DNA of 64,000 bases from Megamerina dolium (lineage: Eukaryota; Arthropoda; Insecta; Diptera; Megamerinidae), in the NCBI GenBank assembly GCA_963854835.1, contig OY978525.1, forward strand, positions 59,795,855 to 59,859,854, written 5' to 3'. Of the stretch, positions 1 through 64,000 are shown one piece after another. The translations under genes were made by a program, and so were the position numbers. Numbering within the stretch: the stretch's first letter is position 1; every line of letters begins with the position of its first letter. The notes beneath the pieces were generated by a model. That model did not search any database, was not told the DNA's origin, and saw only the letters and a program-made list of their open reading frames with translations.

Positions 1-1
1 A

Positions 2-713
2 CATGATGTATGTGAGGAAAATGACATCAGTATTTTTACAGATGGTTCATTAATGGATGGCAGAGCGGGTGCTGGAATCTTCTCTAAAGAGTTGGGACTG
101 GCATGCACTCTGAATCTGGGAAGATACGTATCGGTATACCAAGCAGAAATGCTAGCTCTAATGCATGCGCTAGACCATCTACTGGATGGAAAGGTGCAAG
201 GTAAGAAAATCTTGCTAGCACTCGATAACCAGGCGGTGGTCAGGCGGCTGCAACAACCTACGGTATCTTCTAAGTTGGCGCTCGAATGTGTTCAGAAACT
301 TAATGAGTGTGCTCGTAGTAATGCGATTACTCTTATGGACCGGAACCAGTAGTTGCTCTCAGCAGTGGGACAGTGAAGGCAAAGGTCGAAGGGTGGATAA
401 AGAAACTTCATCTCACGAGATGGGAGAACTTATCTACTTGTAGACAGGCAAAGGCTTTGCGCTCCCAATACATGTATAGTGTTTGTATGTTGTATGTCAG
501 CATGCTGACATTTGCAGATTATGCATGGAAGAGGCAGAGACAGCGGCGCACATAGTGTGCCAGTGTCCTGCATTGGCAAGCAGGCGGATGTCCACACTGG
601 GTCGCCAATTTATTGATGAACTCGAAATGTGGAACATACCCCACAAAGAGATGCTTGAAATAACGCGTGATAATGTTATGAGGAAGGAAGTAGAAGAATT
701 CTACTATAATTAA
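2..713 (+). pseudogene. LOA/I-type non-LTR retrotransposon, ORF2 C-terminal end (RNase H and Cys/His tail)
   Basis: The frame opens before the window. It reads IFTDGS at the first catalytic Asp of an RNase H, then YQAEMLAL with the Glu and ALDNQAVV with the next Asp, which is the layout of retroelement RNase H. After a stop near 350 the reading moves frame, and from 483 gives HICRLCMEEAET followed by AHIVCQCPAL, the Cys/His tail that follows RNase H in LOA- and I-like elements. The domain would remove RNA from RNA-DNA hybrids during target-primed reverse transcription. The frame break and missing upstream part make it a dead 3' fragment. The stretch 714-921 shows no coding and is probably 3' UTR and junction. 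The exact clade is uncertain. Confidence 0.75.
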
Positions 714-921
714 CACACGATTTGAGGGACGAAAAGGGACCCATATAAGTGGTCTTGTTCGGCTAATCGCTAAAATATATATATGCTGATGCGAGCCGTA
801 GTGTGACGCCGTCAGCTACTAGGTCAGCAAGCGTTACATCGTAGAACTGTATAATTTGGTTATAAAAATATTTTGATGTTTTTTCGCTAAAATACATGAT
901 CTAGGCCTATCTTGGATCGAT

Positions 922-1095
922 CTATTTATAGAGCACGCTGTAGTTTTTCCCTGGAAACCCTTTCATCTCGGTGCCCTGCACCCAGGGTTCCTGGAAAATG
1001 GCTATATCCATGCCCTCCCCCACCAAGAACACTGCCAGGTTGTCCGTAGCAGCCCGAGAGTACTGCAAGTTAATTTGAACAACCTTGATGACCAT
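922..1095 (-). pseudogene. Start of a LOA-type ORF2: N-terminal piece of the APE-like endonuclease
   Basis: From an ATG at 1095 the minus strand reads MVIKVVQINLQYSRAATDN and later IAIFQEPWVQG. These are the first conserved blocks of the APE-type endonuclease that opens ORF2 in LOA/R1/I-like elements: the Asn of INLQ and the catalytic Glu of QEPW. The frame ends at a TAG (922-924) after 57 residues, whereas a whole endonuclease needs about 220. The element is therefore cut off in this domain. It lies directly downstream of the ORF1 remnant at 1238-2018 on the same strand, as expected for ORF1-ORF2 order. Confidence 0.7.
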
Positions 1096-1237
1096 GGTTA
1101 AGCGTCGGTGTTTGTTTCGGTGACGTCGTCCACCTGTACCCCTCCAACAGCTTTACGGCGCCCTCGGCTATATCCTCCTGCTCTTCCTCCGGGTTCGCAC
1201 AGCGGAATATTTTTAGTTTGGGATGCCGCATGACAAA

Positions 1238-2018
1238 TCAAAGTTTATTTTCCGCTTTTTCTAGCGGTTCGAGGCTCTCTTGTGTAATGAGCAGAAGGAA
1301 CGACGCAATATTCTTTTGCGGAACCTCCGCTTTGATGACTGACCATTTAGTCATCGGGATAGCACGATTATGTACCTGCAGATACTTAATCAGCTGGTTG
1401 CTATGAAACTCCATGTTTGGTATCCATATACGCATATACGAGGTATCTCGCTGGCTGGGATAGTCTTCAGCCTCAAGCTTTCCCATGCGTCTTGGATTTT
1501 GGCAAAGGCGCTGTTAAGGAAAGTTAAAGAGTCCTGATCGCCGCTTTTGATGCCTCTATAATCACGAACAATCTCCGCCGTGCTTCGATTTCGCCCCACT
1601 TGTCCAGCGCAGGCTTCACGCGGCCAGTGGTCTCATTCACCAATGCGATCTACAAGTGATCACGTGCTACATCGTTGTAGTTACGTGATTAAGGAACAAT
1701 TTTTGAAGGACGAACAGCAACACTGCTTCCGTCGGCCATTTTACTTTTCTTAGGCGCCTCCTCGGATTCGTCGTGAGACCAATTCCGCTTTCTTGTCTCG
1801 TTTACCCTGGGTTTTTTGGCCAAGTACTCCTTGTAATCTTGGACCACCTTTCCATAACTGGCTTTGTCGGTCCCATCCTTTGGATGAACAGTACCAGCAG
1901 CCTCGTTTTTGCTTATCCTACCGAGGATGTGCACAGCCCGCTGGTACTGATTATGCTGGGGCCTCTTGGCCCCATCCGCTTTTTCTGATTGATTATTTAC
2001 TAGTTTGCTGTGACCCAC
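1238..2018 (-). pseudogene. LOA-type ORF1 (DUF4780-like nucleic-acid-binding protein), broken in three frames
   Basis: Three minus-strand pieces (2018-1689, 1599-1390, 1486-1238) read in order as one protein. The first is basic, with RISKNEAAGTVHPKDG and ETRKRNWSHDESEEAPKKSK, a hydrophilic N-terminal region. The later pieces contain SQRDTSYMRIWIPNMEFHS and IPMTKWSVIKAEVPQKN, which resemble the DUF4780 fold common in ORF1 proteins of fly LOA-like retroposons. That protein binds element RNA in a ribonucleoprotein. Frame changes separate the pieces, so no full product can be made. The ORF2 start at 1095 follows. Family assignment is from pattern recognition. Confidence 0.6.
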
Positions 2019-2339
2019 AGACTCACTAGTAAATAATCTCCTCCGAGGTGGTACCCAACCCCCTCCGTCCGTTTGTAGTGTTTATAAAATAGCCAAAATG
2101 GTTTCAAGCTGTAGTAGTTTGCTCAAAATGAAATTTTTGTAAAAAAGTGCTAGATTTGCTACACTTGTAGGATAATCCAAACACTGATTGTATGTACATT
2201 CATTTTGATAGGCAAAGCATCAACGGAAAATAGGCTAGAGAATTAAGGTTTAATTATAAAAACTTAACGTAACTTAGGTATATAGGTATGAGGTGGCTGT
2301 CTCGCTAACTCTCTAGTTCAAACCATTTTGAGCTTAAAA
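2019..2339. other. Non-coding junction between two same-strand LOA-type fragments
   Basis: No coding signal is seen. This stretch lies between the ORF2 tail (2340-3017, minus) and the ORF1 start (2018, minus). It probably holds the 3' UTR of the first fragment and the 5' leader of the second. Confidence 0.4.
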
Positions 2340-3017
2340 TAAAGCGTGGGAGATCCTTCATTTTTGTTGTTAAAAGACTTGTGAGGAAATCTGAGTTGTA
2401 GAAACCCAGATGTGACATGCGCTTGCGGCAAAATGACGAACATGTACACATTGGATGTAGGATTGACTTTCCTTCTTGCTCATCTCTGCAGCTTCTGCAA
2501 ACGTCATGTGTTGGGAGGCCTAAGCCTATCCTCCTAACAAAGAACGCAGTGGCCTGTAATTACTCCCGTCACTATGCTCAACGCGCTTCTATTTAGACTG
2601 AGCAGATTTTTTGGAACGTCACTATGACCCGGTGCTGGCTTTGATAGCAGCTTTGCTGTCAGAGCCAGAGGTATTTTGTTTTCTCTGAGAGAGAGGCAAT
2701 AGACGCACGCTAACCTCCACTTGGAAGATACTGCAGTAGTTAGGCAGCCTGAATGAGTGGTTGATTCCTAAGGTATATAAGTATACCTCTCCGCCCACGG
2801 CCTCATCCAATTGTCTGCTCTCAGGTATATAAGCGTCGAATCTCTTGGTGAACTTGAAAGTTGGTGTAGTGTAATCCACTTCTCCAATATCAGTTTGATT
2901 GACTATCGAGGAATGACCACTTTGATGTTGCAACCATTGATGTACCGCTCTTAACTTGCGGCACATTATGGCCGCAGTTTGCATGCGGAAAAGGTCCAGG
3001 GGAATTAAGTGAAGCAT
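2340..3017 (-). pseudogene. LOA-type ORF2 C-terminus: RNase H region plus Cys/His tail
   Basis: The minus strand from 3017 contains LRAVHQWLQHQSGHSSIV, TPTFKFTKRFDAYIPESRQ and, after the place where TDGS would be, HSFRLPNYCSIFQVEV, the usual order around the RNase H of LOA-like ORF2s. Past a frame break it continues with a TGHC-like block, RLGLPTHDVCRSC, and a Cys-rich HPMCTCSSFC stretch ending near LSSKWF. The Asp-bearing TDGS motif is not visible, so this RNase H is probably damaged. It is the 3' part of a different copy from the ORF1/ORF2 start at 922-2018. Confidence 0.65.
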
Positions 3018-3066
3018 TTTTTTAATACGTTTGTTGATTATACAAAAGTATTGTATTTTACAGAGT

Positions 3067-3146
3067 ATATTGACACTTCATATTTGCTTACTATTCGTAC
3101 TGTTTCGTTTATGACGTCACATGGCGTAATCTGTATTCTTGACATA
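3067..3146. repeat. Segment repeated, inverted, at 46911-46990
   Basis: About 80 bp, including TTGCTTACTATTCGTACTG and a TTTCGTTTATGACG block, matches the reverse complement of 46911-46990 closely. In the other copy the segment runs directly into BEL integrase sequence. Here it runs into the 3147 element. It may be leader or gag sequence of the BEL family. Confidence 0.7.
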
Positions 3147-4019
3147 TAGCCTAGACAGACGAACAAAATTAATTTGCATTAGGAAGCATAAATGCACATT
3201 TGAAATTCACAGTGACAGACGACAACATTGTGCATTTAGACATCTGATTTTGAAGTCTTGAAAATAGTCAAATTAAAATGGATAGAAGAAAAATTCTATT
3301 GGTGATTTTGTTATTTTTAGAAAATGAACAGCAATTTAATGAAAAAATTCTATTGTTATTAAATAAATTATAAAATAATACAATGCAACTAAAAGCTATA
3401 TTAGATTGTAACGCAATACTACGAGCCGGGATTGCAATTGCTCAGCCAGACCTACGGGAGATTTGGAAATTCATAAGTTTAAACAAGTATTTTTATTTGG
3501 ACTTCAATTCATAAATTGTGCCTTTTAAGGACCGGAGTGTGTCATTTTGGGAGCACGACGTCCATCCAATATTTCTGCATATATATGCAGATTGCGTCTG
3601 GTGCGACGTAAATCTCTGGCCCGTTCAAACCACAAGTCCAACAACTTGATTTCATCGCTGGTACACCAGACTTTTCGATGGTTGTTTTCTGCCATCTAAA
3701 AAAGAAAAAAAAATAGTTTTGTTAATATACATAATTGCATATATATTGTAACAAAAATAGCTTACTTGTCTTGTTGCGTTTTTTTCGTTATATTAATTTA
3801 TTTTCTTCTTCTTACTGTCAATGCAAATCACCATTCACCATAGCAACAAAATGCCAATTTTTAACGGAGTTGCCATGTCGAAATTAGTAAATTCAGCTAA
3901 ATGCATGAAAATTTTGTGCATTTATTATGGCGTTAATGTGCATTTGGATAAAGCAAATGCATGAGTTAATGTGCATTAAGGCTGTTAATGCAAATTAAGG
4001 CTGCCGTCTGTCTAGCCTA
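3147..4019. mobile_element. Harbinger-derived non-autonomous element with TIRs, carrying a Myb-like mini-ORF
   Basis: The left end TAGCCTAGACAGACG and the right end (reversed TAGGCTAGACAGACG) are imperfect inverted repeats extending about 50 bp. Both ends are flanked by ATA (3144-3146 and 4020-4022), a 3-bp duplication. The sequence at 46903-46918, read in reverse, has the same flanks joined with a single ATA, an empty site. The interior holds a minus-strand Myb/SANT-like ORF (3525-3695). PIF/Harbinger elements make 3-bp duplications (usually TWA, so ATA is off-type) and encode a Myb-like partner protein. No transposase is present. Confidence 0.75.
3525..3695 (-). CDS. Short Myb/SANT-like protein of PIF/Harbinger type (truncated)
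   Basis: The 56-residue ORF starts at the ATG at 3695 and ends at TAA 3525-3527. It reads KVWCTSDEIKLLDLWFERA, then RRTRRNLHIYAEILDGR. The spaced Trp residues and the 'L-x-LW ... DLR ... RNLHIY' pattern resemble the Myb/SANT-like DNA-binding protein that accompanies PIF/Harbinger transposase and helps it bind element ends. Usual partners are several times longer, so only one helical domain's worth remains. The host element has Harbinger-type ends. Whether it is translated is unknown. It could be a relic or a small DNA-binding competitor. Confidence 0.6.
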   Translation of the reverse strand: MAENNHRKVWCTSDEIKLLDLWFERARDLRRTRRNLHIYAEILDGRRAPKMTHSGP

Positions 4020-4028
4020 ATACACTAA

Positions 4029-4557
4029 TAGCCTAAACAGACGGCAGCCTAATTCCGGATTACCGGCTCACTTAATTCGAATAAAATAATAACCTGACAG
4101 TCAGCAGTATTGCGGATTAACTAAACGGCTGATTGCTCTTTTAATAGATTTGTTTACTTACATTACTATCACTATCAATTTTTGTCATCTGTCACTCTCG
4201 ATATGAGAAAATCTACAAGAAGTACGTGAACTGAAAACTATAAGAAACTTGTAAATTGACATTCACAGTTCTTAATTGACAGCTGGATTTATTTGTTCGC
4301 CAACGCTTTTCATGTTGAAAACTGTTAACAGTTGTTGAAAGTTTTTTGTTAGCGAACACACCTAATGGTTTGTAAAATGGATGGAGAAAAATTCACAATA
4401 GACAATTTTCAGCAGTGTTGCCATAGAAAATTGCCCTAATCCTCTTTTATTTTGAGAATTAACTCATAGAGTTTATGCGGATTAGCTGCAGTTAATGCCC
4501 GAGTTAATTCGAATTAACTCGGTAATCCGGAATTAGGCTGCCGTCTGTCTAGGCTAT
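4029..4557. mobile_element. PIF/Harbinger-type MITE, copy 1
   Basis: A 529-bp element starting TAGCCTAAACAGACGGCAGC and ending in the reverse of TAGCCTAGACAGACGGCAGC, with TIRs of about 40 bp. A second copy lies at 48783-49310. Flanks are TAA on the left and TTA on the right. No coding capacity is seen. Confidence 0.85.
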
Positions 4558-4639
4558 TATCCATGTGTAGAATATATATAAAAATTGAAAATAAAAAACG
4601 GCACTTGCACGACACGCCGCATTCTTGATCAAATAGGCC

Positions 4640-5203
4640 CGTAGTTAACACGAAATTCTTTTAAAGTACCGAAAATTATCCAAACCCTACATATGTGTTG
4701 TGGCCGATCTGAACATATTTTGGAACGCGTAATTAATGAAGCCAAAAATAGGGCGCCACTTAAAGATAAGTTAGAATCTTTAATTGAGTTTTCATTATGC
4801 GCCAGGTGACATGCTGTCACCTGGCAGTACATCTCATGAATCCATTATTAGTGGTAGAATTGGTAGATAAGCTGCCAAAAAATTTTAAGCTGGGTTGGGC
4901 CATGCATACAAAATATGAACGAGTACCAATAGTTAAGGTTTTCAGTAACGTTGGACCGGTGATACAATACGCACGGAATATAGTTCATGCAAAACCACTG
5001 TAGAAATTTCGGGCGTTATGAACGGACGTAAATACAAATTAACTGATGCCCACACTATGGAAAGTTTAAGTCTTTCAGCTCAAACGATCGATGCTGATGA
5101 ATTAATAAAAAAAAAATATCCATATTTGGCTGGGTTACCAATTTAATAGTATGAAAATGCCAGACCATCTATTTTGATTGGTACAGATAATTGAAATCTA
5201 GCT
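4640..5203 (+). pseudogene. BEL/Pao gag (DUF1759) and protease remnants
   Basis: A plus-strand frame from about 4660 resembles the DUF1759 Gag domain (RSEHILERVINEAKNRAP, DKLESLIEF). It then shifts to LMNPLLVVELVDKLPKNFK and LGWAMHTKYERVP, the end of that domain. Most of the zinc-knuckle region and the protease active site are missing. From about 5175 ILIGTDN is readable, the C-terminal block of BEL protease, joined to the pol frame through a stop. Gag would form the particle and protease would cut the polyprotein. Both are dead here through internal deletion and stops. Confidence 0.65.
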
Positions 5204-6832
5204 GTGCCACTTAAAATTCGAGAGGGGTCGTGGTACCAACCCATTGCATCGAAAACCAGATTTGGTTGGACGCTTCAAGGATGTAACACAAAGCAATGGT
5301 CAAATGACTTCATGGTGAATGTTCACAATTGTGACTGTGAGAGACTGCACGATATTGTGAAAAGCTATTTTAATCTTGAAGAGCCAAAACCAAGACAACT
5401 GCTGACTGTAGACGACAACAAGGCGCGAGCTATTTTAAATGCGTTTAGTAAGAAAGTAAGCAATCGTTATGAAGTTGGATTACTTTGGTGGAACGAAGAT
5501 GTTACCTTGCCAGAAAGTTACGCAAATGCTTACAGACGACTAACGTGTCTTAAAAAGAAGTTTATTAAAGACCCGTCTCTTAAATCTACGATCCAACAAC
5601 AAGTAAACAACCTAATTTCAAAAGGGTACGCAAAAAAATTTTCATCAGCTGAGGCAACCATTCAAACAAGCAAAACTTGGTATTTGCCGATATTCACCGT
5701 CACGAATCCGAACAAGCCAGGTAAAATTCGTTTGGTATGGGATGCAGCCGCCAAGTCAAATGGCGATTTTATGATCACTGGACTCGACTTGTTGAACTCG
5801 CTTGTTGAAGTTTTACTATCATTTCGAGTTGGGAGAGTGGCAGTATGCGAGGACATAGCTGAAATGTTCCACCAAATCAATATCAGAGAAAGCGATATGC
5901 ATGCTCAAAGGTTTTTATGGTGGGACGAAGCCGATAAGCCGCAGCGACCAAGCGTTTACGTGATGCGTGCCCTGACGTTTGGCAGGAACTGCGCTTCATG
6001 CATTGCGCTTTTTATACGAGACAAGAACGCCGAGCAATTCCGACATAAGTTCCCGCGAGCAGTTGAGGCTGTGCAGCATCACCACTACGTTGACGACTTC
6101 ATCGACAGTGGGCGGGATGAAGAAACTGCCCTTGAATTAGTCAAGCAAGTAAAACTATTTAATGCTAGTGCTGAATTCGAGGTAAGGAACTGGGCATCTA
6201 GCTCTGCCAGGATTCCACAGCAACTAGTTAGCAACAACTTAACCGAGCCAGCCTTCAAGGAGTGGGGCTCTACTACCAAAATCTTAGGTATGTTTTGGGA
6301 GCCTATAAATGATGTGTTCAGATTCAATTGTAGATTTGCAAGACTACGTCGCAACGTATTGAATGAAGCAATTACCACCACGAAGCATGAAACTCTTCAA
6401 ATCTTGATGTCTATTTTTGACTCGCTGGGATTCCTTTCGGTTCATACCATAGGGCTGAAAGTACTTCTTCAGGATATATGGTGTGCTGGCATTGGTTGGG
6501 ACGAGCCACTCAACGACACATTATATGATAAATTGTTCAATTGGAGACCAACGATTCCTCTCATAATGGATGTAAAAGTATGTCGTTGCTACTCAACTAA
6601 TCTCCTTAGTGAGAGTAACGTCGAACTTCACACTTTCGTGGATGCCAGCGCATCCGCATTCGCTGCTGTTAGTTACCTACGCATCCAGCACGACAATAAC
6701 GTAGACATCGTCTTTGTTGCAGCGAAATCCAGAATGGCACCCTTAAAGCCAGTCTCAATCCCAAGATTGGAGTTGCACGCTGCAGTGGCATCCAAAAAAC
6801 TTCCACCAGTTTGTTATGCACCGAGTTGGTGA
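5204..6832 (+). pseudogene. BEL/Pao pol: reverse transcriptase and start of RNase H
   Basis: A 542-codon open stretch in an otherwise broken pol. It begins in the protease-RT linker (FGWTLQGC). RT blocks are PIFTVTNPNKPGKIRLVWDA, FHQINIRESD and HHYVDDFIDSG with the YVDD catalytic pair, followed by KILGMFWEP of the connection and LHTFVDASASAFAAVSYLR with the first RNase H Asp. BEL/Pao RT copies the genomic RNA inside the particle. The ATG at 5204 is not a natural start, because pol is made as part of a polyprotein. The frame closes early in RNase H, after SIPRLELHAAV. This is the best preserved part of the copy and RT motifs look intact. Confidence 0.85.
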
Positions 6833-7515
6833 GATTCTTGACTCATCTAATGTTTCACAGTGGAAATTGGTCCCTATTCGAATGACCTCGCGGATTTATC
6901 AACTACAACATACCATCGAACCGACACGCATATCTGGTTTCATGGACCAGCCCTTTTGACAACAGATATGATGAATTGGCCTCGCTGTGATGATTTTGTA
7001 GTTTGGATGAGACAGAACTCAAAAGCGGGTGTTGTTGATAGACAAAATTAATTACGAGCTCTGACACCAAACGTCGAATACTTTTCCAATTCTAAGCACT
7101 TATACCGGGCTTTGGATACATTTATTTTGTATATTAAAAAGCTTGTAGCCGCCTCAAGGCCTGCCATAGGCCCACGAGTGGTCGGCCCTATGATGATACA
7201 AAAGGCACAAACTTTTCTCATACAATACGCCCAGCGAACTGAGTATGAACAGGAGAGGAGTGTGGCTATTGGACCTAAAAGTAAACTTATCAGTTGGTTA
7301 TTTACTTAGATGAAAATGTTGTTTTTAGGAGCAGGGGAAGAGAGCAATTTCTTAATAACCATGAAGATGCTATCGTGCTGCCCAACCCTAGTTACATAAC
7401 ATTTCTAAAAGTTCGTTAATTTCACGAAAATTTACACCACCAATCACACGAAACTGGTATCAATGGAATAAGAAGTCGCTAATAAATACCGCATCTCCGT
7501 GTTTTATACAAAAAG
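6833..7515 (+). pseudogene. BEL/Pao pol linker: RNase H tail to integrase zinc-binding region
   Basis: Three shifted frames carry on from the RT ORF. VMHRVGEILDSSNVSQWK and GPALLTTDMMNWP are typical of BEL sequence after RNase H. QKAQTFLIQYAQRTEYEQE (7195-7260) is the linker before integrase. From 7316, ITMKMLSCCPTL and a HENLHHQSHETG stretch correspond to the His pair of the integrase zinc-binding domain. At least four stops or frame changes separate them. No catalytic residues are expected here. Confidence 0.6.
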
Positions 7516-8001
7516 GTGCGCCGCTTATGCCAACGATGCAAATATTACTATACGATGCCGTGCCCTCCTCAAATGGCAGCGTTACCAACTGCTCGGCTAG
7601 CAACATTTGAACGACCGTTTACATTTGTTATCGTTGATTATTTCGGACCACTTTATGTGTTCGTCGGACGCAGGCATGAAAATCGATGGGGTGTTGTGTT
7701 TACCTGCCTCACGATTAGAGCAATTCACGTCGAAGTAGCTCATAGCCTCGATACGAGTTCCTGCATAATGTGCTTTCGAAATTTTATAGCTCGGCGTGGT
7801 ACACCAAGAGAAGTCTTTTCTGATAATGGAACAAACTTCAAAGCGACAGAGAAGGTCATACGTGACGAGTTTAAAATATTTATCAGAAATCAGTTTGTTG
7901 CACTTTTGACTGCATTAAGTGGAAGTTCAACCCTCCTGGAGCACCACTTATGGGCGGAGTCCACTCACATTCGTCTCCTTGGAGTTTGATGACGATGAGG
8001 C
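7516..8001 (+). pseudogene. BEL/Pao integrase core lacking its Glu segment
   Basis: The frame carries CQRC (second half of the HHCC zinc site), then FVIVDYFGPL with the first catalytic Asp and REVFSDNGTNF with the second. The conserved NPPGAP block is then expected to lead to GGxWE with the catalytic Glu. Here, after a short frameshift, it reads PPGAPLMGGV and jumps directly to sequence (LTFVSLEFDDDEA) that lies well downstream in BEL integrases. A deletion thus removed the Glu. The same junction exists in BEL copy 2 (46480-46540), so it predates both insertions. Integrase would join element DNA to the genome; this one could not. Confidence 0.8.
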
Positions 8002-8393
8002 TATAGCGAACCATTTAATGATCGGATCTTCAGATGGCTATTAACCTTTCATTAATGATGAAAGAATTTGCGACACCATTGGCATCGGACACAAAAACTT
8101 GCGAACCAGTTTTGGACAAGATGGCTAAAAGAGTACGTGCCAATAATTTCCAGACGGAGCAAGTGGTTTATACCGCAGCCGGCTATCCATACGGGAGACA
8201 TCGTTATAATTGTCGACCCTGATCTTCCGAGAAATTGCTGGCCCAAGGGAAGAGTGATCGATACAGTGGTAGCGAGTGACAGACAAGTTAGACGTGTCAC
8301 GGTGAAAACACAATTTGGTATTCTAAATCCACCATCAGTCAGAAAAGAACAACGAGACGTCGTTGAAAAGAACAAAAGTAACCTCGATCCATA
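8002..8393 (+). pseudogene. BEL/Pao pol C-terminus (DUF5641-like)
   Basis: Two overlapping frames read WTRWLKEYVP and then HTGDIVIIVDPDLPRNCWPK, GRVIDTVVASDRQVRRVTVK, the C-terminal DUF5641-type module found after BEL/Pao integrase, with the 'G.vV.i.d...pr..W..GRv' pattern. It probably contributes to integrase DNA binding. A one-base shift and loss of the upstream linker separate it from the core. It ends at TAG about 8 bp before the purine tract, as expected for the end of pol. Confidence 0.75.
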
Positions 8394-8399
8394 GGACTC

Positions 8400-8434
8400 G
8401 CATACGGGGAAGGTAATTGTTACCGCCGTCAGCC
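8400..8434 (+). promoter_or_regulatory. BEL copy 1 polypurine tract and truncated 3' LTR start
   Basis: The purine-rich ACGGGGAAGG (8404-8413) is followed by TGTTACCGCCGTCAGCC at 8418. The same junction occurs reversed at 46027-46043 in BEL copy 2. The tract primes plus-strand DNA. The LTR stops after 17 bp, where Harbinger sequence begins. Confidence 0.7.
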
Positions 8435-8435
8435 A

Positions 8436-8940
8436 GTGGTGGTAATGGAAAAGCGTCTGATGTCGTGGTGTACAAAAATAGCTCGTTAAATGAGGCGCCA
8501 TTAAAAGGCTAATATCATTGGTGATGATATATTCGGTCTGAACCGTGTCATTTGCTAAAGGCGTACAATAGAAATTCTAACCTCAGCACTTCGCAGTAGG
8601 CGTTTAATTACCGGTTGAGTAGAGCAAGAATGATGGCATTTGGCAAACTAGCTTTACGATTTCGCATTTTCCATCGTCCCATTGAAGTTTCTGTGGACGC
8701 GTGTGATATTCTTGTGAAAGCCTGTTGCATTATGCACAACTTTCTTTCTCAAACACTTGTGGAACCAACAAAAATTTCCAACAAAATTTGCCAGCGACTA
8801 TGTCTGACCTGCTAATGCAAGAACAGGGTACATATAATTTCTTATATCAAATGCGAAAAAAGTCACAAAATATTGCGGTAACGATGGCGATGTTCCATAT
8901 CAGTGGGTTAAGATAAAGAAGCAAGTTGTCAAAAATATTG
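8436..8940 (+). pseudogene. PIF/Harbinger transposase, C-terminal half (DDE_Tnp_4 type)
   Basis: Plus-strand frames read SDVVVYKNSSLNEAPLKG, then GDDIFGL, which is the block holding the second catalytic Asp. After a shift come NLSTSQ, stop, AFNYRLSRARMM, AFGKLALRFRIFHRP and VKACCIMHNFL. This is the end of a PIF/Harbinger DDE transposase. Between RARMM and AFGKLA the family has V-E-N, where Glu is the third catalytic residue. Those three codons are missing, an in-frame deletion that would abolish activity. GDVPYQW near 8895 is the usual C-terminal tail. No terminal repeats are visible beside it. It joins the broken BEL LTR on its left. Confidence 0.75.
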
Positions 8941-9014
8941 TTTAAAAGAATAAATCTAGTTCTCGCTTTAAAAATGAACTCTTTTTTCTTTTTGTTTCAA
9001 TAGAAAATATATAT

Positions 9015-9447
9015 TGTAACGAGTATCGATGGTTGGTTACTCCTCACTATTGTGAATGACACGAATATTGGCAGCATCGAAACGAATGTCAACGAAAAGA
9101 AATATGAGGTAACCAGAACACGCCAATGAGAAAGAAAGAGATGAATCCCGACTACGATAAAGGAAGATTCTGGAGTGTTGCCAACAGAGTATATATAGAG
9201 CCAGTGTTGAGAAGTGAGAATCAATCCAATCCAGAACGTGATTGCGAAAACATCGATACAGAGGCAAAAGTTGCAAACAGATTAAAAGAGTTTTTGTAAA
9301 TAGTTGATTGTAAATAGAGTTGATTAAATAAGTTGTTGCTGTATATAGATGTACAAAATAAGTGTTGCAATTATTATTGACAGAATCCAGTGATCGAACA
9401 AGGTTGATTCAAATAGAATTACACGTTCACAAAATAAAAACGTAACA
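9015..9447 (+). repeat. SAP-gypsy copy 1, 5' LTR
   Basis: 433 bp starting TGTAACGAGTATCGATGG and ending AAAAACGTAACA, with TG/CA ends. Related LTRs are at 27388-27833, 45592-45953 and 50225-50662. It is preceded by ATAT, as in the other copies. A TATATA motif lies near 9189. Confidence 0.9.
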
Positions 9448-9449
9448 AA

Positions 9450-9466
9450 TGGTGTCAGAAGTGGGA
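9450..9466 (+). promoter_or_regulatory. Primer-binding site of SAP-gypsy copy 1
   Basis: TGGTGTCAGAAGTGGGA begins 2 bases after the LTR end. The same site follows the LTR at 27836 and, reversed, at 45573-45589. The matching tRNA was not identified. Confidence 0.7.
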
Positions 9467-9476
9467 TTCTGTAAAG

Positions 9477-10345
9477 ATGGTGAAAATTTACCAACTAAAA
9501 GTGGACCAACTGAAAAAACAGTTGTCGGAAATGAATCTAGCGTCATCAGGTACAAAAGCCGAACTGCTGGTGAGGCTAAGGCAAGCCATGGAGGCTAAGG
9601 GTATTAATGTAGAAGAACATGATTTCTTTGAGGAAGCCGAGATACATACAGTTGTGCACGCCGGGGAAAAGAGCAAGATAGATTCGAGTGGTCAACTCAT
9701 GGAATTTATAAAATCCATGATGCAACAACAGCAGCAGTAACTGCAAGTAATTAATGCGAAGTTACAAGAATATTCAGCTGAATTGAATATGGTAATTCAA
9801 GAAGGTTTGGCTCGACAAGAACACGTCATCGAAAATCTACAAAAAGGATTTGAGATCAGATTTTAGGAAATTTCCGGATCCGTTATTGAAAAAGGATCTG
9901 AAGGAACAGATGACTTGAAATATAAGTTCGAGAATATACAGCACAAACTCAATCAACTAAAAATAAATGTGACAACCACATCAGTGATTAGATATTCAAG
10001 CACAATCGAAGTAAAGGCACCAACATTTAACGGAAGCACGCCATTCAATATCTTCAAACTTCAATTCGAAACAACAGCTTCGAAGAATCAATGGGATGAT
10101 AGCAACAAGACCGCTGCATTAAAAGGCAATGCTTCCGAAGTGTTACAAATGGTTCCAGAGAAAGATCGTGGTAGCTATTAATCATTGATGGAGACACTCC
10201 AGTGGAAATATGGAAATTAATATAAGAGCCAATTTTATCGAGTGGAATTAAGATCGCGATTGCAACGGAGTAATGAGAGCCTTCAGGAATTAGCTTCCGA
10301 TATTGAGCGCTTATGTCATCTAGCGTTCTCCGGTAATTCGGAAAA
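9477..10345 (+). pseudogene. SAP-gypsy gag, copy 1
   Basis: The ATG at 9477 lies 10 bp after the primer site. Residues 8-38 (VDQLKKQLSEMNLASSGTK, then ELLVRLRQAMEA) form a helix-turn-helix with the spacing of a SAP motif, a DNA-binding module of chromatin proteins that is unusual in Gag. An acidic stretch and a poly-Gln run follow. The first stop is at 9738. Further frames carry the coiled-coil region (QEHVIENLQKG) and the capsid part (PTFNGSTPFNIFKLQFETTA, ASDIERLCHLAFSGNSE). Near 10346 the frame jumps into protease sequence, so the zinc-knuckle region is deleted. Several stops make it non-functional. Confidence 0.75.
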
Positions 10346-10640
10346 GAGATAAGAGAGGTTTGAGCCTTTAATATGAATAAAATTGCGTACAGCAACGGGT
10401 GAGGATGCACAGACTCTGGGTAAGATGAAGAATCGAGTATCTATTGGAAATTGCACGTGGGAACATGAATTCATTGTAGCCGCCATCATCGATAATGTAA
10501 TAATTGGTGTTGATTTTACGATTGACAACGGATTTACGTTAGATTTAAATAAACGGATACTACGCTATGCAAATGTCGAGTTACCATTAAACATCGGTTA
10601 CAAGCGTAGTGGTAACATCAAAAGAGTACTGGCATGTTAA
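10346..10640 (+). pseudogene. SAP-gypsy protease, C-terminal part, copy 1
   Basis: The reading KLRTATGEDAQTLGKMKNRV, then IIDNVIIGVDFTIDNGFTLD, matches the flap and C-terminal half of the protease seen complete in copy 2 (42131-42331 onward). IIGVDF corresponds to the conserved hydrophobic-Gly block of retropepsins. The active-site DTGAS is absent, lost in the deletion joining gag to this point near 10346. It ends at a stop before the long linker to RT. Confidence 0.7.
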
Positions 10641-11505
10641 CACATAAAGGTTCCAGTAAAATGATAAGCGGTGATTTGGGCACAGATAAATGTGGATTAT
10701 AGGACAGCCAAGTTGTGAGTAGTAGAAGTAGATAAAGAAATACTAAATAAAAACATCACACCTGGAAGGACGTTAGTGGAACCTAAAGAAAATGCAATGA
10801 TACCGGTGCGAATATTAAATCCAAGTAATACATATACAGTTGTAAAGAAAAGAATTTTGATTGGTCATTGCCAGGAGTTAGAGCTGAATAAAAGCACAGA
10901 AGGAAGAATGGGCAGGTGTGCTTACCAAACAGCAAAAAGAAAGAGTTTTACAACTATTGGAGAAGTTGTCAATTTTATCCTCAAATGGAAAAACTGGAGG
11001 ACGAACAACAATCGTGAAACAACTAGTTCCATTGGCTAAAGGAGATGAAGTCATTAAGCTGATTTCTGATATACAGAAACAAGGTGTTATTGAACCATCA
11101 GCGAGTCCTTGTAGTTCACCAGTTGTACTAGTAAAGAAAAAGGATGGAAATATTCGATTCTGTGTGGATTACAGAAAGCTAAATGATATTAAGAAGAAGA
11201 CAGCTAGCTATCCATTGCCAAGAATCGATGACACTCTGGACACGCTATCTGGTGCGAAGTGGTTCTCAACTCTTGATCTGCAAAGTGGCTACTGGCAAGT
11301 GGAACTTGGTAAGGAGGACAAAGAGAAAACAGCTTTCAGTATTGGCAATGGTCTATGGCAATTTACAGTGATGTCATTTGGCTTATGCGCCGTATACTAT
11401 CGAACGTCTGATGGAACGTGTATTCAGAAGACTACACTGGAAAACGTGCTTGGTGTAGCTTTTAACGATCATCTGAAAATGTTGAAAGAAGTATTTGAAA
11501 AATGA
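10641..11505 (+). pseudogene. SAP-gypsy linker and reverse transcriptase, copy 1
   Basis: Linker frames (VRILNPSNTYTVVKK) lead into RT. RT reads EPSASPCSSPVVLVKKKDGN, FCVDYRKLNDIKKKTASYPL, PRIDDTLDTLSGAKWFSTLD and QFTVMSFGLC, fingers and palm with the first catalytic Asp (STLDL). The next conserved block, LLYIDDIIV in copy 3, is missing: the reading goes from TTLENVLGV straight to HLKMLKEVFEK, and a stop at 11503 follows. With the YIDD pair gone the enzyme would be dead. The GAKWFSTLDLQSGYWQVEL block is otherwise well kept. Confidence 0.8.
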
Positions 11506-12340
11506 ATATGAAAAAGTGTTCACACTACAGGCGAGAAGTTAAATATCTTGGTCATAAATTAACAACAGAAGGGGTACATACCGACGAGGAGAAAGTAGCA
11601 GCAGTACAAGAATGGCCTATTCCGTAGAATCTTCACGAGTTAAGGAGCTTCCTAAGCTTATGTACCTACTACAGACTATTTATTCCTGAATTTGCAAACA
11701 TCGCCAGCAGTCTGCATGAGTTATCAAGAAAGAACAAACCATTTATGTGGGGCGAGGAACAACAGAATGCATTCGAACAGCTGAAAGGACTCTAATCAGC
11801 ACCAATATCAGCGTATCCAGTACCTGGTCAAAAGTTTGTATTGGACACAGATGCGAGTGGCTATGGAATAGGTGGTGTGCTACTAATAAAAAAAGTAATA
11901 GCATACTATAGTAAAATCCTGTCGAAGCCAGATAGAAATTACTATGTTACTCGAAGAGAGTTGCTCGCAATACTGGAATGTGTAAAGTATTTCCATAAAT
12001 ACTTGTACGGTCAGTCATTTTATCTACGAACTGACCACTCAGCGCTAAGGTGGTTATTACAATTTAAAAACCCAGAAGGACAATTAGCGCGCTGGATTGA
12101 AAGGCTGCAGAGTTATGATTTTACCATCGAATATCGTAAAGGAGGATATCACGGCAACGCGGATGCTCTATCTCGTCGTCCTTGCAAAATGGAATGTAAA
12201 CATTGTTTTCGCGTGGAAAGCAAAAAGCACATTGTCGACATACGACTTACGAATATGTTGCCGGAGGAGTCATGGATCACCGAACGAGTGCAAGAAGATC
12301 AGCGAAACGTCCCAGATCTCGTAAACACCCAAATCTCGTA
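11506..12340 (+). pseudogene. SAP-gypsy connection and RNase H, copy 1
   Basis: After the RT break, frames read KYLGHKLTTEGVHTDEEKVA, then the YYR block and ANIASSLHELS, the RT-RNase H connection. RNase H is open from 11841 with LDTDASGYGIGGVL (first Asp), TRRELLAILECVKYF (Glu) and LRTDHSALRWLL (next Asp), ending with GNADALSRRPC. Stops at about 11626 and 11794 separate the parts. The RNase H domain itself looks intact. Its end, GNADALSRR, is the place where copies 2 and 3 have the shared integrase deletion. Confidence 0.75.
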
Positions 12341-13141
12341 AAGATTATGGAATACAAGTAGCAGGGCATACGTCCAGATTGGCAAGAGATGGCTAATGAG
12401 AGTCCAATAGCAAAGGCATACTGGGCGCAGTGGCAAAGCCTGCACTTACGAGCAGATGTTTATTCCGAGCATGGGAAAGTGAAGATGGAAAAATCACTAA
12501 TGATCTTCTAGTGGTACCAAAGGCAAGAATAAATGAAGTGATAGCTGAGTATCACAATGCCTCCAGTGGAGGGCATTTTCGAATCACCAAAACCGTCGAG
12601 AAAATAAAGAAACGATTTTATTGGGTTGGATGTTATGACCATGTCGATGATTGGATTCAAAATTGTAAGAAATGTGCAATGGCCAAAGGTCCCAATAAGA
12701 AAAGTCGAGGTAAAATGCACCAATACACCGTGGGTGCTCCATTTGAGCGGATTGCTATTTACATACCTGGACCATTTCCAATAAGCAACGCAGGAAACAA
12801 GTATGTTCTGGTGATTATAGATTACTTCAGTAAAAGGCCTGAAGTATACCCCATTTCAAATCAAGAAGCTAGTACAGTTGCGGATGTATTCGTCAACCAA
12901 TGGATTACTCGTTTTGTTGTACCGATGGAGTTACACTCTGACCAAGGTTCGAAATTTCGAATCAGTTGTATTCCAAGAGATATGCCGTATGCTGGGTATA
13001 TACAAAACTCGTACAACACCTTTGCATCCACAATCTGATGGCATGGTAGAACGATTTAACCGTACCTTAGGGAAATATTTGAGAAAAGCCGTAGATAAAT
13101 ACTACACCGGCAATGGCAATTTTTGGAAACTAGTTAAGACT
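12341..13141 (+). pseudogene. SAP-gypsy integrase, copy 1 (3' end missing)
   Basis: The zinc-binding domain is visible (HNASSGGHF, CKKCAMAKG). The core has ERIAIYIPGPFPIS where the family has an Asp in place of Tyr (compare IAVDIAGP in related gypsy integrases), so the first catalytic residue appears mutated. LHSDQGSKF holds the second Asp. HPQSDGMVERFNRTL, in a shifted frame near 13020-13065, holds the Glu. The frame shift lies near 12960. The sequence ends at 13141 in the core's last helices, where RTE copy A begins. Copies 2 and 3 lack this whole core, so this is the window's only view of it. Confidence 0.8.
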
Positions 13142-13185
13142 GCCTTACTTACTTACTTATGTGGCCATAACAACCAAATATCGAT

Positions 13186-13917
13186 TTAGGCCGAATATAA
13201 TATCCTTCGCCAGCCATCTCTGTTCTTCGCTAGCTGGCGCCAGTTAGAAAACCCAAGCATCGTCAGGTTCTCCAGTACTTTGTCTTTCCAGAGGAGGTTA
13301 GGTCTTCCTCTTTTGCGTCGTCCTTCAGCGGGTTTCGAATATAACACCTTCTTAGCTGGAGCGTGTTCTTCCATTCGCTCGACATGACCTAGCCAGCGCA
13401 GCCACTGGATTTTGATGCGTTTTACTATGTCAATATCGGCATACAGCTCGTACAGCTCATGGGTGTAGCTTATTCGGTACTCCCCACCAACGCAAATAGG
13501 TCCAAAGGTCCTGCGTAGGACTTTTCTCTCGAAAACTCCAAGCATTCGCTCATCCGAGGTGGAAATCGTCCAGGCTTCAGTGCCATATGTTAGGACAGGC
13601 ATGATGAGAGACTTGTAGAGTGTAGTTTTCGTTCTTTGAGAGAGGGCTCGACTTCTCAATTGCTTACTTAGCCCAAAGTAACACCTGTTAGCAAGAGTTA
13701 TCCTACGCATGATCTCCAAGCTGACGTCATTACTGCTGTTAATGCTGGTTCCAAGATAGACAAAGTCCCTTACTACTTCAAAAGCGTAGTTGTCAACATT
13801 GACGTGCTGTCCAAGACGCCGGGACTCTTTGTTTGTTGACACTACACTTCGTTTTGCCCTCGTTGACCGTAAGACCCATCCGACGCGACTCTCTTTCCAA
13901 CTCTGAGAATGCTGCAC
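13186..13917 (-). pseudogene. RTE copy A: RT thumb and C-terminal domain
   Basis: The open frame continues RT after the deleted YADD region: VDNYAFEVVRDFVYLGTSIN, RITLANRCYFGLSKQLRS, then SLIMPVLTYGTEAWT. The conserved C-terminus is QWLRWLGHVERMEEHAP, GRRKRGRPNLLWKDKVLEN and NRDGWRRILYSA. The WLGHVERM ... GRRKRGRP ... W pattern is the hallmark tail of this type of endonuclease-reverse transcriptase and replaces RNase H. The stop falls about 45 bases before the element's 3' end. It matches copies B and C with scattered substitutions. Confidence 0.85.
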
Positions 13918-15091
13918 TGACTGCCCGCGTGTTCATGCCGATTAGGTCAATATCGTCGGCATGAAACTTTTGTTGAAAATAGTGCCATTATGTCGTAGAT
14001 CAGCAGCTCGTATTATCTTCTCCATAATAAGATTGAAGAAGTCGCACGATAGCGAATCACCTTGTCTGAAACCCCGTTCAGTATTAAACGGTGCGGAGAG
14101 GTCCTTCCCAATTTCACTGCACAACGGGAGTTATGCAGTGTCATTCTACAAAGTGGAATGAGCTTTGCAGGAATACCGAACTCAGACATTGTTGCATAGA
14201 GGTAATCCCTTACCGGACTGTCGAAAGCGGCTTTATAATCAACAAATAGGTGGTGTGTGTCGATCTGTTCTTCTTGGGTCTTCTCCAGGATTTGGCGCAG
14301 TGTGAAAATCTGGTCGATGGTGGATTTACCAGGTCTGAAGCCACACTGATACGGTCCAATCATGTTGCTGATCATAGGCTTCAACCTTTCACACAGTATG
14401 CTCGATAGAACCTTGTATGCGATGCTCAGGAGACTTATTCCACGGTAGTTGGCGCAAATTGTGGGGTCTCCTTTTTATGTACAGGACAGAGAACACTGAG
14501 GCTCCAATCATCAGGCATGCTTTCATCCGACCATATTCTGCTTATGAGCTGGTGCATGCGGGTGAGCACCTCATCGCCTCCGGTCTTAAACAACTTGGCA
14601 GGCAGGCCATCAGCACTTGCAGCTTTGTTGTTCTTCAGCCTTAAAATGGCCGTTTCAACCTCGTCATAGTCGGGGGGTGGAACATCAACACCACCATCTG
14701 TAATCGGGGTTATCGGGCAATCCTCTCCACTGGCGGAGTTGTTCGTAGCATCGCCATTCAGTAACGTGGAGAAGTGTTCCCTCTATAGGCTCAGTACACT
14801 TTGGACATCTGTAACCAGATTTACATTTCCATCACGACAAGAAGAGGCTCCGAGATTTAAACCGCCGCTCAGGCGCTTGATCTTTTCGAAGAATTTTCGA
14901 GTCTCATTCTTGTCGGTACACATCTCTACCTCCTCTCACTCGCGTCTTTCCAACTCCCTCTTCTTGTGCCTGAAAAGACATCTCTCTGCACTCCTTTTCT
15001 CTCTGTACTGCTCGCTAACAGCTCGCGTTGCACCTGCACGCAGGGTTCTTCTGTAGGCGGCGTCTTTCTCTGCTGTAGCGTCGCGACACTC
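13918..15091 (-). pseudogene. RTE copy A: reverse transcriptase, broken
   Basis: Minus frames read FKTGGDEVLTRMHQLIS, ANYRGISLLSIAYKVLSS, then MIGPYQCGFRPGKSTIDQIF, FVDYKAAFDSPVRD and GFRQGDSLSCDFFNLIMEKI, RT blocks 1-4 in order. Block 5 is damaged: before ADDIDLIG about 17 bases are missing compared with copy C, where it reads LLAYADDIDIIG. This shifts the frame. Another shift lies near 14450 (VHKKGDPTICANYRG) and several changes lie in the linker (14700-15091) to the endonuclease. Confidence 0.8.
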
Positions 15092-16188
15092 CTAATCATA
15101 CCACTCATTCCTCAGAATCCGGTAATAACCCATTACCTCCTCGGCAGCAGTAGTCATTAAGTGGGCTATATTTGTCCACCGTGCGCATGTTTCATCAAGT
15201 GGGGGAGTGTTCTGCATAAGCAGATCCGATAGTCGAGTGGAAAATGCATCTGCTGTCTCTGGTGATCGCAGCTTACTGACGTCGAGCTTTCTCTGTGTGG
15301 ATATTCTCTTGTTATTTGCGACACATAAACGTGTGCGCACCGTAGCTGCAACAAGGTAGTGATCCGAGTCGATATTGGCACCACGGATCGATTTCACGTC
15401 CATCACACTGGAAGCATGACTTCCGTCAATCACCACATGATCAATTTGGTTTCTTGTACGTTGATCTGGAGACAGCCATGTCGCTTTGTGGATGTCGAGA
15501 TGCTGGAATCTGGTACCACCAATTACCATGTTTCGTGCTGCGGAGGAGTCGATCAACCTCATTACGTTATCGGAGGTATTCTGGTGGAGGCTGCATTTTC
15601 CGACAGTTGGACCAAAGGTACCTTCCTTTCCCACCCTGGCATTAAAGTCGCCAAGCACGATTTTGATATCGTGGCGGGGGCAGCGGTCGTAAGCTTCTTC
15701 GAGGCGCTGGAAGAAGCTCTCCTTGGTCACATTGTCCTTCTCATCCGTCGGAGCGTGGGCACATATAAGGCTGATGTTGAAAAATTTTGCCTTGATTCGA
15801 ATTGTGGCCAGCCTCTCGTTCACAGGCGTGAAATGCGAGACAAGATGTCGTAGTCTCTTGCTGACCAAAAATCCACATCCTAATTCGTACCTTTCAGCAT
15901 GGAAACTGTAGTAAATATCAAGGACGCTCTTTTGGAGCAGCTCTGTCCCGTCCATCGCATTTCCTGGAGAGCGGTGATGTCAGTTCTATATTTTTCGAGG
16001 ACATCAACCAGCTGGATAGAGGCACCCTCCCTATAAAGGGACCGGACATTCGAGGTGCATATCCGTAAATCATGGTCCTTTTTTCGTTTGCGGGGGTCAT
16101 CAGCAAAGGGGGTAGTCCGTTTCCGAGGCATTTTTATATCATTCACTGGGCAAGTTTTTTTATGTGGCGGGTCCCAAACCCAATGCAC
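15092..16188 (-). pseudogene. RTE copy A: apurinic-type endonuclease domain
   Basis: The start is near 16188 (MHWVWDPPHKK) and the domain proper begins at LRICTSNVRSLYREGAS, with ITALQEMRWTG carrying the catalytic Glu. After a shift near 15900 the longer frame has GCGFLVSKRLRHLVSHF, IKIVLGDFNARVGKEG, NQIDHVVIDG and IDSDHYLVAATVR, the Asp/Asn and SDH signatures of the APE fold. The enzyme nicks target DNA to prime reverse transcription. It is nearly whole: one frameshift splits the first 100 residues from the rest. It is the only copy in the window keeping the endonuclease. Confidence 0.85.
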
Positions 16189-16779
16189 AACCTCTAACCG
16201 AGGAGATTTTCGTCACTCACTTCAGCCGCCTCTCAGCGGGTGTCAAGAAGACGTTGCCCGGTGGTCGCCACATGGAGGGCCCATATTAATAATAATGAAG
16301 ACGCCATCAGATAGTAAGCAGAGCAAGCTACATGACTACCCCTCATTAACAAATAAAGGTATCGCTCATATCTAACTACATGACAGCCAGTGAGTAGACT
16401 TGCGATGAGTTCAACAAGGATTGCGCTAGCCCCACCCGGTTGAGGCAATTAGACACGTTACCTTGTGTAAACACCACCAGACCACGACACGGCACTACGA
16501 CACTAGACACTAGAATCTCCTCTACCTTTTTAATGAAGGATGGAATTGATCTTGTCGAACTTTTGATGATTGAAGCTGGTGTTGGGAAACTCAGCTGAAA
16601 GTGTTTGAGGAGTAGTCTGGCCAGTTTTACTAGGACTAATTATGTCAAAAGCTGCATTAAAGCTGATGAGAGCTTTCGCTTGGAGAAGACCTGTCGAATT
16701 TGTCCATTGTAGAAGATATTTGTCATGGTAAGGTTTTTTTGGCCGATGCCCAGCTTATACCGCAGAAAGGTTCCGGGCC

Positions 16780-17430
16780 CGTCAGTGGAGAAGACGAGTC
16801 AGCTCCCGCTAGTTCGTCCACCACTTCATAGCCCTCAATTCCTTTTTGCCCCGGTACCCAATATAATGTGGCCTTGTTTCGCATAGAGAGTTTTTATTTG
16901 ATATGGAAGCATTCGGTGACTAGTTTTGAGGGGTACTCCCAAGTGGAGAGAGATTTTATGGCAACTTGGCTGTCTGAGCAAATGAGAATGCGCGCTCCTT
17001 TCAGCCCTTTATTATATATATGACGTGCACAAAGTTCTATGGCATGTATTTCTGTTTGTAAGACAGTTGGCCGCCGCCTGTACCCTCATCTGTCTTCGAT
17101 CCATCTGTGAACCAAACGTAATTATGTTTTGAGGGTATTAAGCTGTTATTCGTTTTCCATTCTAGTCTGTCTGGGATGAATGTGGAGAAGCGCCTGCGAT
17201 AGTGTAGTTCTTGAGGCATGGAATCTGAGTTAGAATATATTTCTATGTTTGGTATATTTTTGATGATTGTTTCGTGTCCACTTGAACTCGAAGTTGAACT
17301 GTGGAAAAGGTTCATGCGAATGGCACTGATTGCTGCTGAATTTTTAATATGAATATTAAGCGGTAGGAGTCCTACCAGAGCCTCTAGTGCAGCCGTGGGA
17401 CAAGATTTCACAGCCGCGGTTAGAGATAGA
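16780..17430 (-). pseudogene. LOA-type RNase H domain, broken
   Basis: The minus frame from 17411 reads LEALVGLLPLNIHIKNSAA and IRMNLFHSS, the region before RNase H in LOA/I-like ORF2s, then YVWFTDGSKTDEGTGGG with the first catalytic Asp. A frame change near 17040 follows, after which ELCARHIYN, ILICSDSQVA and KSLSTWEYPS correspond to the Glu- and Asp-bearing helices. Catalytic residues are partly present but the domain spans several frames. No full product is possible. Confidence 0.65.
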
Positions 17431-17851
17431 CACGCCAGTTTTTGAAGTTTATTGCATTAACGGATTGCTGATATTTTGGTAACATTTGGCCACCACAACA
17501 CTGCAGGGTAGGTTACAATTGGCTTAACCATGGTGGTGTACATCCAGAAAACTATTTTTGGTGTTAAACCCCATGTTTTGCCAAAAATTCGTTTGCAAAT
17601 TCACATAACTTGAGTCGCCTTGTTTAGCGTGTAGCTTAACTGAGAATTCCAATTTAGTCTTCTGTCCAGGATGATGCCTAGATATTTGACTTCATTTCAG
17701 AATTCGAGAGTAGTGTTTTGGAGGCGCACTACGCCGAAATCGGGTTTGTACTTTCTTGTAAAAGAAACAACAACCGCTTTTTGTGGGTTTATACGGAGGC
17801 CTTCTGAGGCGTACCATCGTTGATTTGATTTCCTAATTTGAAGAGCATACG

Positions 17852-18650
17852 TCATGCCATTTGATAACGTGCTACCACTTTTCCTGTAACAAGGATAGCA
17901 AGGTCGTCTGCATAGCTCTGGAGACAGCCTTTAACAGTTCTGACATTTACTTTGGTATTTCCTAAATTTCCTGAAATATCTCGGTTTTCCAGCATAGCTT
18001 TTATCCAAAACACTGAGTAGTCATCTATACCTCTACGTGCCAAAGCTCTAGTGATAGACTTATACCCAGTATTATCGAAAGCACCTTCTGTGTCCAGAAA
18101 AGCACAAAGAGCTAGTTATTTTGATTCGAAGGATTTTTCGATTTTGGATACGAGATAATGTAATGCAGATTCGGTTGATTTGCCTTTGGTGTAGGCGAAT
18201 TAATTCTTTGTAGGGGGATGGAAGTTTCAAGCCTTTGCTTGATGTGAAGATCTATTAGTCGTTCCATTTTCAGAATAGAAGAAGTTAAACTGATAGGACG
18301 GAACGATTTCTGGAGTTCTGTTGGCCTATTTCCTTTTTTGGGGATAAGAATCACGTTTACTTTGCTCCACTCACTCGGAAATTTGTAATTGGCTCGGAAG
18401 AGACTAATAAGCTGTTCCAGCGTTGCATCTAAGGCATTTTAAAGGATAGCTGGGAAGATCCCATCACCACCCGGGGCCTTGTAAGGTAGGAAGGATGACA
18501 CTGCCCATTTGATTTTGTCTTTGTCGAATATATAACCGGATAGACTGCTTTCCCATCTACTAGAGTTCCGATGTACAATTGTAGGATAGAGGGCAGGAAG
18601 CGTATTTGTTTGTGTTACAGATCCTGGAAAATGTACCTGCAATAACTATT
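17852..18650 (-). pseudogene. LOA-type reverse transcriptase, internally deleted
   Basis: The frames carry IKWAVSSFLPYKAPGGDGIF (RT block 1, 18590-18440), MILIPKKGNRP and SFRPISLTSSILKMERLID (blocks 2-3, 18354-18230), then RRGIDDYSVFWIKAML. After VKGCLQ the reading jumps to SYADDLAILVTGK. Between them the conserved PQGGVLSPLLW-type block is gone, so about 12 codons have been deleted immediately before the YADD pair. Together with stops near 18110 and 18435, this makes the enzyme inactive. Confidence 0.75.
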
Positions 18651-18695
18651 CCGGGGTTTCTTTGCGTTTTTGTGTGAAATATCCATCCAGTTTCT

Positions 18696-19661
18696 TTAAA
18701 AGACCGATGCTATTTGAGTGGTCCTTGGACAATATTTTGTAAAGTCGTGCCGCTTGGGGAAGAGTGTGTTACTCTTCACAGTGTCTTCTCCAAGAGTCAC
18801 GTTTTGATTTTCTGATGAGAATGTTATATTCAGAAAGGGTAGACCTATACTCTGTCCAACGATCAGTTTTTCCCCCCTGTTGAATAGTATCCTAACTTTC
18901 TTTCTTTTGTCTTTGAGTTGCTCGTTCCAAAATGGAACCATGCGTTTCAATACCGTAGGTCGAGCAGAGTTGCTGCGGTTTAGGGCAGTGAATAGAAGAT
19001 TTTCGTAATTTTCCGCTGCTACCTTTAGTTCCAGTGGAGACTTTATGCTGAGAGCAAGGATATGAACTTCAGAGTAAATGATGGCTCTGAAGAGATTCCA
19101 ATTTGTTTTTCTGGGTGGGTTTTGCAAAGAAATTGGCTCTACCCGCCCTTTGAGGTTGAAACGTATGTGTTGATGATCAGATAAGGATGCCTCATCTGAC
19201 ACCCGCCAGTCCTCTAAATGATCAGATTGTTTGCCACTTGTAAGAGTGAGATCCAATACCTCACTCCTAGCGCTGGTGATAATGGTGAGTTTACCTCCTC
19301 TATTTACTATGTCTACATTATTAGTCATAAGATAATCAAGAAGTGACTCACCTCTAGAGTTGTTGTATGTGCTTCCCCACACAACATGGTGCGCATCTGC
19401 GTCGCATCCGATGACGAGTTGTTGTTTTTGTGTCCGGCAATATTTAACCAGTTGTTGCACCTCGGCCGGCGGTGCATCCATATGTTCACCGGGAAAATAT
19501 GCGGACGCCAGAACAATTTCCTGGGTCCTGTTGTCAACAGCGAGCTCTATATTAGCTGCTGTGGGGTCACTGGAAATAAAGTTTGTTAGTGGAAGGTGAT
19601 TGATTGATTTGTCAATTAAGATAGCTGTGCGTGGCACAGCCACTGACTTATCATAGATCAA
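18696..19661 (-). pseudogene. LOA-type ORF2 endonuclease domain
   Basis: A 321-codon open stretch starts at 19661, preceded in frame by KASGGKL. It reads LPLTNFISSDPTAANIELA, IVLASAYFPGEHMD, LVIGCDADAHHVVWGSTYNN and RGESLLDYLMTNNVDIVN, then EVLDLTLTSG and ASLSDHQHIRF. CDANxHH..WGS, RGESLLD, DLTL and SDH are the ordered APE-endonuclease motifs of LOA/Jockey-group elements. The first block with the catalytic Glu is missing because ORF1 and ORF2 are fused by a deletion near 19670. The C-terminal part leads to the RT linker. Confidence 0.8.
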
Positions 19662-19677
19662 CTTGCCTCCGCTCGCT

Positions 19678-20884
19678 TTAGCCTAGCCTTTGCCATTTTA
19701 AAACCAAGTCCAGTGGCTGAGTAGGCGTTGTTTCGTTTGTTTGGCCTTTGCTCGCAATAAGCTTGACCTTACCGACCGGGCTCGGGTCAGGAGTACTGGA
19801 CGCGCTTCCAGACCTTGCCAGTAAAGAACTGGATCCTTTACTGGTGGACGGCTGATCGTCCAGCTCCCTTCGCGAACCCGGGTTCGAAACCTCTTTGGGG
19901 GCAGAAGGATCCTTATGGACTGTGTTTTGTGACACAGTTCCATCTGCCACAGTAGGGTCGGCTCCCTCTACAGTACCACCCGTGGCACGGGTTGGTACCA
20001 GTTTGGTATGGCCGAAGCGGTAAGCTATTTTAAACTTGCGCTCGGAAAGTGATCGCATTGCCTCGTCATTTATAACGATGGCCCATCGCAAGATATCGCC
20101 TTGGGGTTCCCGTTGTACCACTTTCCAATGCTCGATGGACATTAGATTCTGCGCACTTATTGTCGCAAGAATCTTGGCGTCGTTGCTGTTGGAGCTGTAG
20201 GGGAAAAAGCCTCGGACTACTTGAGTCGCGGGGAAGTCTTTTTTCTCTACTACGGAGATATTAACCGAGTTTTTTTCGGCGATAAGGCAAGCATGTTCTG
20301 TTACCCATGCTGCAGTGCCTGAATTTGTGCGCAGACCAGAAGAAACTAACGGGAACGAGGGATGCAGCCCTCGAATTCGGGGCCTATCCTATCTTTCAGC
20401 TGTTTGATAACGACATGGATGATGGCGTCCTGAATCCGAGCAATACCCTCGGGAGTCAGGGAACGCGAATCTACGGCCGAAACAACCCCGAGTTTTGTGC
20501 AACCAGCATCTTGGCTAAAGGTCGGTTTGAAGGGCCCCAAGCGAGCGCACGGCTTTTTCCGTTGCACTGCAGGCGGCTCATCTTCGGAACGGTTCCCCTT
20601 ATGGTACGTTTTTCTGATGAAGAGGACTTGGCGTATTCTAGAGCCTGTGCTTTACAGTAGCCATGTTTGGTGGCTTGCTTAAAACTTCTCCTCTCTTTAG
20701 AGGAGAGTTTAACGAAGCCTGTTTCGCTTGAGAACGCCATGCGTTCAACCTGGTCGCCCACGTCCGTCAAGCCAGACATTTGAGAGAGGACGTTTTCTGG
20801 GATAGCCTGAATGGCCAAGGAGGTTTCAGAATCGGACGAACTTAAATCCTCCGGGAAATCTGTCACTATTACCCTTGCAGTCAA
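19678..20884 (-). pseudogene. LOA-type ORF1 protein (DUF4780-like), broken
   Basis: Three frames succeed each other: 20884-20471 (DLSSSDSETSLAIQAIPENV and RRSFKQATKHGYCKAQALEY), 20567-20346 (AVDSRSLTPEGIARIQDAI) and 20142-19678 (MSIEHWKVVQREPQGDILRW, EAMRSLSERKFKIAYRFG). The last contains the 'W.v..R.....G....i.iDe.s...L' pattern of DUF4780-type ORF1 proteins, which bind the element RNA. The end is Ser/Pro-rich and closes at LVLKWQRLG just before the endonuclease frame. Two frame changes split it. Confidence 0.65.
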
Positions 20885-20939
20885 TCCCGAAAAGCCAGTG
20901 TTTCCACAGTGTTCCGTTTAAGGTTTAGTGATGGGCAGT

Positions 20940-22590
20940 TCCGTTATGTGAGAAGTGGTAGCCGGCACCCCAATGAGTGCTAGACTGGATGCATTTGTGT
21001 CAGCCGTGTAGGCGCGGTTTATTTCGGATGGAACCGGTATTCCATCGAATTAATTTTTTTTATTTTTGTATTATTTATTTCCAGAAATTCCCACGAGTAG
21101 TCTGGAAGTAGAAGTCGCCCTTGGTAGAGCCAGGTTGCCTAGTTTAAAAGAGGAGGGCGGCAGGTATTCTGAGTTCGCATATTAGGGACCGTGCACTTCC
21201 ACGGCCATGCATCTATCGGCTTATGCTGTTCCACTCTTATGGAGCACCAAATGGATGCAAGCAAAAAAAAACTGCGCAGTGGTTACACTAGATGTGAAGA
21301 ACGCGTTCAACTCAGCAAAATGGCAGCACATTATGAGGGCTCTGCGGAGGAAGAAAATGCCGGCGTACCTGATACGCATAATAGGTAGCTATTTGTCCGA
21401 CAGGTTGCTACTGTACGACACAGACGAGGGACCCAGGAGTTACGTTGTGACAGGTGGAGTGCTGCAGGGGTCGGTACTTGGGTGTTGCTGTGTAACGTAC
21501 TCTAGGCCGGAGTGCTGCACTTTCCGCTGCTAGAGAAGTCTAGATAATTAGTTACGCAGACAACATAGTTGTAACGAAAATTAAGGAATGGCTTACGGCG
21601 ACGAAACTACAACTTGCGGGTGAAAAAACGGAGGCAGTGCTCAACACGAACAAAAAGAAGCTAGAGACGGAGAGCACTCCTGGCTAAAATTAACCAGTCT
21701 ACAGGCTGAGCGCTATGAGGGTCATATGCGCTTTCAGTACACTGTCGGACGAGGCTGCGGGTGTTATATCCGGCACCATGCCACCGCATATAATGGCATC
21801 AGTGCTGGACTGATTCTATAGCAGAACCAAGAGCCGTTCGATGTCTGTGCAGGCCGAACAAAAAGGGAGATGCATAAAAGTCTGTATGAATGGCAGCAGC
21901 TTTGTGACGCCGCAAGTAAGAGGAAGTGGACGCACACGCTAATCAAGAATGTCCAAACCTGGGTTGAGAGAAGTCACGATGAGACTGACTACTACCTGGC
22001 GCAGTTTTTGACCGATCACGGATGCCACAGCGAGTACCTCCTCAGGCTCGGCCATGACAATGCCACAGTTTGCTTGTTCTGCGATAGTGCCGGCGAGAAC
22101 GCAGGGCACATCTTTTTCTTCTGCCGGAGATTTGATGCGGAGAGAGCTGCCGTCGAAGAACTCTTTGGAGAGAGGATTACACCCGACAACATCGTGGGCC
22201 ATATGCTACAATCGAGGTTGGTGTGGTCATAAATGAAGGCGTGGTCAATAGCATCCCCTCAAAAGCTCAGAATGAAGGAGCGCCAGCGAAAAACTGCAAC
22301 CGCAGAAACGGTGAGTAGTATTGTTGAATGTGTATAGCCTTAATGGCTTAGTAGGACCTGCGACGTAATGCTTAACGGCGGTCCCGCAGGGCTGATAACT
22401 AGCTATAGAAAACTGAGTTAAAAGTTTAGTACGTAGGCTTCTGTTTCCCGAGCCCAGCATAGTAAGATAGTAGTGATTGGGCGTGGTCCCGAATGAGGTG
22501 TACCTTTAGCGAGCAGTATTAAACATACATACCGTTGGAGATAATGGTATATTGTGAAGATTCCCCTCCTAATTAAAAATAAAATAATAA
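20940..22590 (+). pseudogene. R1-clade non-LTR retrotransposon fragment, plus strand
   Basis: From about 21230, frames read [40 protein letters not shown] and YVVTGGVLQGSVLG, RT blocks 3-4. These are nearly the same as in the better copy at 61312-63049. YADD is degraded (SYADNIVVTKIKEWL) and a large deletion follows. From 21870, WQQLCDAASKRKWTHTLI and GETDYYLAQ-like DETDYYLAQFLTDHGCH, then CLFCDSAGENAGHIFFFC form the R1 C-terminal Cys/His domain. The 3' UTR (22240-22585) matches the other copy and ends in an A-rich tail before an ACAT repeat. The section 20940-21190 is non-coding and its origin is unclear. Confidence 0.75.
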
Positions 22591-22630
22591 AGAATATGTA
22601 TACACGTACATACATACATACATATATGTT
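22591..22630. repeat. (ACAT)n microsatellite at the R1-clade 3' junction
   Basis: TACACGTACATACATACATA follows the A-rich tail directly. Compare the AC/AT repeats around the second R1-clade copy. Confidence 0.75.
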
Positions 22631-22931
22631 TAAGTACTTAATGCCTGAACATTCTGCCCCGCGTTGGACAATTAGTTCAACTAAGTTTAATCTAAAACTA
22701 AGTTCTCAGCTGTTTGTTTTCATGTGTGTGGTTGAGGTATCAACCTTACTGAATTGGCTGGTACGAAGTCACTTGGTGGGTTGATGCTGCGTCTTTTCCA
22801 AACTAGCTGACTGCATGAAGATGGTAGTTTAAAGCTGTAATCTCATTAAGCTGAAGCAGTTTAGTTTTGGCTAATGCGTCTTGTAACACGGTGAGGTTTT
22901 TCATTTGTATTGCGTACTTGTTTTTATTCAC

Positions 22932-23153
22932 TTCATGCACTAAGGAATCTAGTCTTTCTTCTTTTGATAGTTGCAAGATTTTTGCCAGCCAGATTTTTTT
23001 GTGGAGGGTATCGTCGGGTGCCGTAACTCAGTGGTTAGTGTGTTCATGCACTAAGGAATCTAGTCTTTCTTCTTTTGATAGTTGCAAGATTTTTGCCAGC
23101 CAGATTTTTTTGTGGAGGATACCGTCGGGTGCCGTAGCTCAGTGGTTAGTGTG
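22932..23153. repeat. Two 111-bp tandem units, each with env sequence and a SINE head start
   Basis: Unit 1 (22932-23042) and unit 2 (23043-23153) both run from TTCATGCACTAAGGAATC to CTCAGTGGTTAGTGTG. Unit 2 continues into the full SINE. The unit therefore spans env sequence, the left target duplication and the first 23 or so bases of the SINE, so the duplication followed SINE insertion. Confidence 0.85.
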
Positions 23154-23480
23154 TTCGCCTTCTGATCTGTAGGTCGTGGTTCAATACCTGGCCGTTGCAT
23201 AACAAATTTTATCGAAAAGATTTTTCTTTCGAATGGTACCCACCTGTCGGCAAGCAATTGGCAATTCTTCTGACAGTAACAACTTGCCATGAAAAAGCTT
23301 CTAAAAAGAACTCTGTGACAAAGCTCAGAAAAAGTGATGTCACAAGTGTTCTGCCGTTCGGAACCGGCTAAAATAAGTAGGTCCATTCTAATACTGTCCA
23401 AAATTTAAGACGCACAACAGTAATAGAAGAGAAGGCCAATGAGCCCTTTGGGGCTTTAAGTGCCACATATTTATTTTTTT
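23131..23480 (+). mobile_element. tRNA-headed SINE with 11-bp target duplication
   Basis: The head has an A box (TAGCTCAGTGG, 23135-23145) and a B box (GGTTCAATACC, 23178-23188) with tRNA spacing. The body has no tRNA match and ends ATTTATTTTTTTTT. TATCGTCGGGT follows at 23482-23492. The same 11 bases precede the head (23009-23019 in tandem unit 1, with one change at 23120-23130 in unit 2). It would be transcribed by RNA polymerase III and moved by a non-LTR enzyme. Confidence 0.85.
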
Positions 23481-24809
23481 TTATCGTCGGGTTGCTTGAT
23501 ACTGACTGCTGTCTTTTCAAAGAGATAAATTTTTGCTTGAGGACACATTCGGGTGGGAGGGTTAATATTTCGGAGCCCTCAAAAACAACGAGATTACTTC
23601 CTTATTACACATAGAAATTGCTCGTGAGGATGCCGGGAAGGGAAGGTTTTTGTGATACAATGGTGTTGTTATCTATTCGTCTTAATTTACAATTTTGGCG
23701 TGTATTGTTGTTGAACAGGCCAATCTTGCACTTACATATTAGGGATCCATAGTCGTATCGGAGTTGTACGTATATGTACGCGTCTTGCCTTAAGAGGTAG
23801 CATGAGTTCAATTTGTCATCGTTGAATAGAATATACTGTTTACGGATAGCATTCATGGCCAAAATGAAGAGCATGTTTCTAATACCACTATTGTTTTATT
23901 CACCCAATTTGAAATTGGAGCTAGTCTCAAGAGTTCAAATTGGTCATGTTCCACAAGGGGTAATGTTATTTTAAATACAATGTGATCCCTTCATTAATTG
24001 GCAAATGCAATCTAATTCTTTCAATTTCTGTTTGTAGCTGATCAGGGGTTAACAACAATGGATGTAGTTTGCTATGGTAAGTATGTGTCGGAACATCCAG
24101 TATGACTGCCTGTGTTCTTTGAAGTTCAGTTTTCATTAGAGTCAGTTGCATGGATAACGCATTAAACAGATGTAGTAGCTCTAATTGATGATCTTCATGG
24201 TTTATTTGGTTCCAAATTTGAGTTATTTGGTTGTTGATTTGGTCAAAACTTGCCTTAGCTGTTATTTGGCCCTGTTTGATGTTTATTGTAGAATCAATAA
24301 TGGATGTTTGATTTCTGAATAGGTACAACAAGTTGAATTCATTTTCCTTAAGGCTTACTATCGTTTTTAACATCTTCTTGTACTGTAGTACTCAGAATCA
24401 AGCACTCCAAATAGTGAATGTGCGATGCCTCCAACGAAATTCATTGCGCCTCTTCTGACACGACTGCCTGTAAATAGCTTGTCATCCAAACACAACTCTT
24501 TATGTAGTCGTTCGAAATTGTTAGTTAATTGACTACAGGTGCCACTTTGTTTCCAAAATAGTATATTATTAAATTACAGTCAGCGGATGAAATGGCAGCT
24601 CTTCCTATGCCTTCAAGTGGATGCCAAGTTGTGATCCAAAACGGTTGATTTGTATTAGAGAGCCCGTTATGATTCCGCAATTATGATGTCGCAATTCCTT
24701 GATAGATGTTGCCTTTTGTTCCATTGTCCTTGCATACTGATAATGCCTTTGAGTATGGGTCGTGGCCATTTTGACAATGCAGAAATAGTGGCTCATAAAA
24801 CCATAGGTT

Positions 24810-25800
24810 ACAGGCTGTTATAGGCTCTTTGGTGATAGACCCCGTGATAACACATCAGCGGGATTGTGTTATGAACTTACATAATGCCATTGTTCTGCAA
24901 TGGAATTTTCCTGGATGACAGATACACGATTTGCTACAAACGTTTGGTGCGGTTATGAAGGTGAATTTATCCATGCCAACACGATCTGTGAATCAGTCCA
25001 GAAGTACGTAAGCACATCTAATTTTGGGTCTGCTTTGAACCTCGTGGTCAGTTAAGCACCTAATACCGACGCAAAGAGTTCAAGAGGAGGAAAGGTTTGT
25101 CGCTTTAACGGTGCCACTCACGACTTTGCACACAACAGTCTTACAATTACTCGCCCATCCTTCAATACTAATCTGATGTAGACCGAGGCACCACATGCCT
25201 TTTCTGAAGCATCAAAGAATACGTGAAGTTGAATTGTTTTTGGAATGTGACGCAAAAATTTTAAATCATCCAGTTCACTGCGCAACCGTATCCATCTTGT
25301 ACGCTGGTAAGGCGTCATCCCAACTTATTACCAAAGTTCCTGGACAAACATCTTGGATGTTACTATGATTGGTGCAACAATTCCGAAAGGATCGAAAAGT
25401 CTGGCTAAATCTGAAGTGATAGATCGCTTTGTGACTACCTTTATTGAATTTAGTCTTGCCTTAAAGAAAAAGTGGTCAGATTTTGATAGCCATAATAATC
25501 CCAACGTTTTAGTTCAATAGTTATTGGTATTGGTGTAGTCTATCTCTACTTCTTGGCTGGCTCGAGGAATGCTTTGTAGCAGTTGTGGATGATTTGCACA
25601 TCATTTGCGTAAGTTGAAACCATGCTTCTTTAAGATGTGTATAAGTTGCTGTTGTGCTGTGATGGCCGTTATCAGACTGTCTGAACCCTCTAGTACATCG
25701 TCAAGATAGAAATTGTTCTGCAGAATTTGAGCTCCCAATGGACCATCATTAGCATTTTCGATCGCGATACGTCCTGCATCAAGCAGGAAGTCAACTTTCC
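24810..25800 (-). pseudogene. Roo-like BEL pol: RT palm, connection and RNase H
   Basis: The minus reading from 25800 gives LLDAGRIAIENANDGPLG, NNFYLDDVLEGSDSLITA with a Y-L-D-D catalytic pair, KKHGFNLRK, TKTLGLLWLSKSDHFFFK and DLARLFDPFGIVAP. These are palm, thumb and connection of a BEL RT. RNase H follows: LRSELDDLKFLRHIPKTIQL, HVFFDASEKACGASVYIRL with the first Asp, LLCAKS, FWTDSQIVLAWI with another, and a tail ADVLSRGLS. Fingers and upstream palm are missing, joined to protease by deletion. After the RNase H tail, env-like sequence starts with no integrase between. Stops and frame shifts occur throughout. Confidence 0.75.
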
Positions 25801-25821
25801 CTTGTTGATGAAATTCTGGAT

Positions 25822-26304
25822 CTACAGTGAGGCGTCAATTGGGAGTATGGACAACCTTTTGATGAGGCGCACGGAGACAATATTTATTTGTACACCGGAG
25901 TCTAATATTGCTCTGAATTCACCTGATCTTCCGTTAGCTGTCGTAATTATCATTTTTGCCGTCGCTAATAAGATGTAACCTTTGCGAGCTGGCAAGGTGT
26001 TAGCCGATGCTGATGTTACTGCTATTTTAGAATCAGTTAGCCTTATCGCTGTGTTGGGTGCCGATGATTGGTTCGATTTTGGAACGTCGCATCTGCTGTC
26101 TAAGTGCACAAATGAATTGTTTTTCTTGTCGCACTTAGTGCAGGATCTTGATCTTGAAAAATTTCTTGCAGAAATACAAAGGATGGGAACTGATACTGCA
26201 TAATTTGCATGCATTATTGAACTTCTGCGTGGTTGCAGCTGTAGTAAATGCTCTTTGTGATATTCCTTTGTGCCCGATAGATTCCATTGGTTAGAATTGT
26301 GCAT
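25822..26304 (-). pseudogene. Roo-like BEL zinc knuckle and protease
   Basis: A 160-codon frame. RSRSCTKCDKKNNSFVHLDS is a CxxC...H zinc-knuckle remnant of Gag. YILLATAKMIITTANGRSGE and FRAILDSGVQINIVSVRLIK give the BEL-type protease with D-S-G in place of D-T-G, followed by the 'S.R.ikrL' helix. The protease breaks off after about 40 residues and runs into RT palm sequence, a deletion. The retroviral-type aspartic protease would mature the particle. It is incomplete here. Confidence 0.7.
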
Positions 26305-26426
26305 CGAGGAAGGTCAAAAAGTGTTTGATGTGTTTAATGAGTGTAAAAATTCCTCTGTTGTGTCATGTAGCTGTTTAATGCCTGCAGCTGACTAAGAGGC
26401 ACAAGGTTGATCTAGTAGCTGTTGTA

Positions 26427-26900
26427 TTAACAAAGCGACAAGAATCCGTTGATTGTTGTATCTTTCTTGCAATAGTTTCCAAGCAGTTTTGTAAATTTCA
26501 GCTGTGGCTGAAATGGCTGATCATTGTTCAACTTCCCCTCCCTCGTTAGATTTGAGGTACCACATCTTTTGTATAGAAGAAAGTTGTTGCTTGTCACTCG
26601 CCACTTTCGGTAATCTCCATTAAATTTTGGAAGACTAATTTTTGGCAGTAGTAGATTACTATTTTGAGCAGATCCGAAGTTTTGTGGTACATTATTAGAC
26701 GTCAAAGCAAAATTGTTGATTACCATTTCTTTAAGATTCTTGTATGAGTCCATGTCGTATCCTTCTTTCAAAGGATCTTGAACCGATTCCCATATTGTGA
26801 AATACAGATCTTGAATCTGCCCCCAAAGTGTTTCTTTTAGCTTCATATTCGCAGCAGTCGGATTTTGAATGAGTAATCCTTTCAGCGATTGCATCGTCAC
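26427..26900 (-). pseudogene. Roo-like BEL gag (DUF1759 start)
   Basis: The frame starts MTMQSLKGLLIQNPTAAN and includes LWGQIQDLYFTIWESVQDPL. It then reads LLPKISLPKFNGDYRKWRV, the 'lP.i.lP.F.G....W..F...F' signature opening the DUF1759 Gag domain. FTKLLGNYCKKDTTINGFLS marks an early end by shift. The rest of DUF1759 is lost between 26427 and 26304. The capsid protein would package element RNA. Orientation and position at the 5' end of the element fit. Confidence 0.7.
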
Positions 26901-26930
26901 AGTTTATATTTTAACCGAAGGAATTGTTGA

Positions 26931-27387
26931 GGAGAGATGTGCTGTTGTGTCGCTGGTTCTGTTGTTTATCATTTTCTTCTAATGATCAAAATCCATTGTC
27001 ATTATAAATACAGTAGCTGAAATATTTTATTCGGTTGTGGTTGCATAGCTATTATTGTTGATGTCTCTTTGCTACATCGCGCTGGCTAGGTACGCCAAAG
27101 TTATTGGTTGTAAATTTTATTGTTTTGTAAGTTTGTTATGGGTACTCGCTGTACTGGGCCTGTTTTGTTTTATTTGTTCTTTACTGTCTTAAGGATAGTT
27201 TTGTGTCATAATTTTCTTGGTTGTTACTGTAGTTAATGCTGTTAATGTTGCTGCGTTGGCATCTCTAGAAATTTCACTGTATGCGTTGATATTGGATTCT
27301 GGTGGACATACTGCTGCTCTCTTGTGTTTGTATGGGAATTACCAGATTCTTTTTCAATAATAGATCACTTACATCTACTATATATAT
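26931..27387. other. Non-coding stretch with no recognised element
   Basis: I see no coding. GT-rich text on the plus strand with scattered GTTGTTGTT-like runs. It may contain the leader or LTR of the roo-like element, but no repeat partner is in the window. Confidence 0.3.
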
Positions 27388-27833
27388 TCTAACGAGTATC
27401 GATAGTTGGTTACTCATCACTATTGTGACTGACACTATTGGCAGCATCGAAACGAATGTCAACAAAAAGAAATAAGCGATAACCAGAACAAGCCAACGAG
27501 AAAGGAAGAGAAGAATCTCGATAAAGGAAGATTCTGGGGTGTTGCCAACAGAGTATAAATAGAGCCAGTGTTGAGAAGTGACAATTTTTTGATCCCGAAC
27601 GTGATTGCAGAAACATCGATACAGAGGCAAAAGTTGCAAGTACATTTAAGTGTTATTGTAGTTATTGTAAATAGTTGACAGTAAGCAGAGTTGATTGTAC
27701 ATAGAGATTATTAAATAAATTGTTGCTGTATATAGTTGTATAAAAAAGTCGTTGCCGTTATTATTAACAGACTCCAGTGATCGAACAAGGTAATTCAAAT
27801 AGAATTAAACGCACACAGAATAAAAACGTAACA
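27388..27833 (+). repeat. SAP-gypsy LTR (isolated 5' LTR with primer site)
   Basis: 446 bp starting TCTAACGAGTATCGATAG (first G mutated) and ending AAAAACGTAACA, then ATTGGTGTCAGAAATGG, the family's primer site. Internal sequence stops after about 25 bp (near 27860), so only the 5' end of this copy survives. TATATAT precedes it. Confidence 0.9.
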
Positions 27834-27861
27834 ATTGGTGTCAGAAATGGAATTCTGTAAA

Positions 27862-28985
27862 CTAACTAAAATTATGTGATATTCCCAACGTTCCATCACA
27901 ATTTGTTGAGTCGCGAGGTATAGCAATTTCACAGCAAATCAGTGTGTCTTTTCTTTTTAATCGACGATGCCCCGTGCTCAGCAACAATTGCCTAGCAAGG
28001 GGATTCGGATGATTGTGTAATTTTTGAGCTGATGACTTTATAAAACTGGTATCTGCCCCAGAGTCTACAAGTAAAATGAGTTTTCCATTTTTTGCTTCCT
28101 CACACGGAAACTCAATGAACACATCATCTACATCAGAGACTCCCAAACAGTAGCCATATTTGTTATTACTGGATGGGAAAGATGGTTCAACCATCTTACT
28201 ATCTAACGTGTAGGGTGTGTCAACAATCTCTAACGACGCATGACTGACACCTTCCATTTCAACTGGCCTACCTTTAGCAAAATTTTGGGGTTCCCGGTTT
28301 ATTGGCCGTCCCTGGGCCCCCGTAGTTTCCCTGGGTTTTTTCCCATTCTTTGTGTTTATAACAGTCGGCGATCCTGTGTCCCGGCTTCTTACAGAAAAAA
28401 CACTTGGGCTCAGAATTTCCGCGATTAGGGCCTTTGCTTTCTTGACCTCCCTTACTAGGTGCAGGTGTTTGATTGCCTTTTCCTTGTGACCTGTTGTTGC
28501 TGAAAGGTATGCATAACAAATTTAACTCATATCCATATTTTTTACACTTTATGCAATAGGCCATATTTTTTCTTTTAATACAGTCGTCTGTAGTGTGGCC
28601 CTTTTTGTCACAGAAGGAGTAGGTAGGAACTTTCCTTTGGCTATTTTGGGGACTTACGTTATTATTTTTGTATTTCTTCATTCCGAGTGGCATCTTGTCA
28701 TTTCCGTTTTTGTGAAATGCCACTGTATTACTGGCTTCAGTCTGGTGAACGTCGTTTGAATATAATGCTCCCATATTAAACTGATTGAATCGCTGTCCTC
28801 TTTCGAACAGAATACTCGTGTTTACGGCCTCCTCTACTAATTCATCTAACGTGCCCGTCTTACATAGCATATGAGTTTTTAACAAAGGGTCTTAAAGGCC
28901 TGATATAAAAGATGTCCTCGCATGCCCCTCTAGCTCTTTTAACAACGCTTGGTCTCCGTTCAATCGAAAACATGTTTTTTGTGCT
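27862..28985 (-). pseudogene. Ty3/gypsy gag zinc knuckles and protease (another family)
   Basis: Reading minus from 28985: LEGHARTSFISGL, then LLKTHMLCKTGTLDELVEEA and a nucleocapsid part with YSFCDKKGHTTDDC, MAYCIKCKKYG and PKCFFCKKPGHRIADC, the last a proper CCHC knuckle. After a frame change near 28260 comes GKLILLVDSGADTSFIKSSA, the protease active site (D-S-G in place of D-T-G). Later lines (RRLKRKDTLICCEI) keep protease character until 27862. The CCHC pattern differs from the SAP-gypsy family and from the 412-like element, so this is a third Ty3/gypsy-type lineage. Pol is missing. Confidence 0.75.
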
Positions 28986-29273
28986 ACTGTATATTTCTTT
29001 TAAAAATCAATAAATCACTAAAAAATCACGTTTCAAAGTGAAAAATTTTGAAATGATTTACTATTCAAACAGTGAGGAATTGAGTTCCCCATGCACGGGT
29101 TTAGGTAGTAAAAACCACTATATAAATACACAGGTAGTTGCACTATTTCTTTTTTCGGCCATGTTAACTACTTGACGTTCAATCGAAAACATGTTTTTTG
29201 TGCTACTGTATATTTCTTTTAAAAATCACTAAATCACTAAAAAATCACGTTTCAAAGTGAAAAATTTTGAAAT
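28957..29273. repeat. 98-bp direct repeat pair (28957-29054, 29176-29273)
   Basis: Both copies begin CGTTCAATCGAAAACATG and end TGAAAAATTTTGAAAT with one or two differences. The spacer contains CACTATATAAATACACAGG. The pair may be ends or a duplication of a decayed DNA element next to the THAP-like remnant. Confidence 0.75.
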
Positions 29274-29298
29274 TGAATTGAAAGTGAATTTAATACAA

Positions 29299-29490
29299 TG
29301 ATCTGCTTATTTCCAAATTGCGCAAATACAAAGCATTTATGCAAACGCAAGGTTTTTGTTACAAAAGGCATGTAACGCCATCGATGAGGAGCTGCCGAAA
29401 AAACCTTTGTATGCTCGGCCCATTTTGCGTCTGGCGATAAAAAAAAAATTGGCAAAAAACTTTGTAACTTTGAAAATATACTTACATTGT
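29299..29490 (+). pseudogene. THAP zinc-finger remnant
   Basis: The plus frame from ATG 29299 reads MICLFPNCANTKHLCKRKVF, two stops, then EKTFVCSAHFASGDKKKIG. A C..P.C near the start and C..HF in the F-V-C-S-x-H-F context are the THAP (C2CH) signature used by P-element and related transposases, and by some host proteins. It has internal stops and lacks the central Trp. It lies just after a 98-bp repeat, suggesting a decayed DNA transposon. Confidence 0.45.
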
Positions 29491-29519
29491 TATTTTGCGA
29501 ACGTTTAATTCTACTCGAA

Positions 29520-29850
29520 TCAACACTGTTCAATCACTGGATTCTGTCATTAATAATCGCTTTTTTTTTGTTCTAACTATATTCAATAATAATTTATTTA
29601 ATCAACTATTTACAATCATTCTTTAATTTAACTTGCTATCTTGTGATGTTGATCACTTGATGGTGTTATGTGGCCTCTATGACTTTCGAATTTGAATTGC
29701 TTAATTTGTTAACAAACTAGCCCCATTTATACTCTGTGGCAACGCTTCAGAATCTTCCTTTATCGTAGTCGAGTTTCTTCTGTTTCTTTCTCATTGGCTT
29801 GTTCTAGTTCTTGCCTATTCCTTTTTGTTGACAATCTGGTGGTTATGGGA
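29520..29850 (-). repeat. Diverged LTR fragment related to the SAP-gypsy LTR
   Basis: CAATCACTGGATTCTGTCAT, ATTTATACTCTGTGGCAACG and AGAATCTTCCTTTATCG occur in the order seen in the reversed LTRs at 45592 and 50225, at lower identity. The outer ends are not clear. No internal sequence adjoins. Confidence 0.65.
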
Positions 29851-30263
29851 CGAGGGCGGTCCCAGAACCACCCGACCTGACATATAGATGGTGGCAGTAG
29901 TTTGAAAACAATTATTTTGGTGAAAAGTGGCAACCTTATAAAACATGTGTTTTAAATTTCAAGGCGCCACGTTGTTTAGTATTTTTTTTTTGAGCCATCG
30001 AAGGTTAGCGAAACCAGTGAAAAATCGAAAATGTTTTCTACACCAAAGTTGCTGAATTGCATTTTTGCGATCTTGCTAAAGTGCATAGCCCCTTTTAGCT
30101 GTATCTCTTTTTTTTTTTGCATTCCTTTCCGCTACTCTTACTCTTACATTTATACAGAGTGTTTTTAGCAACTTGCTTTTTGGCAACACTGTTTTTGGCA
30201 GCTCAGCTGTTTTCGTGTAACATGTTACTGTCAAACAAATTCAGTTTGGTCTATAATTTAACC
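29851..30263. other. Non-coding stretch with no recognised element
   Basis: Poly-T runs at 29980 and 30110 and no coding. The part after 30160 (GAGTGTTTTTAGCAACTTG) may be the 5' end of the mariner-like remnant that follows. Confidence 0.3.
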
Positions 30264-30600
30264 ATGAATCGACTTACAAACGAACAACCCTTGCAGATTG
30301 TTGAATATTATTATCAAAATTCATGCTCGGTTCATTTATTCATTCATTTTGTGCTCAGTTTTGGCTACCTTCTGAAGCGGCTAATCGGAATCATGTGATA
30401 AAATTTCGCAGCTGTATCCGCCAGTAATGCTGATGACTTTGAATTATGGATATGTTGGAGAGTATGCCAAAATTGAACCCAGCATATAAACCATTTGAGG
30501 CGCAGCGACCGTCAACATTTCCACGAAATCATCTTTAAATATTGAATTATATAGATCGTTCTAACGACTCAAATAAAGATTTAATACACATCTCTAAATT
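30264..30600 (+). pseudogene. Mariner-like (DUF4817-type) transposase, internally deleted
   Basis: MNRLTNEQPLQIVEYYYQNS resembles the DUF4817 helix-turn-helix start of a mariner-related transposase group (L-T-x-x-Q-x-x-x-I-V-x-x-Y-x-x-N). A few codons later a shifted frame has NFAAVSAS and, near 30505, RRSDRQHFHEIIFKY, resembling the family's C-terminal 'R...GgH...iiF' ending. The whole DDE core between them is missing. This is a remnant of about 340 bp from a gene of about 1 kb. Terminal repeats were not resolved. Confidence 0.5.
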
Positions 30601-30609
30601 TTATGTGTT

Positions 30610-32040
30610 TTTTTTAATCAAATCCGAAGGCTCTTAAAATTCATCCTGTATTTTCTGCTTTTGAATTGGGGAACGATATAATCTTTAGCGTATTTTAAAA
30701 ACGCGTTTCTAGCTATCTCGATACGGCACCTTATTTCTTTATCCGGGCTGCAGGAATGATCTAGCCAGTATCCCAAATATTTAAAACAACTCACACGTTC
30801 GATAGGTTGATCGCTAATCTCCACGAATGCGTTCAAATGCGGATTTTGTGCTCTATTGACAATCATGAATTATGTTTTTTCTACATTTATATTTAATCCA
30901 AAAAATTGTTTTTCTTATTAACATTGTTGATCAAACACTGCAAATCATCCAAGTCGTCGTATAAAAGCGTTGTGTCGTCAGCATATCTGACGTTATTTAT
31001 GTATTGTCTATTAACTTTAATTCCTTTCTGGATATCGCCAATCGCTTCTTGAAAAATGAATTCTGATTAGATGTTAAATAACAGCGGGAACAATATACAT
31101 CCTTGCCGTACTCCACGATTTATGGCAATATCATTTGTAATAATGATGTTGGCGTTACTTAGCTACTTGGTTCCAATACAAATTTTCGATACATTGTATA
31201 TCTTTTCCATCAATATTTAATTTTTTAAATATTTCCATTAAGGTGTTATGCTGTACTCTATCAAAAGCATTTTCATAATCCATAAAACACATAAATACAT
31301 CCTTGTTCACATCTCTGCAATTCTGTACAAGAATTTGTATGCAAAATAATGCCTCTCTTGTGCCCATGGCATCTCTGAAGCCAAACTGCGAACGACTCAT
31401 TGCTGATTCGCATCTTTTGTAGATATTTTTATGGATGACTTTGAGAAATATTTGAAGAATATGGTTTATGAGACTGATAATCCTAAATTCTTTCATTTCT
31501 TGCCCGTTTTTTGGTATGGCTATAAAAATCGATTTTAATCAATCAATTGGGTATACTCCCGTGTCAGAAATTGTATTAAAGAGGATTTCAAGAAAGCTTA
31601 TATTATCCTCATCGATTAATTTTATAATCTTAATTTTAGCATCTTCTGGATATACGAATAAAACTGTTCCACTTCTTCGTCGCTCTTATCAAGTATTGGA
31701 GCATATTTTGAATTATATTTAGTTTTACTGGTTTAACATCGAATCTTAGTAACATTACTCTGTCGGAATGGGATCCGAATTCGGTTACCGAACAAACATA
31801 TTTCTTTGAAACAATAACTCCAACACCCCTTCTATGTCTATTAGCGTAATTTCCGGAATAAAACATCGCCGCTTCCTCTGTTATAAATCTTCCACGGCCT
31901 GGCCACCAAGATTCACTGATACCTAAGATGTAAAGTTGTAATCTATTCATTTCTTTCACTACATTTTCCAACTTTTCTGCTTCCAACAAACTTTGCACAT
32001 TCTTTGTGCCTATATTAAGTGTAGTTTTAGATTTATTCTA
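30610..32040 (-). pseudogene. Non-LTR retrotransposon (endonuclease-RT type, clade uncertain), decayed
   Basis: Minus order: endonuclease start (TKNVQSLLEAEKLENVVKEM, ILGISESWWPG with the Glu, RRGVGVIVSKKYVCSV; 32030-31740), a deletion, RT (FRIISLINHILQIFLKVIHK, SQFGFRDAMGTREALF, FMCFMDYENAFDRVQHNTL; 31496-31155) and a degraded YADD region near 31000 (VRYADDTTLLYDDLDDLQ). The thumb is FKYLGYWLDHSCSPDKEIRC (30866-30618). It lies beside the 3' end of SAP-gypsy copy 2. It differs from the RTE copies A-C (no WLGHVERM tail visible). Several stops and deletions make it inactive. Confidence 0.7.
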
Positions 32041-32289
32041 AGCATCCTCTTTTTGCCGGAGACTGAGGGCCGTGCTTCTAGAAGACTTTTCATAAATGTT
32101 ATATTCTAGGGATGAAATACTTCAGTGGTGTCCCATTGCCTTCTGAAGGGTTTTCGTTAATTTTCCGTCTTTATATTTCAGCCGCCTATAACAAAGCCTA
32201 CCTACTCTGTTTGCAGCTGCCAAATATTGGATCCGTCACTGTGAATTTGAGTAAAACTCTGTGTTTTTTTTTTTCAAAGTTATCCTTCT
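32041..32289. other. Short junction, no clear coding
   Basis: Probably the 5' leader of the non-LTR element at 30610-32040, meeting the truncated 3' end of SAP-gypsy copy 2. Confidence 0.35.
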
Positions 32290-33132
32290 TTGGCCTATAC
32301 ATCCCTCTGATATGGCGCAAATCACTACAAGTACAGTACTCTAAACTTTGCTCTTTTATTCCATGCACGTTGAATACGACACACTACGTCATTCATCTTT
32401 ACTATATTCTCATATGGTCCTTCCCAATGCGTCTGTAGTTTAGGAGACAGGCCTTTCTTTCGTTGTGGATTATGAAGCATTGCAAGCTCTCCTTCATAGA
32501 ACCCTTTTGAATTTGCTTTCAAGTCATACCTGGCCTTCATCGGTTATCATCTGCGACCGCTCTCTGATGAACTGATGTACTTCATCCAACTTTTCCCGCT
32601 TTTCGCTAGTATAGTTACCTTCGGCTGATCTCGTTGGTGTTGCGACTCCGAATTTTAAATCAGCTGGCATCAATGTTGCCGTGATGTTCGTGATGTTCGA
32701 TGGTAAAATCATAACTCTGCAGCCTTTCAATCCAGCGCGACAATTGTCCTTCTGGGTTTTTAAATTGTAATAACCACCTTAGCGCTGAGTGGTCAGTTCG
32801 TAGATAAAATGACTGACCGTACAAGTATTTATGGAAATACTTTACACATTCCAGTATTGCGAGCAACTCTCTTCGAGTGACACAGTAGTTTCTTTCTGGC
32901 TTCGACAGGATTTTACTGTAGTATGCTATTACTTTTTCTTGCCCATCTATGATCTGAGAGAGCACACCACCTATTCCATAGCCACTCGCATCTGTGTCCA
33001 ACACAAACTTTTGACCAGGTACTGGATACGCTAATACTGGTGCTGAACACAGTCTTTCTTTCAGTTGTTCGAATGCATTCTGTTGTTCCTCGCCCCACAC
33101 AAATGGTTTGTTCTTTCTTGTTAACTCATGCA
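32290..33132 (-). pseudogene. SAP-gypsy copy 2: RNase H fused to integrase C-terminus
   Basis: The frame from 33132 reads MHELTRKNKPFVWGEEQQN, then LDTDASGYGIGGVLSQI, TRRELLAILECVKYF and LRTDHSALRWLL, an intact RNase H. After LQSYDFTIEHHEHHGN the sequence jumps to LMPADLKFGVATPTRS and SEKREKLDEVHQFIRERSQ, the integrase C-terminal linker. After a shift come MKARYDLKANSKGFYEGEL and HWEGPYENIVKMNDVVCRIQ, a GPY/F module. The zinc-binding and catalytic domains of integrase are deleted. The same junction and the same frame error (ending TDEGQV) are in copy 3. Truncation near 32290 removes the 3' LTR. Confidence 0.85.
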
Positions 33133-33737
33133 TGTGTAGAGGTACTGCCTACTAATGTGTGTGTGAGTGTAGTGTATAGTGTGCTTGTTGCCTTGGATTT
33201 AACAGCAGTGCAACTCTGCTAATCTTTAGGCTAGCTTAGGCCAGCCGGAATGCGAATTGAAACGAGAAGTCTGATTTGAAGTCAAGTTAGCAATTGATTT
33301 TATTGAACACATGTAGTACTATTTATACTCAAATATGGGCAACTCGATTCCCAGAAATTGCAGACTAAGCAACAAATTGCACTAAGTAAAATGTAAAAAT
33401 GTAAACAAACAATTTCGTGAATCAAAGTGACTTTGATTCCAATAGTTGCTGATACAGCAGCAGCATGGATATCGACTTTGTATTGCATAACTAAAAAGAA
33501 CATTTGCTCAGCAAGCGTAAGTCATTGGCTTTGCTTGCAAATGTAAACAAATGTTCGCGTGGCCATTGGCTTTGCTTGCAAATGTAAACAAATGCTCGCT
33601 TACTAAGTGTAAGCGTGGATATGCAGTGTCATTATTTCATATTGCTTTGTGCATTGCTTTGTATGTTATTTAGTGCATTATTTTGTGTATCACTTTATGT
33701 AATACTTTGTGCATATATTGTTGCCTAGGTCACTACA
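33133..33737 (-). repeat. 412-like element 3' LTR
   Basis: About 604 bp (plus-strand start TGTAGAGGTACTGCC, end GGTCACTACA), nearly identical to 40069-40671 with one clear substitution (near 33553 against 40490). It contains two tandem units of CATTGGCTTTGCTTGCAAAT near 33520-33590. CATGCA flanks both outer ends of the element. Confidence 0.95.
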
Positions 33738-33764
33738 CCCTTGCCCTCAAGAAAAAATTATTTA
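33738..33764 (-). promoter_or_regulatory. 412-like polypurine tract
   Basis: On the minus strand TTGAGGGCAAGGG abuts the 3' LTR start (TGTAGTGACC), as needed for plus-strand priming. Confidence 0.7.
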
Positions 33765-33985
33765 TTTTCTTTGAGAAAATGGAATAATTTTTCCCGTATG
33801 GCGGTGGTTCTTGGAGTCGTTTTGCGTGGTTACATTTAAAAATTTTGTTATTTTTTTTTTTTTTTTTTTTTGTGCTTATTGTTAACATTATGTTGTTTAA
33901 TATATTTGTAATTATAGCTTATTGTAAAATGAACATATATAGTTTTTGATTTGTTATAATTATAAGTCTACTTAACTAACATGTT

Positions 33986-36920
33986 TTAGTCTAGTTTCGT
34001 ACCTAAAAATTTTTTTAATATATTATTATGAAATATTTTGTTTTTACCATTAATTTCTATAGTAGAATTTACTCCATTTGTGTCTATGATTTTGTATGGA
34101 CCGTGATATGGACTCTGGTTTTTCTTTTTGTTTTCATATTTTACATATACCAGGTCTCCTACTTTAAAGCTTGCTTTATTTACATTCTTGTCATATTCTA
34201 GTTTTCTTTTTCTTTTCACATTGTTTATTATTTTTCTGGCCATTTCTTGTGACCTTTTTATTCTTAATTTTAGCTCTTCGGCATAATTATCAATATTGTA
34301 GAAATGTTTATTTGTTTCTATTGTGTCATTTGGAAGTGCTGGTAGTTTACCAAAAACTAATTCGTATGGAGAGTAGTTTGTGTCAATGTGTGGTGTTGTG
34401 TTATAAGCAAAAGTGTAGTATTGTACCCATTTGTCCCATTCATAATCTTCCGCGAAGGTTAGAAGGTATTCATTAAGTGTCCTATGGTTTTTTTCTAAAG
34501 CGCCTATTGTTTGGTGATGGTAAGGGGTAGAAAATATTTGTTTGATATTTAGTAATTCACATATGTTGTGCATCAGTTCGTTTACGAACTCGGTGCCTCT
34601 GTCTGACTTTAGGGTTTTTATGGTTCCATATTTTAGGATTAACTGTTCAACTAATGTGGTCGCTATAGTTTTTGCTTCTTTATTAATGATTGGGTATGCA
34701 ACTACGTATTTTGACAAATCACATTGCATTGTTAATATGTATCTGTAACCGTTAGAAATGCGCAAAGGACCTACTGTGTCAATTGTTACTGTCTCAAAAG
34801 TTGTTGTTGGTGTATCTGTCACTACGAGTGGTTCTTTTGTGTGTTTTATTATTTTATTTTGCGTACATGCTGCGCAATTATTTATGAATTCTTTAACCAT
34901 TTGTCGCATGTTTTTCCAAATATATCTTTGTTTCAACTTCAATATTGTCTTTCTAATTCCTAAATGTCCTGCTGTATTAGAGGAGTGGAATTCATCAATT
35001 AATTTGTATTGTATTATGGTACTTTTTATTTGTACTGGAGCTTTATATATTAGTATTTTTATTGGCACGCTTTTATTCTTCTCGAGCTCATCGTATTTCT
35101 TTTTGAATGCATTCATTTCTATATTCTTTAATATATATTCTTGTTCACAAAGGGCTAGCTCCTTTATCTGTGAACTGTGCATTGAACTATGTAGTTTCTC
35201 CAACATTGAATCTAGTTTCAAAGGGTCATCGCTACAAGTCATTTGCACTTCATTATTTATAATTTTTACTGTAGTACTACTTTCTTTATCGATAATAATT
35301 TTCAATTTATATAAATTCTTAACGTCAATGAAGGATGTACATTCCCAAATATGAAGTTGATCAGGCTTCTTAGGAGATGTTTTTCCGTTCATGCGTTTCC
35401 CGGGTAATAAATTTTCATCTTTCTTATATGCATGCGTTATTTCATTATTCATTTGTGCGGCCTTGCTCCTTGTTAAAATGTTAATATATTTTTCTTTTGT
35501 TATTTCTGTTTCACTCGTGGGTATCATTGCTTTTAAAGTGTCGCTATCTATTTTGATGCGTGACAGTGCATCTGCGTTAGTGTTTATTTTGCCTTGTTTG
35601 TAGATTATTTCAAAGTCATAATCAGATAAGTCTACTCTGATTCTTGTCATTTTCGATGATGGGTTTTTGTGTGCGAATAATGAGACTAATGGTTTGTGGT
35701 CGGTTACGACAATAAATTTTTTTCCGTACAGGTATGTTCGGAATTGGTTTATGCCCCAATGAATAGCTAATAATTCTTTTTCAATTATAGGTTTATTGAT
35801 ATCGTGTTTTTGCAATGCTTTACTTGCATAGGCAATTGGTAGGTCATGTCCTATTTCACCTTGTGATAATATTGCTCCTAGAGCAAAGTCAGATGCGTCA
35901 GTAGTAAGTATAAAGGGTTTATCGAAATTAGGGTATTGTAAGATTGGTGGTTTAATTAATTTATCTTTTAATGTGCTGAATGCTTTTTCACATTCTTCTG
36001 ACCAAATGAAAGGTTGTCCCTTTTTTAATAGTGAGTTTAGACATTTTGCTATTGATGCAAAATCTGGTATAAATCGTCTGTAATAATTGCAAAATGCAAT
36101 GAATCTTCGTGTTTCATCTGCGTTTGTTGGTCTTGGGTAATTGCGTACTATCTCGCATTTGGTTGGGTCAGTTTTTACACCTTTGTCTGTAATTAGATGT
36201 CCTAGGTAAAGTACTTCTGGTTTCAGGAATTGGCATTTGCTTGCATTCAGTTTCAGATTGTATTTCTTTAGTTTTTCGAATACTTTTAAAAGATTTTGAT
36301 TGTGGTGCCGTATGGAACATCCAAAAACGATAATGTCGTCAACGTAGAGAAATGCTTCTGATTTTAAGCTAGAGAGTGCTATAGTTAGCATTCTTTGAAA
36401 ACTGTTAGAGGATATTTTTAATCCAAATGGTAGTCGTTTGAATTGATAATGACCGTCTTGGGTCGAAAAAGCTGTAACAGGTCTTGAGTCATTATCTAAT
36501 GGGATTTGGTGAAATGAACTTGTCATGTCTAATGTGGTGAAGTATTTTGCTCTTCCTAGCATATCTAGTATGTCTTCTAGTCGTGTTAATGTCAACCACT
36601 AATCGCCATTTTTTGTTGCCATTTTCACTTTTCTTTGGTACTAGAAGTAATGGTGAGTTGTAAGGGCTAACTGAAGGTTCAATAATGTCCTCTATCATGC
36701 CTTGTATTTGTTTCTCAATTTCTTCCTGTTGAGTATGTGGAAGTCTATAATTTTTTATGTATACTGGGGAGTTATCTGTCAAGTTTAGTTTTTGTGTATA
36801 AAATGTGTTGGTTGAAAGCTGTTCACCTTCTAAGTGAAATATTGATTGATATTTTCTAAATATGTCGTGTAATTCTGATTCCATATTTTTATCTAATTTT
36901 CCTAGGTTTAATTCCTTCAT
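33986..36920 (-). pseudogene. 412-like pol: RT, RNase H and integrase, with one RT deletion
   Basis: The first part (36920-36600) gives LHDIFRKYQSIFHLEGEQLS, IIEPSVSPYNSPLLLVPKK and KKWRLVVD. It should continue through Y-R-x-L-N and further codons to TLTRLEDILDMLG. About a dozen codons are missing and the frame changes there, near 36600. From 36595, 869 codons are open: YFTTLDMTSSFHQIPLD, FLYVDDIIVFG (catalytic pair), YLGHLITDKGV, RNase H with LTTDASDFALGAILSQ and VTDHKPLVSLF. Integrase follows with HLGIRKT, CAACTQN, TIDTVGPL, LKSDRGTEFVNEL and HQTIGALEKNHRTLNEY. Its C-terminus has FKVGDLVYVKYENKK and YHGPYKIID. Everything except the RT gap is well kept. The lineage fits 412/mdg1 by overall character. 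Confidence 0.9.
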
Positions 36921-36957
36921 TAATTTATTGAAACGTGTGTTGTTATAAATTTTTGTA

Positions 36958-37599
36958 TTATGTCATGATATTATAGTCTGCTAAATCTTCTGTGATAATT
37001 TTTATGTTTTTAATTTTTGATGTGTGGTTGTTTACGTTTATAATTTTGATGTGACAATTTCCCTTTGCAGGAGCTATTGAATTGGCTAGGAATACGCCCT
37101 GTTGTATTTCCTGATTTAATATGACGCTGTCTTGTTTTACGTTTAGGTTTATTGGGAATATCATTTCTGTTCTAGGTGGTATCTCGAAAGTGTCTTTTGG
37201 TTGAAATTTATTGTCTAGTGGTAATGTTGTTTCCCTATTATTAATTGTTGCTGTTAATGTAAATGTTTCATAATCAATTTTACACAAGTGATCTATTAGG
37301 AAGTCTCTTCCGAGTATTCCATCAGTGACAGTCGGAAAATCTTCTGTAACTAAGTGGAAGTTGATGCTAGTTTTATCTTTTCCTATATCAAAAGTTAAAA
37401 TAGCAGTTCCTATTGAAGTGATTTCGTCTTTAGTAATACCTGTCAATTTGTATTTGTTGTTACTGTCATATTCAAATTCGTTATTAAATGGATTTTTGCA
37501 AATAGAAATGTCGGCGCCAGTGTCTATTAGAAATGTCATGTGTGTTTTGAAATTTGTATTGTAGATTGTAATAAAATTTTTTAAATCTTTTGTAATCAA
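36958..37599 (-). CDS. 412-like aspartic protease region
   Basis: The 213-codon frame carries MTFLIDTGADISICKNPFNN with the DTGAD active site, TAILTFDIGKDKTSINFHLV of the flap region and VTDGILGRDFLIDHLCKIDY, the conserved I-L-G-R-D block. This order is that of a retroviral-type protease followed by a linker that precedes RT (PPRTEMIFPINLN, GVFLANSIAPAKGNCHI). It cuts Gag-Pol into mature proteins. It lies between gag (ends 37629) and pol (starts about 36920), and may be translated by frameshift or reinitiation. No internal damage is seen. Confidence 0.85.
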   Translation of the reverse strand: MITKDLKNFITIYNTNFKTHMTFLIDTGADISICKNPFNNEFEYDSNNKYKLTGITKDEITSIGTAILTFDIGKDKTSINFHLVTEDFPTVTDGILGRDFLIDHLCKIDYETFTLTATINNRETTLPLDNKFQPKDTFEIPPRTEMIFPINLNVKQDSVILNQEIQQGVFLANSIAPAKGNCHIKIINVNNHTSKIKNIKIITEDLADYNIMT

Positions 37600-37628
37600 G
37601 TAAATATTTTTTTGTACCCCGGAGGAAT

Positions 37629-38917
37629 TTAATTGTTGTCCTCCGGGTCGCCTACGTTTCCCTGAAGGTTAGTAACGTTTATTTGGCGACTGTTTCTGTT
37701 GTATTGTTGTACTTGTCTGTTATTTTTATTATATCTGTTGCCGTTATTGTAATTTCTATTATTGTTAGTGTTATTACGATAGTTGTTATTGTTTGCGGGT
37801 CTAAAGTTATGGCTGTTAGTATTGTTTGTGGGTCTAACGTTGTTCCGATTGTTATTGTAGTTATTGGGTCTGTTATTATTGTTTCTAAAATTGTTATTGT
37901 TAGCGTATCTCATTTGGGCATTATTGTTGTGGTTGAAATTATTACGGTTGCTGTACCTGTGGTTGTTAGAAATAAACATGACTCTTGAATTGTTGCCTTG
38001 ACTATTTTGTTCAAGTTCAAGAGCTAAATCTACTGCTGATTCGAAAGTTTTTGGTAGTGACGCGAATATTGTCTGTTTGTACTGTTCATTTATTCCATTT
38101 TTAAATACGGTTAGACTGTACTGTTCATTTAGTTGCGTAATTAAAGCTTTCTGTTCTGTGGTGGCACTATTGCCTATTTGTGATATTTGTAGTTTGTTAA
38201 GTTCTGCAGTTAGTGACAAAATGTTGTTCCTAAATGTTGTTATACTTTGGTTTCTCTGGTAAAGATTCGTTAGTTGGTTTTGTATCTGTGGGATAGTTTT
38301 TGTGGATTTATATCTTTTGAATCTTTTAAGTCTTGGAATGTGGTTGGTGTTTGGACAGAAGTTATATTAGTCCTTACTGTTTGGGTTAGTTTCACATATA
38401 TCACGTAGTCAATTAGTGCAGTTTTGCCTGCTTCAGTCAGACCATGATAAATGATTTCTACAATTTTAAGGAATGATTCTAATTCTTTGTAATTTCCCGA
38501 AAAGCTGGGAATAGCTTTGGTCGCTATTTCTAAGTGGAATTCGGACATTATGGATATCGGGTTTTCTACTTCAATTTTGCTTGATTCTTCTTTGTCGGTG
38601 TCAATAATGTAAATTATTGGTGTATCAATGTCGTGTGGTATAGTACTCTCCAATTCGTAATACGCAAGTATTTTTACTAACTTGTCCCTGTGTTGCCAAA
38701 ATATATCTAGGCAGGATTGTTTGTGTTCTGGTGTCAATCTATCTTTGTGTACGTTGATTGTACATCTAATGGTTTCAAGTGCCTCGAATAATGTCTGTAA
38801 ATGTTTTGTCAAAGTTTCTTGTTTTACTTTTGTGCTTTTATTTAAGCATTTGTAGCTTTTTATAAAATTTTCTTTTTCAGTCAACAAAATTTCCTGAATT
38901 TCCTCCCACTTCACCAT
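37629..38917 (-). pseudogene. 412-like gag, broken once; Asn/Arg-rich nucleocapsid without zinc knuckle
   Basis: The first frame (38917-38270) starts MVKWEEIQEILLTEKENFIK and holds the matrix-like part and the capsid entry (IATKAIPSFSGNYKELESFL, IVEIIYHGLTEAGKTALIDY). A frame change at about 38220-38290 separates it from the second (38219-37629), with LNKLQISQIG, QYKQTIFASLPKTFESAVDL and then about 100 residues dominated by Asn with Arg (NNNNRPNNYNNNRNN). No CCHC is present. A basic Asn/Arg-rich tail may replace it in RNA binding, as in 412/mdg1 relatives. The frame change prevents one continuous Gag. Confidence 0.8.
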
Positions 38918-38918
38918 T

Positions 38919-39167
38919 TTATATCTGTCTAACTTGGCTAATACTGCGTTTAAAAGCCTTTTTTATTTGTTTCACAATGTAGAATACTATAATTGAAACT
39001 GTCAATGCTAGGAGTATTATTTCTACATTATTGTTTGTATTTTCTGATTCTTTTATGTTTGCTGTTTTTATTGAGTCTTGGTTAGACTTGTTCTCAACAG
39101 ACTGACCAATCTCGTATCCAGCGAATATTAGTGAGGTGGCATTAAATATTTTCTTCCACCAACTCAT
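38919..39167 (-). CDS. Small single-pass membrane protein of the 412-like element
   Basis: 82 residues starting MSWWKKIFNATSLIFAGYEI, with a hydrophilic middle (SNQDSIKTANIKESENTNNN), a clear transmembrane stretch (IILLALTVSIIVFYIV, residues about 50-65) and a basic tail (KQIKKAFKRSISQVRQ). It sits one base upstream of the gag ATG frame, within the leader. I do not recognise the family. Topology suggests a short cytoplasmic basic end. It is not an envelope protein: it is too short, without ectodomain cysteines. Intact reading frame and tight packing against gag suggest a real accessory product. Confidence 0.6.
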   Translation of the reverse strand: MSWWKKIFNATSLIFAGYEIGQSVENKSNQDSIKTANIKESENTNNNVEIILLALTVSIIVFYIVKQIKKAFKRSISQVRQI

Positions 39168-39188
39168 ATTTAAAAATTTATTTATTAT

Positions 39189-39383
39189 TTATTTGTTTAT
39201 TGTATTTTTTTCTTTTATAATTTGTATTGCGGCCTGTGCCGTTGGACAAATGTATTGTTCATAAGGACCTCGTAATTTGAAGTTTTTACTATCATATAAT
39301 ATAATAATTTTTTTATTTTGTATCATGTAATTTAGTTTGTGCCCGATCCTTCTGCAATCACTGCAGTTTGAGGGCTCATGCAT
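39189..39383 (-). CDS. Small Cys-containing ORF of the 412-like element
   Basis: 64 residues: MHEPSNCSDCRRIGHKLNYM at the start with C-x2-C, then KKIIILYDSKNFKLRGPYEQ, YICPTAQAAIQIIKE. Cys at 7, 10 and near 46, with a His between, could bind a metal, but no known domain is recognised. It lies between the 169-residue ORF and the membrane ORF on the same strand, 22 bases from the latter. It may be translated from the long leader or a spliced RNA. Moderate support, from an intact frame in a recent element. Confidence 0.45.
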   Translation of the reverse strand: MHEPSNCSDCRRIGHKLNYMIQNKKIIILYDSKNFKLRGPYEQYICPTAQAAIQIIKEKNTINK

Positions 39384-39446
39384 TTTTTTTTTTTTTTTTA
39401 CTTAATCTACCTGATATATATTTGTTATATTCTAAATATTAATTTG

Positions 39447-39956
39447 TTATTTGGTGCATTTCTTGGAATGCACTGTAGTTTGTGGTGTGCTTCTCTGCTT
39501 ATTCTGGTGCTCTGTGCTGGTTCTGTGGGTTTGTGGTGTACTTCTTTGCTTATTCTGTTGCTCTGTGCTGGTTCTGTTGGTTTGTGGTGTGCTTCTTTGC
39601 TTATTCAATTCGCCGAGTATTCGCTTCTTCTCCTTGGTCGTGGTTGCCAGATTTAGTTGTGTGTATAATATAGCTTTTTCTTTCCTTCTCTGGAATGCCT
39701 TGCCTGCTCGTTTCTTCTTCGGCTTTGGTGGTAGTGTCGGCAGATGGTGCTGTCCCTTTTGTCGGTTTTTGTATTCTTGAATAGTGATGGCCCTCGGACC
39801 TTGGTTTAGTGGTCCAGGGATGTATGTTGGTCGTATAGTGACGTTGTGGGTCTCGACTGGAACATATGGTTCTATGTATGGTTCTGGACTGTAGATGGAT
39901 TTTTCGAAATCCTCCAGAAATTCATTTAACTGAATCCTATCTATTTCTGAGTTCAT
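39447..39956 (-). CDS. First ORF of the 412-like element, with three 17-residue tandem repeats
   Basis: 169 residues. The N-terminal part is acidic and Pro-rich (EFLEDFEKSIYSPEPYIEPY), followed by a basic middle (PPKPKKKRAGKAFQRRKEKA) that looks like a nuclear or nucleic-acid-binding signal. At the end (39480-39610) three units of NKQRSTPQTNRTSTEQQ occur with small changes, a 51-bp DNA repeat. It is the first ORF after the 5' LTR and primer site. No family is recognised. Repeat-driven length change is likely between copies. It could be a regulatory or RNA-binding accessory product. Confidence 0.55.
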   Translation of the reverse strand: MNSEIDRIQLNEFLEDFEKSIYSPEPYIEPYVPVETHNVTIRPTYIPGPLNQGPRAITIQEYKNRQKGQHHLPTLPPKPKKKRAGKAFQRRKEKAILYTQLNLATTTKEKKRILGELNKQRSTPQTNRTSTEQQNKQRSTPQTHRTSTEHQNKQRSTPQTTVHSKKCTK

Positions 39957-40049
39957 TTGGTACTCGAGAAAAAGGATTGTTGAATTTTAAAATTATAAAA
40001 AGTCGGTAGAAGAGCTGAACAATGGGTCAGGATCAGTGATCACAGGATC

Positions 40050-40068
40050 AGTGGTCGCAGGATCGCCA
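40050..40068 (-). promoter_or_regulatory. 412-like primer-binding site
   Basis: On the minus strand TGGCGATCCTGCGACCACT starts immediately after the 5' LTR end (CTACA). The matching tRNA was not determined. Confidence 0.75.
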
Positions 40069-40671
40069 TGTAGAGGTACTGCCTACTAATGTGTGTGTGA
40101 GTGTAGTGTATAGTGTGCTTGTTGCCTTGGATTTAACAGCAGTGCAACTCTGCTAATCTTTAGGCTAGCTTAGGCCAGCCGGAATGCGAATTGAAACGAG
40201 AAGTCTGATTTGAAGTCAAGTTAGCAATTGATTTTATTGAACACATGTAGTACTATTTATACTCAAATATGGGCAACTCGATTCCCAGAAATTGCAGACT
40301 AAGCAACAAATTGCACTAAGTAAAATGTAAAAATGTAAACAAACAATTTCGTGAATCAAAGTGACTTTGATTCCAATAGTTGCTGATACAGCAGCAGCAT
40401 GGATATCGACTTTGTATTGCATAACTAAAAAGAACATTTGCTCAGCAAGCGTAAGTCATTGGCTTTGCTTGCAAATGTAAACAAACGTTCGCGTGGCCAT
40501 TGGCTTTGCTTGCAAATGTAAACAAATGCTCGCTTACTAAGTGTAAGCGTGGATATGCAGTGTCATTATTTCATATTGCTTTGTGCATTGCTTTGTATGT
40601 TATTTAGTGCATTATTTTGTGTATCACTTTATGTAATACTTTGTGCATATATTGTTGCCTAGGTCACTACA
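40069..40671 (-). repeat. 412-like element 5' LTR
   Basis: About 603 bp, the partner of 33133-33737. The plus-strand ends are TGTAGAGG and CACTACA. The outer flank is CATGCATGG. Confidence 0.95.
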
Positions 40672-42067
40672 CATGCATGGCGATGTGTGCAAATCCAGGA
40701 ACAAATCGTCGATAGTAAGTACATAAGCCTAAGAAGCTTCTTAATTCGTGAAGATTTGATGGAATAAGCCATTCTTGTACTGCTGCTACTTTCTCCTCGT
40801 CGGTATGTACCCCTTTTGTTGTTACTTTATGACCAAGATATTTAACTTCTCGCCTGAAGAGTGAACACTTTTTCATATTCAGTTTAAGCCCTGCTGATTG
40901 TATACGCTCAAATACTTCTTTCAACTTTTCCAGGTGGTCGTTAAAAACTTTCTCATCACGATAGTGTCATCGAGGTACAGCAAACACGTTTTCAAGTGTA
41001 GTCCTCTGAGGACACGCTCCATCCAACTTTCGAAAGTAGCTGGCGTATTACATAAGCCAAATGTCATCACTGTGAATTACCGTAGACCATCGCCAATACT
41101 GAAAGCTGTTTTCTCTTTGTCCTCCTTAGCAAGTTCCACTTGCCAGTAGCCACTTTGCAGATCAAGAGTTGAGAACCACTTCGCACCAGATAGCGTGTCC
41201 AGAGTGTCATCGATTCTTGGCAGTGGATAGCTGTCTCTTTTCGTAATATCATTCAGCTTCTGTAATCCACACAGAATCGAGTACTTCCATCCTTCTTCTT
41301 TACCAGCATAACTGGTGAACTCCATGGACTCTCTGATGGTTCAATAACACCTTGTTTCTACATATCGGTAATCAGCTTAATGGCTTCGTCTCTTTTGGCC
41401 AATGGAACTCGTCGTGGTGTTTGACGAATTGGTCTAGAATCACCGGTGTCAATGTGATGCTTCACTATGGTTGTTCGTCCTCCAGTTTTCCATTTGAAGA
41501 AAAGATTGGACTATACTTCTCTAATAGTTGTAGAGCCTTTTCTTTTTGCTGGTTGGTAAGCACACCTGCCCATTCTTCCATCTGCGCTTTTAATTCCGCT
41601 CTATCAGTTCCTGATCTACCACTTTTTATCGACGAACCCTTTTCGCAGTCTACAACGGCAGTAACTTCCTGGCAATGATCAATCACTATTCCTTTCTTCA
41701 CAACTGTAGATGTATTAGTTGGATTTAATATTCGCACCGGTACCATTCCATTTTCAGTAGGTTCCACTAACGTCTTACCAAGTATGATGTTTTTATTCCT
41801 TGATTCTCTATCTGCTTCCACTACCCACAACTTGCCTGTCCCATCATCCACATTCATCTGTGCCCAAATCACCGCTTCCGATTTTGCTGGAACTTCTTGG
41901 CGTTGACATGCCAGTACTCGTTTGATGTTACCACTACGCTTGTAACCGATGTTCAGTGGTAGCTCGACATTTGCATAGCGTAGTATCCGTTGATTTAAAT
42001 CTAACGTAAATCCATTGTGAATCATAAAATCAACACCAATTATTACATCATCGATGATGTCGGCCAC
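40672..42067 (-). pseudogene. SAP-gypsy copy 2: protease tail, linker and RT
   Basis: The frame 42067-41465 is open: DVIIGVDFMIHNGFTLDLNQ (protease end), AVIWAQMNVDDGTGKLWVVE and NPTNTSTVVKKGIVIDHCQE (linker). RT then follows in broken frames: DSYPLPRIDDTLDTLSGAKW, FSTLDLQSGYWQVEL (41325-41077), IVMRKFLTTTWKS-like text where YIDD should be, and LKLNMKKCSLFRREVKYLGH with LHELRSFLGLCTYYRRFVPG (40924-40672). The RT is interrupted exactly at GFAHIA by the 412-like element, and resumes at 33132 with MHELTRKN. Copy 3 shows the uninterrupted order. Confidence 0.85.
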
Positions 42068-42379
42068 AATGAATTCATGTTCCCACGTACAATTTCAAAT
42101 AGATACTCGTTTCTTTATTTTACCCAGAATTTATGCATCCTCACCCGTTGCTGTACGCAATTTTATTCCCATTAAAGGCTCACACCTCTTTACCAAATCG
42201 CTCTTGATTATAGAATGTGATGCACCAGTATCCAGGGTTAACATGAATTCCATATTGTCCAGTTTTCCATCAATAGTCAAGCTGCTTGGCACACGCTGTA
42301 GTTGTGAAATGTGAATGATGGGGCAACCCACTGTTGGAGTGACTCGATATACTTTAACGATGGATATGTGTTAGTGGAG
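42068..42379 (-). pseudogene. SAP-gypsy copy 2: protease active-site part
   Basis: The reading GCPIIHISQLQRVPSSLTID, then MEFMLTLDTGASHSIIKSDL and GIKLRTATGEDA, is the aspartic protease with its DTGAS loop, kept complete here. A stop near 42130 separates it from the C-terminal half at 42067. The 5' side (42379) is interrupted by RTE copy B. The TATGTGTTAGTGGAG target duplication lies in the Gag-protease linker. Confidence 0.8.
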
Positions 42380-44149
42380 TGTGAGGAGATAGAGATGTGT
42401 ACCGACAAGAATGAGACTCGAAAATTCTTTGAAAAGATCAAGCGCCTGAGTGGAGGTTTAAATCCCGGAGCCTCTTCTTGTCGTGATGGAAATGGGAATC
42501 TGGTTACGGATGTCCAGAGTGTACTGAGCCTATGGAGGGAACACTTCTGCACGTTACTGAATGGCGATGCTGCGAACAATTCCGCCAGTGGAGGAGAATG
42601 CCCGATAACCCCAATTACAGATGATGGTGTTGATGTTTCACCACCCGACTATGACGAGGTTGAAACGGCCATTTTAAGGCTGAAGAACAACAAAGCTGCA
42701 GGTGCTGATGGCCTGCCTGCCGAGTTGTTTAAGACCGGAGGCGATGAGCTGCTCACCCGCATGCACCAGCTCATAAGCAGAATATGGTCGGATGAAAGCA
42801 TGCCTGATGATTAAAGGCTCAGTGTTCTCTGTCCTGTACATAAAAAAGGAGACCCCACAATTTGCGCCAACTACCGTGGAATAAGTCTCCTGAGCATCGC
42901 GTACAAGGTTCTATCGAGCGTACTGTGTGAAAGGTTGAAGCCTATGCTCAGCAACCTGATTGGACCTTATCAGTGTGGCTTCAGACCTGGTAAATCCACC
43001 ATCGACCAGATTTTCACACTGCGCCAAATCCTGGAGAAGACCCAAGAAAAACAGATCGACACACACCACTAATTTGCTGATTATAAAGCCGCTTTCGACA
43101 GTCCGGTAAGGGATTACCTCTATGCAACAATGTCTGAGTTCGGTATTCCTGCAAAGCTCATTCGACTTTGTAGGATGACACTGCATAACTCCCGTTGTGC
43201 AGTGAAAATTGGGAAGGACCTCTCCGCACCGTTTAATACCGGACGGGGTTTCAGACAAGGTGATTCGTTATCGTGCGACTTCTTCAATCTTATTATGGAG
43301 AAAATAATACGAGCTGCTGATCTACGGCATAATGGCACTATCTTCAACAAAAGTGTCATGCTGTTAGCGTATGCCACCGATATTGACATAATCGGCATGA
43401 ACACGCGAGCAGTCAGTGCAGCATTCTCAGAGTTGGAAAGAGAGTCGCTTCGGATGGGTCTCACGGTGAACGAGGGCAAGACGAAGTATCTAGTGTCAAC
43501 AAACAAAGAGTCCCGGCGTCTTGGATAGCACGTCACTGTTGACAACTACGCTTTTGAAGTAGTAAGAGACTTTGTCTATCTTGGAACCAGCATTAACAGC
43601 AGTAATGACGTCAGCTTGGAGATCATGCGTAGGATAACTCTTGCTAACAGGTGTTACTTTGGGCTGAGTAAGCAATTGAGAAGTCGAGCCCACTCTCGAA
43701 GAACGAAAACTACACTCTACAAGTCTCTCATCATGCCTGTCCTAACATATGGCGCTGAATCCTGGACAATTTCCACCTCGGATGAGCGAATGCTTGGAGT
43801 TTTCGAGAGAAAAGTCCTACGCAAGATCTTTGGACCTATTTGCGTTGGTGGCGAGTACCGAATAAGGTACAACCATGAGCTGTACGAGCTGTATGCCGAT
43901 ATTGACATAGTAAAGCGTATCAAAATCCAGCGGCTGCGCTGGCTAGGTCATGTCGAGCGAATGGAAAAACACGCTCCAGCTAAGAAGGTGTTATATTCGG
44001 AACCCACTGGAGGACGACGCAAAAGAGGAAGACCAAACCTCCGGTGGAAAGACCAAGTACTGGAGAACCTGACGGCGCTTGGATTTTCTAACTGGCGCCA
44101 GCTAGCGAAGAACAGAGATGGCTGGCGAAGCATGTTATTTTCGGCCTAA
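42380..44149 (+). pseudogene. RTE copy B: RT and C-terminal domain
   Basis: The frame opens within the endonuclease-RT linker (CTDKNETRKFFEKIKRLSGG, then LKNNKAAGADGLPAELFKTG). A shift near 42812 leads to NYRGISLLSIAYKVLSS and YQCGFRPGKSTIDQIF. A stop at about 43071 interrupts FADYKAAFD. The long frame 43130-43528 has GFRQGDSLSCDFFNLIMEKI and LLAYATDIDIIGMN, where the catalytic pair YADD has become YATD. After a stop (43526) the tail RLRWLGHVERMEKHAP and GRRKRGRPNLRWKDQVLEN to NRDGWRSMLFSA (44149) is whole. Two stops, one shift and the Asp-to-Thr change inactivate it. Confidence 0.85.
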
Positions 44150-44195
44150 ATTGATATTCGGTTGTTATGGCCACATAAGTAAGTAAGTAAGTAAG
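42380..44195 (+). mobile_element. RTE-like non-LTR retrotransposon, copy B, 15-bp target duplication
   Basis: A 5'-truncated copy on the plus strand. The left duplication is 42365-42379 (TATGTGTTAGTGGAG), the right 44196-44210. It ends with GTAAGTAAGTAAGTAAG. SAP-gypsy copy 3 (53009-53045) shows the empty site with one copy of the 15-mer (one change). Confidence 0.95.
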
Positions 44196-44210
44196 TATGT
44201 GTTAGTGGAG

Positions 44211-45562
44211 CGATCGCTGTCCACCTTATTCTCCTTCTTTTGTCTTCCTGGAGAATTCGATCCTGATCGCTTTCGTCGTAGACGGCAGTCAGCCGCCATG
44301 TGTCCTAGTTTGTCGCAAATGAAGCACTTACCAGTAAATTTGATTTCGCGTCGACCTGTTGTGCTTCCTTCAGGCTTTACTAGTGACTTAACCGCCTGCC
44401 TCTAGTTGGCGTACACGTGGCACTGGTCGACACATTAAACTGGCGGCTTCATACGTCAAGGCACTACTGACTGTTTCGGCATATGTATTCCTTGGTGACA
44501 TGACTAGGGCACGCTTTGTCTCTCCATCACGTATGCCATCTATGAATGCCTCTATTTTTATTTTTTCGACGAACTCTTCTGAATTACCGGAGAACGCTAG
44601 ATGACATAAGCGCTCAATATCGGAAGCGAATTCCTGAATGCTCTCGTTACTCCGTTGCACACGCGATCTTAACTCCACTAGATGTAATTGACCCTTGTAT
44701 TCATTTCCATATTTCCGCTGGAGTGTGTCCATCAGTGATTGGTAACTACCACGATCTTTCTCTGGAATCATCTGTAACACTTCGGAAGCATTACCTTTTA
44801 ATGCGACTATTAAAGCAGCAGTCTTGTCGCTATCATCCCACTGATTCTTCGAAGCTGTTGTATCGAATTGAAGCTTGAAGATATTGAATGGCGTGCTTCC
44901 GTCAAATGTTGGTGGCTTTAGTTTGCTTGTGCTTGAATCTCTAATCACTGATGTGGCTGGTCCATTTATTTTTAGTTGATTGAGTTCGTGCTGTAATTTC
45001 TCGAACTTATCTTCCCAGTCGTCGACATGTTCCTTCAGCTTATCATCCAACTCATCCACGTGTTCTTTCAGCTCTGTGACTTTGTCATTAATAGCTCCGG
45101 AAATTTCCTGAAATCTAAGCTCAATTCCTTTTTGTAGATTTTCGATGACGTGCTCTTGGCGAACCGAATGTTCTTGAAGCTTGGAGTCAATTGTTTTCTG
45201 GAACTCTGCCATAGCGTTTTCTTGACGTACCGAATGTTCTCAAACTTGAAGTCAATGCGAGACGCATTTTCTTGTAACTTCGCATTAATTCCTTGCAGTT
45301 GCTGCTGCTGTTGTTGCATCATGGATTTCATGAGTTCCATTAGTTGACCACTCGAATCTACCTTGCTCTCTTCCTCGGCGTGCACCACTGCATGTATCTC
45401 GGCTTCCTCAAAGAACTCATGTTCTTCTACATTAATTCCCTTAGCCTCCATGGCTTTCCTCAGCCTCACCAGTAGTTCCGCCTTTGCACCTGATGACGAT
45501 AGATTCATCTCTACCAACAGCTTTTTAAGCTGGTCCACTTTTAGTTGGTCAATTTTCACCAT
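44211..45562 (-). pseudogene. SAP-gypsy copy 2 gag
   Basis: The ATG at 45562 follows the primer site. VDQLKKLLVEMNLSSSGAKA, then ELLVRLRKAMEAKG is the SAP-like motif near the N-terminus. A poly-Gln run and NAKLQENASRIDFKFEN follow, then a shift near 45220. The frame from 45212 reads AEFQKTIDSKLQEHSVRQEH and a long coiled coil (ITELKEHVDELDDKLKEHVD-like), then capsid (PPTFDGSTPFNIFKLQFDTT, ASDIERLCHLAFSGNSEEFV) to RQLEAGG (44388). Beyond it KCFICDKLGHMAADCRLRRK (44330-44270) is a CCHC zinc knuckle. RTE copy B cuts the linker at 44211. One frameshift and one stop separate the parts. This is the fullest view of this Gag. Confidence 0.85.
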
Positions 45563-45572
45563 CTTTACAGAA

Positions 45573-45589
45573 TCCCACTTCTGACACCA
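45573..45589 (-). promoter_or_regulatory. Primer-binding site of SAP-gypsy copy 2
   Basis: The minus strand reads TGGTGTCAGAAGTGGGA two bases after the LTR, as in copy 1. Confidence 0.75.
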
Positions 45590-45591
45590 AT

Positions 45592-45953
45592 TGTTACGTT
45601 TTTATTCTGTGTGCGTTTAATTCTATTTGAATTACCTTGTTCGATCACTGGATTCTGTTAATAATAACTGCAACACTTATTTTATACTATTTACAATCAA
45701 CCCTGTTTATAATCAACTATTTACAATAACACTTTGCCTCTGTATAGATGTTTGCGCAGTCACGTTCGGAATTCGATTGATTGTCAATTCTGTTGGCAAC
45801 ACCCCAGAATCTTCCTTTATCGAGATTCTTCTCTTCCTTTCTCGTTGGCTTGTTCTGGTTATCGCTTATTTCTTTTTGTTGACATTCGTTTCGATGCTGC
45901 CAATAGAGTCAGTCACAATAGTGATGAGTAATCAACTATCGATACTCGTTACA
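45592..45953 (-). repeat. SAP-gypsy copy 2, 5' LTR (internally shortened)
   Basis: 362 bp, plus-strand start TGTTACGTTTTTATTCTG and end ATACTCGTTACA. It is about 75 bp shorter than 50225-50662, through loss of segments around 45690-45790. Confidence 0.9.
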
Positions 45954-45956
45954 ATA

Positions 45957-46043
45957 TAATAAGTGTTGACTGTGAGAACGTATAAGAGACGAAATGAGTA
46001 TGTGATAAGGGTTGCCAGGTTACTGCGGCTGACGGCGGTAACA
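45957..46043 (-). repeat. BEL copy 2, 3' LTR start, cut by the SAP-gypsy insertion
   Basis: The minus strand reads TGTTACCGCCGTCAGCCGCA and continues about 80 bp to ACTTATTAT, where SAP-gypsy copy 2 inserted. The same LTR text is at 49335-49996 (interrupted) and its first 17 bp at 8418-8434. Confidence 0.75.
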
Positions 46044-46910
46044 ATTCCCTTTCCCGTAAGCGAGTCCTATGGATCTAGGTTGCTTTTGTTCTTTTCAACG
46101 ACGTCTCGTTGTTCTTTTCTGACTGATGGTGGATTTAGAATACCAAATTGTGTTTTTACCGTGACACGTCTAACTTGTCTGTCACTCGCTACCACTGTAT
46201 CGATCACTCTTCCTTGGGCCAGCAATTTCTCGGAAGATCAGGGTCGACAATTATAACGATGTCTCCCATATGGATAGCCGGCTGAGGTATAAACCACTTG
46301 CTCCGTCTGGAAATTATTGGCACGTACTCTTTTAGCCATCTTGTCCAAAACTGGTTCGCAAATTTTTGTGTCCGATGCCAATGGTGTCGCAAATTCTTTC
46401 ATCATTATTGAAAGGTTCATAGCCATCTGAAGATCCGATCATTAAATGGTTCGCTATAGCCTCATCGTCATCAAACTCCAAGGAGACGAATGTGAGTGGA
46501 CTCCGCCCATAAGTGGTGCTCCAGGAGGGTTGAGCTTCCACTTAATGCAGTCAAAAGTGCAACAAACTGATTTCTGATCAATATTTTAAACTCGTCACGT
46601 ATGACCTTCTCTGTCGCTTTGAAGTTTGTTCCATTTTCAGAAAAGACTTCTCTTGGTGTACCACGCCGAGCTATAAAATTTCGAAAGCATATTATGCAGG
46701 AACTTGTATCGAGGCTATGAGCTACTTCGACGTGAATTGCTCTAATCGTGAGGCAGGTAATCGATTTTCATGCCTGCGTCCGACGAACACATAATGTGGT
46801 CCGAAATAATCAACGATAACAAATGTAAACGGTCGTTCAAATGTTGCTAGCCGAGCAGTTGGTAACGCTGCCATTTGAGGAGGGCACGGCATCGTATAGT
46901 AATAGTGTAT
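46044..46910 (-). pseudogene. BEL copy 2: integrase core (Glu segment deleted) and C-terminus
   Basis: The minus strand repeats the 7540-8420 part of BEL copy 1. It reads YYTMPCPPQMAALPTARLAT, FVIVDYFGPHYVFVGRRHEN, EVFSENGTNF-like text, then PPGAPLMGGV joined directly to LTFVSLEFDDDEA, the same deletion of the catalytic-Glu segment as copy 1. The C-terminal module RSKWFIPQPAIHMGDIVIIV and LPRNCWPK follows, then VRRVTVKTQFGILNPPS. In place of an Asp in SDNGTNF this copy appears to have Glu (near 46640). Upstream of about 46910 the sequence changes abruptly to the segment shared with 3067-3146. Confidence 0.8.
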
Positions 46911-46990
46911 GTCAAGAATACAGATTACGCCCTGTGCTGTCATAAACGAAACAGTACGAATAGTAAGCAAATAAGAAGTGTCAATATACA
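46911..46990 (-). repeat. Copy of the 3067-3146 segment, with the empty site of the 3147-4019 element
   Basis: The reverse complement reads CTTGACATACACTATTAC, where 3138-3146 plus 4020-4028 give CTTGACATA, element, ATACACTAA. It is joined to BEL integrase at about 46905. 46991-47259 beyond it holds no recognisable coding. Confidence 0.75.
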
Positions 46991-47259
46991 AAAGGTAAAT
47001 AAAACTGTAAACGTTTATACAAAATTGTAAAATAAGCAATATTTATTAGTTTATTATGGAGAATATTAGAAGAAACAAGTAAATAAATATACCGCGAAAA
47101 TACATATGTATGTAACCTATGGATCAAAATTTATAAATAAAATCGAAATGGTTTCGTGTTTTCATTACAAGTTTTATTGCCCACATATGTATACATGCAT
47201 AAATATTAAAAAAAAAATTAAATAATTATATCAATAATTTAAAAAAGAATTAATAAATA

Positions 47260-47930
47260 CTAAGTTATTATTTTAGTGAATTTTCTTTTTTTCTTGTGAG
47301 CGGTTTCTTCAAATCCATTGTTTAGTTTTCTAATTTTGAAGAACATCCTTGCCCCGAAGAACAATTTTTTTTCCTTAATATTGCAATTAATACTAGAAGA
47401 TTGCTCTATATGTTTTTGTACAAAGTTATTTGTAATGTACAACCCATTTCCATTAATTGCGTTAAAAATATTTTCAAGGGAGTTCAATCGAACCACGAGC
47501 TTTTCGGTTTTGATAAACCACCTTCACTCAGGTGATTTACCCATGTATAACTTAAATCAGCGCCATCCTCCCAATTCGTGTCGTAATTTATGACATATAT
47601 AGCCAGCAATATTTTCTAGGCCGACATTGTCGTCAACTTCAAATCAATCTAATCTGAGCTCTGTTAATAAGTTAATTTAAACAGTTGAATATTTCCATAC
47701 AATAACCAACGATTTTTTGTTACCATTAACTGCAATTTCCGAACTTTGTTGATGCAGCAACATAGCAACGATGGGCTTATTTTCTCTTCGCTGAACCCGC
47801 TTTCCCCGAAAAGTTATACCAACAGATACTCGGCACACAGTTGGCAGAACCCCGCGCTTCAATTCAAGTATCGACGCAAAGCCTGGAAAATTAGTAACAT
47901 TTCAGAAATGCGAATGCTGTGCAAATAAAA
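47260..47930 (-). pseudogene. P-element/THAP9-type transposase, C-terminal fragment
   Basis: Minus frames from about 47640 read DDNVGLENIAGYICHKLRHE, then, shifted, LSYTWVNHLSEGGLSKPK, and shifted again, LVVRLNSLENIFNAINGNGL and LFFGARMFFKIRKLNN. The ordered 'agYi..Kl ... W...ls.GGL..P ... F.RtR...RiR.LN' pattern is that of the C-terminal part of P/THAP9-like transposases. The piece 47862-47677 upstream (RGVLPTVCRVSVGITFRGKR) has no clear match but is probably the same gene. At least two frame changes are present. No terminal repeats are seen. The THAP remnant at 29299 belongs to the same broad superfamily. Confidence 0.55.
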
Positions 47931-48254
47931 TAAATATATTTTACCCATTTCATATAGCTTGAGGTTTATAAAATCGTAATTAATGAAATGGTCCTTGCAA
48001 ATCACACTATTTTTGTGGTTGAAAGGACTTAATCGCCAGAAGAAAATAATCCACTTTTTTCCGAAATGATAAAATAGTTCTTTAATAACGATTTGTCGGA
48101 ATTATCGTTATGGCAACTTGCCACTGCTCACTTCATTTATAAAAATCACCTTTTTTTCAATCAAAATTGTTTTAAGTAACCGCGTACTATACAAATGCAA
48201 GAATTATAATTATAAAAATTATTTGCCCTTTTCGGTTAATTTCCTTTTCGTTTA
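47931..48254. other. Non-coding stretch with no recognised element
   Basis: AT-rich, no coding seen. It may be the 5' part of the P/THAP-like remnant. Confidence 0.3.
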
Positions 48255-49334
48255 TGACGTCAGCATAAGAACAGCCTATTGTCAAACTCAAACCAAAAAA
48301 GATAACTGTTCATGTATATAAGCTGCACTCTTTTGCATGCGAGTTGCAAAAGAGCACTGACTTATTTGCCGAACTGCATGCAAAGCAACAACAAAAATAA
48401 GCAATGCCGTCTATTTTAACCGAGTTCAATTGAAGTTGCTTATATATTAATCGACCTGAGTTATAGTGTTGGAAAGTAAAAAAACATCACTATTGTGAAT
48501 ATACTACTGGAATGTCCTTGGGAAATTTCAACAACACGTAAAATTATTGTAAATATAAACAAAACTAAGCAAAATAAAGTAAGTGCAAATGAACATTTAT
48601 TTTAAATAAACGAATATATTTACCACAAATTCCGCAGAATTGTTTCTTTTTTGTTTTTATTTCGTTTATAAATTTCACGAACAATCATATATACCACCAG
48701 CATTGCTAAGTAACTAAAGGGAAATTATATTCAAATAAAAAGGAAGTTATATGTGAGTTAATGTTCTTTTGCAACTCACTTATAGCCTAGACAGACGGCA
48801 GCCTAATTCCGGATTATCGGCGCACTTAATCCGAATAAAATAATAACCTGACAGACGGCAGTATTGGAGATTAACTAAACGACTGATTGCTGTTTTATTA
48901 GGTCAGCTCACTTACATTACTATCACTATCAATTTCTGTCATCTGTCACTCTCGATATGAGAAAATCTACAAGAAGTACGTGAACTGAAAACTATCAGAA
49001 ACTTGTAAATTGTCATTCACTGTTCGTAATTGACAGCGGGATTTATTTGCTCGCCAACGCTTTTCATGTTGAAAACTGTTAACAATTGTTGAAAATTTTT
49101 TATAAGCGAACACGCCTAATATTTTATAAAATGGATCGAGAAAAATTCACAATAGACTATTTTCAGCAGTGTTGCCATCGCAAATTGCCCTAATCCTCTT
49201 TTATTTTGAGAATGAACTCATAGAGTTTATGCGGATTAGCTGCAGTTAATGCCCGAGTTAATTCGAATTAACTCGGTAATCCGGAATTAGGCTGCCGTCT
49301 GTCTAGGCTATTACAAAAGAATGCAACTATAATA
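48255..49334. repeat. Repeat family A, copy 1, interrupted by a Harbinger MITE
   Basis: 48320-48780 plus 49314-49334 matches 58255-58690. Near-terminal inverted repeats contain GCGAGTTGCAAAAGA and its reverse (TCTTTTGCAACTCAC). A TATATAAG motif (48315-48322) precedes the left repeat. It may be a MITE or an LTR. The class is unresolved. Confidence 0.65.
48783..49310. mobile_element. PIF/Harbinger-type MITE, copy 2, with TTA duplication
   Basis: 528 bp, ends TAGCCTAGACAGACGGCAGC and its reverse, flanked by TTA (48780-48782, 49311-49313). The empty site is present in repeat A copy 2 (GCAACTCGCTTACAAAAGA, about 58654-58672). About 90% similar to copy 1 at 4029-4557 by eye. Confidence 0.95.
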
Positions 49335-49356
49335 AGCGTTGAATGTGAGAACGTAT

Positions 49357-49930
49357 GTGCCTGTTTACATTAGATTTCCTATGAACGATATATCCATTAA
49401 CGCTGTGTTCACATTAGTGCAATTGCGCCGGTTTTATTTCAAATAAAATGCTACAGTGGAATTGGAATTTTGGAATAAAGTAGGGCTGTGCAATTAATCG
49501 TTTGTTCAGAAATATTGATTAATCAAAGTATTCCATTAATCAAATATGAAATTAATCGAATTATCATGATTTTATTTATTCAAAATAGAAATTATTCTAA
49601 AAAAATTTTCAAAATATTGATAATATTTCAAATATTGCGATTAATCGAATAATTTCAATTTTGATAAATCATAATTTTGATCAAGCGAATTGATTTGTCG
49701 AATAATTTGATTAATCAGACTTTTTGAACAAACAATTAATCGCACAACCCTAATATAGAACGTTTCTGATTGATGTTATCGCTTCAACGTTTAAAAATTT
49801 GTGAGCATAGTTGTCATAATCGGAACACTTTGGACATAGAAAAAAAAACTTCCATCACTTTCTTACTGCCTACTTTTCTACCTATCTCGCTCGCACAGTT
49901 GCGTCTGGGCAAGCCAATGTGAACAGGCAC
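49357..49930. mobile_element. MITE B (574 bp) in the BEL LTR, TAT flanks
   Basis: The left end GTGCCTGTTTACATTAG and the reverse of the right end GTGCCTGTTCACATTGG match at 15 of 17. TAT flanks both sides (49354-49356, 49931-49933). The uninterrupted LTR reads GAACGTATAAGAGACG at 45976-45991. The superfamily is uncertain. A nested element lies at 49481-49752. Confidence 0.8.
49481..49752. mobile_element. hAT-like MITE (272 bp) nested in MITE B
   Basis: The ends TAGGGCTGTGCAATTAATCG and the reversed right end TAGGGTTGTGCGATTAATTG are inverted repeats of about 30 bp. The interior is rich in ATTAATCAA. The end sequence resembles hAT MITEs, but no clean 8-bp duplication is visible. Confidence 0.7.
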
Positions 49931-49996
49931 TATGAGAGACGAAATGAGTATGTGATAAAGATTGCCAGGTTACTGCAGCTGACGGCGGTAACAGTG

Positions 49997-50224
49997 GCAC
50001 TCATGCGATCATAAAACCATATAAACCGTATAATTTACATGGATTATCATCAACAACAAAATAAAAATGTCGAAAATTAGAATTGGTTAAAATACAAATT
50101 AATGATTGGGTTGTTTGAAAAAAAATAATTATCCTTAATATAAATTAAATATCTTTACCTATGATTTAAGGAATTACAGAAGAAAAGCATGTACAACAGA
50201 GTTGCATTTAAAACCGGTATATAT
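49997..50224. other. Non-coding, no recognised element
   Basis: AT-rich flank between the BEL LTR piece and SAP-gypsy copy 3. It ends with ATAT at 50221-50224. Confidence 0.3.
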
Positions 50225-50662
50225 TGTTACGTTTTTATTCTGTGAACGTTTAATTCTATTTGAATTACCTTGTTCGATCACTGGATTCTGTTAATGATAA
50301 CTGTAACACTTATTTTATACAACTATATACAGCAACAATTTATTTAATAAACTCTATTTACAATCAACTCTGTTTATAATCAACTATTTACAATAACACT
50401 TTAATGTACTAGCAACTTTTGCCTCTGTATAGATGTTTGCGCAGTCACGTTCGGAATTCGATTGATTCTCACTTCCCAACACTGGCTCTATTTATACTCT
50501 GTTGGCAACACCCCAGAATTTTCCTTTATCGAGATTCTTCTCTTCCTTTCTCGTTGACTTGTTCTGGTTATCGTTTATTTCGTTTTGTTGACATTCGTTT
50601 CGATGCTGCCAATAGTGTCAGTCACAATAGTGATGAGTAACCAACTATCTATACTCGTTACA
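50225..50662 (-). repeat. SAP-gypsy copy 3, 3' LTR
   Basis: 438 bp, plus-strand start TGTTACGTTTTTATTCTG and end TATACTCGTTACA. ATAT lies just outside (50221-50224). The full-length form of this LTR. Confidence 0.95.
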
Positions 50663-50677
50663 CTGCCCTCCTCTTAG
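50663..50677 (-). promoter_or_regulatory. SAP-gypsy copy 3 polypurine tract
   Basis: On the minus strand AAGAGGAGGGCAG abuts the 3' LTR start TGTAACGAG. Confidence 0.75.
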
Positions 50678-50699
50678 CCTTGTTCGTCCGGACAAGTTT

Positions 50700-51504
50700 T
50701 TATACTTCCCCTCGATATGGCGCAAGTCGCTCCAAGTGCACTACTTTAAATTTTGCTCTTTTATTCCAGGCACGTTGAATACGATACACTACGTCATTTA
50801 TCTTTGTTATAATCTCATATGGTCCTTCTCAATGAGTCTGTAGTTTAGAGGACAGGCCTTTCTTTCGTTTTGGATTATGATGCATTACAAGCTCTCCTTC
50901 ATAGAACCCTTTTGAATTTGCTTTCAAGTCATACCTGGCCTTCATCGGTTATCATCTGCGACCGCTCTCTGATGAACTGATGTACTTCATCCAACTTTTC
51001 CCGCTTTTCGCTAGTATAGTTACCTTCGGCTGATCTCGTTGGTGTTGCGACTCCGAATTTTAAATCAGCTGGCATCAATGTTGCCGTGATGTTCGTGATG
51101 TTCGATGGTAAAATCATAACTCTGCAGCCTTTCAATCCAGCGCGCAAATGTCCTTCTGGGTTTTTAAATTGTAATAACCACCTTAGCGCTGAGTGGTCAG
51201 TTCGTAGATAAAATGACTGACCGTACAAGTATTTATGGAAATACTTTACACATTCCAGTATTGCGAGCAACTCTCTTCGAGTAACATAGTAAAGTCTTTC
51301 TGGCTTCGACAGGATTTTACTGTAGTATGCTATTACTTTTTCTTGCCCATCCATAATCTGAGAGAGCACACCACCTACTCCATAGCCACTCGCATCCGTG
51401 TCCAACACAAACTTTTGTCCAGGTACTGGATACGCTAATACTGGTGCTAAACAGAGTCTTTCTTTCAGCTGTTCGAATGCTTTCTGTTGTTCCTCGCCCC
51501 ACAC
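50700..51504 (-). pseudogene. SAP-gypsy copy 3: RNase H fused to integrase C-terminus
   Basis: The frame 51504-50929 reads MWGEEQQKAFEQLKERLCLA, LDTDASGYGVGGVLSQIMDG, VTRRELLAILECVKYF and LRTDHSALRWLL. After a one-base loss near 51155 it gives the fused end FTIEHHEHHGN joined to LMPADLKFGVATPT and EKLDEVHQFIRERSQMITDE. The junction DNA is the same as in copy 2 over at least 60 bases, including the frame error before MKARYDLKANSKGFYEGEL. The integrase GPY/F module region is present to about 50750. RNase H residues are kept. Integrase catalytic domains are wholly absent. Confidence 0.85.
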
Positions 51505-52258
51505 AAATGGTATGTTCTTCTTGTTAGCTCATGCAGACTGCTGGCGATGTTTGCAAATCCAGGAACAAATCGTCTATAGTAGATGCATAAGCCTAGGAAG
51601 CTTCTTAACTCGTGAAGATTCGACGGAATAGGCCATTCTTGTACGGCTGCTACTTTCTCCTCGTCGGTATGTACCCCTTCTGTTGTTACTTTATGACCAA
51701 GATATTTAACTTCTCGCCTGAAGAGTGAACACTTTTTCATATTCAGTTTAAGCCCAGCTGATTGTATACGCTCAAATACTTCTTTCAACATTTCCAAGTG
51801 TTCGTTAAAATCTTTCCCCATCACGATAATATCATCGATGTACAACAAGCACGTTTTCCAGTGTAGTCCTCTGAGTACACGCTCCACCAAACGTTCGAAA
51901 GTACCTGGCGCATTACATAAGCCAAATGGCATCACTGTAAATTGCCATAGAGCATCGCCAATACTGAAAGCTGTTTTCTCCTTCTCCTCACCAAGTTCCA
52001 CTTGCCAGTAACCACAGATCGAGTTGAAAACCATTTCACACCAGATAGTGTGTCCAGAGTGTCATCGATTCTTGGCAGTGGATAGTTATCTTTTTTAGTG
52101 ATATGGTTTAGTTTTTTGTAATCCACACAGAATCGAGCACTTCTATCTTTCTTCCTTACCAGGACAACTGGTGAACTCAAAGGACTCGCTGATGGTTCAA
52201 TAACTTCTTGTTTCTGCACATCGGTAATCAGTTTAATGGCTTCATCTCCTTTGACCAA
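51465..52258 (-). pseudogene. SAP-gypsy copy 3: reverse transcriptase
   Basis: The first frame (52258-51932) has SASPLSSPVVLVRKKDRSAR, FCVDYKKLNHITKKDNYPLP and RIDDTLDTLSGVKWFST. A small deletion where STLDLQSGY should be changes frame. The second (52034-51465) has CGYWQVELGEEKEKTAF, LWQFTVMPFGLCNAPGTFER and CLLYIDDIIVMGKDFNEHLE with the catalytic YIDD, then KCSLFRREVKYLGHKVTTEG and FLGLCIYYRRFVPGFANIAS. The first catalytic Asp (in STLDL) is lost with the deletion. It is the window's only view of an intact YIDD block in this family. Confidence 0.85.
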
Positions 52259-52990
52259 TGGAACTCGTCGTGATCACCGGTATTAATGTGATGTTTCACG
52301 ATGGTTGATTGTCCACCAGTTTTTCCATTTAATGAAAATATTGAACCGTATTTCTCCAATAGTAAGGCCTTTTCTTTTTGCTATTTGGTAAGCACACCTA
52401 CCCATTTTTCAAGTGCTTTTAATTCCTTTCTAACAGTCTCTGATTTTCCACTTTTCATCGACAAACTCTTTTCGCAGTATACTACGGCAGTAACTTCCTG
52501 ACAATGACCAATCACCATTCCTTTCTTAACAACTATAGATGTATTAGTTGGATTTAGTATTCGCACCGGTACAATTACACTTTCTTTAGGTTACACTAAC
52601 ATCTTACCAAGTATGATGATTTTATTCTTTATTTCTTTATCCGCTTCCAGTACCCACAACTTGCCAGTCCAATCATCAACATTCATCTGACTCCCTATTG
52701 AATTCATGTTCCCACGTATAATTTCCAATAGATACGCGTTTCTTTATCTTACCCAGAATTTGTGCATCCTCACCCGTTGCTGTACGCAATTTTATTCCCT
52801 TTAAAGGCTCAAACCTCTTTACCAAATCGCTCTTGATTATAGAATGTGATGTACCAGTATCCAGGGTTAACATGAATTCCATATTGTCCAATTTTCCATC
52901 AATAGTCAAGCTGCTTGGCACACGCTGTAGTTGTGAAATGTGAATGATGGGGCAACCCACTGTTGGAGTCAGTTCACGCCCCGCTGAACT
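52259..52990 (-). pseudogene. SAP-gypsy copy 3: protease and linker
   Basis: The frame from 52960 reads MGCPIIHISQLQRVPSSLTI, MEFMLTLDTGTSHSIIKSDL (the active site is DTGTS instead of DTGAS) and GIKLRTATGEDAQILGKIKK, then EHEFNRESDEC. About 160 codons of the protease C-terminus are deleted between about 52700 and 52690, and the linker resumes with VRILNPTNTSIVVKKGMVIG (52566-52381). Stops separate the linker from RT. The region 52991-53194 upstream holds the CCHC area with SPGRQKKENKVDS-like text. Confidence 0.75.
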
Positions 52991-53194
52991 GACTCGATTT
53001 AGTTTAACGATGGATTTGTGTTAGTGGAGCAATCGCTATCCACCTTATTCTCCTTCTTCTGTCTTCCTGGATCTTGATCGCTTTCGTCGTAGACGGCAGT
53101 CACGCGCCATGTGTCTCGGTTTGTAGCAAATGAAGAACTTTCCAGTAAATTTGTTTTCACGTCGATCTGTTGTTCTTGCTTCAGGTTGCACTAC

Positions 53195-53881
53195 TTACTT
53201 GACTGCCTGACACAGTACTTCAACCAGATACGATGTTTCTGCTTCTAGTTGACGTACTCGTGGCGTTGGTCGACATATTAAACTGGCAGCCTCAAACGTC
53301 AAAGCACCACTGACTGTTTCGGCATATGTATCCCTTGGTGACATGAGTAGGGCACGCTTAGTCTCTCCATCGTTTATACAGACTATGAATGCCTCTATTT
53401 TTATTTTCTCTATTAATTCTTCCGAATTACCAAAGAACGCTAGATGACATAAGCGATCAATGTCGAAAGTGAGATCCTGAGGGCTCTCAGTACTAGGTTG
53501 TACACGAGATTTCAATGGCTCTTATATTCTTTTCCATACTTGCGCTGAAGCGTCTCCATCAGTGATTGGTAGCTACCACGATCTTTCTCTGGAACCATCT
53601 GCAAGACTTCTGAAGCATGACCTTTAAATGCCACTATTAAAGCAGCAGTCTTGTCTCTATCAACCCATTGATTTTTCGAAGCTGTAGCCTCGAATTGAAG
53701 TTTGAAGATGTTGAATGGTGTGGTTATATTAAATGTTAGTGGCTTTAATTTGATTGTACTTGAATCTTTAATCATTGATGTGGCTGGTATCTTTATTTTC
53801 AGTTGATTTAATACGAGCTGTAATTTGGCTCCGGAAATTTCATCAAATCTAATATCAATACCTTTTTGTAGATTTTCGATG
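53195..53881 (-). pseudogene. SAP-gypsy copy 3: gag capsid part
   Basis: The frame 53775-53512 reads IKLKPLTFNITTPFNIFKLQ and TAALIVAFKGHASEVLQMVP, then shifts to SRVQPSTESPQDLTFDIDRL and CHLAFFGNSEELIEKIKIEA (53515-53195), the capsid domain as in copy 2. The coiled-coil part starts at about 53881, where the 3.9 kb inverted-repeat element interrupts it (target ATTTG), and continues at 57791-57905. The SAP-like N-terminus and 5' LTR are missing from this copy. Confidence 0.8.
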
Positions 53882-53886
53882 ATTTG

Positions 53887-54330
53887 TGTCTAAATCCCTT
53901 TAGACAAGCCATATGGCCAGTCCCTGAAAGAAGGAAGTAAAAATAATGAAATAGTATTTATAAAATGAATTAATGATACTTACCATTTTTACTTACCTTA
54001 CCTTGCATACTTACCATATGGCAACCCAACTCTCCACATAAATTCCCCTTTTATGTTTTTGGGTTTTCGCGGTTCGCGTTATGATCGACCGATGTTATCA
54101 TATTTACATTCGGTCCGTGAAGATATTTTGGCGAGATTGTGGTTTTTCCGCGCTTTTTCTTTTTAAACATAAATACGAACATTTTTATACATTCGTTCCT
54201 TTTCAATTCGCTCATCGCGATATATAAATTGTAATAATTTTAAATAGAGATTAGTGCATGTGAATATATAATTGAAATTATACATATTGTGATTCTGTGC
54301 AAATAAGATAAACGCTGGAAATAAACATTG
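53887..54330 (+). repeat. Left arm of the inverted-repeat element (LTR-like, reversed against gag)
   Basis: It begins with a small perfect hairpin (GTCTAAA, TCCC, TTTAGAC) and the palindrome GCCATATGGC. Inner end at AATAAACATTG. Matches 57342-57785 reversed. Confidence 0.9.
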
Positions 54331-56031
54331 TGGTCCTTCGAGCATTGTGGTCCTTTGTACCTTGGTAGAGATGAATGTTCGTTGAGAACCTTGGTCGATG
54401 AGTGCTCGAACCTTGTGAAGTTCTCCAAGATGCTCTATAGAGACAAGAGCTGTGGGTAAAAGAGTTCTTTCTTCATTTGAGGTGAACAATGCTTGCACCT
54501 TTAAAGAAGATTTGGAGCATGATGAGCAGGGTTGCTCATCTTCGGATGATCGGTCCTGAGATCTCCGGTTTCTCGAGTTTCTTGAGGGGGTTATCGTCTG
54601 CTGCGTGCTCTTTTTCTTATTCTGCGGCTGAAGCGTGGAGGTTTGCGCCAAAACCCTGGTGTTCCTACTGGGAATATTGTCTGCTGGTATGTGAAGCATC
54701 GTGTGATGCCTTCGCTGACATTGCAAACAGGAATGTTTGCTCTTGCAGTCCCGTTTATGGTGAGTAAAGGCCAGGCAGTTCTCACAGAGATTGTGTTCTC
54801 GAACAAGCCTCACTCTATCACGAACAACTAACTTTTTAAACCGCTCACAGGATTTAAGCGAATGTGCGGCTTCGCAGATTGGACAAGAGAATGTCCGACT
54901 GCTTTCGGAAAAAAAGTTTTGGGTTTTGTTGTGGGGTCTGTTTTGTAGAAATCCTGATTTATTTGGCTTGACGCTGTTGAGCCTCTCCACGACTTCGTAC
55001 CTTAGTGTCAGGAATTCGTCCATTTGCTGCCATGTTGGGAGATCCTTGCGGGAACTTAGGGATTGTTCCCAGAGAGCCAAGGAATCTTCAGGCAGTTTTG
55101 AACAGCAGATATGCACCAGGATCGGGTCCCAATTCTCTGTCGAGCCGCCTTGAGAGGATAAGACGGACAGAGAATTATTGATCGTGGTTTGCAATTTCTG
55201 AATTGCCTCGCTATTCTCGTAACTCACTTGAGGGAGGTTCAAGAGAGTTTTTATCTGCTTATCGACCAGAATTCGCTTGTTTTCGAAGCGGGCCTTTAGC
55301 GCATTCCATGCCAACTCGAAATTTTCGTTGTTGAGCGCGTACTGCTTCACAATAGCTCCAGCTTTTCCTGCAGTTTTGTATCGGAGATGATACAGTTTTT
55401 GGGCAGAAGAGAGTTTAGGGTGGTTTATGTAAACCGCCGTAAACATGTCGCGGAAGGACGTCCATTCTTCGTACCCGCCGGAAAATGTTTCGGTATCACA
55501 AGTAGGAACAGTCAGGCAAATTGCGGAATTATTTGCCTGCTCTGTTGCAGAAATAGAGTTACTTTCTGCTTGTGATGGAAGTTCCAATCTGGAGGCTGAT
55601 TGAACTTCTAAGAGATCCGAAATCTGTGCTTTTATGGTGTGCACGCGCTCTTGGCAGAGTTCCATTTTATTTCTCGCTGCCATTTTGAAATTACTGGGCA
55701 GCTCGTCCTCATCCGTTAAACCTACTCTTCTAAACGTGGACTTGACTTGATCATAATAGCAGCTCAAGTCCTCGAGCTTAGCCTTCAGGAGAGAAGGCGT
55801 TAAGTCTTCAACCGGAATTGTTGAAAACTTCGTGCAGAAATGCACCAGGTTGTCCGCCTCGAAAATGAACTCATTCATGGAGGGGTCATAAGCTCTTTTC
55901 CTAGGGGTTTTCTTTGTTTCGGATGGAACTTTTGGCATTTTTTCCACTGCGCCTTTTGGAATAGCGCCAGCTGACTCTGCCCTACGACCTTCAGCAATTT
56001 CCTGCTTTTCTGGTGATTTCGTCACCGGCAT
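54163..56031 (-). CDS. Intact BEL/Pao-type Gag with protease start
   Basis: A 622-codon open frame from ATG 56031. Residues 45-170: helical N-terminal region (LVHFCTKFSTIPVEDLTPSL, VHTIKAQISDLLEVQSASRL). Residues about 180-345: DUF1759 Gag core (CDTETFSGGYEEWTSFRDMF, LAWNALKARFENKRILVDKQ, ILVHICCSKLPEDSLALWEQ). Residues about 380-450: three zinc-knuckle blocks (CPICEAAHSLKSC, LCENCLAFTHHKRDC, CLQCQRRHHTMLH). Then a Ser/Arg-rich linker and VRALIDQGSQRTFISTKVQ, the start of a BEL protease (D-Q-G). After about 25 protease residues the frame enters the left inverted arm and its last 50 or so residues are encoded there. Pol is absent. It is the best preserved long gag in the window. Confidence 0.85.
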   Translation of the reverse strand: MPVTKSPEKQEIAEGRRAESAGAIPKGAVEKMPKVPSETKKTPRKRAYDPSMNEFIFEADNLVHFCTKFSTIPVEDLTPSLLKAKLEDLSCYYDQVKSTFRRVGLTDEDELPSNFKMAARNKMELCQERVHTIKAQISDLLEVQSASRLELPSQAESNSISATEQANNSAICLTVPTCDTETFSGGYEEWTSFRDMFTAVYINHPKLSSAQKLYHLRYKTAGKAGAIVKQYALNNENFELAWNALKARFENKRILVDKQIKTLLNLPQVSYENSEAIQKLQTTINNSLSVLSSQGGSTENWDPILVHICCSKLPEDSLALWEQSLSSRKDLPTWQQMDEFLTLRYEVVERLNSVKPNKSGFLQNRPHNKTQNFFSESSRTFSCPICEAAHSLKSCERFKKLVVRDRVRLVREHNLCENCLAFTHHKRDCKSKHSCLQCQRRHHTMLHIPADNIPSRNTRVLAQTSTLQPQNKKKSTQQTITPSRNSRNRRSQDRSSEDEQPCSSCSKSSLKVQALFTSNEERTLLPTALVSIEHLGELHKVRALIDQGSQRTFISTKVQRTTMLEGPQCLFPAFILFAQNHNMYNFNYIFTCTNLYLKLLQFIYRDERIEKERMYKNVRIYV

Positions 56032-57341
56032 ATTTGACCGAATCTATCAAAATTTGTGAAATGAAGAGACTTTCAAAAAAATGCACCAAAATGCACTGAT
56101 CGATTATGTGACGATATCGATATAGAGCAATTTATCGATCGATAACAGAAATGTTATCGATATAATGCGTTAATTAGAGTTATTTCCAAATATGCTGCTG
56201 CAAGGAAATTGCAGTCTGAAAGTTTGAATTCCACACAAAAAAAAAATATATATATATACAATATATATATATGGGTATATATATAAAGAGAAATGTGTAT
56301 ATACGTATATATGAGAATATATAAAAAATGAAATTTGTGTATATATAAGTGAATATATATACCGACGAAAATATATGGGAATATATGGAATTGTATATGT
56401 GATATGTATATGGAAATATATTAAATTATGTATATAATATATGTGGGAATATGTATACAAGAGTTGAAATGTGTAATATATATAATTGAATATATATAAG
56501 AATATATATGTATATATATCTGTGAATATATACACCAAAACGTAATATATATATGAGAATATATATAAAATGAAATTTGTGTATATATAAGTGAATGTAT
56601 AAGAATATATACGTATATATCTCTGTGAATATATACACCAAAACGCAATATATATGAGAATATATATAAAACGAAATCTGTGTATATATAAGTGAATATA
56701 TATACCGATGAAAATATATGGGAATATATAGAATTGGATATGTGATATATATATGGAAATATATTAAATTATGTATATAATATATGTGGGAATATATTAG
56801 AGTTGAAATGTATAATATATATAATTGAACATATAAGAATATATATGTATATATATCCGTGAATATATATACTAAAACGTAATGTATATATGAGAATATA
56901 TATAATATAGTATATAAAAACGTTCTTATCTTGTGCCTTGTTGTTGATGCTGCTGCTGCCCCAATTCAGACGATGCCACCGCTGGTTTTTTTTTTTTTCG
57001 TTTTACTTTGTCTTATTATTAGATTTATTTTTAATTTTTATGTATAAAAAATTTCAATAAAAAAAAAATTTATTTGGGCCGCTCTAATGCATACCCTATT
57101 CTGCCGCTTTTATATACACTTTTTTTTTTTTTTGTTTTTACTGTTGTCACTTTATGTACTCACTGAACTTGTTTGTTGTTACTATTTCAGGCTTATTTAT
57201 TGTACCACTAATGTTTAAATTATTTTAATTATGGCACTGTATTGTTCTTTATTGGTACATAAACATTGCTTTTGGATTTAAGCACTTTGTTTCTCACCTC
57301 ATTTTGTATGCAAGCCGATTCTTAGTTTTAGCTCAAAGGAC
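56032..57341 (-). other. Leader of the inverted-repeat element
   Basis: Between the right arm and the gag start. It contains a TATATAAAAG box (about 57108-57117 on the minus strand), poly-T/A runs (56987, 57121) and an AT-rich array at 56225-56920. No primer-binding site was recognised. No coding is seen; the Tyr/Ile-rich frames are array artefacts. Confidence 0.55.
56225..56920. repeat. AT-rich tandem array with GAATATATA motif
   Basis: Two to three degenerate units of roughly 300 bp (for example 56290-56540 and 56640-56880 share ATACCGATGAAAATATATGG-like and AATATATGTGGGAATAT blocks) built from GAATATATAT-like words. Confidence 0.75.
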
Positions 57342-57785
57342 CAATGTTTATTTCCAGCGTTTATTTTATTTGCACAGAATCACAATATGTATAATTTCAA
57401 TTATATATTCACATGCACTAATCTCTATTTAAAATTATTACAATTTATATATCGCGATGAGCGAATTGAAAAGGAACGAATGTATAAAAATGTTCGTATT
57501 TATGTTTAAAAAGAAAAAGCGCGGAAAAACCACAATCTCGCCAAAATATCTTCATGGACCGAATGTAAATATGATAACATCGGTCGATCATAACGCGAAC
57601 CGCGAAAATCCAAAAACATAAAAGGGGAATTTATGTGGAGAGTTGGGTTGCCATATGGTAAGTATGCAAGGTAAGGTAAGTAAAAATGGTAAGTATCATT
57701 AATTCATTTTATAAATACTATTTCATTATTTTTACTTCCTTCTTTCAGGGACTTGCCATATGGCTTGTCTAAAGGGATTTAGACA
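57342..57785 (-). repeat. Right arm of the inverted-repeat element (LTR-like, same sense as gag)
   Basis: The minus strand starts TGTCTAAATCCCTTTAGACA and reaches AATAAACATTGG at 57342. It contains AAATAAACATTG, a possible polyadenylation signal, and TATATAAATTG near 57448. The opposite strand carries GTAAGT motifs and a TTCTTTCAG acceptor-like sequence. Confidence 0.9.
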
Positions 57786-57790
57786 ATTTG

Positions 57791-57905
57791 TTTTTGGCAA
57801 CCCGAAAGTTCTTGAATTTCCATACGCAATTCACTAATAACGCCCTCTTGGCGAGACGAATTTTCTTGAATGTTCAATTGTTTCCTGGAATTCCCCAATA
57901 ACGTT
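57791..57905 (-). pseudogene. SAP-gypsy copy 3: gag coiled-coil piece beyond the insertion
   Basis: On the minus strand ENVIGEFQETIEHSR and a second similar unit (SRQEGVISELRMEIQE-like) correspond to AEFQKTIDSKLQEHSVRQEH of copy 2. It restores the reading across the ATTTG target when the insertion is removed. Similarity ends near 57905. Confidence 0.7.
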
Positions 57906-58254
57906 TTCTTGGCGAGAAACACAATAAAGCCTGCAGCGAAACACTTGATGTTATTTCTTCACAGAATATGTTGTTTAAAACGAAATTTTTTAAAACGCAA
58001 CGTGATAAATATAAATAAGGGAAAATTAAAAAAAAAAGAGGAAATATTTAAAAATAGCTTTACTTTCAATTAAGAACATGGAGAAAATTTAAAAAGTGGT
58101 CACCATGGTTTCTGTTTTGTCGTTGCTGAATACGTCAGGTTGTTCATTTTTTGTAAGCGAATTTTCACGATGAAATATTCCCCTTTCACCGGTATTGTGC
58201 TTAAACCAAAACAAATAAATAACTCGTTTACATGATAAAGATACTGGCGCATAT
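57906..58254. other. Non-coding stretch with no recognised element
   Basis: AT-rich, no coding. The end of SAP-gypsy copy 3 to repeat A copy 2. Confidence 0.3.
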
Positions 58255-58690
58255 TCATAAGCTGTGTTCTTTAGCATGCGAGTTGCAAAAGAACACCACT
58301 CATTTATCGAATTGCATGCAAAGCAACAACAAAAATAACCGAGGTCGCTTATTTTCAGCGAGTTCTATTGAACTAGGCTTGCAAAGTAAAAAACAGCACT
58401 ATTGTGAATAGGCTATTGGAATGTTCTTGGGAAATTTCAACAACACGTCAAATTATTGTAAATATACAAAAAACTAAGCAAAATGAAGCAATTAAAAAAT
58501 AAACCACATATTCCGCAGAATTGCTCCTTTTTGCTTTTATTTCGTTTACAAATATCACGAACAACAATATATACCACCAGCGCTGCTAAGTAACTAAAGG
58601 GAAATTATAGGCATGTAAAAGGGAAATTATATGCGAGTTGGTGTTCTTGTGCAACTCGCTTACAAAAGAATGCCGCTATAGTCAAAATTA
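58255..58690. repeat. Repeat family A, copy 2 (uninterrupted)
   Basis: Matches 48320-48780 plus 49314-49334. Subterminal inverted repeats GCGAGTTGCAAAAGAACACC at 58279 and its reverse near 58642-58661. It contains GCAACTCGCTTACAAAAGA, the empty site of the Harbinger MITE. Confidence 0.75.
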
Positions 58691-59688
58691 AATTCCAACT
58701 TTTTTGACGAATTTCCCGTACAAAATCTGTATAAAAGCTGATACTAAATCTAAGTTGGAACTTAATTTTGACTATGAACACGCGCCATTGAAATATTGAG
58801 ATATTGTGACTATCACCAATCCCCATGATCGTGATTCTCTGTGCAACATCTGAATAATTCTGTCCCCTCGGAAGTAGTGTGTAATGTTTTCTGAAGTGGT
58901 AAAACTAAAAATCAACTAGTCTAACCGAAACTTTTTGCTGCAGAACCTTAAACATTTATGAATGAAATTTAACATCCTGAAATGGTTTTTGTAAATTCCC
59001 ATTATTTTATAAGTTATGTCTACGCCAGAAAATCACGTCGTGCGTACTGTCTAGTGGATTTGGTGCCACCTTTATGAAAGGCGAATGCAACTCTGACTTA
59101 ATCAGTTCAGCGGTCGATTCATTTGTTCTTGTGCTTCTACTTTGAGTTTTTCCCGGCACGAACAGTGCGCGCATTTTTTGTTCATTTTTATCTCAAGGTT
59201 TTTTTGTATTATATTATATCTTTAAAAAGTTCCAATAGTGGAACAAATTCAATTTAATAATAATAAATTATTGAAATAATAAATTAGTGCCGTTTATATA
59301 TAACACGAAGTTTTCTGTAATAAATAATATACATAAGAAACAGTTGTGATTTACGTGTTTTTCTCATCAAGAATCAACAGCAATAATTTGGAACATCAAG
59401 AACAACAAAAACCCCGATACAATCTCACATGGTCTGTTATATTTATCTTATATATTTACTTCTATTGTATATATTTTGTATATTTACTAATTTTATAATT
59501 TAAGAACGGTTAAAATTAAACAACTTTTAATTGTTATAAAGCAAGAAGCAGTCTGTGGTTGAAGTAGCAGAGGAAAAACAACATCAATACAACACAACCA
59601 AGGTATGAGCTCACCTGCATCTCTCTCACATAGTAAGAATATCTTGCCACCCAGGTACGTGTCAATAAGATTATAAACAAGGGCTCAA
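58691..59688. other. About 1 kb without recognised coding
   Basis: No gene seen. It includes CACTTCAGAAAAC-type text near 58890, TTCCCGGCACGAACAGTGCG at 59151-59170 and an AT-rich part (59200-59340). It may be the LTR and leader of the BEL element whose gag starts near 63400, but no repeat partner is in the window. Confidence 0.3.
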
Positions 59689-59703
59689 ATTTATACGTGT
59701 ATA

Positions 59704-61107
59704 CTTACTTACTTATGTGGCCATAACAACCGAATATCGATTTAGGCCGAAAATAACATGCTTCGCCAGCCATCTCTGTTCTTCGCTAGCTGGCGCCAGT
59801 TAGAAATTCCAAGCGCCGTCAGGTTCTCCAGTACTTGGTCTTTCCACCGGAGGTTTGGTCTTCCTCTTTTGCGTCGTCCTCCAGCGGGTTCCGAATATAA
59901 CACCTTCTTAGCTGGAGCGTGTTCTTCCATTCGCTCGACATGACCTAGCCAGCGCAGCCGCTGGATTTTGATACGCTTTACTATGTCAATATCGGCATAC
60001 AGCTCGTACAGCTCATGGTTGTACCTTATTCGGTACTCGCCACCAACGCAAATAGGTCCAAAGATCTTGCGTAGGACTTTTCTCTCGAAAACTCCAAGTA
60101 TTCGCTCATCCGAGGTGGAAATTGTCCAGGCTTCAGCGCCATATGTTAGGACAGGCATGATGAGAGACTTGTAGAGTGTAGTTTTCGTTCTTCGAGAGAG
60201 GGCTCGACTTCTCAATTGCTTACTCAGCCCAAAGTAACACCTGTTAGCAAGAGTTATCCTACGCATGATCTCCAAGCTGACGTCATTACTGCTGTTAATG
60301 CTGGTTCCAAGATAGACAAAGTCCCTTACTACTTCAAAAGCGTAGTTGTCAACAGTGACGTGCTGTCCAAGACGCCGGGACTCTTTGTTTGTTGACACTA
60401 GATACTTCGTCTTGCCCTCGTTCACCGTGAGACCCATCCGACGCGACTCTCTTTCCAACTCTGAGAATGCTGCACTGACTGCTCGCGTGTTCATGCCGAT
60501 TATGTCAATATCGTCGGCATACGCTAACAGCATGACACTTTTGTTGAAGATAGTGCCATTATGTCGTAGATCAGCAGCTCGTATTATTTTCTCCATAATA
60601 AGATTGAAGAAGTCGCACGATAACGAATCACCTTGTCTGAAACCCCGTTCGGTATTAAACGGTGCGGAGAGGTCCTTCCCAATTTTCACTGCACAACGGG
60701 AGTTATGCAGTGTCATTCTACAAAGTCGAATGAGCTTTGCAGGAATACCGAACTCAGACATTGTTGCGTAGAGGTAATCCCTTACCGGACTGTCGAAAGC
60801 GGCTTTATAATCAACAAATAGGTGGTGTGTGTCGATCTGTTTTTCTTGGGTCTTCTCCAGGATTTGGCGCAGTGTGAAAATCTGGTCGATGGTGGATTTA
60901 CCAGGTCTGAAGCCACACTGATAAGGTCCAATCAGGTTGCTGAGCATAGGCTTCAATCTTTCACAGAGTACGCTCGATAGAACCTTGTACGCGATGCTCA
61001 GGAGACTTATTCCACGGTAGTTGGCGCAAATTGTGGGGTCTCCTTTTTTATGTACAGGACAGAGAACACTGAGCCTCCAATCATCAGGCATGCTTTCATC
61101 CGACCAT
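59704..61107 (-). mobile_element. RTE-like non-LTR retrotransposon, copy C, 15-bp target duplication
   Basis: ATTTATACGTGTATA at 59689-59703 and 61108-61122 flanks a 5'-truncated minus-strand copy ending in (TAAG)n at 59704. Confidence 0.95.
59742..61091 (-). CDS. RTE copy C: uninterrupted RT and C-terminal domain (5'-truncated)
   Basis: 449 open codons. RT starts within block 1-2 (LSVLCPVHKKGDPTICANYR). Then GFRPGKSTIDQIFTLRQIL, FVDYKAAFDSPVRDYLYATM with the first catalytic Asp region, GFRQGDSLSCDFFNLIMEKI and VMLLAYADDIDIIGMNTRAV with the YADD pair. Thumb: MGLTVNEGKTKYLVSTNKES, VDNYAFEVVRDFVYLGTSIN. C-terminus: RLRWLGHVERMEEHAPAKKV, GRRKRGRPNLRWKDQVLEN, NRDGWRSMLFSA. No stops or shifts are seen. 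The endonuclease and 5' end are missing through incomplete reverse transcription, so it cannot act alone. It looks like the youngest of the three RTE copies. Confidence 0.9.
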   Translation of the reverse strand: MPDDWRLSVLCPVHKKGDPTICANYRGISLLSIAYKVLSSVLCERLKPMLSNLIGPYQCGFRPGKSTIDQIFTLRQILEKTQEKQIDTHHLFVDYKAAFDSPVRDYLYATMSEFGIPAKLIRLCRMTLHNSRCAVKIGKDLSAPFNTERGFRQGDSLSCDFFNLIMEKIIRAADLRHNGTIFNKSVMLLAYADDIDIIGMNTRAVSAAFSELERESRRMGLTVNEGKTKYLVSTNKESRRLGQHVTVDNYAFEVVRDFVYLGTSINSSNDVSLEIMRRITLANRCYFGLSKQLRSRALSRRTKTTLYKSLIMPVLTYGAEAWTISTSDERILGVFERKVLRKIFGPICVGGEYRIRYNHELYELYADIDIVKRIKIQRLRWLGHVERMEEHAPAKKVLYSEPAGGRRKRGRPNLRWKDQVLENLTALGISNWRQLAKNRDGWRSMLFSA

Positions 61108-61220
61108 ATTTATACGTGTATATGCATATGGAAATAACCCGGTCATTCCCCAATATATGTATGTATATATATATTTATGTACCCATATAAAGTGCACATA
61201 AGCACATATACATCTCTAGT

Positions 61221-61226
<6 letters not shown>

Positions 61227-61311
<85 letters not shown>
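61227..61311. repeat. (AC)n-(AT)n microsatellite and long poly-T
   Basis: (AC)n at 61227-61260, (AT)n at 61261-61271, then about 40 T. The poly-T is the reversed poly(A) tail of the R1-clade copy. Confidence 0.9.
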
Positions 61312-61312
<1 letters not shown>

Positions 61313-63049
61313 TATTCGAAGGGGGAATCTTTCTTAGATACCGTCCACCATAGACGGCATGTACGATTCATACTGTCCGCTAAAGGTACACCTCATTCGG
61401 GACCACGCCCAGTCAGTAATATCTTACTATGCTGGACTTGCGAACCAGTACGCCTACGTACTAAACCCTTAACTCCGACCTCTATAGCTTGTTTGTGTCC
61501 TGCGGGACCGCCGTTAAGCACTACTTCGCAGGACTAAGCTGAGCTAATATGCCTCTTCAAACATCCCGTACATGGCGTTCACACAGCTGCAGTTATATTT
61601 CTCCGCTGCCACTCCTTCTTCCTGAGCTCCTTGAGAGCTATTGCAGCCCATTCTTTCATCTTAAACCACACCAAACTCGATCGCAGCATATGGCTCACAA
61701 TGTTATCAGGTGTTATCCTTTCATTTATTATCTTCTCTATGGTCATTCTCTGCGTCTCAAATCTTAGGCAGAAGAAAAAGATATGCTGAGCGTTTTCGCC
61801 AACAGTGTTGCAGAATGAACATTCTGTCGCGTCATCATGACCGAATCTGTGGAGGTACTCTCTGAAACAACCATGGCCCGTCAAAAACTGCGTAAGGTAG
61901 TAGTCTGTCTCTCCGTGTCCTCTTTCGACCCAAGCTTGCACGTTTCTGATGAGCCTGTGGGTCCACCTCCCTTTTCCTGCGGCGTCCCATTGACTTTGCC
62001 ATTCATCTAGGCTCGTCTGTCTCTCCTCTTTCCGTTCGGTTGCCGTTAACCGTCTATTCAGGCTTTTGGTTCTGTTATATACTCTGCCCAACTCCGAGGC
62101 CATTATGTCCGGCGGCATAATGCCGGATATAATACCGGCACCTTCTTGTGACACTGTCCTAAATGCACATGCAACTCTAATAGCGCTTAACCTGAAAACT
62201 ATCTTCGCCTTCTTCGAGTATGTCTTTTGCCGCAGAGCTGCCCCCCATATAGGCGCCGCGTACATCAATATTGATTGACTGACTTTAGCCAGGAGCGCTC
62301 TCCTACTCTGGCTGGGGCCACCAATGTTGGCCATGATTCTCGTCAGAGCCGCTGTCATTGTTGCCGCCTTCCCGCAGGCTTTTTCGATATGCGCCTTGAA
62401 GTTGAGCCTCGTATCAATCATTACACCTAGATACCTCAACGAAGGTTGCGTTGTAATGTTGTAGCCGTCAATGTTTAGGGTGATTTTTTCGAGTTTTTTC
62501 CTGCTCGTGATAAGTACAGCCTCTGTTTTCTGTACCGCAAGCTGGAGCTTTGTCGTCGTGAGCCAATCCTTAATTTTCGAAGCTGTCTCTCTGTAGATGC
62601 TCTGAACTTGGGAGAGCTCCTTCGCAACGATCGTCACGGCAATGTCGTCCGCGTAGCCAATTATCTGGGCTTCTTTTGGCAATGGAAGGTTTAACACCCC
62701 ATCGTACAGCACGTTCCACAGTAGCGGGCCAAGTACAGATCCCTGCGGCACTCCACCCGTCACCACGTAGCTTTTGGGCCCTTCGTCCGTGTCATACAAC
62801 AGTAGTCTGTCAGACAGATAACTATTTATTATTCGCATTAGGTACGCTGGCGTTCCCTTTGCCTCCAATGCCCTCATAATAAGATGCCAGTTTGCCGAGT
62901 TGAAGGCATTTTGTACGTCTAGTGTCACTACTGCACAATATTTTTTATCGCCATGCATCCATCTAGTGCCTTCTATGGCCTTGCCAGCAATGTCCGTCAA
63001 TTTTCTAATTGCGTCTATGGTCGACCGATGCCTCCTGAAACCAAATTGG
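61272..63049 (-). mobile_element. R1-clade non-LTR retrotransposon, 5'-truncated, in a microsatellite
   Basis: The minus-strand copy has an open RT, a 3' UTR (61578-61312) and a poly(A) of about 40. Flanking ACACATATATATATAT on both sides is the likely target duplication. The 3' UTR matches 22370-22570. No rDNA flanks. Confidence 0.85.
61579..63049 (-). CDS. R1-clade ORF2: RT and C-terminal Cys/His domain, uninterrupted but truncated
   Basis: Open from the truncation point. [20 protein letters not shown] lies before the first ATG at 63000. [62 protein letters not shown] with the catalytic pair, [18 protein letters not shown] and [20 protein letters not shown]. The C-terminal half is typical of R1-clade proteins: [36 protein letters not shown] and [18 protein letters not shown], a Cys/Cys/His/Cys knuckle. 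No RNase H, as expected for R1. The N-terminal endonuclease is missing. No stops over 473 codons suggests a young copy. Confidence 0.9.
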
Positions 63050-63054
63050 TTCTA

Positions 63055-63255
<201 letters not shown>

Positions 63256-63399
63256 ATGTAAGCCACGGATTATACATACATAGGCCAATTATATTTTTCG
63301 CATTATATTTTTCTGCTCTGTCCCTCACTGAATGAATCGATAATCTCTGCGGAGGAAGATGTAGATGGAATAGAAGAGGTAAAGGAAGCATATCGATAG

Positions 63400-64000
63400 T
63401 GCTAGGTGGCTTATACTCGTTGCCCCATCTCCATGACCTAACAGTTATAGTACCTTCTCTGATCACTTCCCATACGCCAGCTACTCACAACACTACGGCT
63501 TACAATGTTGAGCATGTCTTTGCCTCTATTCAGTCGCCTCCATGCGATACAGCCTGATTTTCAGGCGATTATGTATCGTGGCCAAGTTTTCGCAATTTGT
63601 TTATGGCGTTATACCGCAACAATCCCCGTCTGTCGCCAGTGGGAAAACTATACCATTTGCTGCAAAAAACCCGAGGTGAAACACATAGCATCATTCAGTG
63701 TACTCCCTTGACTAATGATGGCTTCGTTCTTGCTTGGCACAATCTCGAGGAGAGGTATGAAAACAAGAGAATTCTGGTCAACTTACAGTTGAAATCCCTT
63801 TTCACTCTCCAGCCGATAACTCAAGAAACCGGCCTTAACTTAAAGCGACTGCAACGTACGATTAATGACAGCATCACACATCTTAAGCTGCTAAATGTTG
63901 ATACTTCTCATTGGGATGCGATTATCGTATACTTGTGTTCCAGGAAGATTCCCGACACAACTCTGTGTCTTTGGGAACAGTCGTTGAAGAATAAGCGCGA
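63400..64000 (+). pseudogene. BEL/Pao gag (DUF1759), continues beyond the window
   Basis: An open plus frame from about 63400 reads VEHVFASIQSPPCDTA, a TGA at 63555-63557, then FSGDYVSWPSFRNLFMALYR, SPVGKLYHLLQKTRGETHSI, FVLAWHNLEERYENKRILVN, LKRLQRTINDSITHLKLLNV and YLCSRKIPDTTLCLWEQSLK to the edge. This is the DUF1759 Gag core: F-S-G opening, 'K..yL...' helix, 'W..L..ryenkr.lv', 'LP......WE'. One stop in about 600 bases and the rest intact suggests a fairly young copy. The stretch 63255-63399 shows no clear coding. It belongs to a different BEL lineage from 4561-8434. The residues resemble, but are not identical to, the gag at 54163-56031. Confidence 0.85.

Follow-up and report, generated by a model that had tools for sequence, protein, structure and literature searches.

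An insertion flanked by inverted LTRs

The DNA described here is a 64,000-nt stretch of the Megamerina dolium genome (GCA_963854835.1, OY978525.1, positions 59,795,855-59,859,854), referred to below as the window, which corresponds to C1:59795855-59859854 in the genome that was searched (500 Mb, 8 contigs). The locus is repeat-rich, with many retroelement repeats. Within it, a host gag sequence is interrupted by an insertion bounded by two inverted arms (53887-54330 and 57342-57785), which are 444 nt long, 99% complementary and 3011 nt apart (Table 1). The next-best inverted pair in the window, at a distance within 12 kb, is 83 nt long at 89%, and chance is excluded for a 444-nt pair at 99%. 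When the primer-binding site on each side is included, the homology between the arms covers 450 of 457 positions, while the LTR proper is 441 bp (TGT...ACA), with 4 substitutions between the arms. The inverted 444-nt repeats had been reported in a preliminary description of this DNA and are confirmed at that length and complementarity; what needs correction is their nature, as the arms are whole LTRs, 441 bp proper.

Both outer arm ends adjoin a copy of the pentamer ATTTG. When the flanks are fused with a single ATTTG, they are collinear with the two further copies of host gag that were found in the window (at 45094-45178 and at 10160-9779), each of which is uninterrupted and reads ACGTG at the insertion site, and because of this collinearity the insertion is exact, with a 5-bp duplication. 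The duplication on both sides and the restoration of host gag upon removal of the insertion, as previously described, are thus upheld by two of two paralogues. The name SAP-gypsy for the host gag is the label used in that description; the interrupted frame, on the left side of the insertion, had no match in Pfam, and one of the paralogues in the window has a Retrotrans_gag match.

Followed from 57785 along the minus strand, the insertion shows the normal 5' end of a BEL/Pao element, with an LTR, a primer site, a long leader, gag and the protease start, and the rest of pol is absent. Over 1665 bp, its identity to another copy of the family, L021, is 99.5%. A Pfam scan of its gag frame gave DUF1759 as the sole match (E 5.9e-29), in agreement with the BEL-type gag that had been recognized between the arms, and the stop-to-stop frame (54163-56043) continues into the left arm. 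Since it is without reverse transcriptase (RT) and integrase, the inverted-LTR copy, judging from its coding content, could not move by itself.

Table 1. Features of the inverted-LTR insertion and its target site (window coordinates)
Feature	Position	Strand	Basis or remark
Target-site duplication ATTTG, left copy	53882-53886	.	Sequence, empty-site comparison
Left arm, an entire LTR (TGT...ACA) inverted with respect to the internal region, its U3 end facing outward	53887-54327	+	
T, extra TG and 13 nt of primer-binding site TGGTCCTTCGAGC	54328-54343	+	Together with the LTR, built like plus-strand strong-stop DNA
Templated junction filler ATTGTGGTCCTT, a partial second copy of the boundary between LTR and primer site	54344-54355	+	Last two bases may equally be gag
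BEL/Pao gag and protease start; collinearity with normal copies extends to GTACAA(A)	54354-56043	-	
5' untranslated leader with AT-rich repeats	56044-57330	-	Alignable with normal copies
Primer-binding site in the normal place, TGGTCCTTTGAGC	57331-57343	-	One change relative to the usual family sequence
Right arm, a complete 5' LTR, normally placed and oriented, with its U3 end facing outward	57345-57785	-	
Target-site duplication ATTTG, right copy	57786-57790	.	Sequence, empty-site comparison

The LTR family in the genome

A genome search with the left arm returned 45 matches at 40 LTR places, both arms included; 40 of 641 first-look candidates were scored, and these counts are lower bounds. 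The ends were examined for all 38 other LTR copies, among which there were 11 assessable neighbouring pairs, 3 solo LTRs and 13 unpaired or truncated copies. The LTR starts with TGTCTAAATCCC in 36 of the 38 (L041 is one base off and L010 is truncated), and GCATGCGGGCCGCGA precedes the 3' LTR copies, with one base different in L045. The primer site TGGTCCTTCGAGC, which we take to be complementary to tRNA-Tyr, is found after 15 of the 16 assessable 5' LTRs, being exact in 14, changed at one base in L056 and deleted in L044.

In all 11 assessable neighbouring pairs the two LTRs are in direct orientation, and in 10 of these they are flanked by an identical 5-bp duplication (TTGAT, TCTAC, ATTCC, TCTGG, CTTGT, CCATG, GGTGT, GTTAT, AAAGT and CAAAA); in the eleventh, L017/L041, which lies at a tandem-duplicated locus, the duplication matches at 4 of 5 bases. 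A 5-bp duplication also flanks each of the three solo LTRs (CATAC, TTGAT, GAATT). For 10 of the 13 unpaired or truncated LTRs the expected partner place was inspected, where a partner piece was present in four, always direct, and there was none in six. The window copy is the only inverted LTR pair among the pairs examined (40 of 641 candidates scored). With respect to coding sequence, two copies, L005 and L008, have an above-cutoff DUF5641 match ahead of the 3' LTR, and an integrase (rve) match below cutoff was obtained in L005 only. In the scanned early-pol piece of L021 no RT family was matched; a weak Piwi match there, below cutoff, was dismissed.

The arms are the LTRs of an ordinary direct-repeat BEL/Pao family of the same genome. 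A BEL element using the arm sequence as direct LTRs, for which the preliminary description had suggested looking, thus exists, with all 11 assessable pairs direct and with BEL/Pao coding sequence. Because the LTRs are inverted in the window copy only, among the pairs examined, this copy is an aberrant product of the family and not a normal member. The same observations bear on the earlier suggestion of a foldback-type DNA transposon that captured gag, which the long inverted terminal arms might call to mind. Here, a primer site comes after the arms, which are LTRs, and the same LTRs flank direct-orientation copies with BEL/Pao coding sequence; a foldback origin is not supported and has next to no probability.

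The junction between the left arm and gag

In the window copy the native sequence is collinear up to GTACAA(A), after which normal copies read GGACCA. Among 16 loci scanned at the gag break, the native continuation GTACAA(A/C)ATCGGCTG is present in 13; of the others, L027 is the window's own junction, while L022 and L024 are pieces without the site. At the junction, GTACAA(A) is followed by AGGACCACAATG, then CTCGAAGGACCACAATG and then the inverted LTR. In the plus-strand direction, the left arm thus reads LTR, T, an extra TG, 13 nt of primer site, the partial copy ATTGTGGTCCTT and antisense protease-gag, with overlaps of 1-2 nt at each of the two joins. The repeated AGGACCACAATG that had been noted at the gag-to-arm junction is indeed there, but it is not gag, as both of its copies are the boundary between primer site and LTR. 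The extra TG between LTR and primer site is found in none of the 15 other primer sites, and since it is present in both junction copies it is older than the junction duplication.

Counted from the CA end of the LTR, the junction is 3 + 13 nt further on, inside the primer-binding site. The left arm ends within this site, and the leader TAAAAC, which comes next in 13 of the 15 other copies, is not entered. This position is of importance for the earlier proposal that the copy arose by self-integration (autointegration), in which the integrase attacks the element's own DNA and inverted LTRs are produced. Inverted 2-LTR circles (PMC4751563) and inversion circles (PMC2644782) have been described for autointegration. 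In such an event the CA end should join an internal site directly, whereas here the join is 16 nt past the CA end, in the primer site and with filler. Moreover, the described products are circles, and insertion would need their reopening at two U3 ends. Self-integration is accordingly not supported as the source of the inverted LTRs and we regard it as very improbable.

A 121-bp query across the junction found its full-length match in the window only, and the 39 other matches listed cover the gag side alone (best 40 of 225 candidates). A spreading inverted-LTR lineage has no support, in that a second copy of the gag/arm junction was not found among these best 40 of 225 candidates.

A probable single event and its age

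At LTR position 313 both arms have C, while T is found in 18 of 18 other aligned copies (18 of the 38 were aligned). Because this base is common to both arms and absent from the 18 other aligned copies, the two arms probably come from a single reverse-transcription event. Of the four arm-to-arm substitutions, three occur in the right arm alone and the fourth in the left arm alone, and the arms look like copies of one template that have diverged since. Insects have a substitution rate near 0.011 per site per million years, at which the arm divergence of 0.9% (4 of 441 sites) would correspond to about 0.4 million years, a figure that is illustrative only.

It might be asked whether the structure is an artefact of assembly, as the sequence is repeat-rich and the junction was seen once and is known from the assembly sequence alone. 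A misjoin, however, would not be expected to give an exact duplication, precise ends of the LTRs, a base that only the two arms share, arm-specific substitutions and a junction with small overlaps, and there is only a very slight chance that an artefact accounts for the copy.

Probable origin from a cDNA with U3 at both ends

The two ends of a normal cDNA differ, one being U3 and the other U5. In contrast, both termini of the insertion are U3 ends (TGT...) that abut the same duplication, and since recombination between repeats should not convert an outer U5 to a U3, it can be inferred that the integrated molecule already had two U3 ends. A later rearrangement, in which a normal insertion, or two opposed ones, was inverted and deleted after integration, could draw on the richness of the locus in retroelement repeats. 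Repeat recombination would be expected to keep the orientation of each LTR, however, which would leave one U3 and one U5 outer end, as opposed to the two U3 ends at the same 5-bp duplication; in addition, the empty site is exact. Such a rearrangement is highly unlikely, if marginally less so than an artefact of assembly.

The reading that we favour, with a probability of roughly 0.65, is a single insertion of an aberrant BEL/Pao cDNA with two U3 ends, in which LTR strong-stop DNA was joined to gag and the product was integrated normally. In retroviral-type replication, plus-strand strong-stop DNA ends within the primer site. The 13-nt end of the primer site in the left arm presumably coincides with the extent of the complement to tRNA-Tyr, and the 13-nt limit depends on the sequence of this tRNA. 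By our own estimate, a random break within an element of about 8 kb would land in the 13-18 nt site about 0.2% of the time, and because the inverted arm stops inside the primer site, where a random break is rare, strong-stop DNA joined to gag-protease is favoured.

In this process, plus-strand strong-stop DNA would have missed the second jump to the primer site of the minus strand, and its 3' end would instead have been joined to a plus-sense strand inside gag-protease, in two jumps with 1-2 nt of overlap. Two routes could lead to the same product, in that the strong-stop 3' end may have primed on this plus-sense strand, or a truncated plus strand may have jumped onto that end. Copying to the 5' end would then leave a linear duplex terminated on both sides by U3, and integrase would pair both U3 ends and insert the molecule as usual. 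This agrees with that part of the preliminary mechanism in which reverse transcription went astray, leaving two U3 ends on a product that was then integrated as a normal cDNA would be, although its self-integration and foldback variants are not retained. The length of the duplication, the exact ends, the base shared only by the arms and the single occurrence of the junction (best 40 of 225) all fit such a cDNA.

The main rival is host end joining of two cDNA pieces, which would leave a similar scar. Here, microhomology end joining of the polymerase-theta kind would have fused a gag-broken cDNA and an LTR/primer-site fragment head to head, after which integrase inserted the two-U3 molecule. The overlaps of 1-2 nt and the templated tandem filler at the junction are in keeping with this, as templated-filler scars are known from theta-mediated joining in flies. 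On the other hand, the end of the LTR piece falls in the primer site, a landmark of reverse transcription and not a random place, and the base shared only by the arms fits one event, though two cDNAs of one source copy are also compatible with it. Host end joining is for these reasons the less probable of the two, while being far more plausible than any of the other alternatives.

Several observations also weigh against strong-stop joining as the explanation. The extra TG needs an untemplated or slipped addition, and templated filler is produced by host polymerase-theta joining as well. The right half needs as its template plus-strand DNA that already has a U3 end, so that two plus-strand starts or two molecules would be needed. 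Coverage comprised 40 of 641 LTR candidates and the best 40 of 225 junction candidates.

Relation to known systems

Inverted-LTR molecules of Ty, copia and retroviruses are known from older work. DIRS-like elements are not known to make a target duplication, and the window copy departs from them in having the 5-bp ATTTG. DIRS-1 resembles the window copy in being a retroelement with inverted LTRs, but it uses a tyrosine recombinase and a circular cDNA, and for DIRS-1 inverted LTRs are the normal state (PMC5633606); the 5-bp duplication of the window copy points to an integrase, unlike DIRS-1. The circles of autointegration mentioned above likewise have inverted LTRs, but they are unintegrated and arise from integrase attack on the element's own DNA (PMC4751563; PMC2644782), whereas the window copy has a join in the primer site and is integrated.

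Among elements of normal structure, a comparison can be made with Achilles, a BEL/Pao family of the olive fly that is reported to use a tRNA-Tyr primer (PMC4580426). The two share a TG...CA LTR, a primer site, a long repeat-bearing leader, and gag and pol in one frame; the Megamerina copy differs from Achilles in its inverted LTRs and in having nothing after the protease start. Another example is provided by the complex LTR insertions with flanking duplications that were attributed to template switching in Triticeae, rice and maize (Sabot and Schulman, 2007; PMC1950507). As in the present case, aberrant reverse transcription was inferred there from flanking duplications and similar outer LTRs, with normal insertion by integrase. 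In the grass complexes, however, a third, internal LTR links two internal regions and the switch is placed at R, and inverted outer LTRs are not described (PMC1950507).

The classic structure of the locust Gypsy-25 has been said to include 'an inverted pair of LTRs', in a text from which the term 'target site' is absent (PMC8786324). This may be loose wording, yet it is a possible precedent. In the open-licence literature, no report of an integrated element of exactly the same form was found, which is weak evidence of absence, as most subscription journals were outside this scope.

Implications

If the favoured reading is right, the window copy would preserve, as a natural record, a second strand transfer that failed and whose product still reached the germ line, and a BEL/Pao integrase would be able to insert two U3 ends in a concerted way. 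On this reading, the copy would also show how an LTR element can yield a long inverted repeat without the involvement of any foldback transposon. It is conceivable, though rather doubtful, that BEL/Pao replication repeatedly yields two-U3 linear cDNAs through missed strong-stop transfer and that integrase accepts them in the germ line. Their inverted LTRs would then give rise to convergent promoters and to hairpin RNA from which small-RNA silencing of the family could start.

Other retroelement sequences in the window

Besides the inverted-LTR insertion, the window holds further retroelement coding regions and a repeated reverse-transcriptase (RT) unit. The order of the domains in the 870-aa frame suggests that it is of gypsy type. 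The RT unit, in whose third copy a Pfam scan matched the RVT_1 domain, is by its look a candidate non-LTR element.

Retroelement features of the window
Feature	Position	Strand	Content
Pao-type pol fragment	5195-6829	+	Peptidase_A17; RT match sub-threshold
870-aa open frame	33989-36598	-	RT, RNase H, zinc-binding, integrase
RT unit, copy 1	13144-14941		mutual identity of copies 94-98%
RT unit, copy 2	42377-44191		
RT unit, copy 3	59702-61110		

Copies of the BEL/Pao family elsewhere in the genome

An LTR piece on the same contig (L065, C1:40180155-40180355) is identical over 201 bp to the beginning of the insertion's left arm, and lies at the expected partner place of the BEL/Pao copy in L015. 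At C6:28559703-28580279 and C6:21223145-21228339, LTRs of the family with similar flanks recur at spacings of ~13.2 kb and ~4.8 kb, so that in each place a locus containing a BEL/Pao copy has probably been duplicated in tandem. Two normal direct-LTR copies of the family, L038/L039 (C6:39.47-39.48 Mb) and L043/L044 (C2:55.69-55.70 Mb), have flanks that, compared by eye, look like those of the window insertion at 53.85 kb and 57.88 kb; both appear to have inserted into gag of the host family that the window insertion interrupts, and this resemblance hints at repeated nesting of the BEL/Pao family there.
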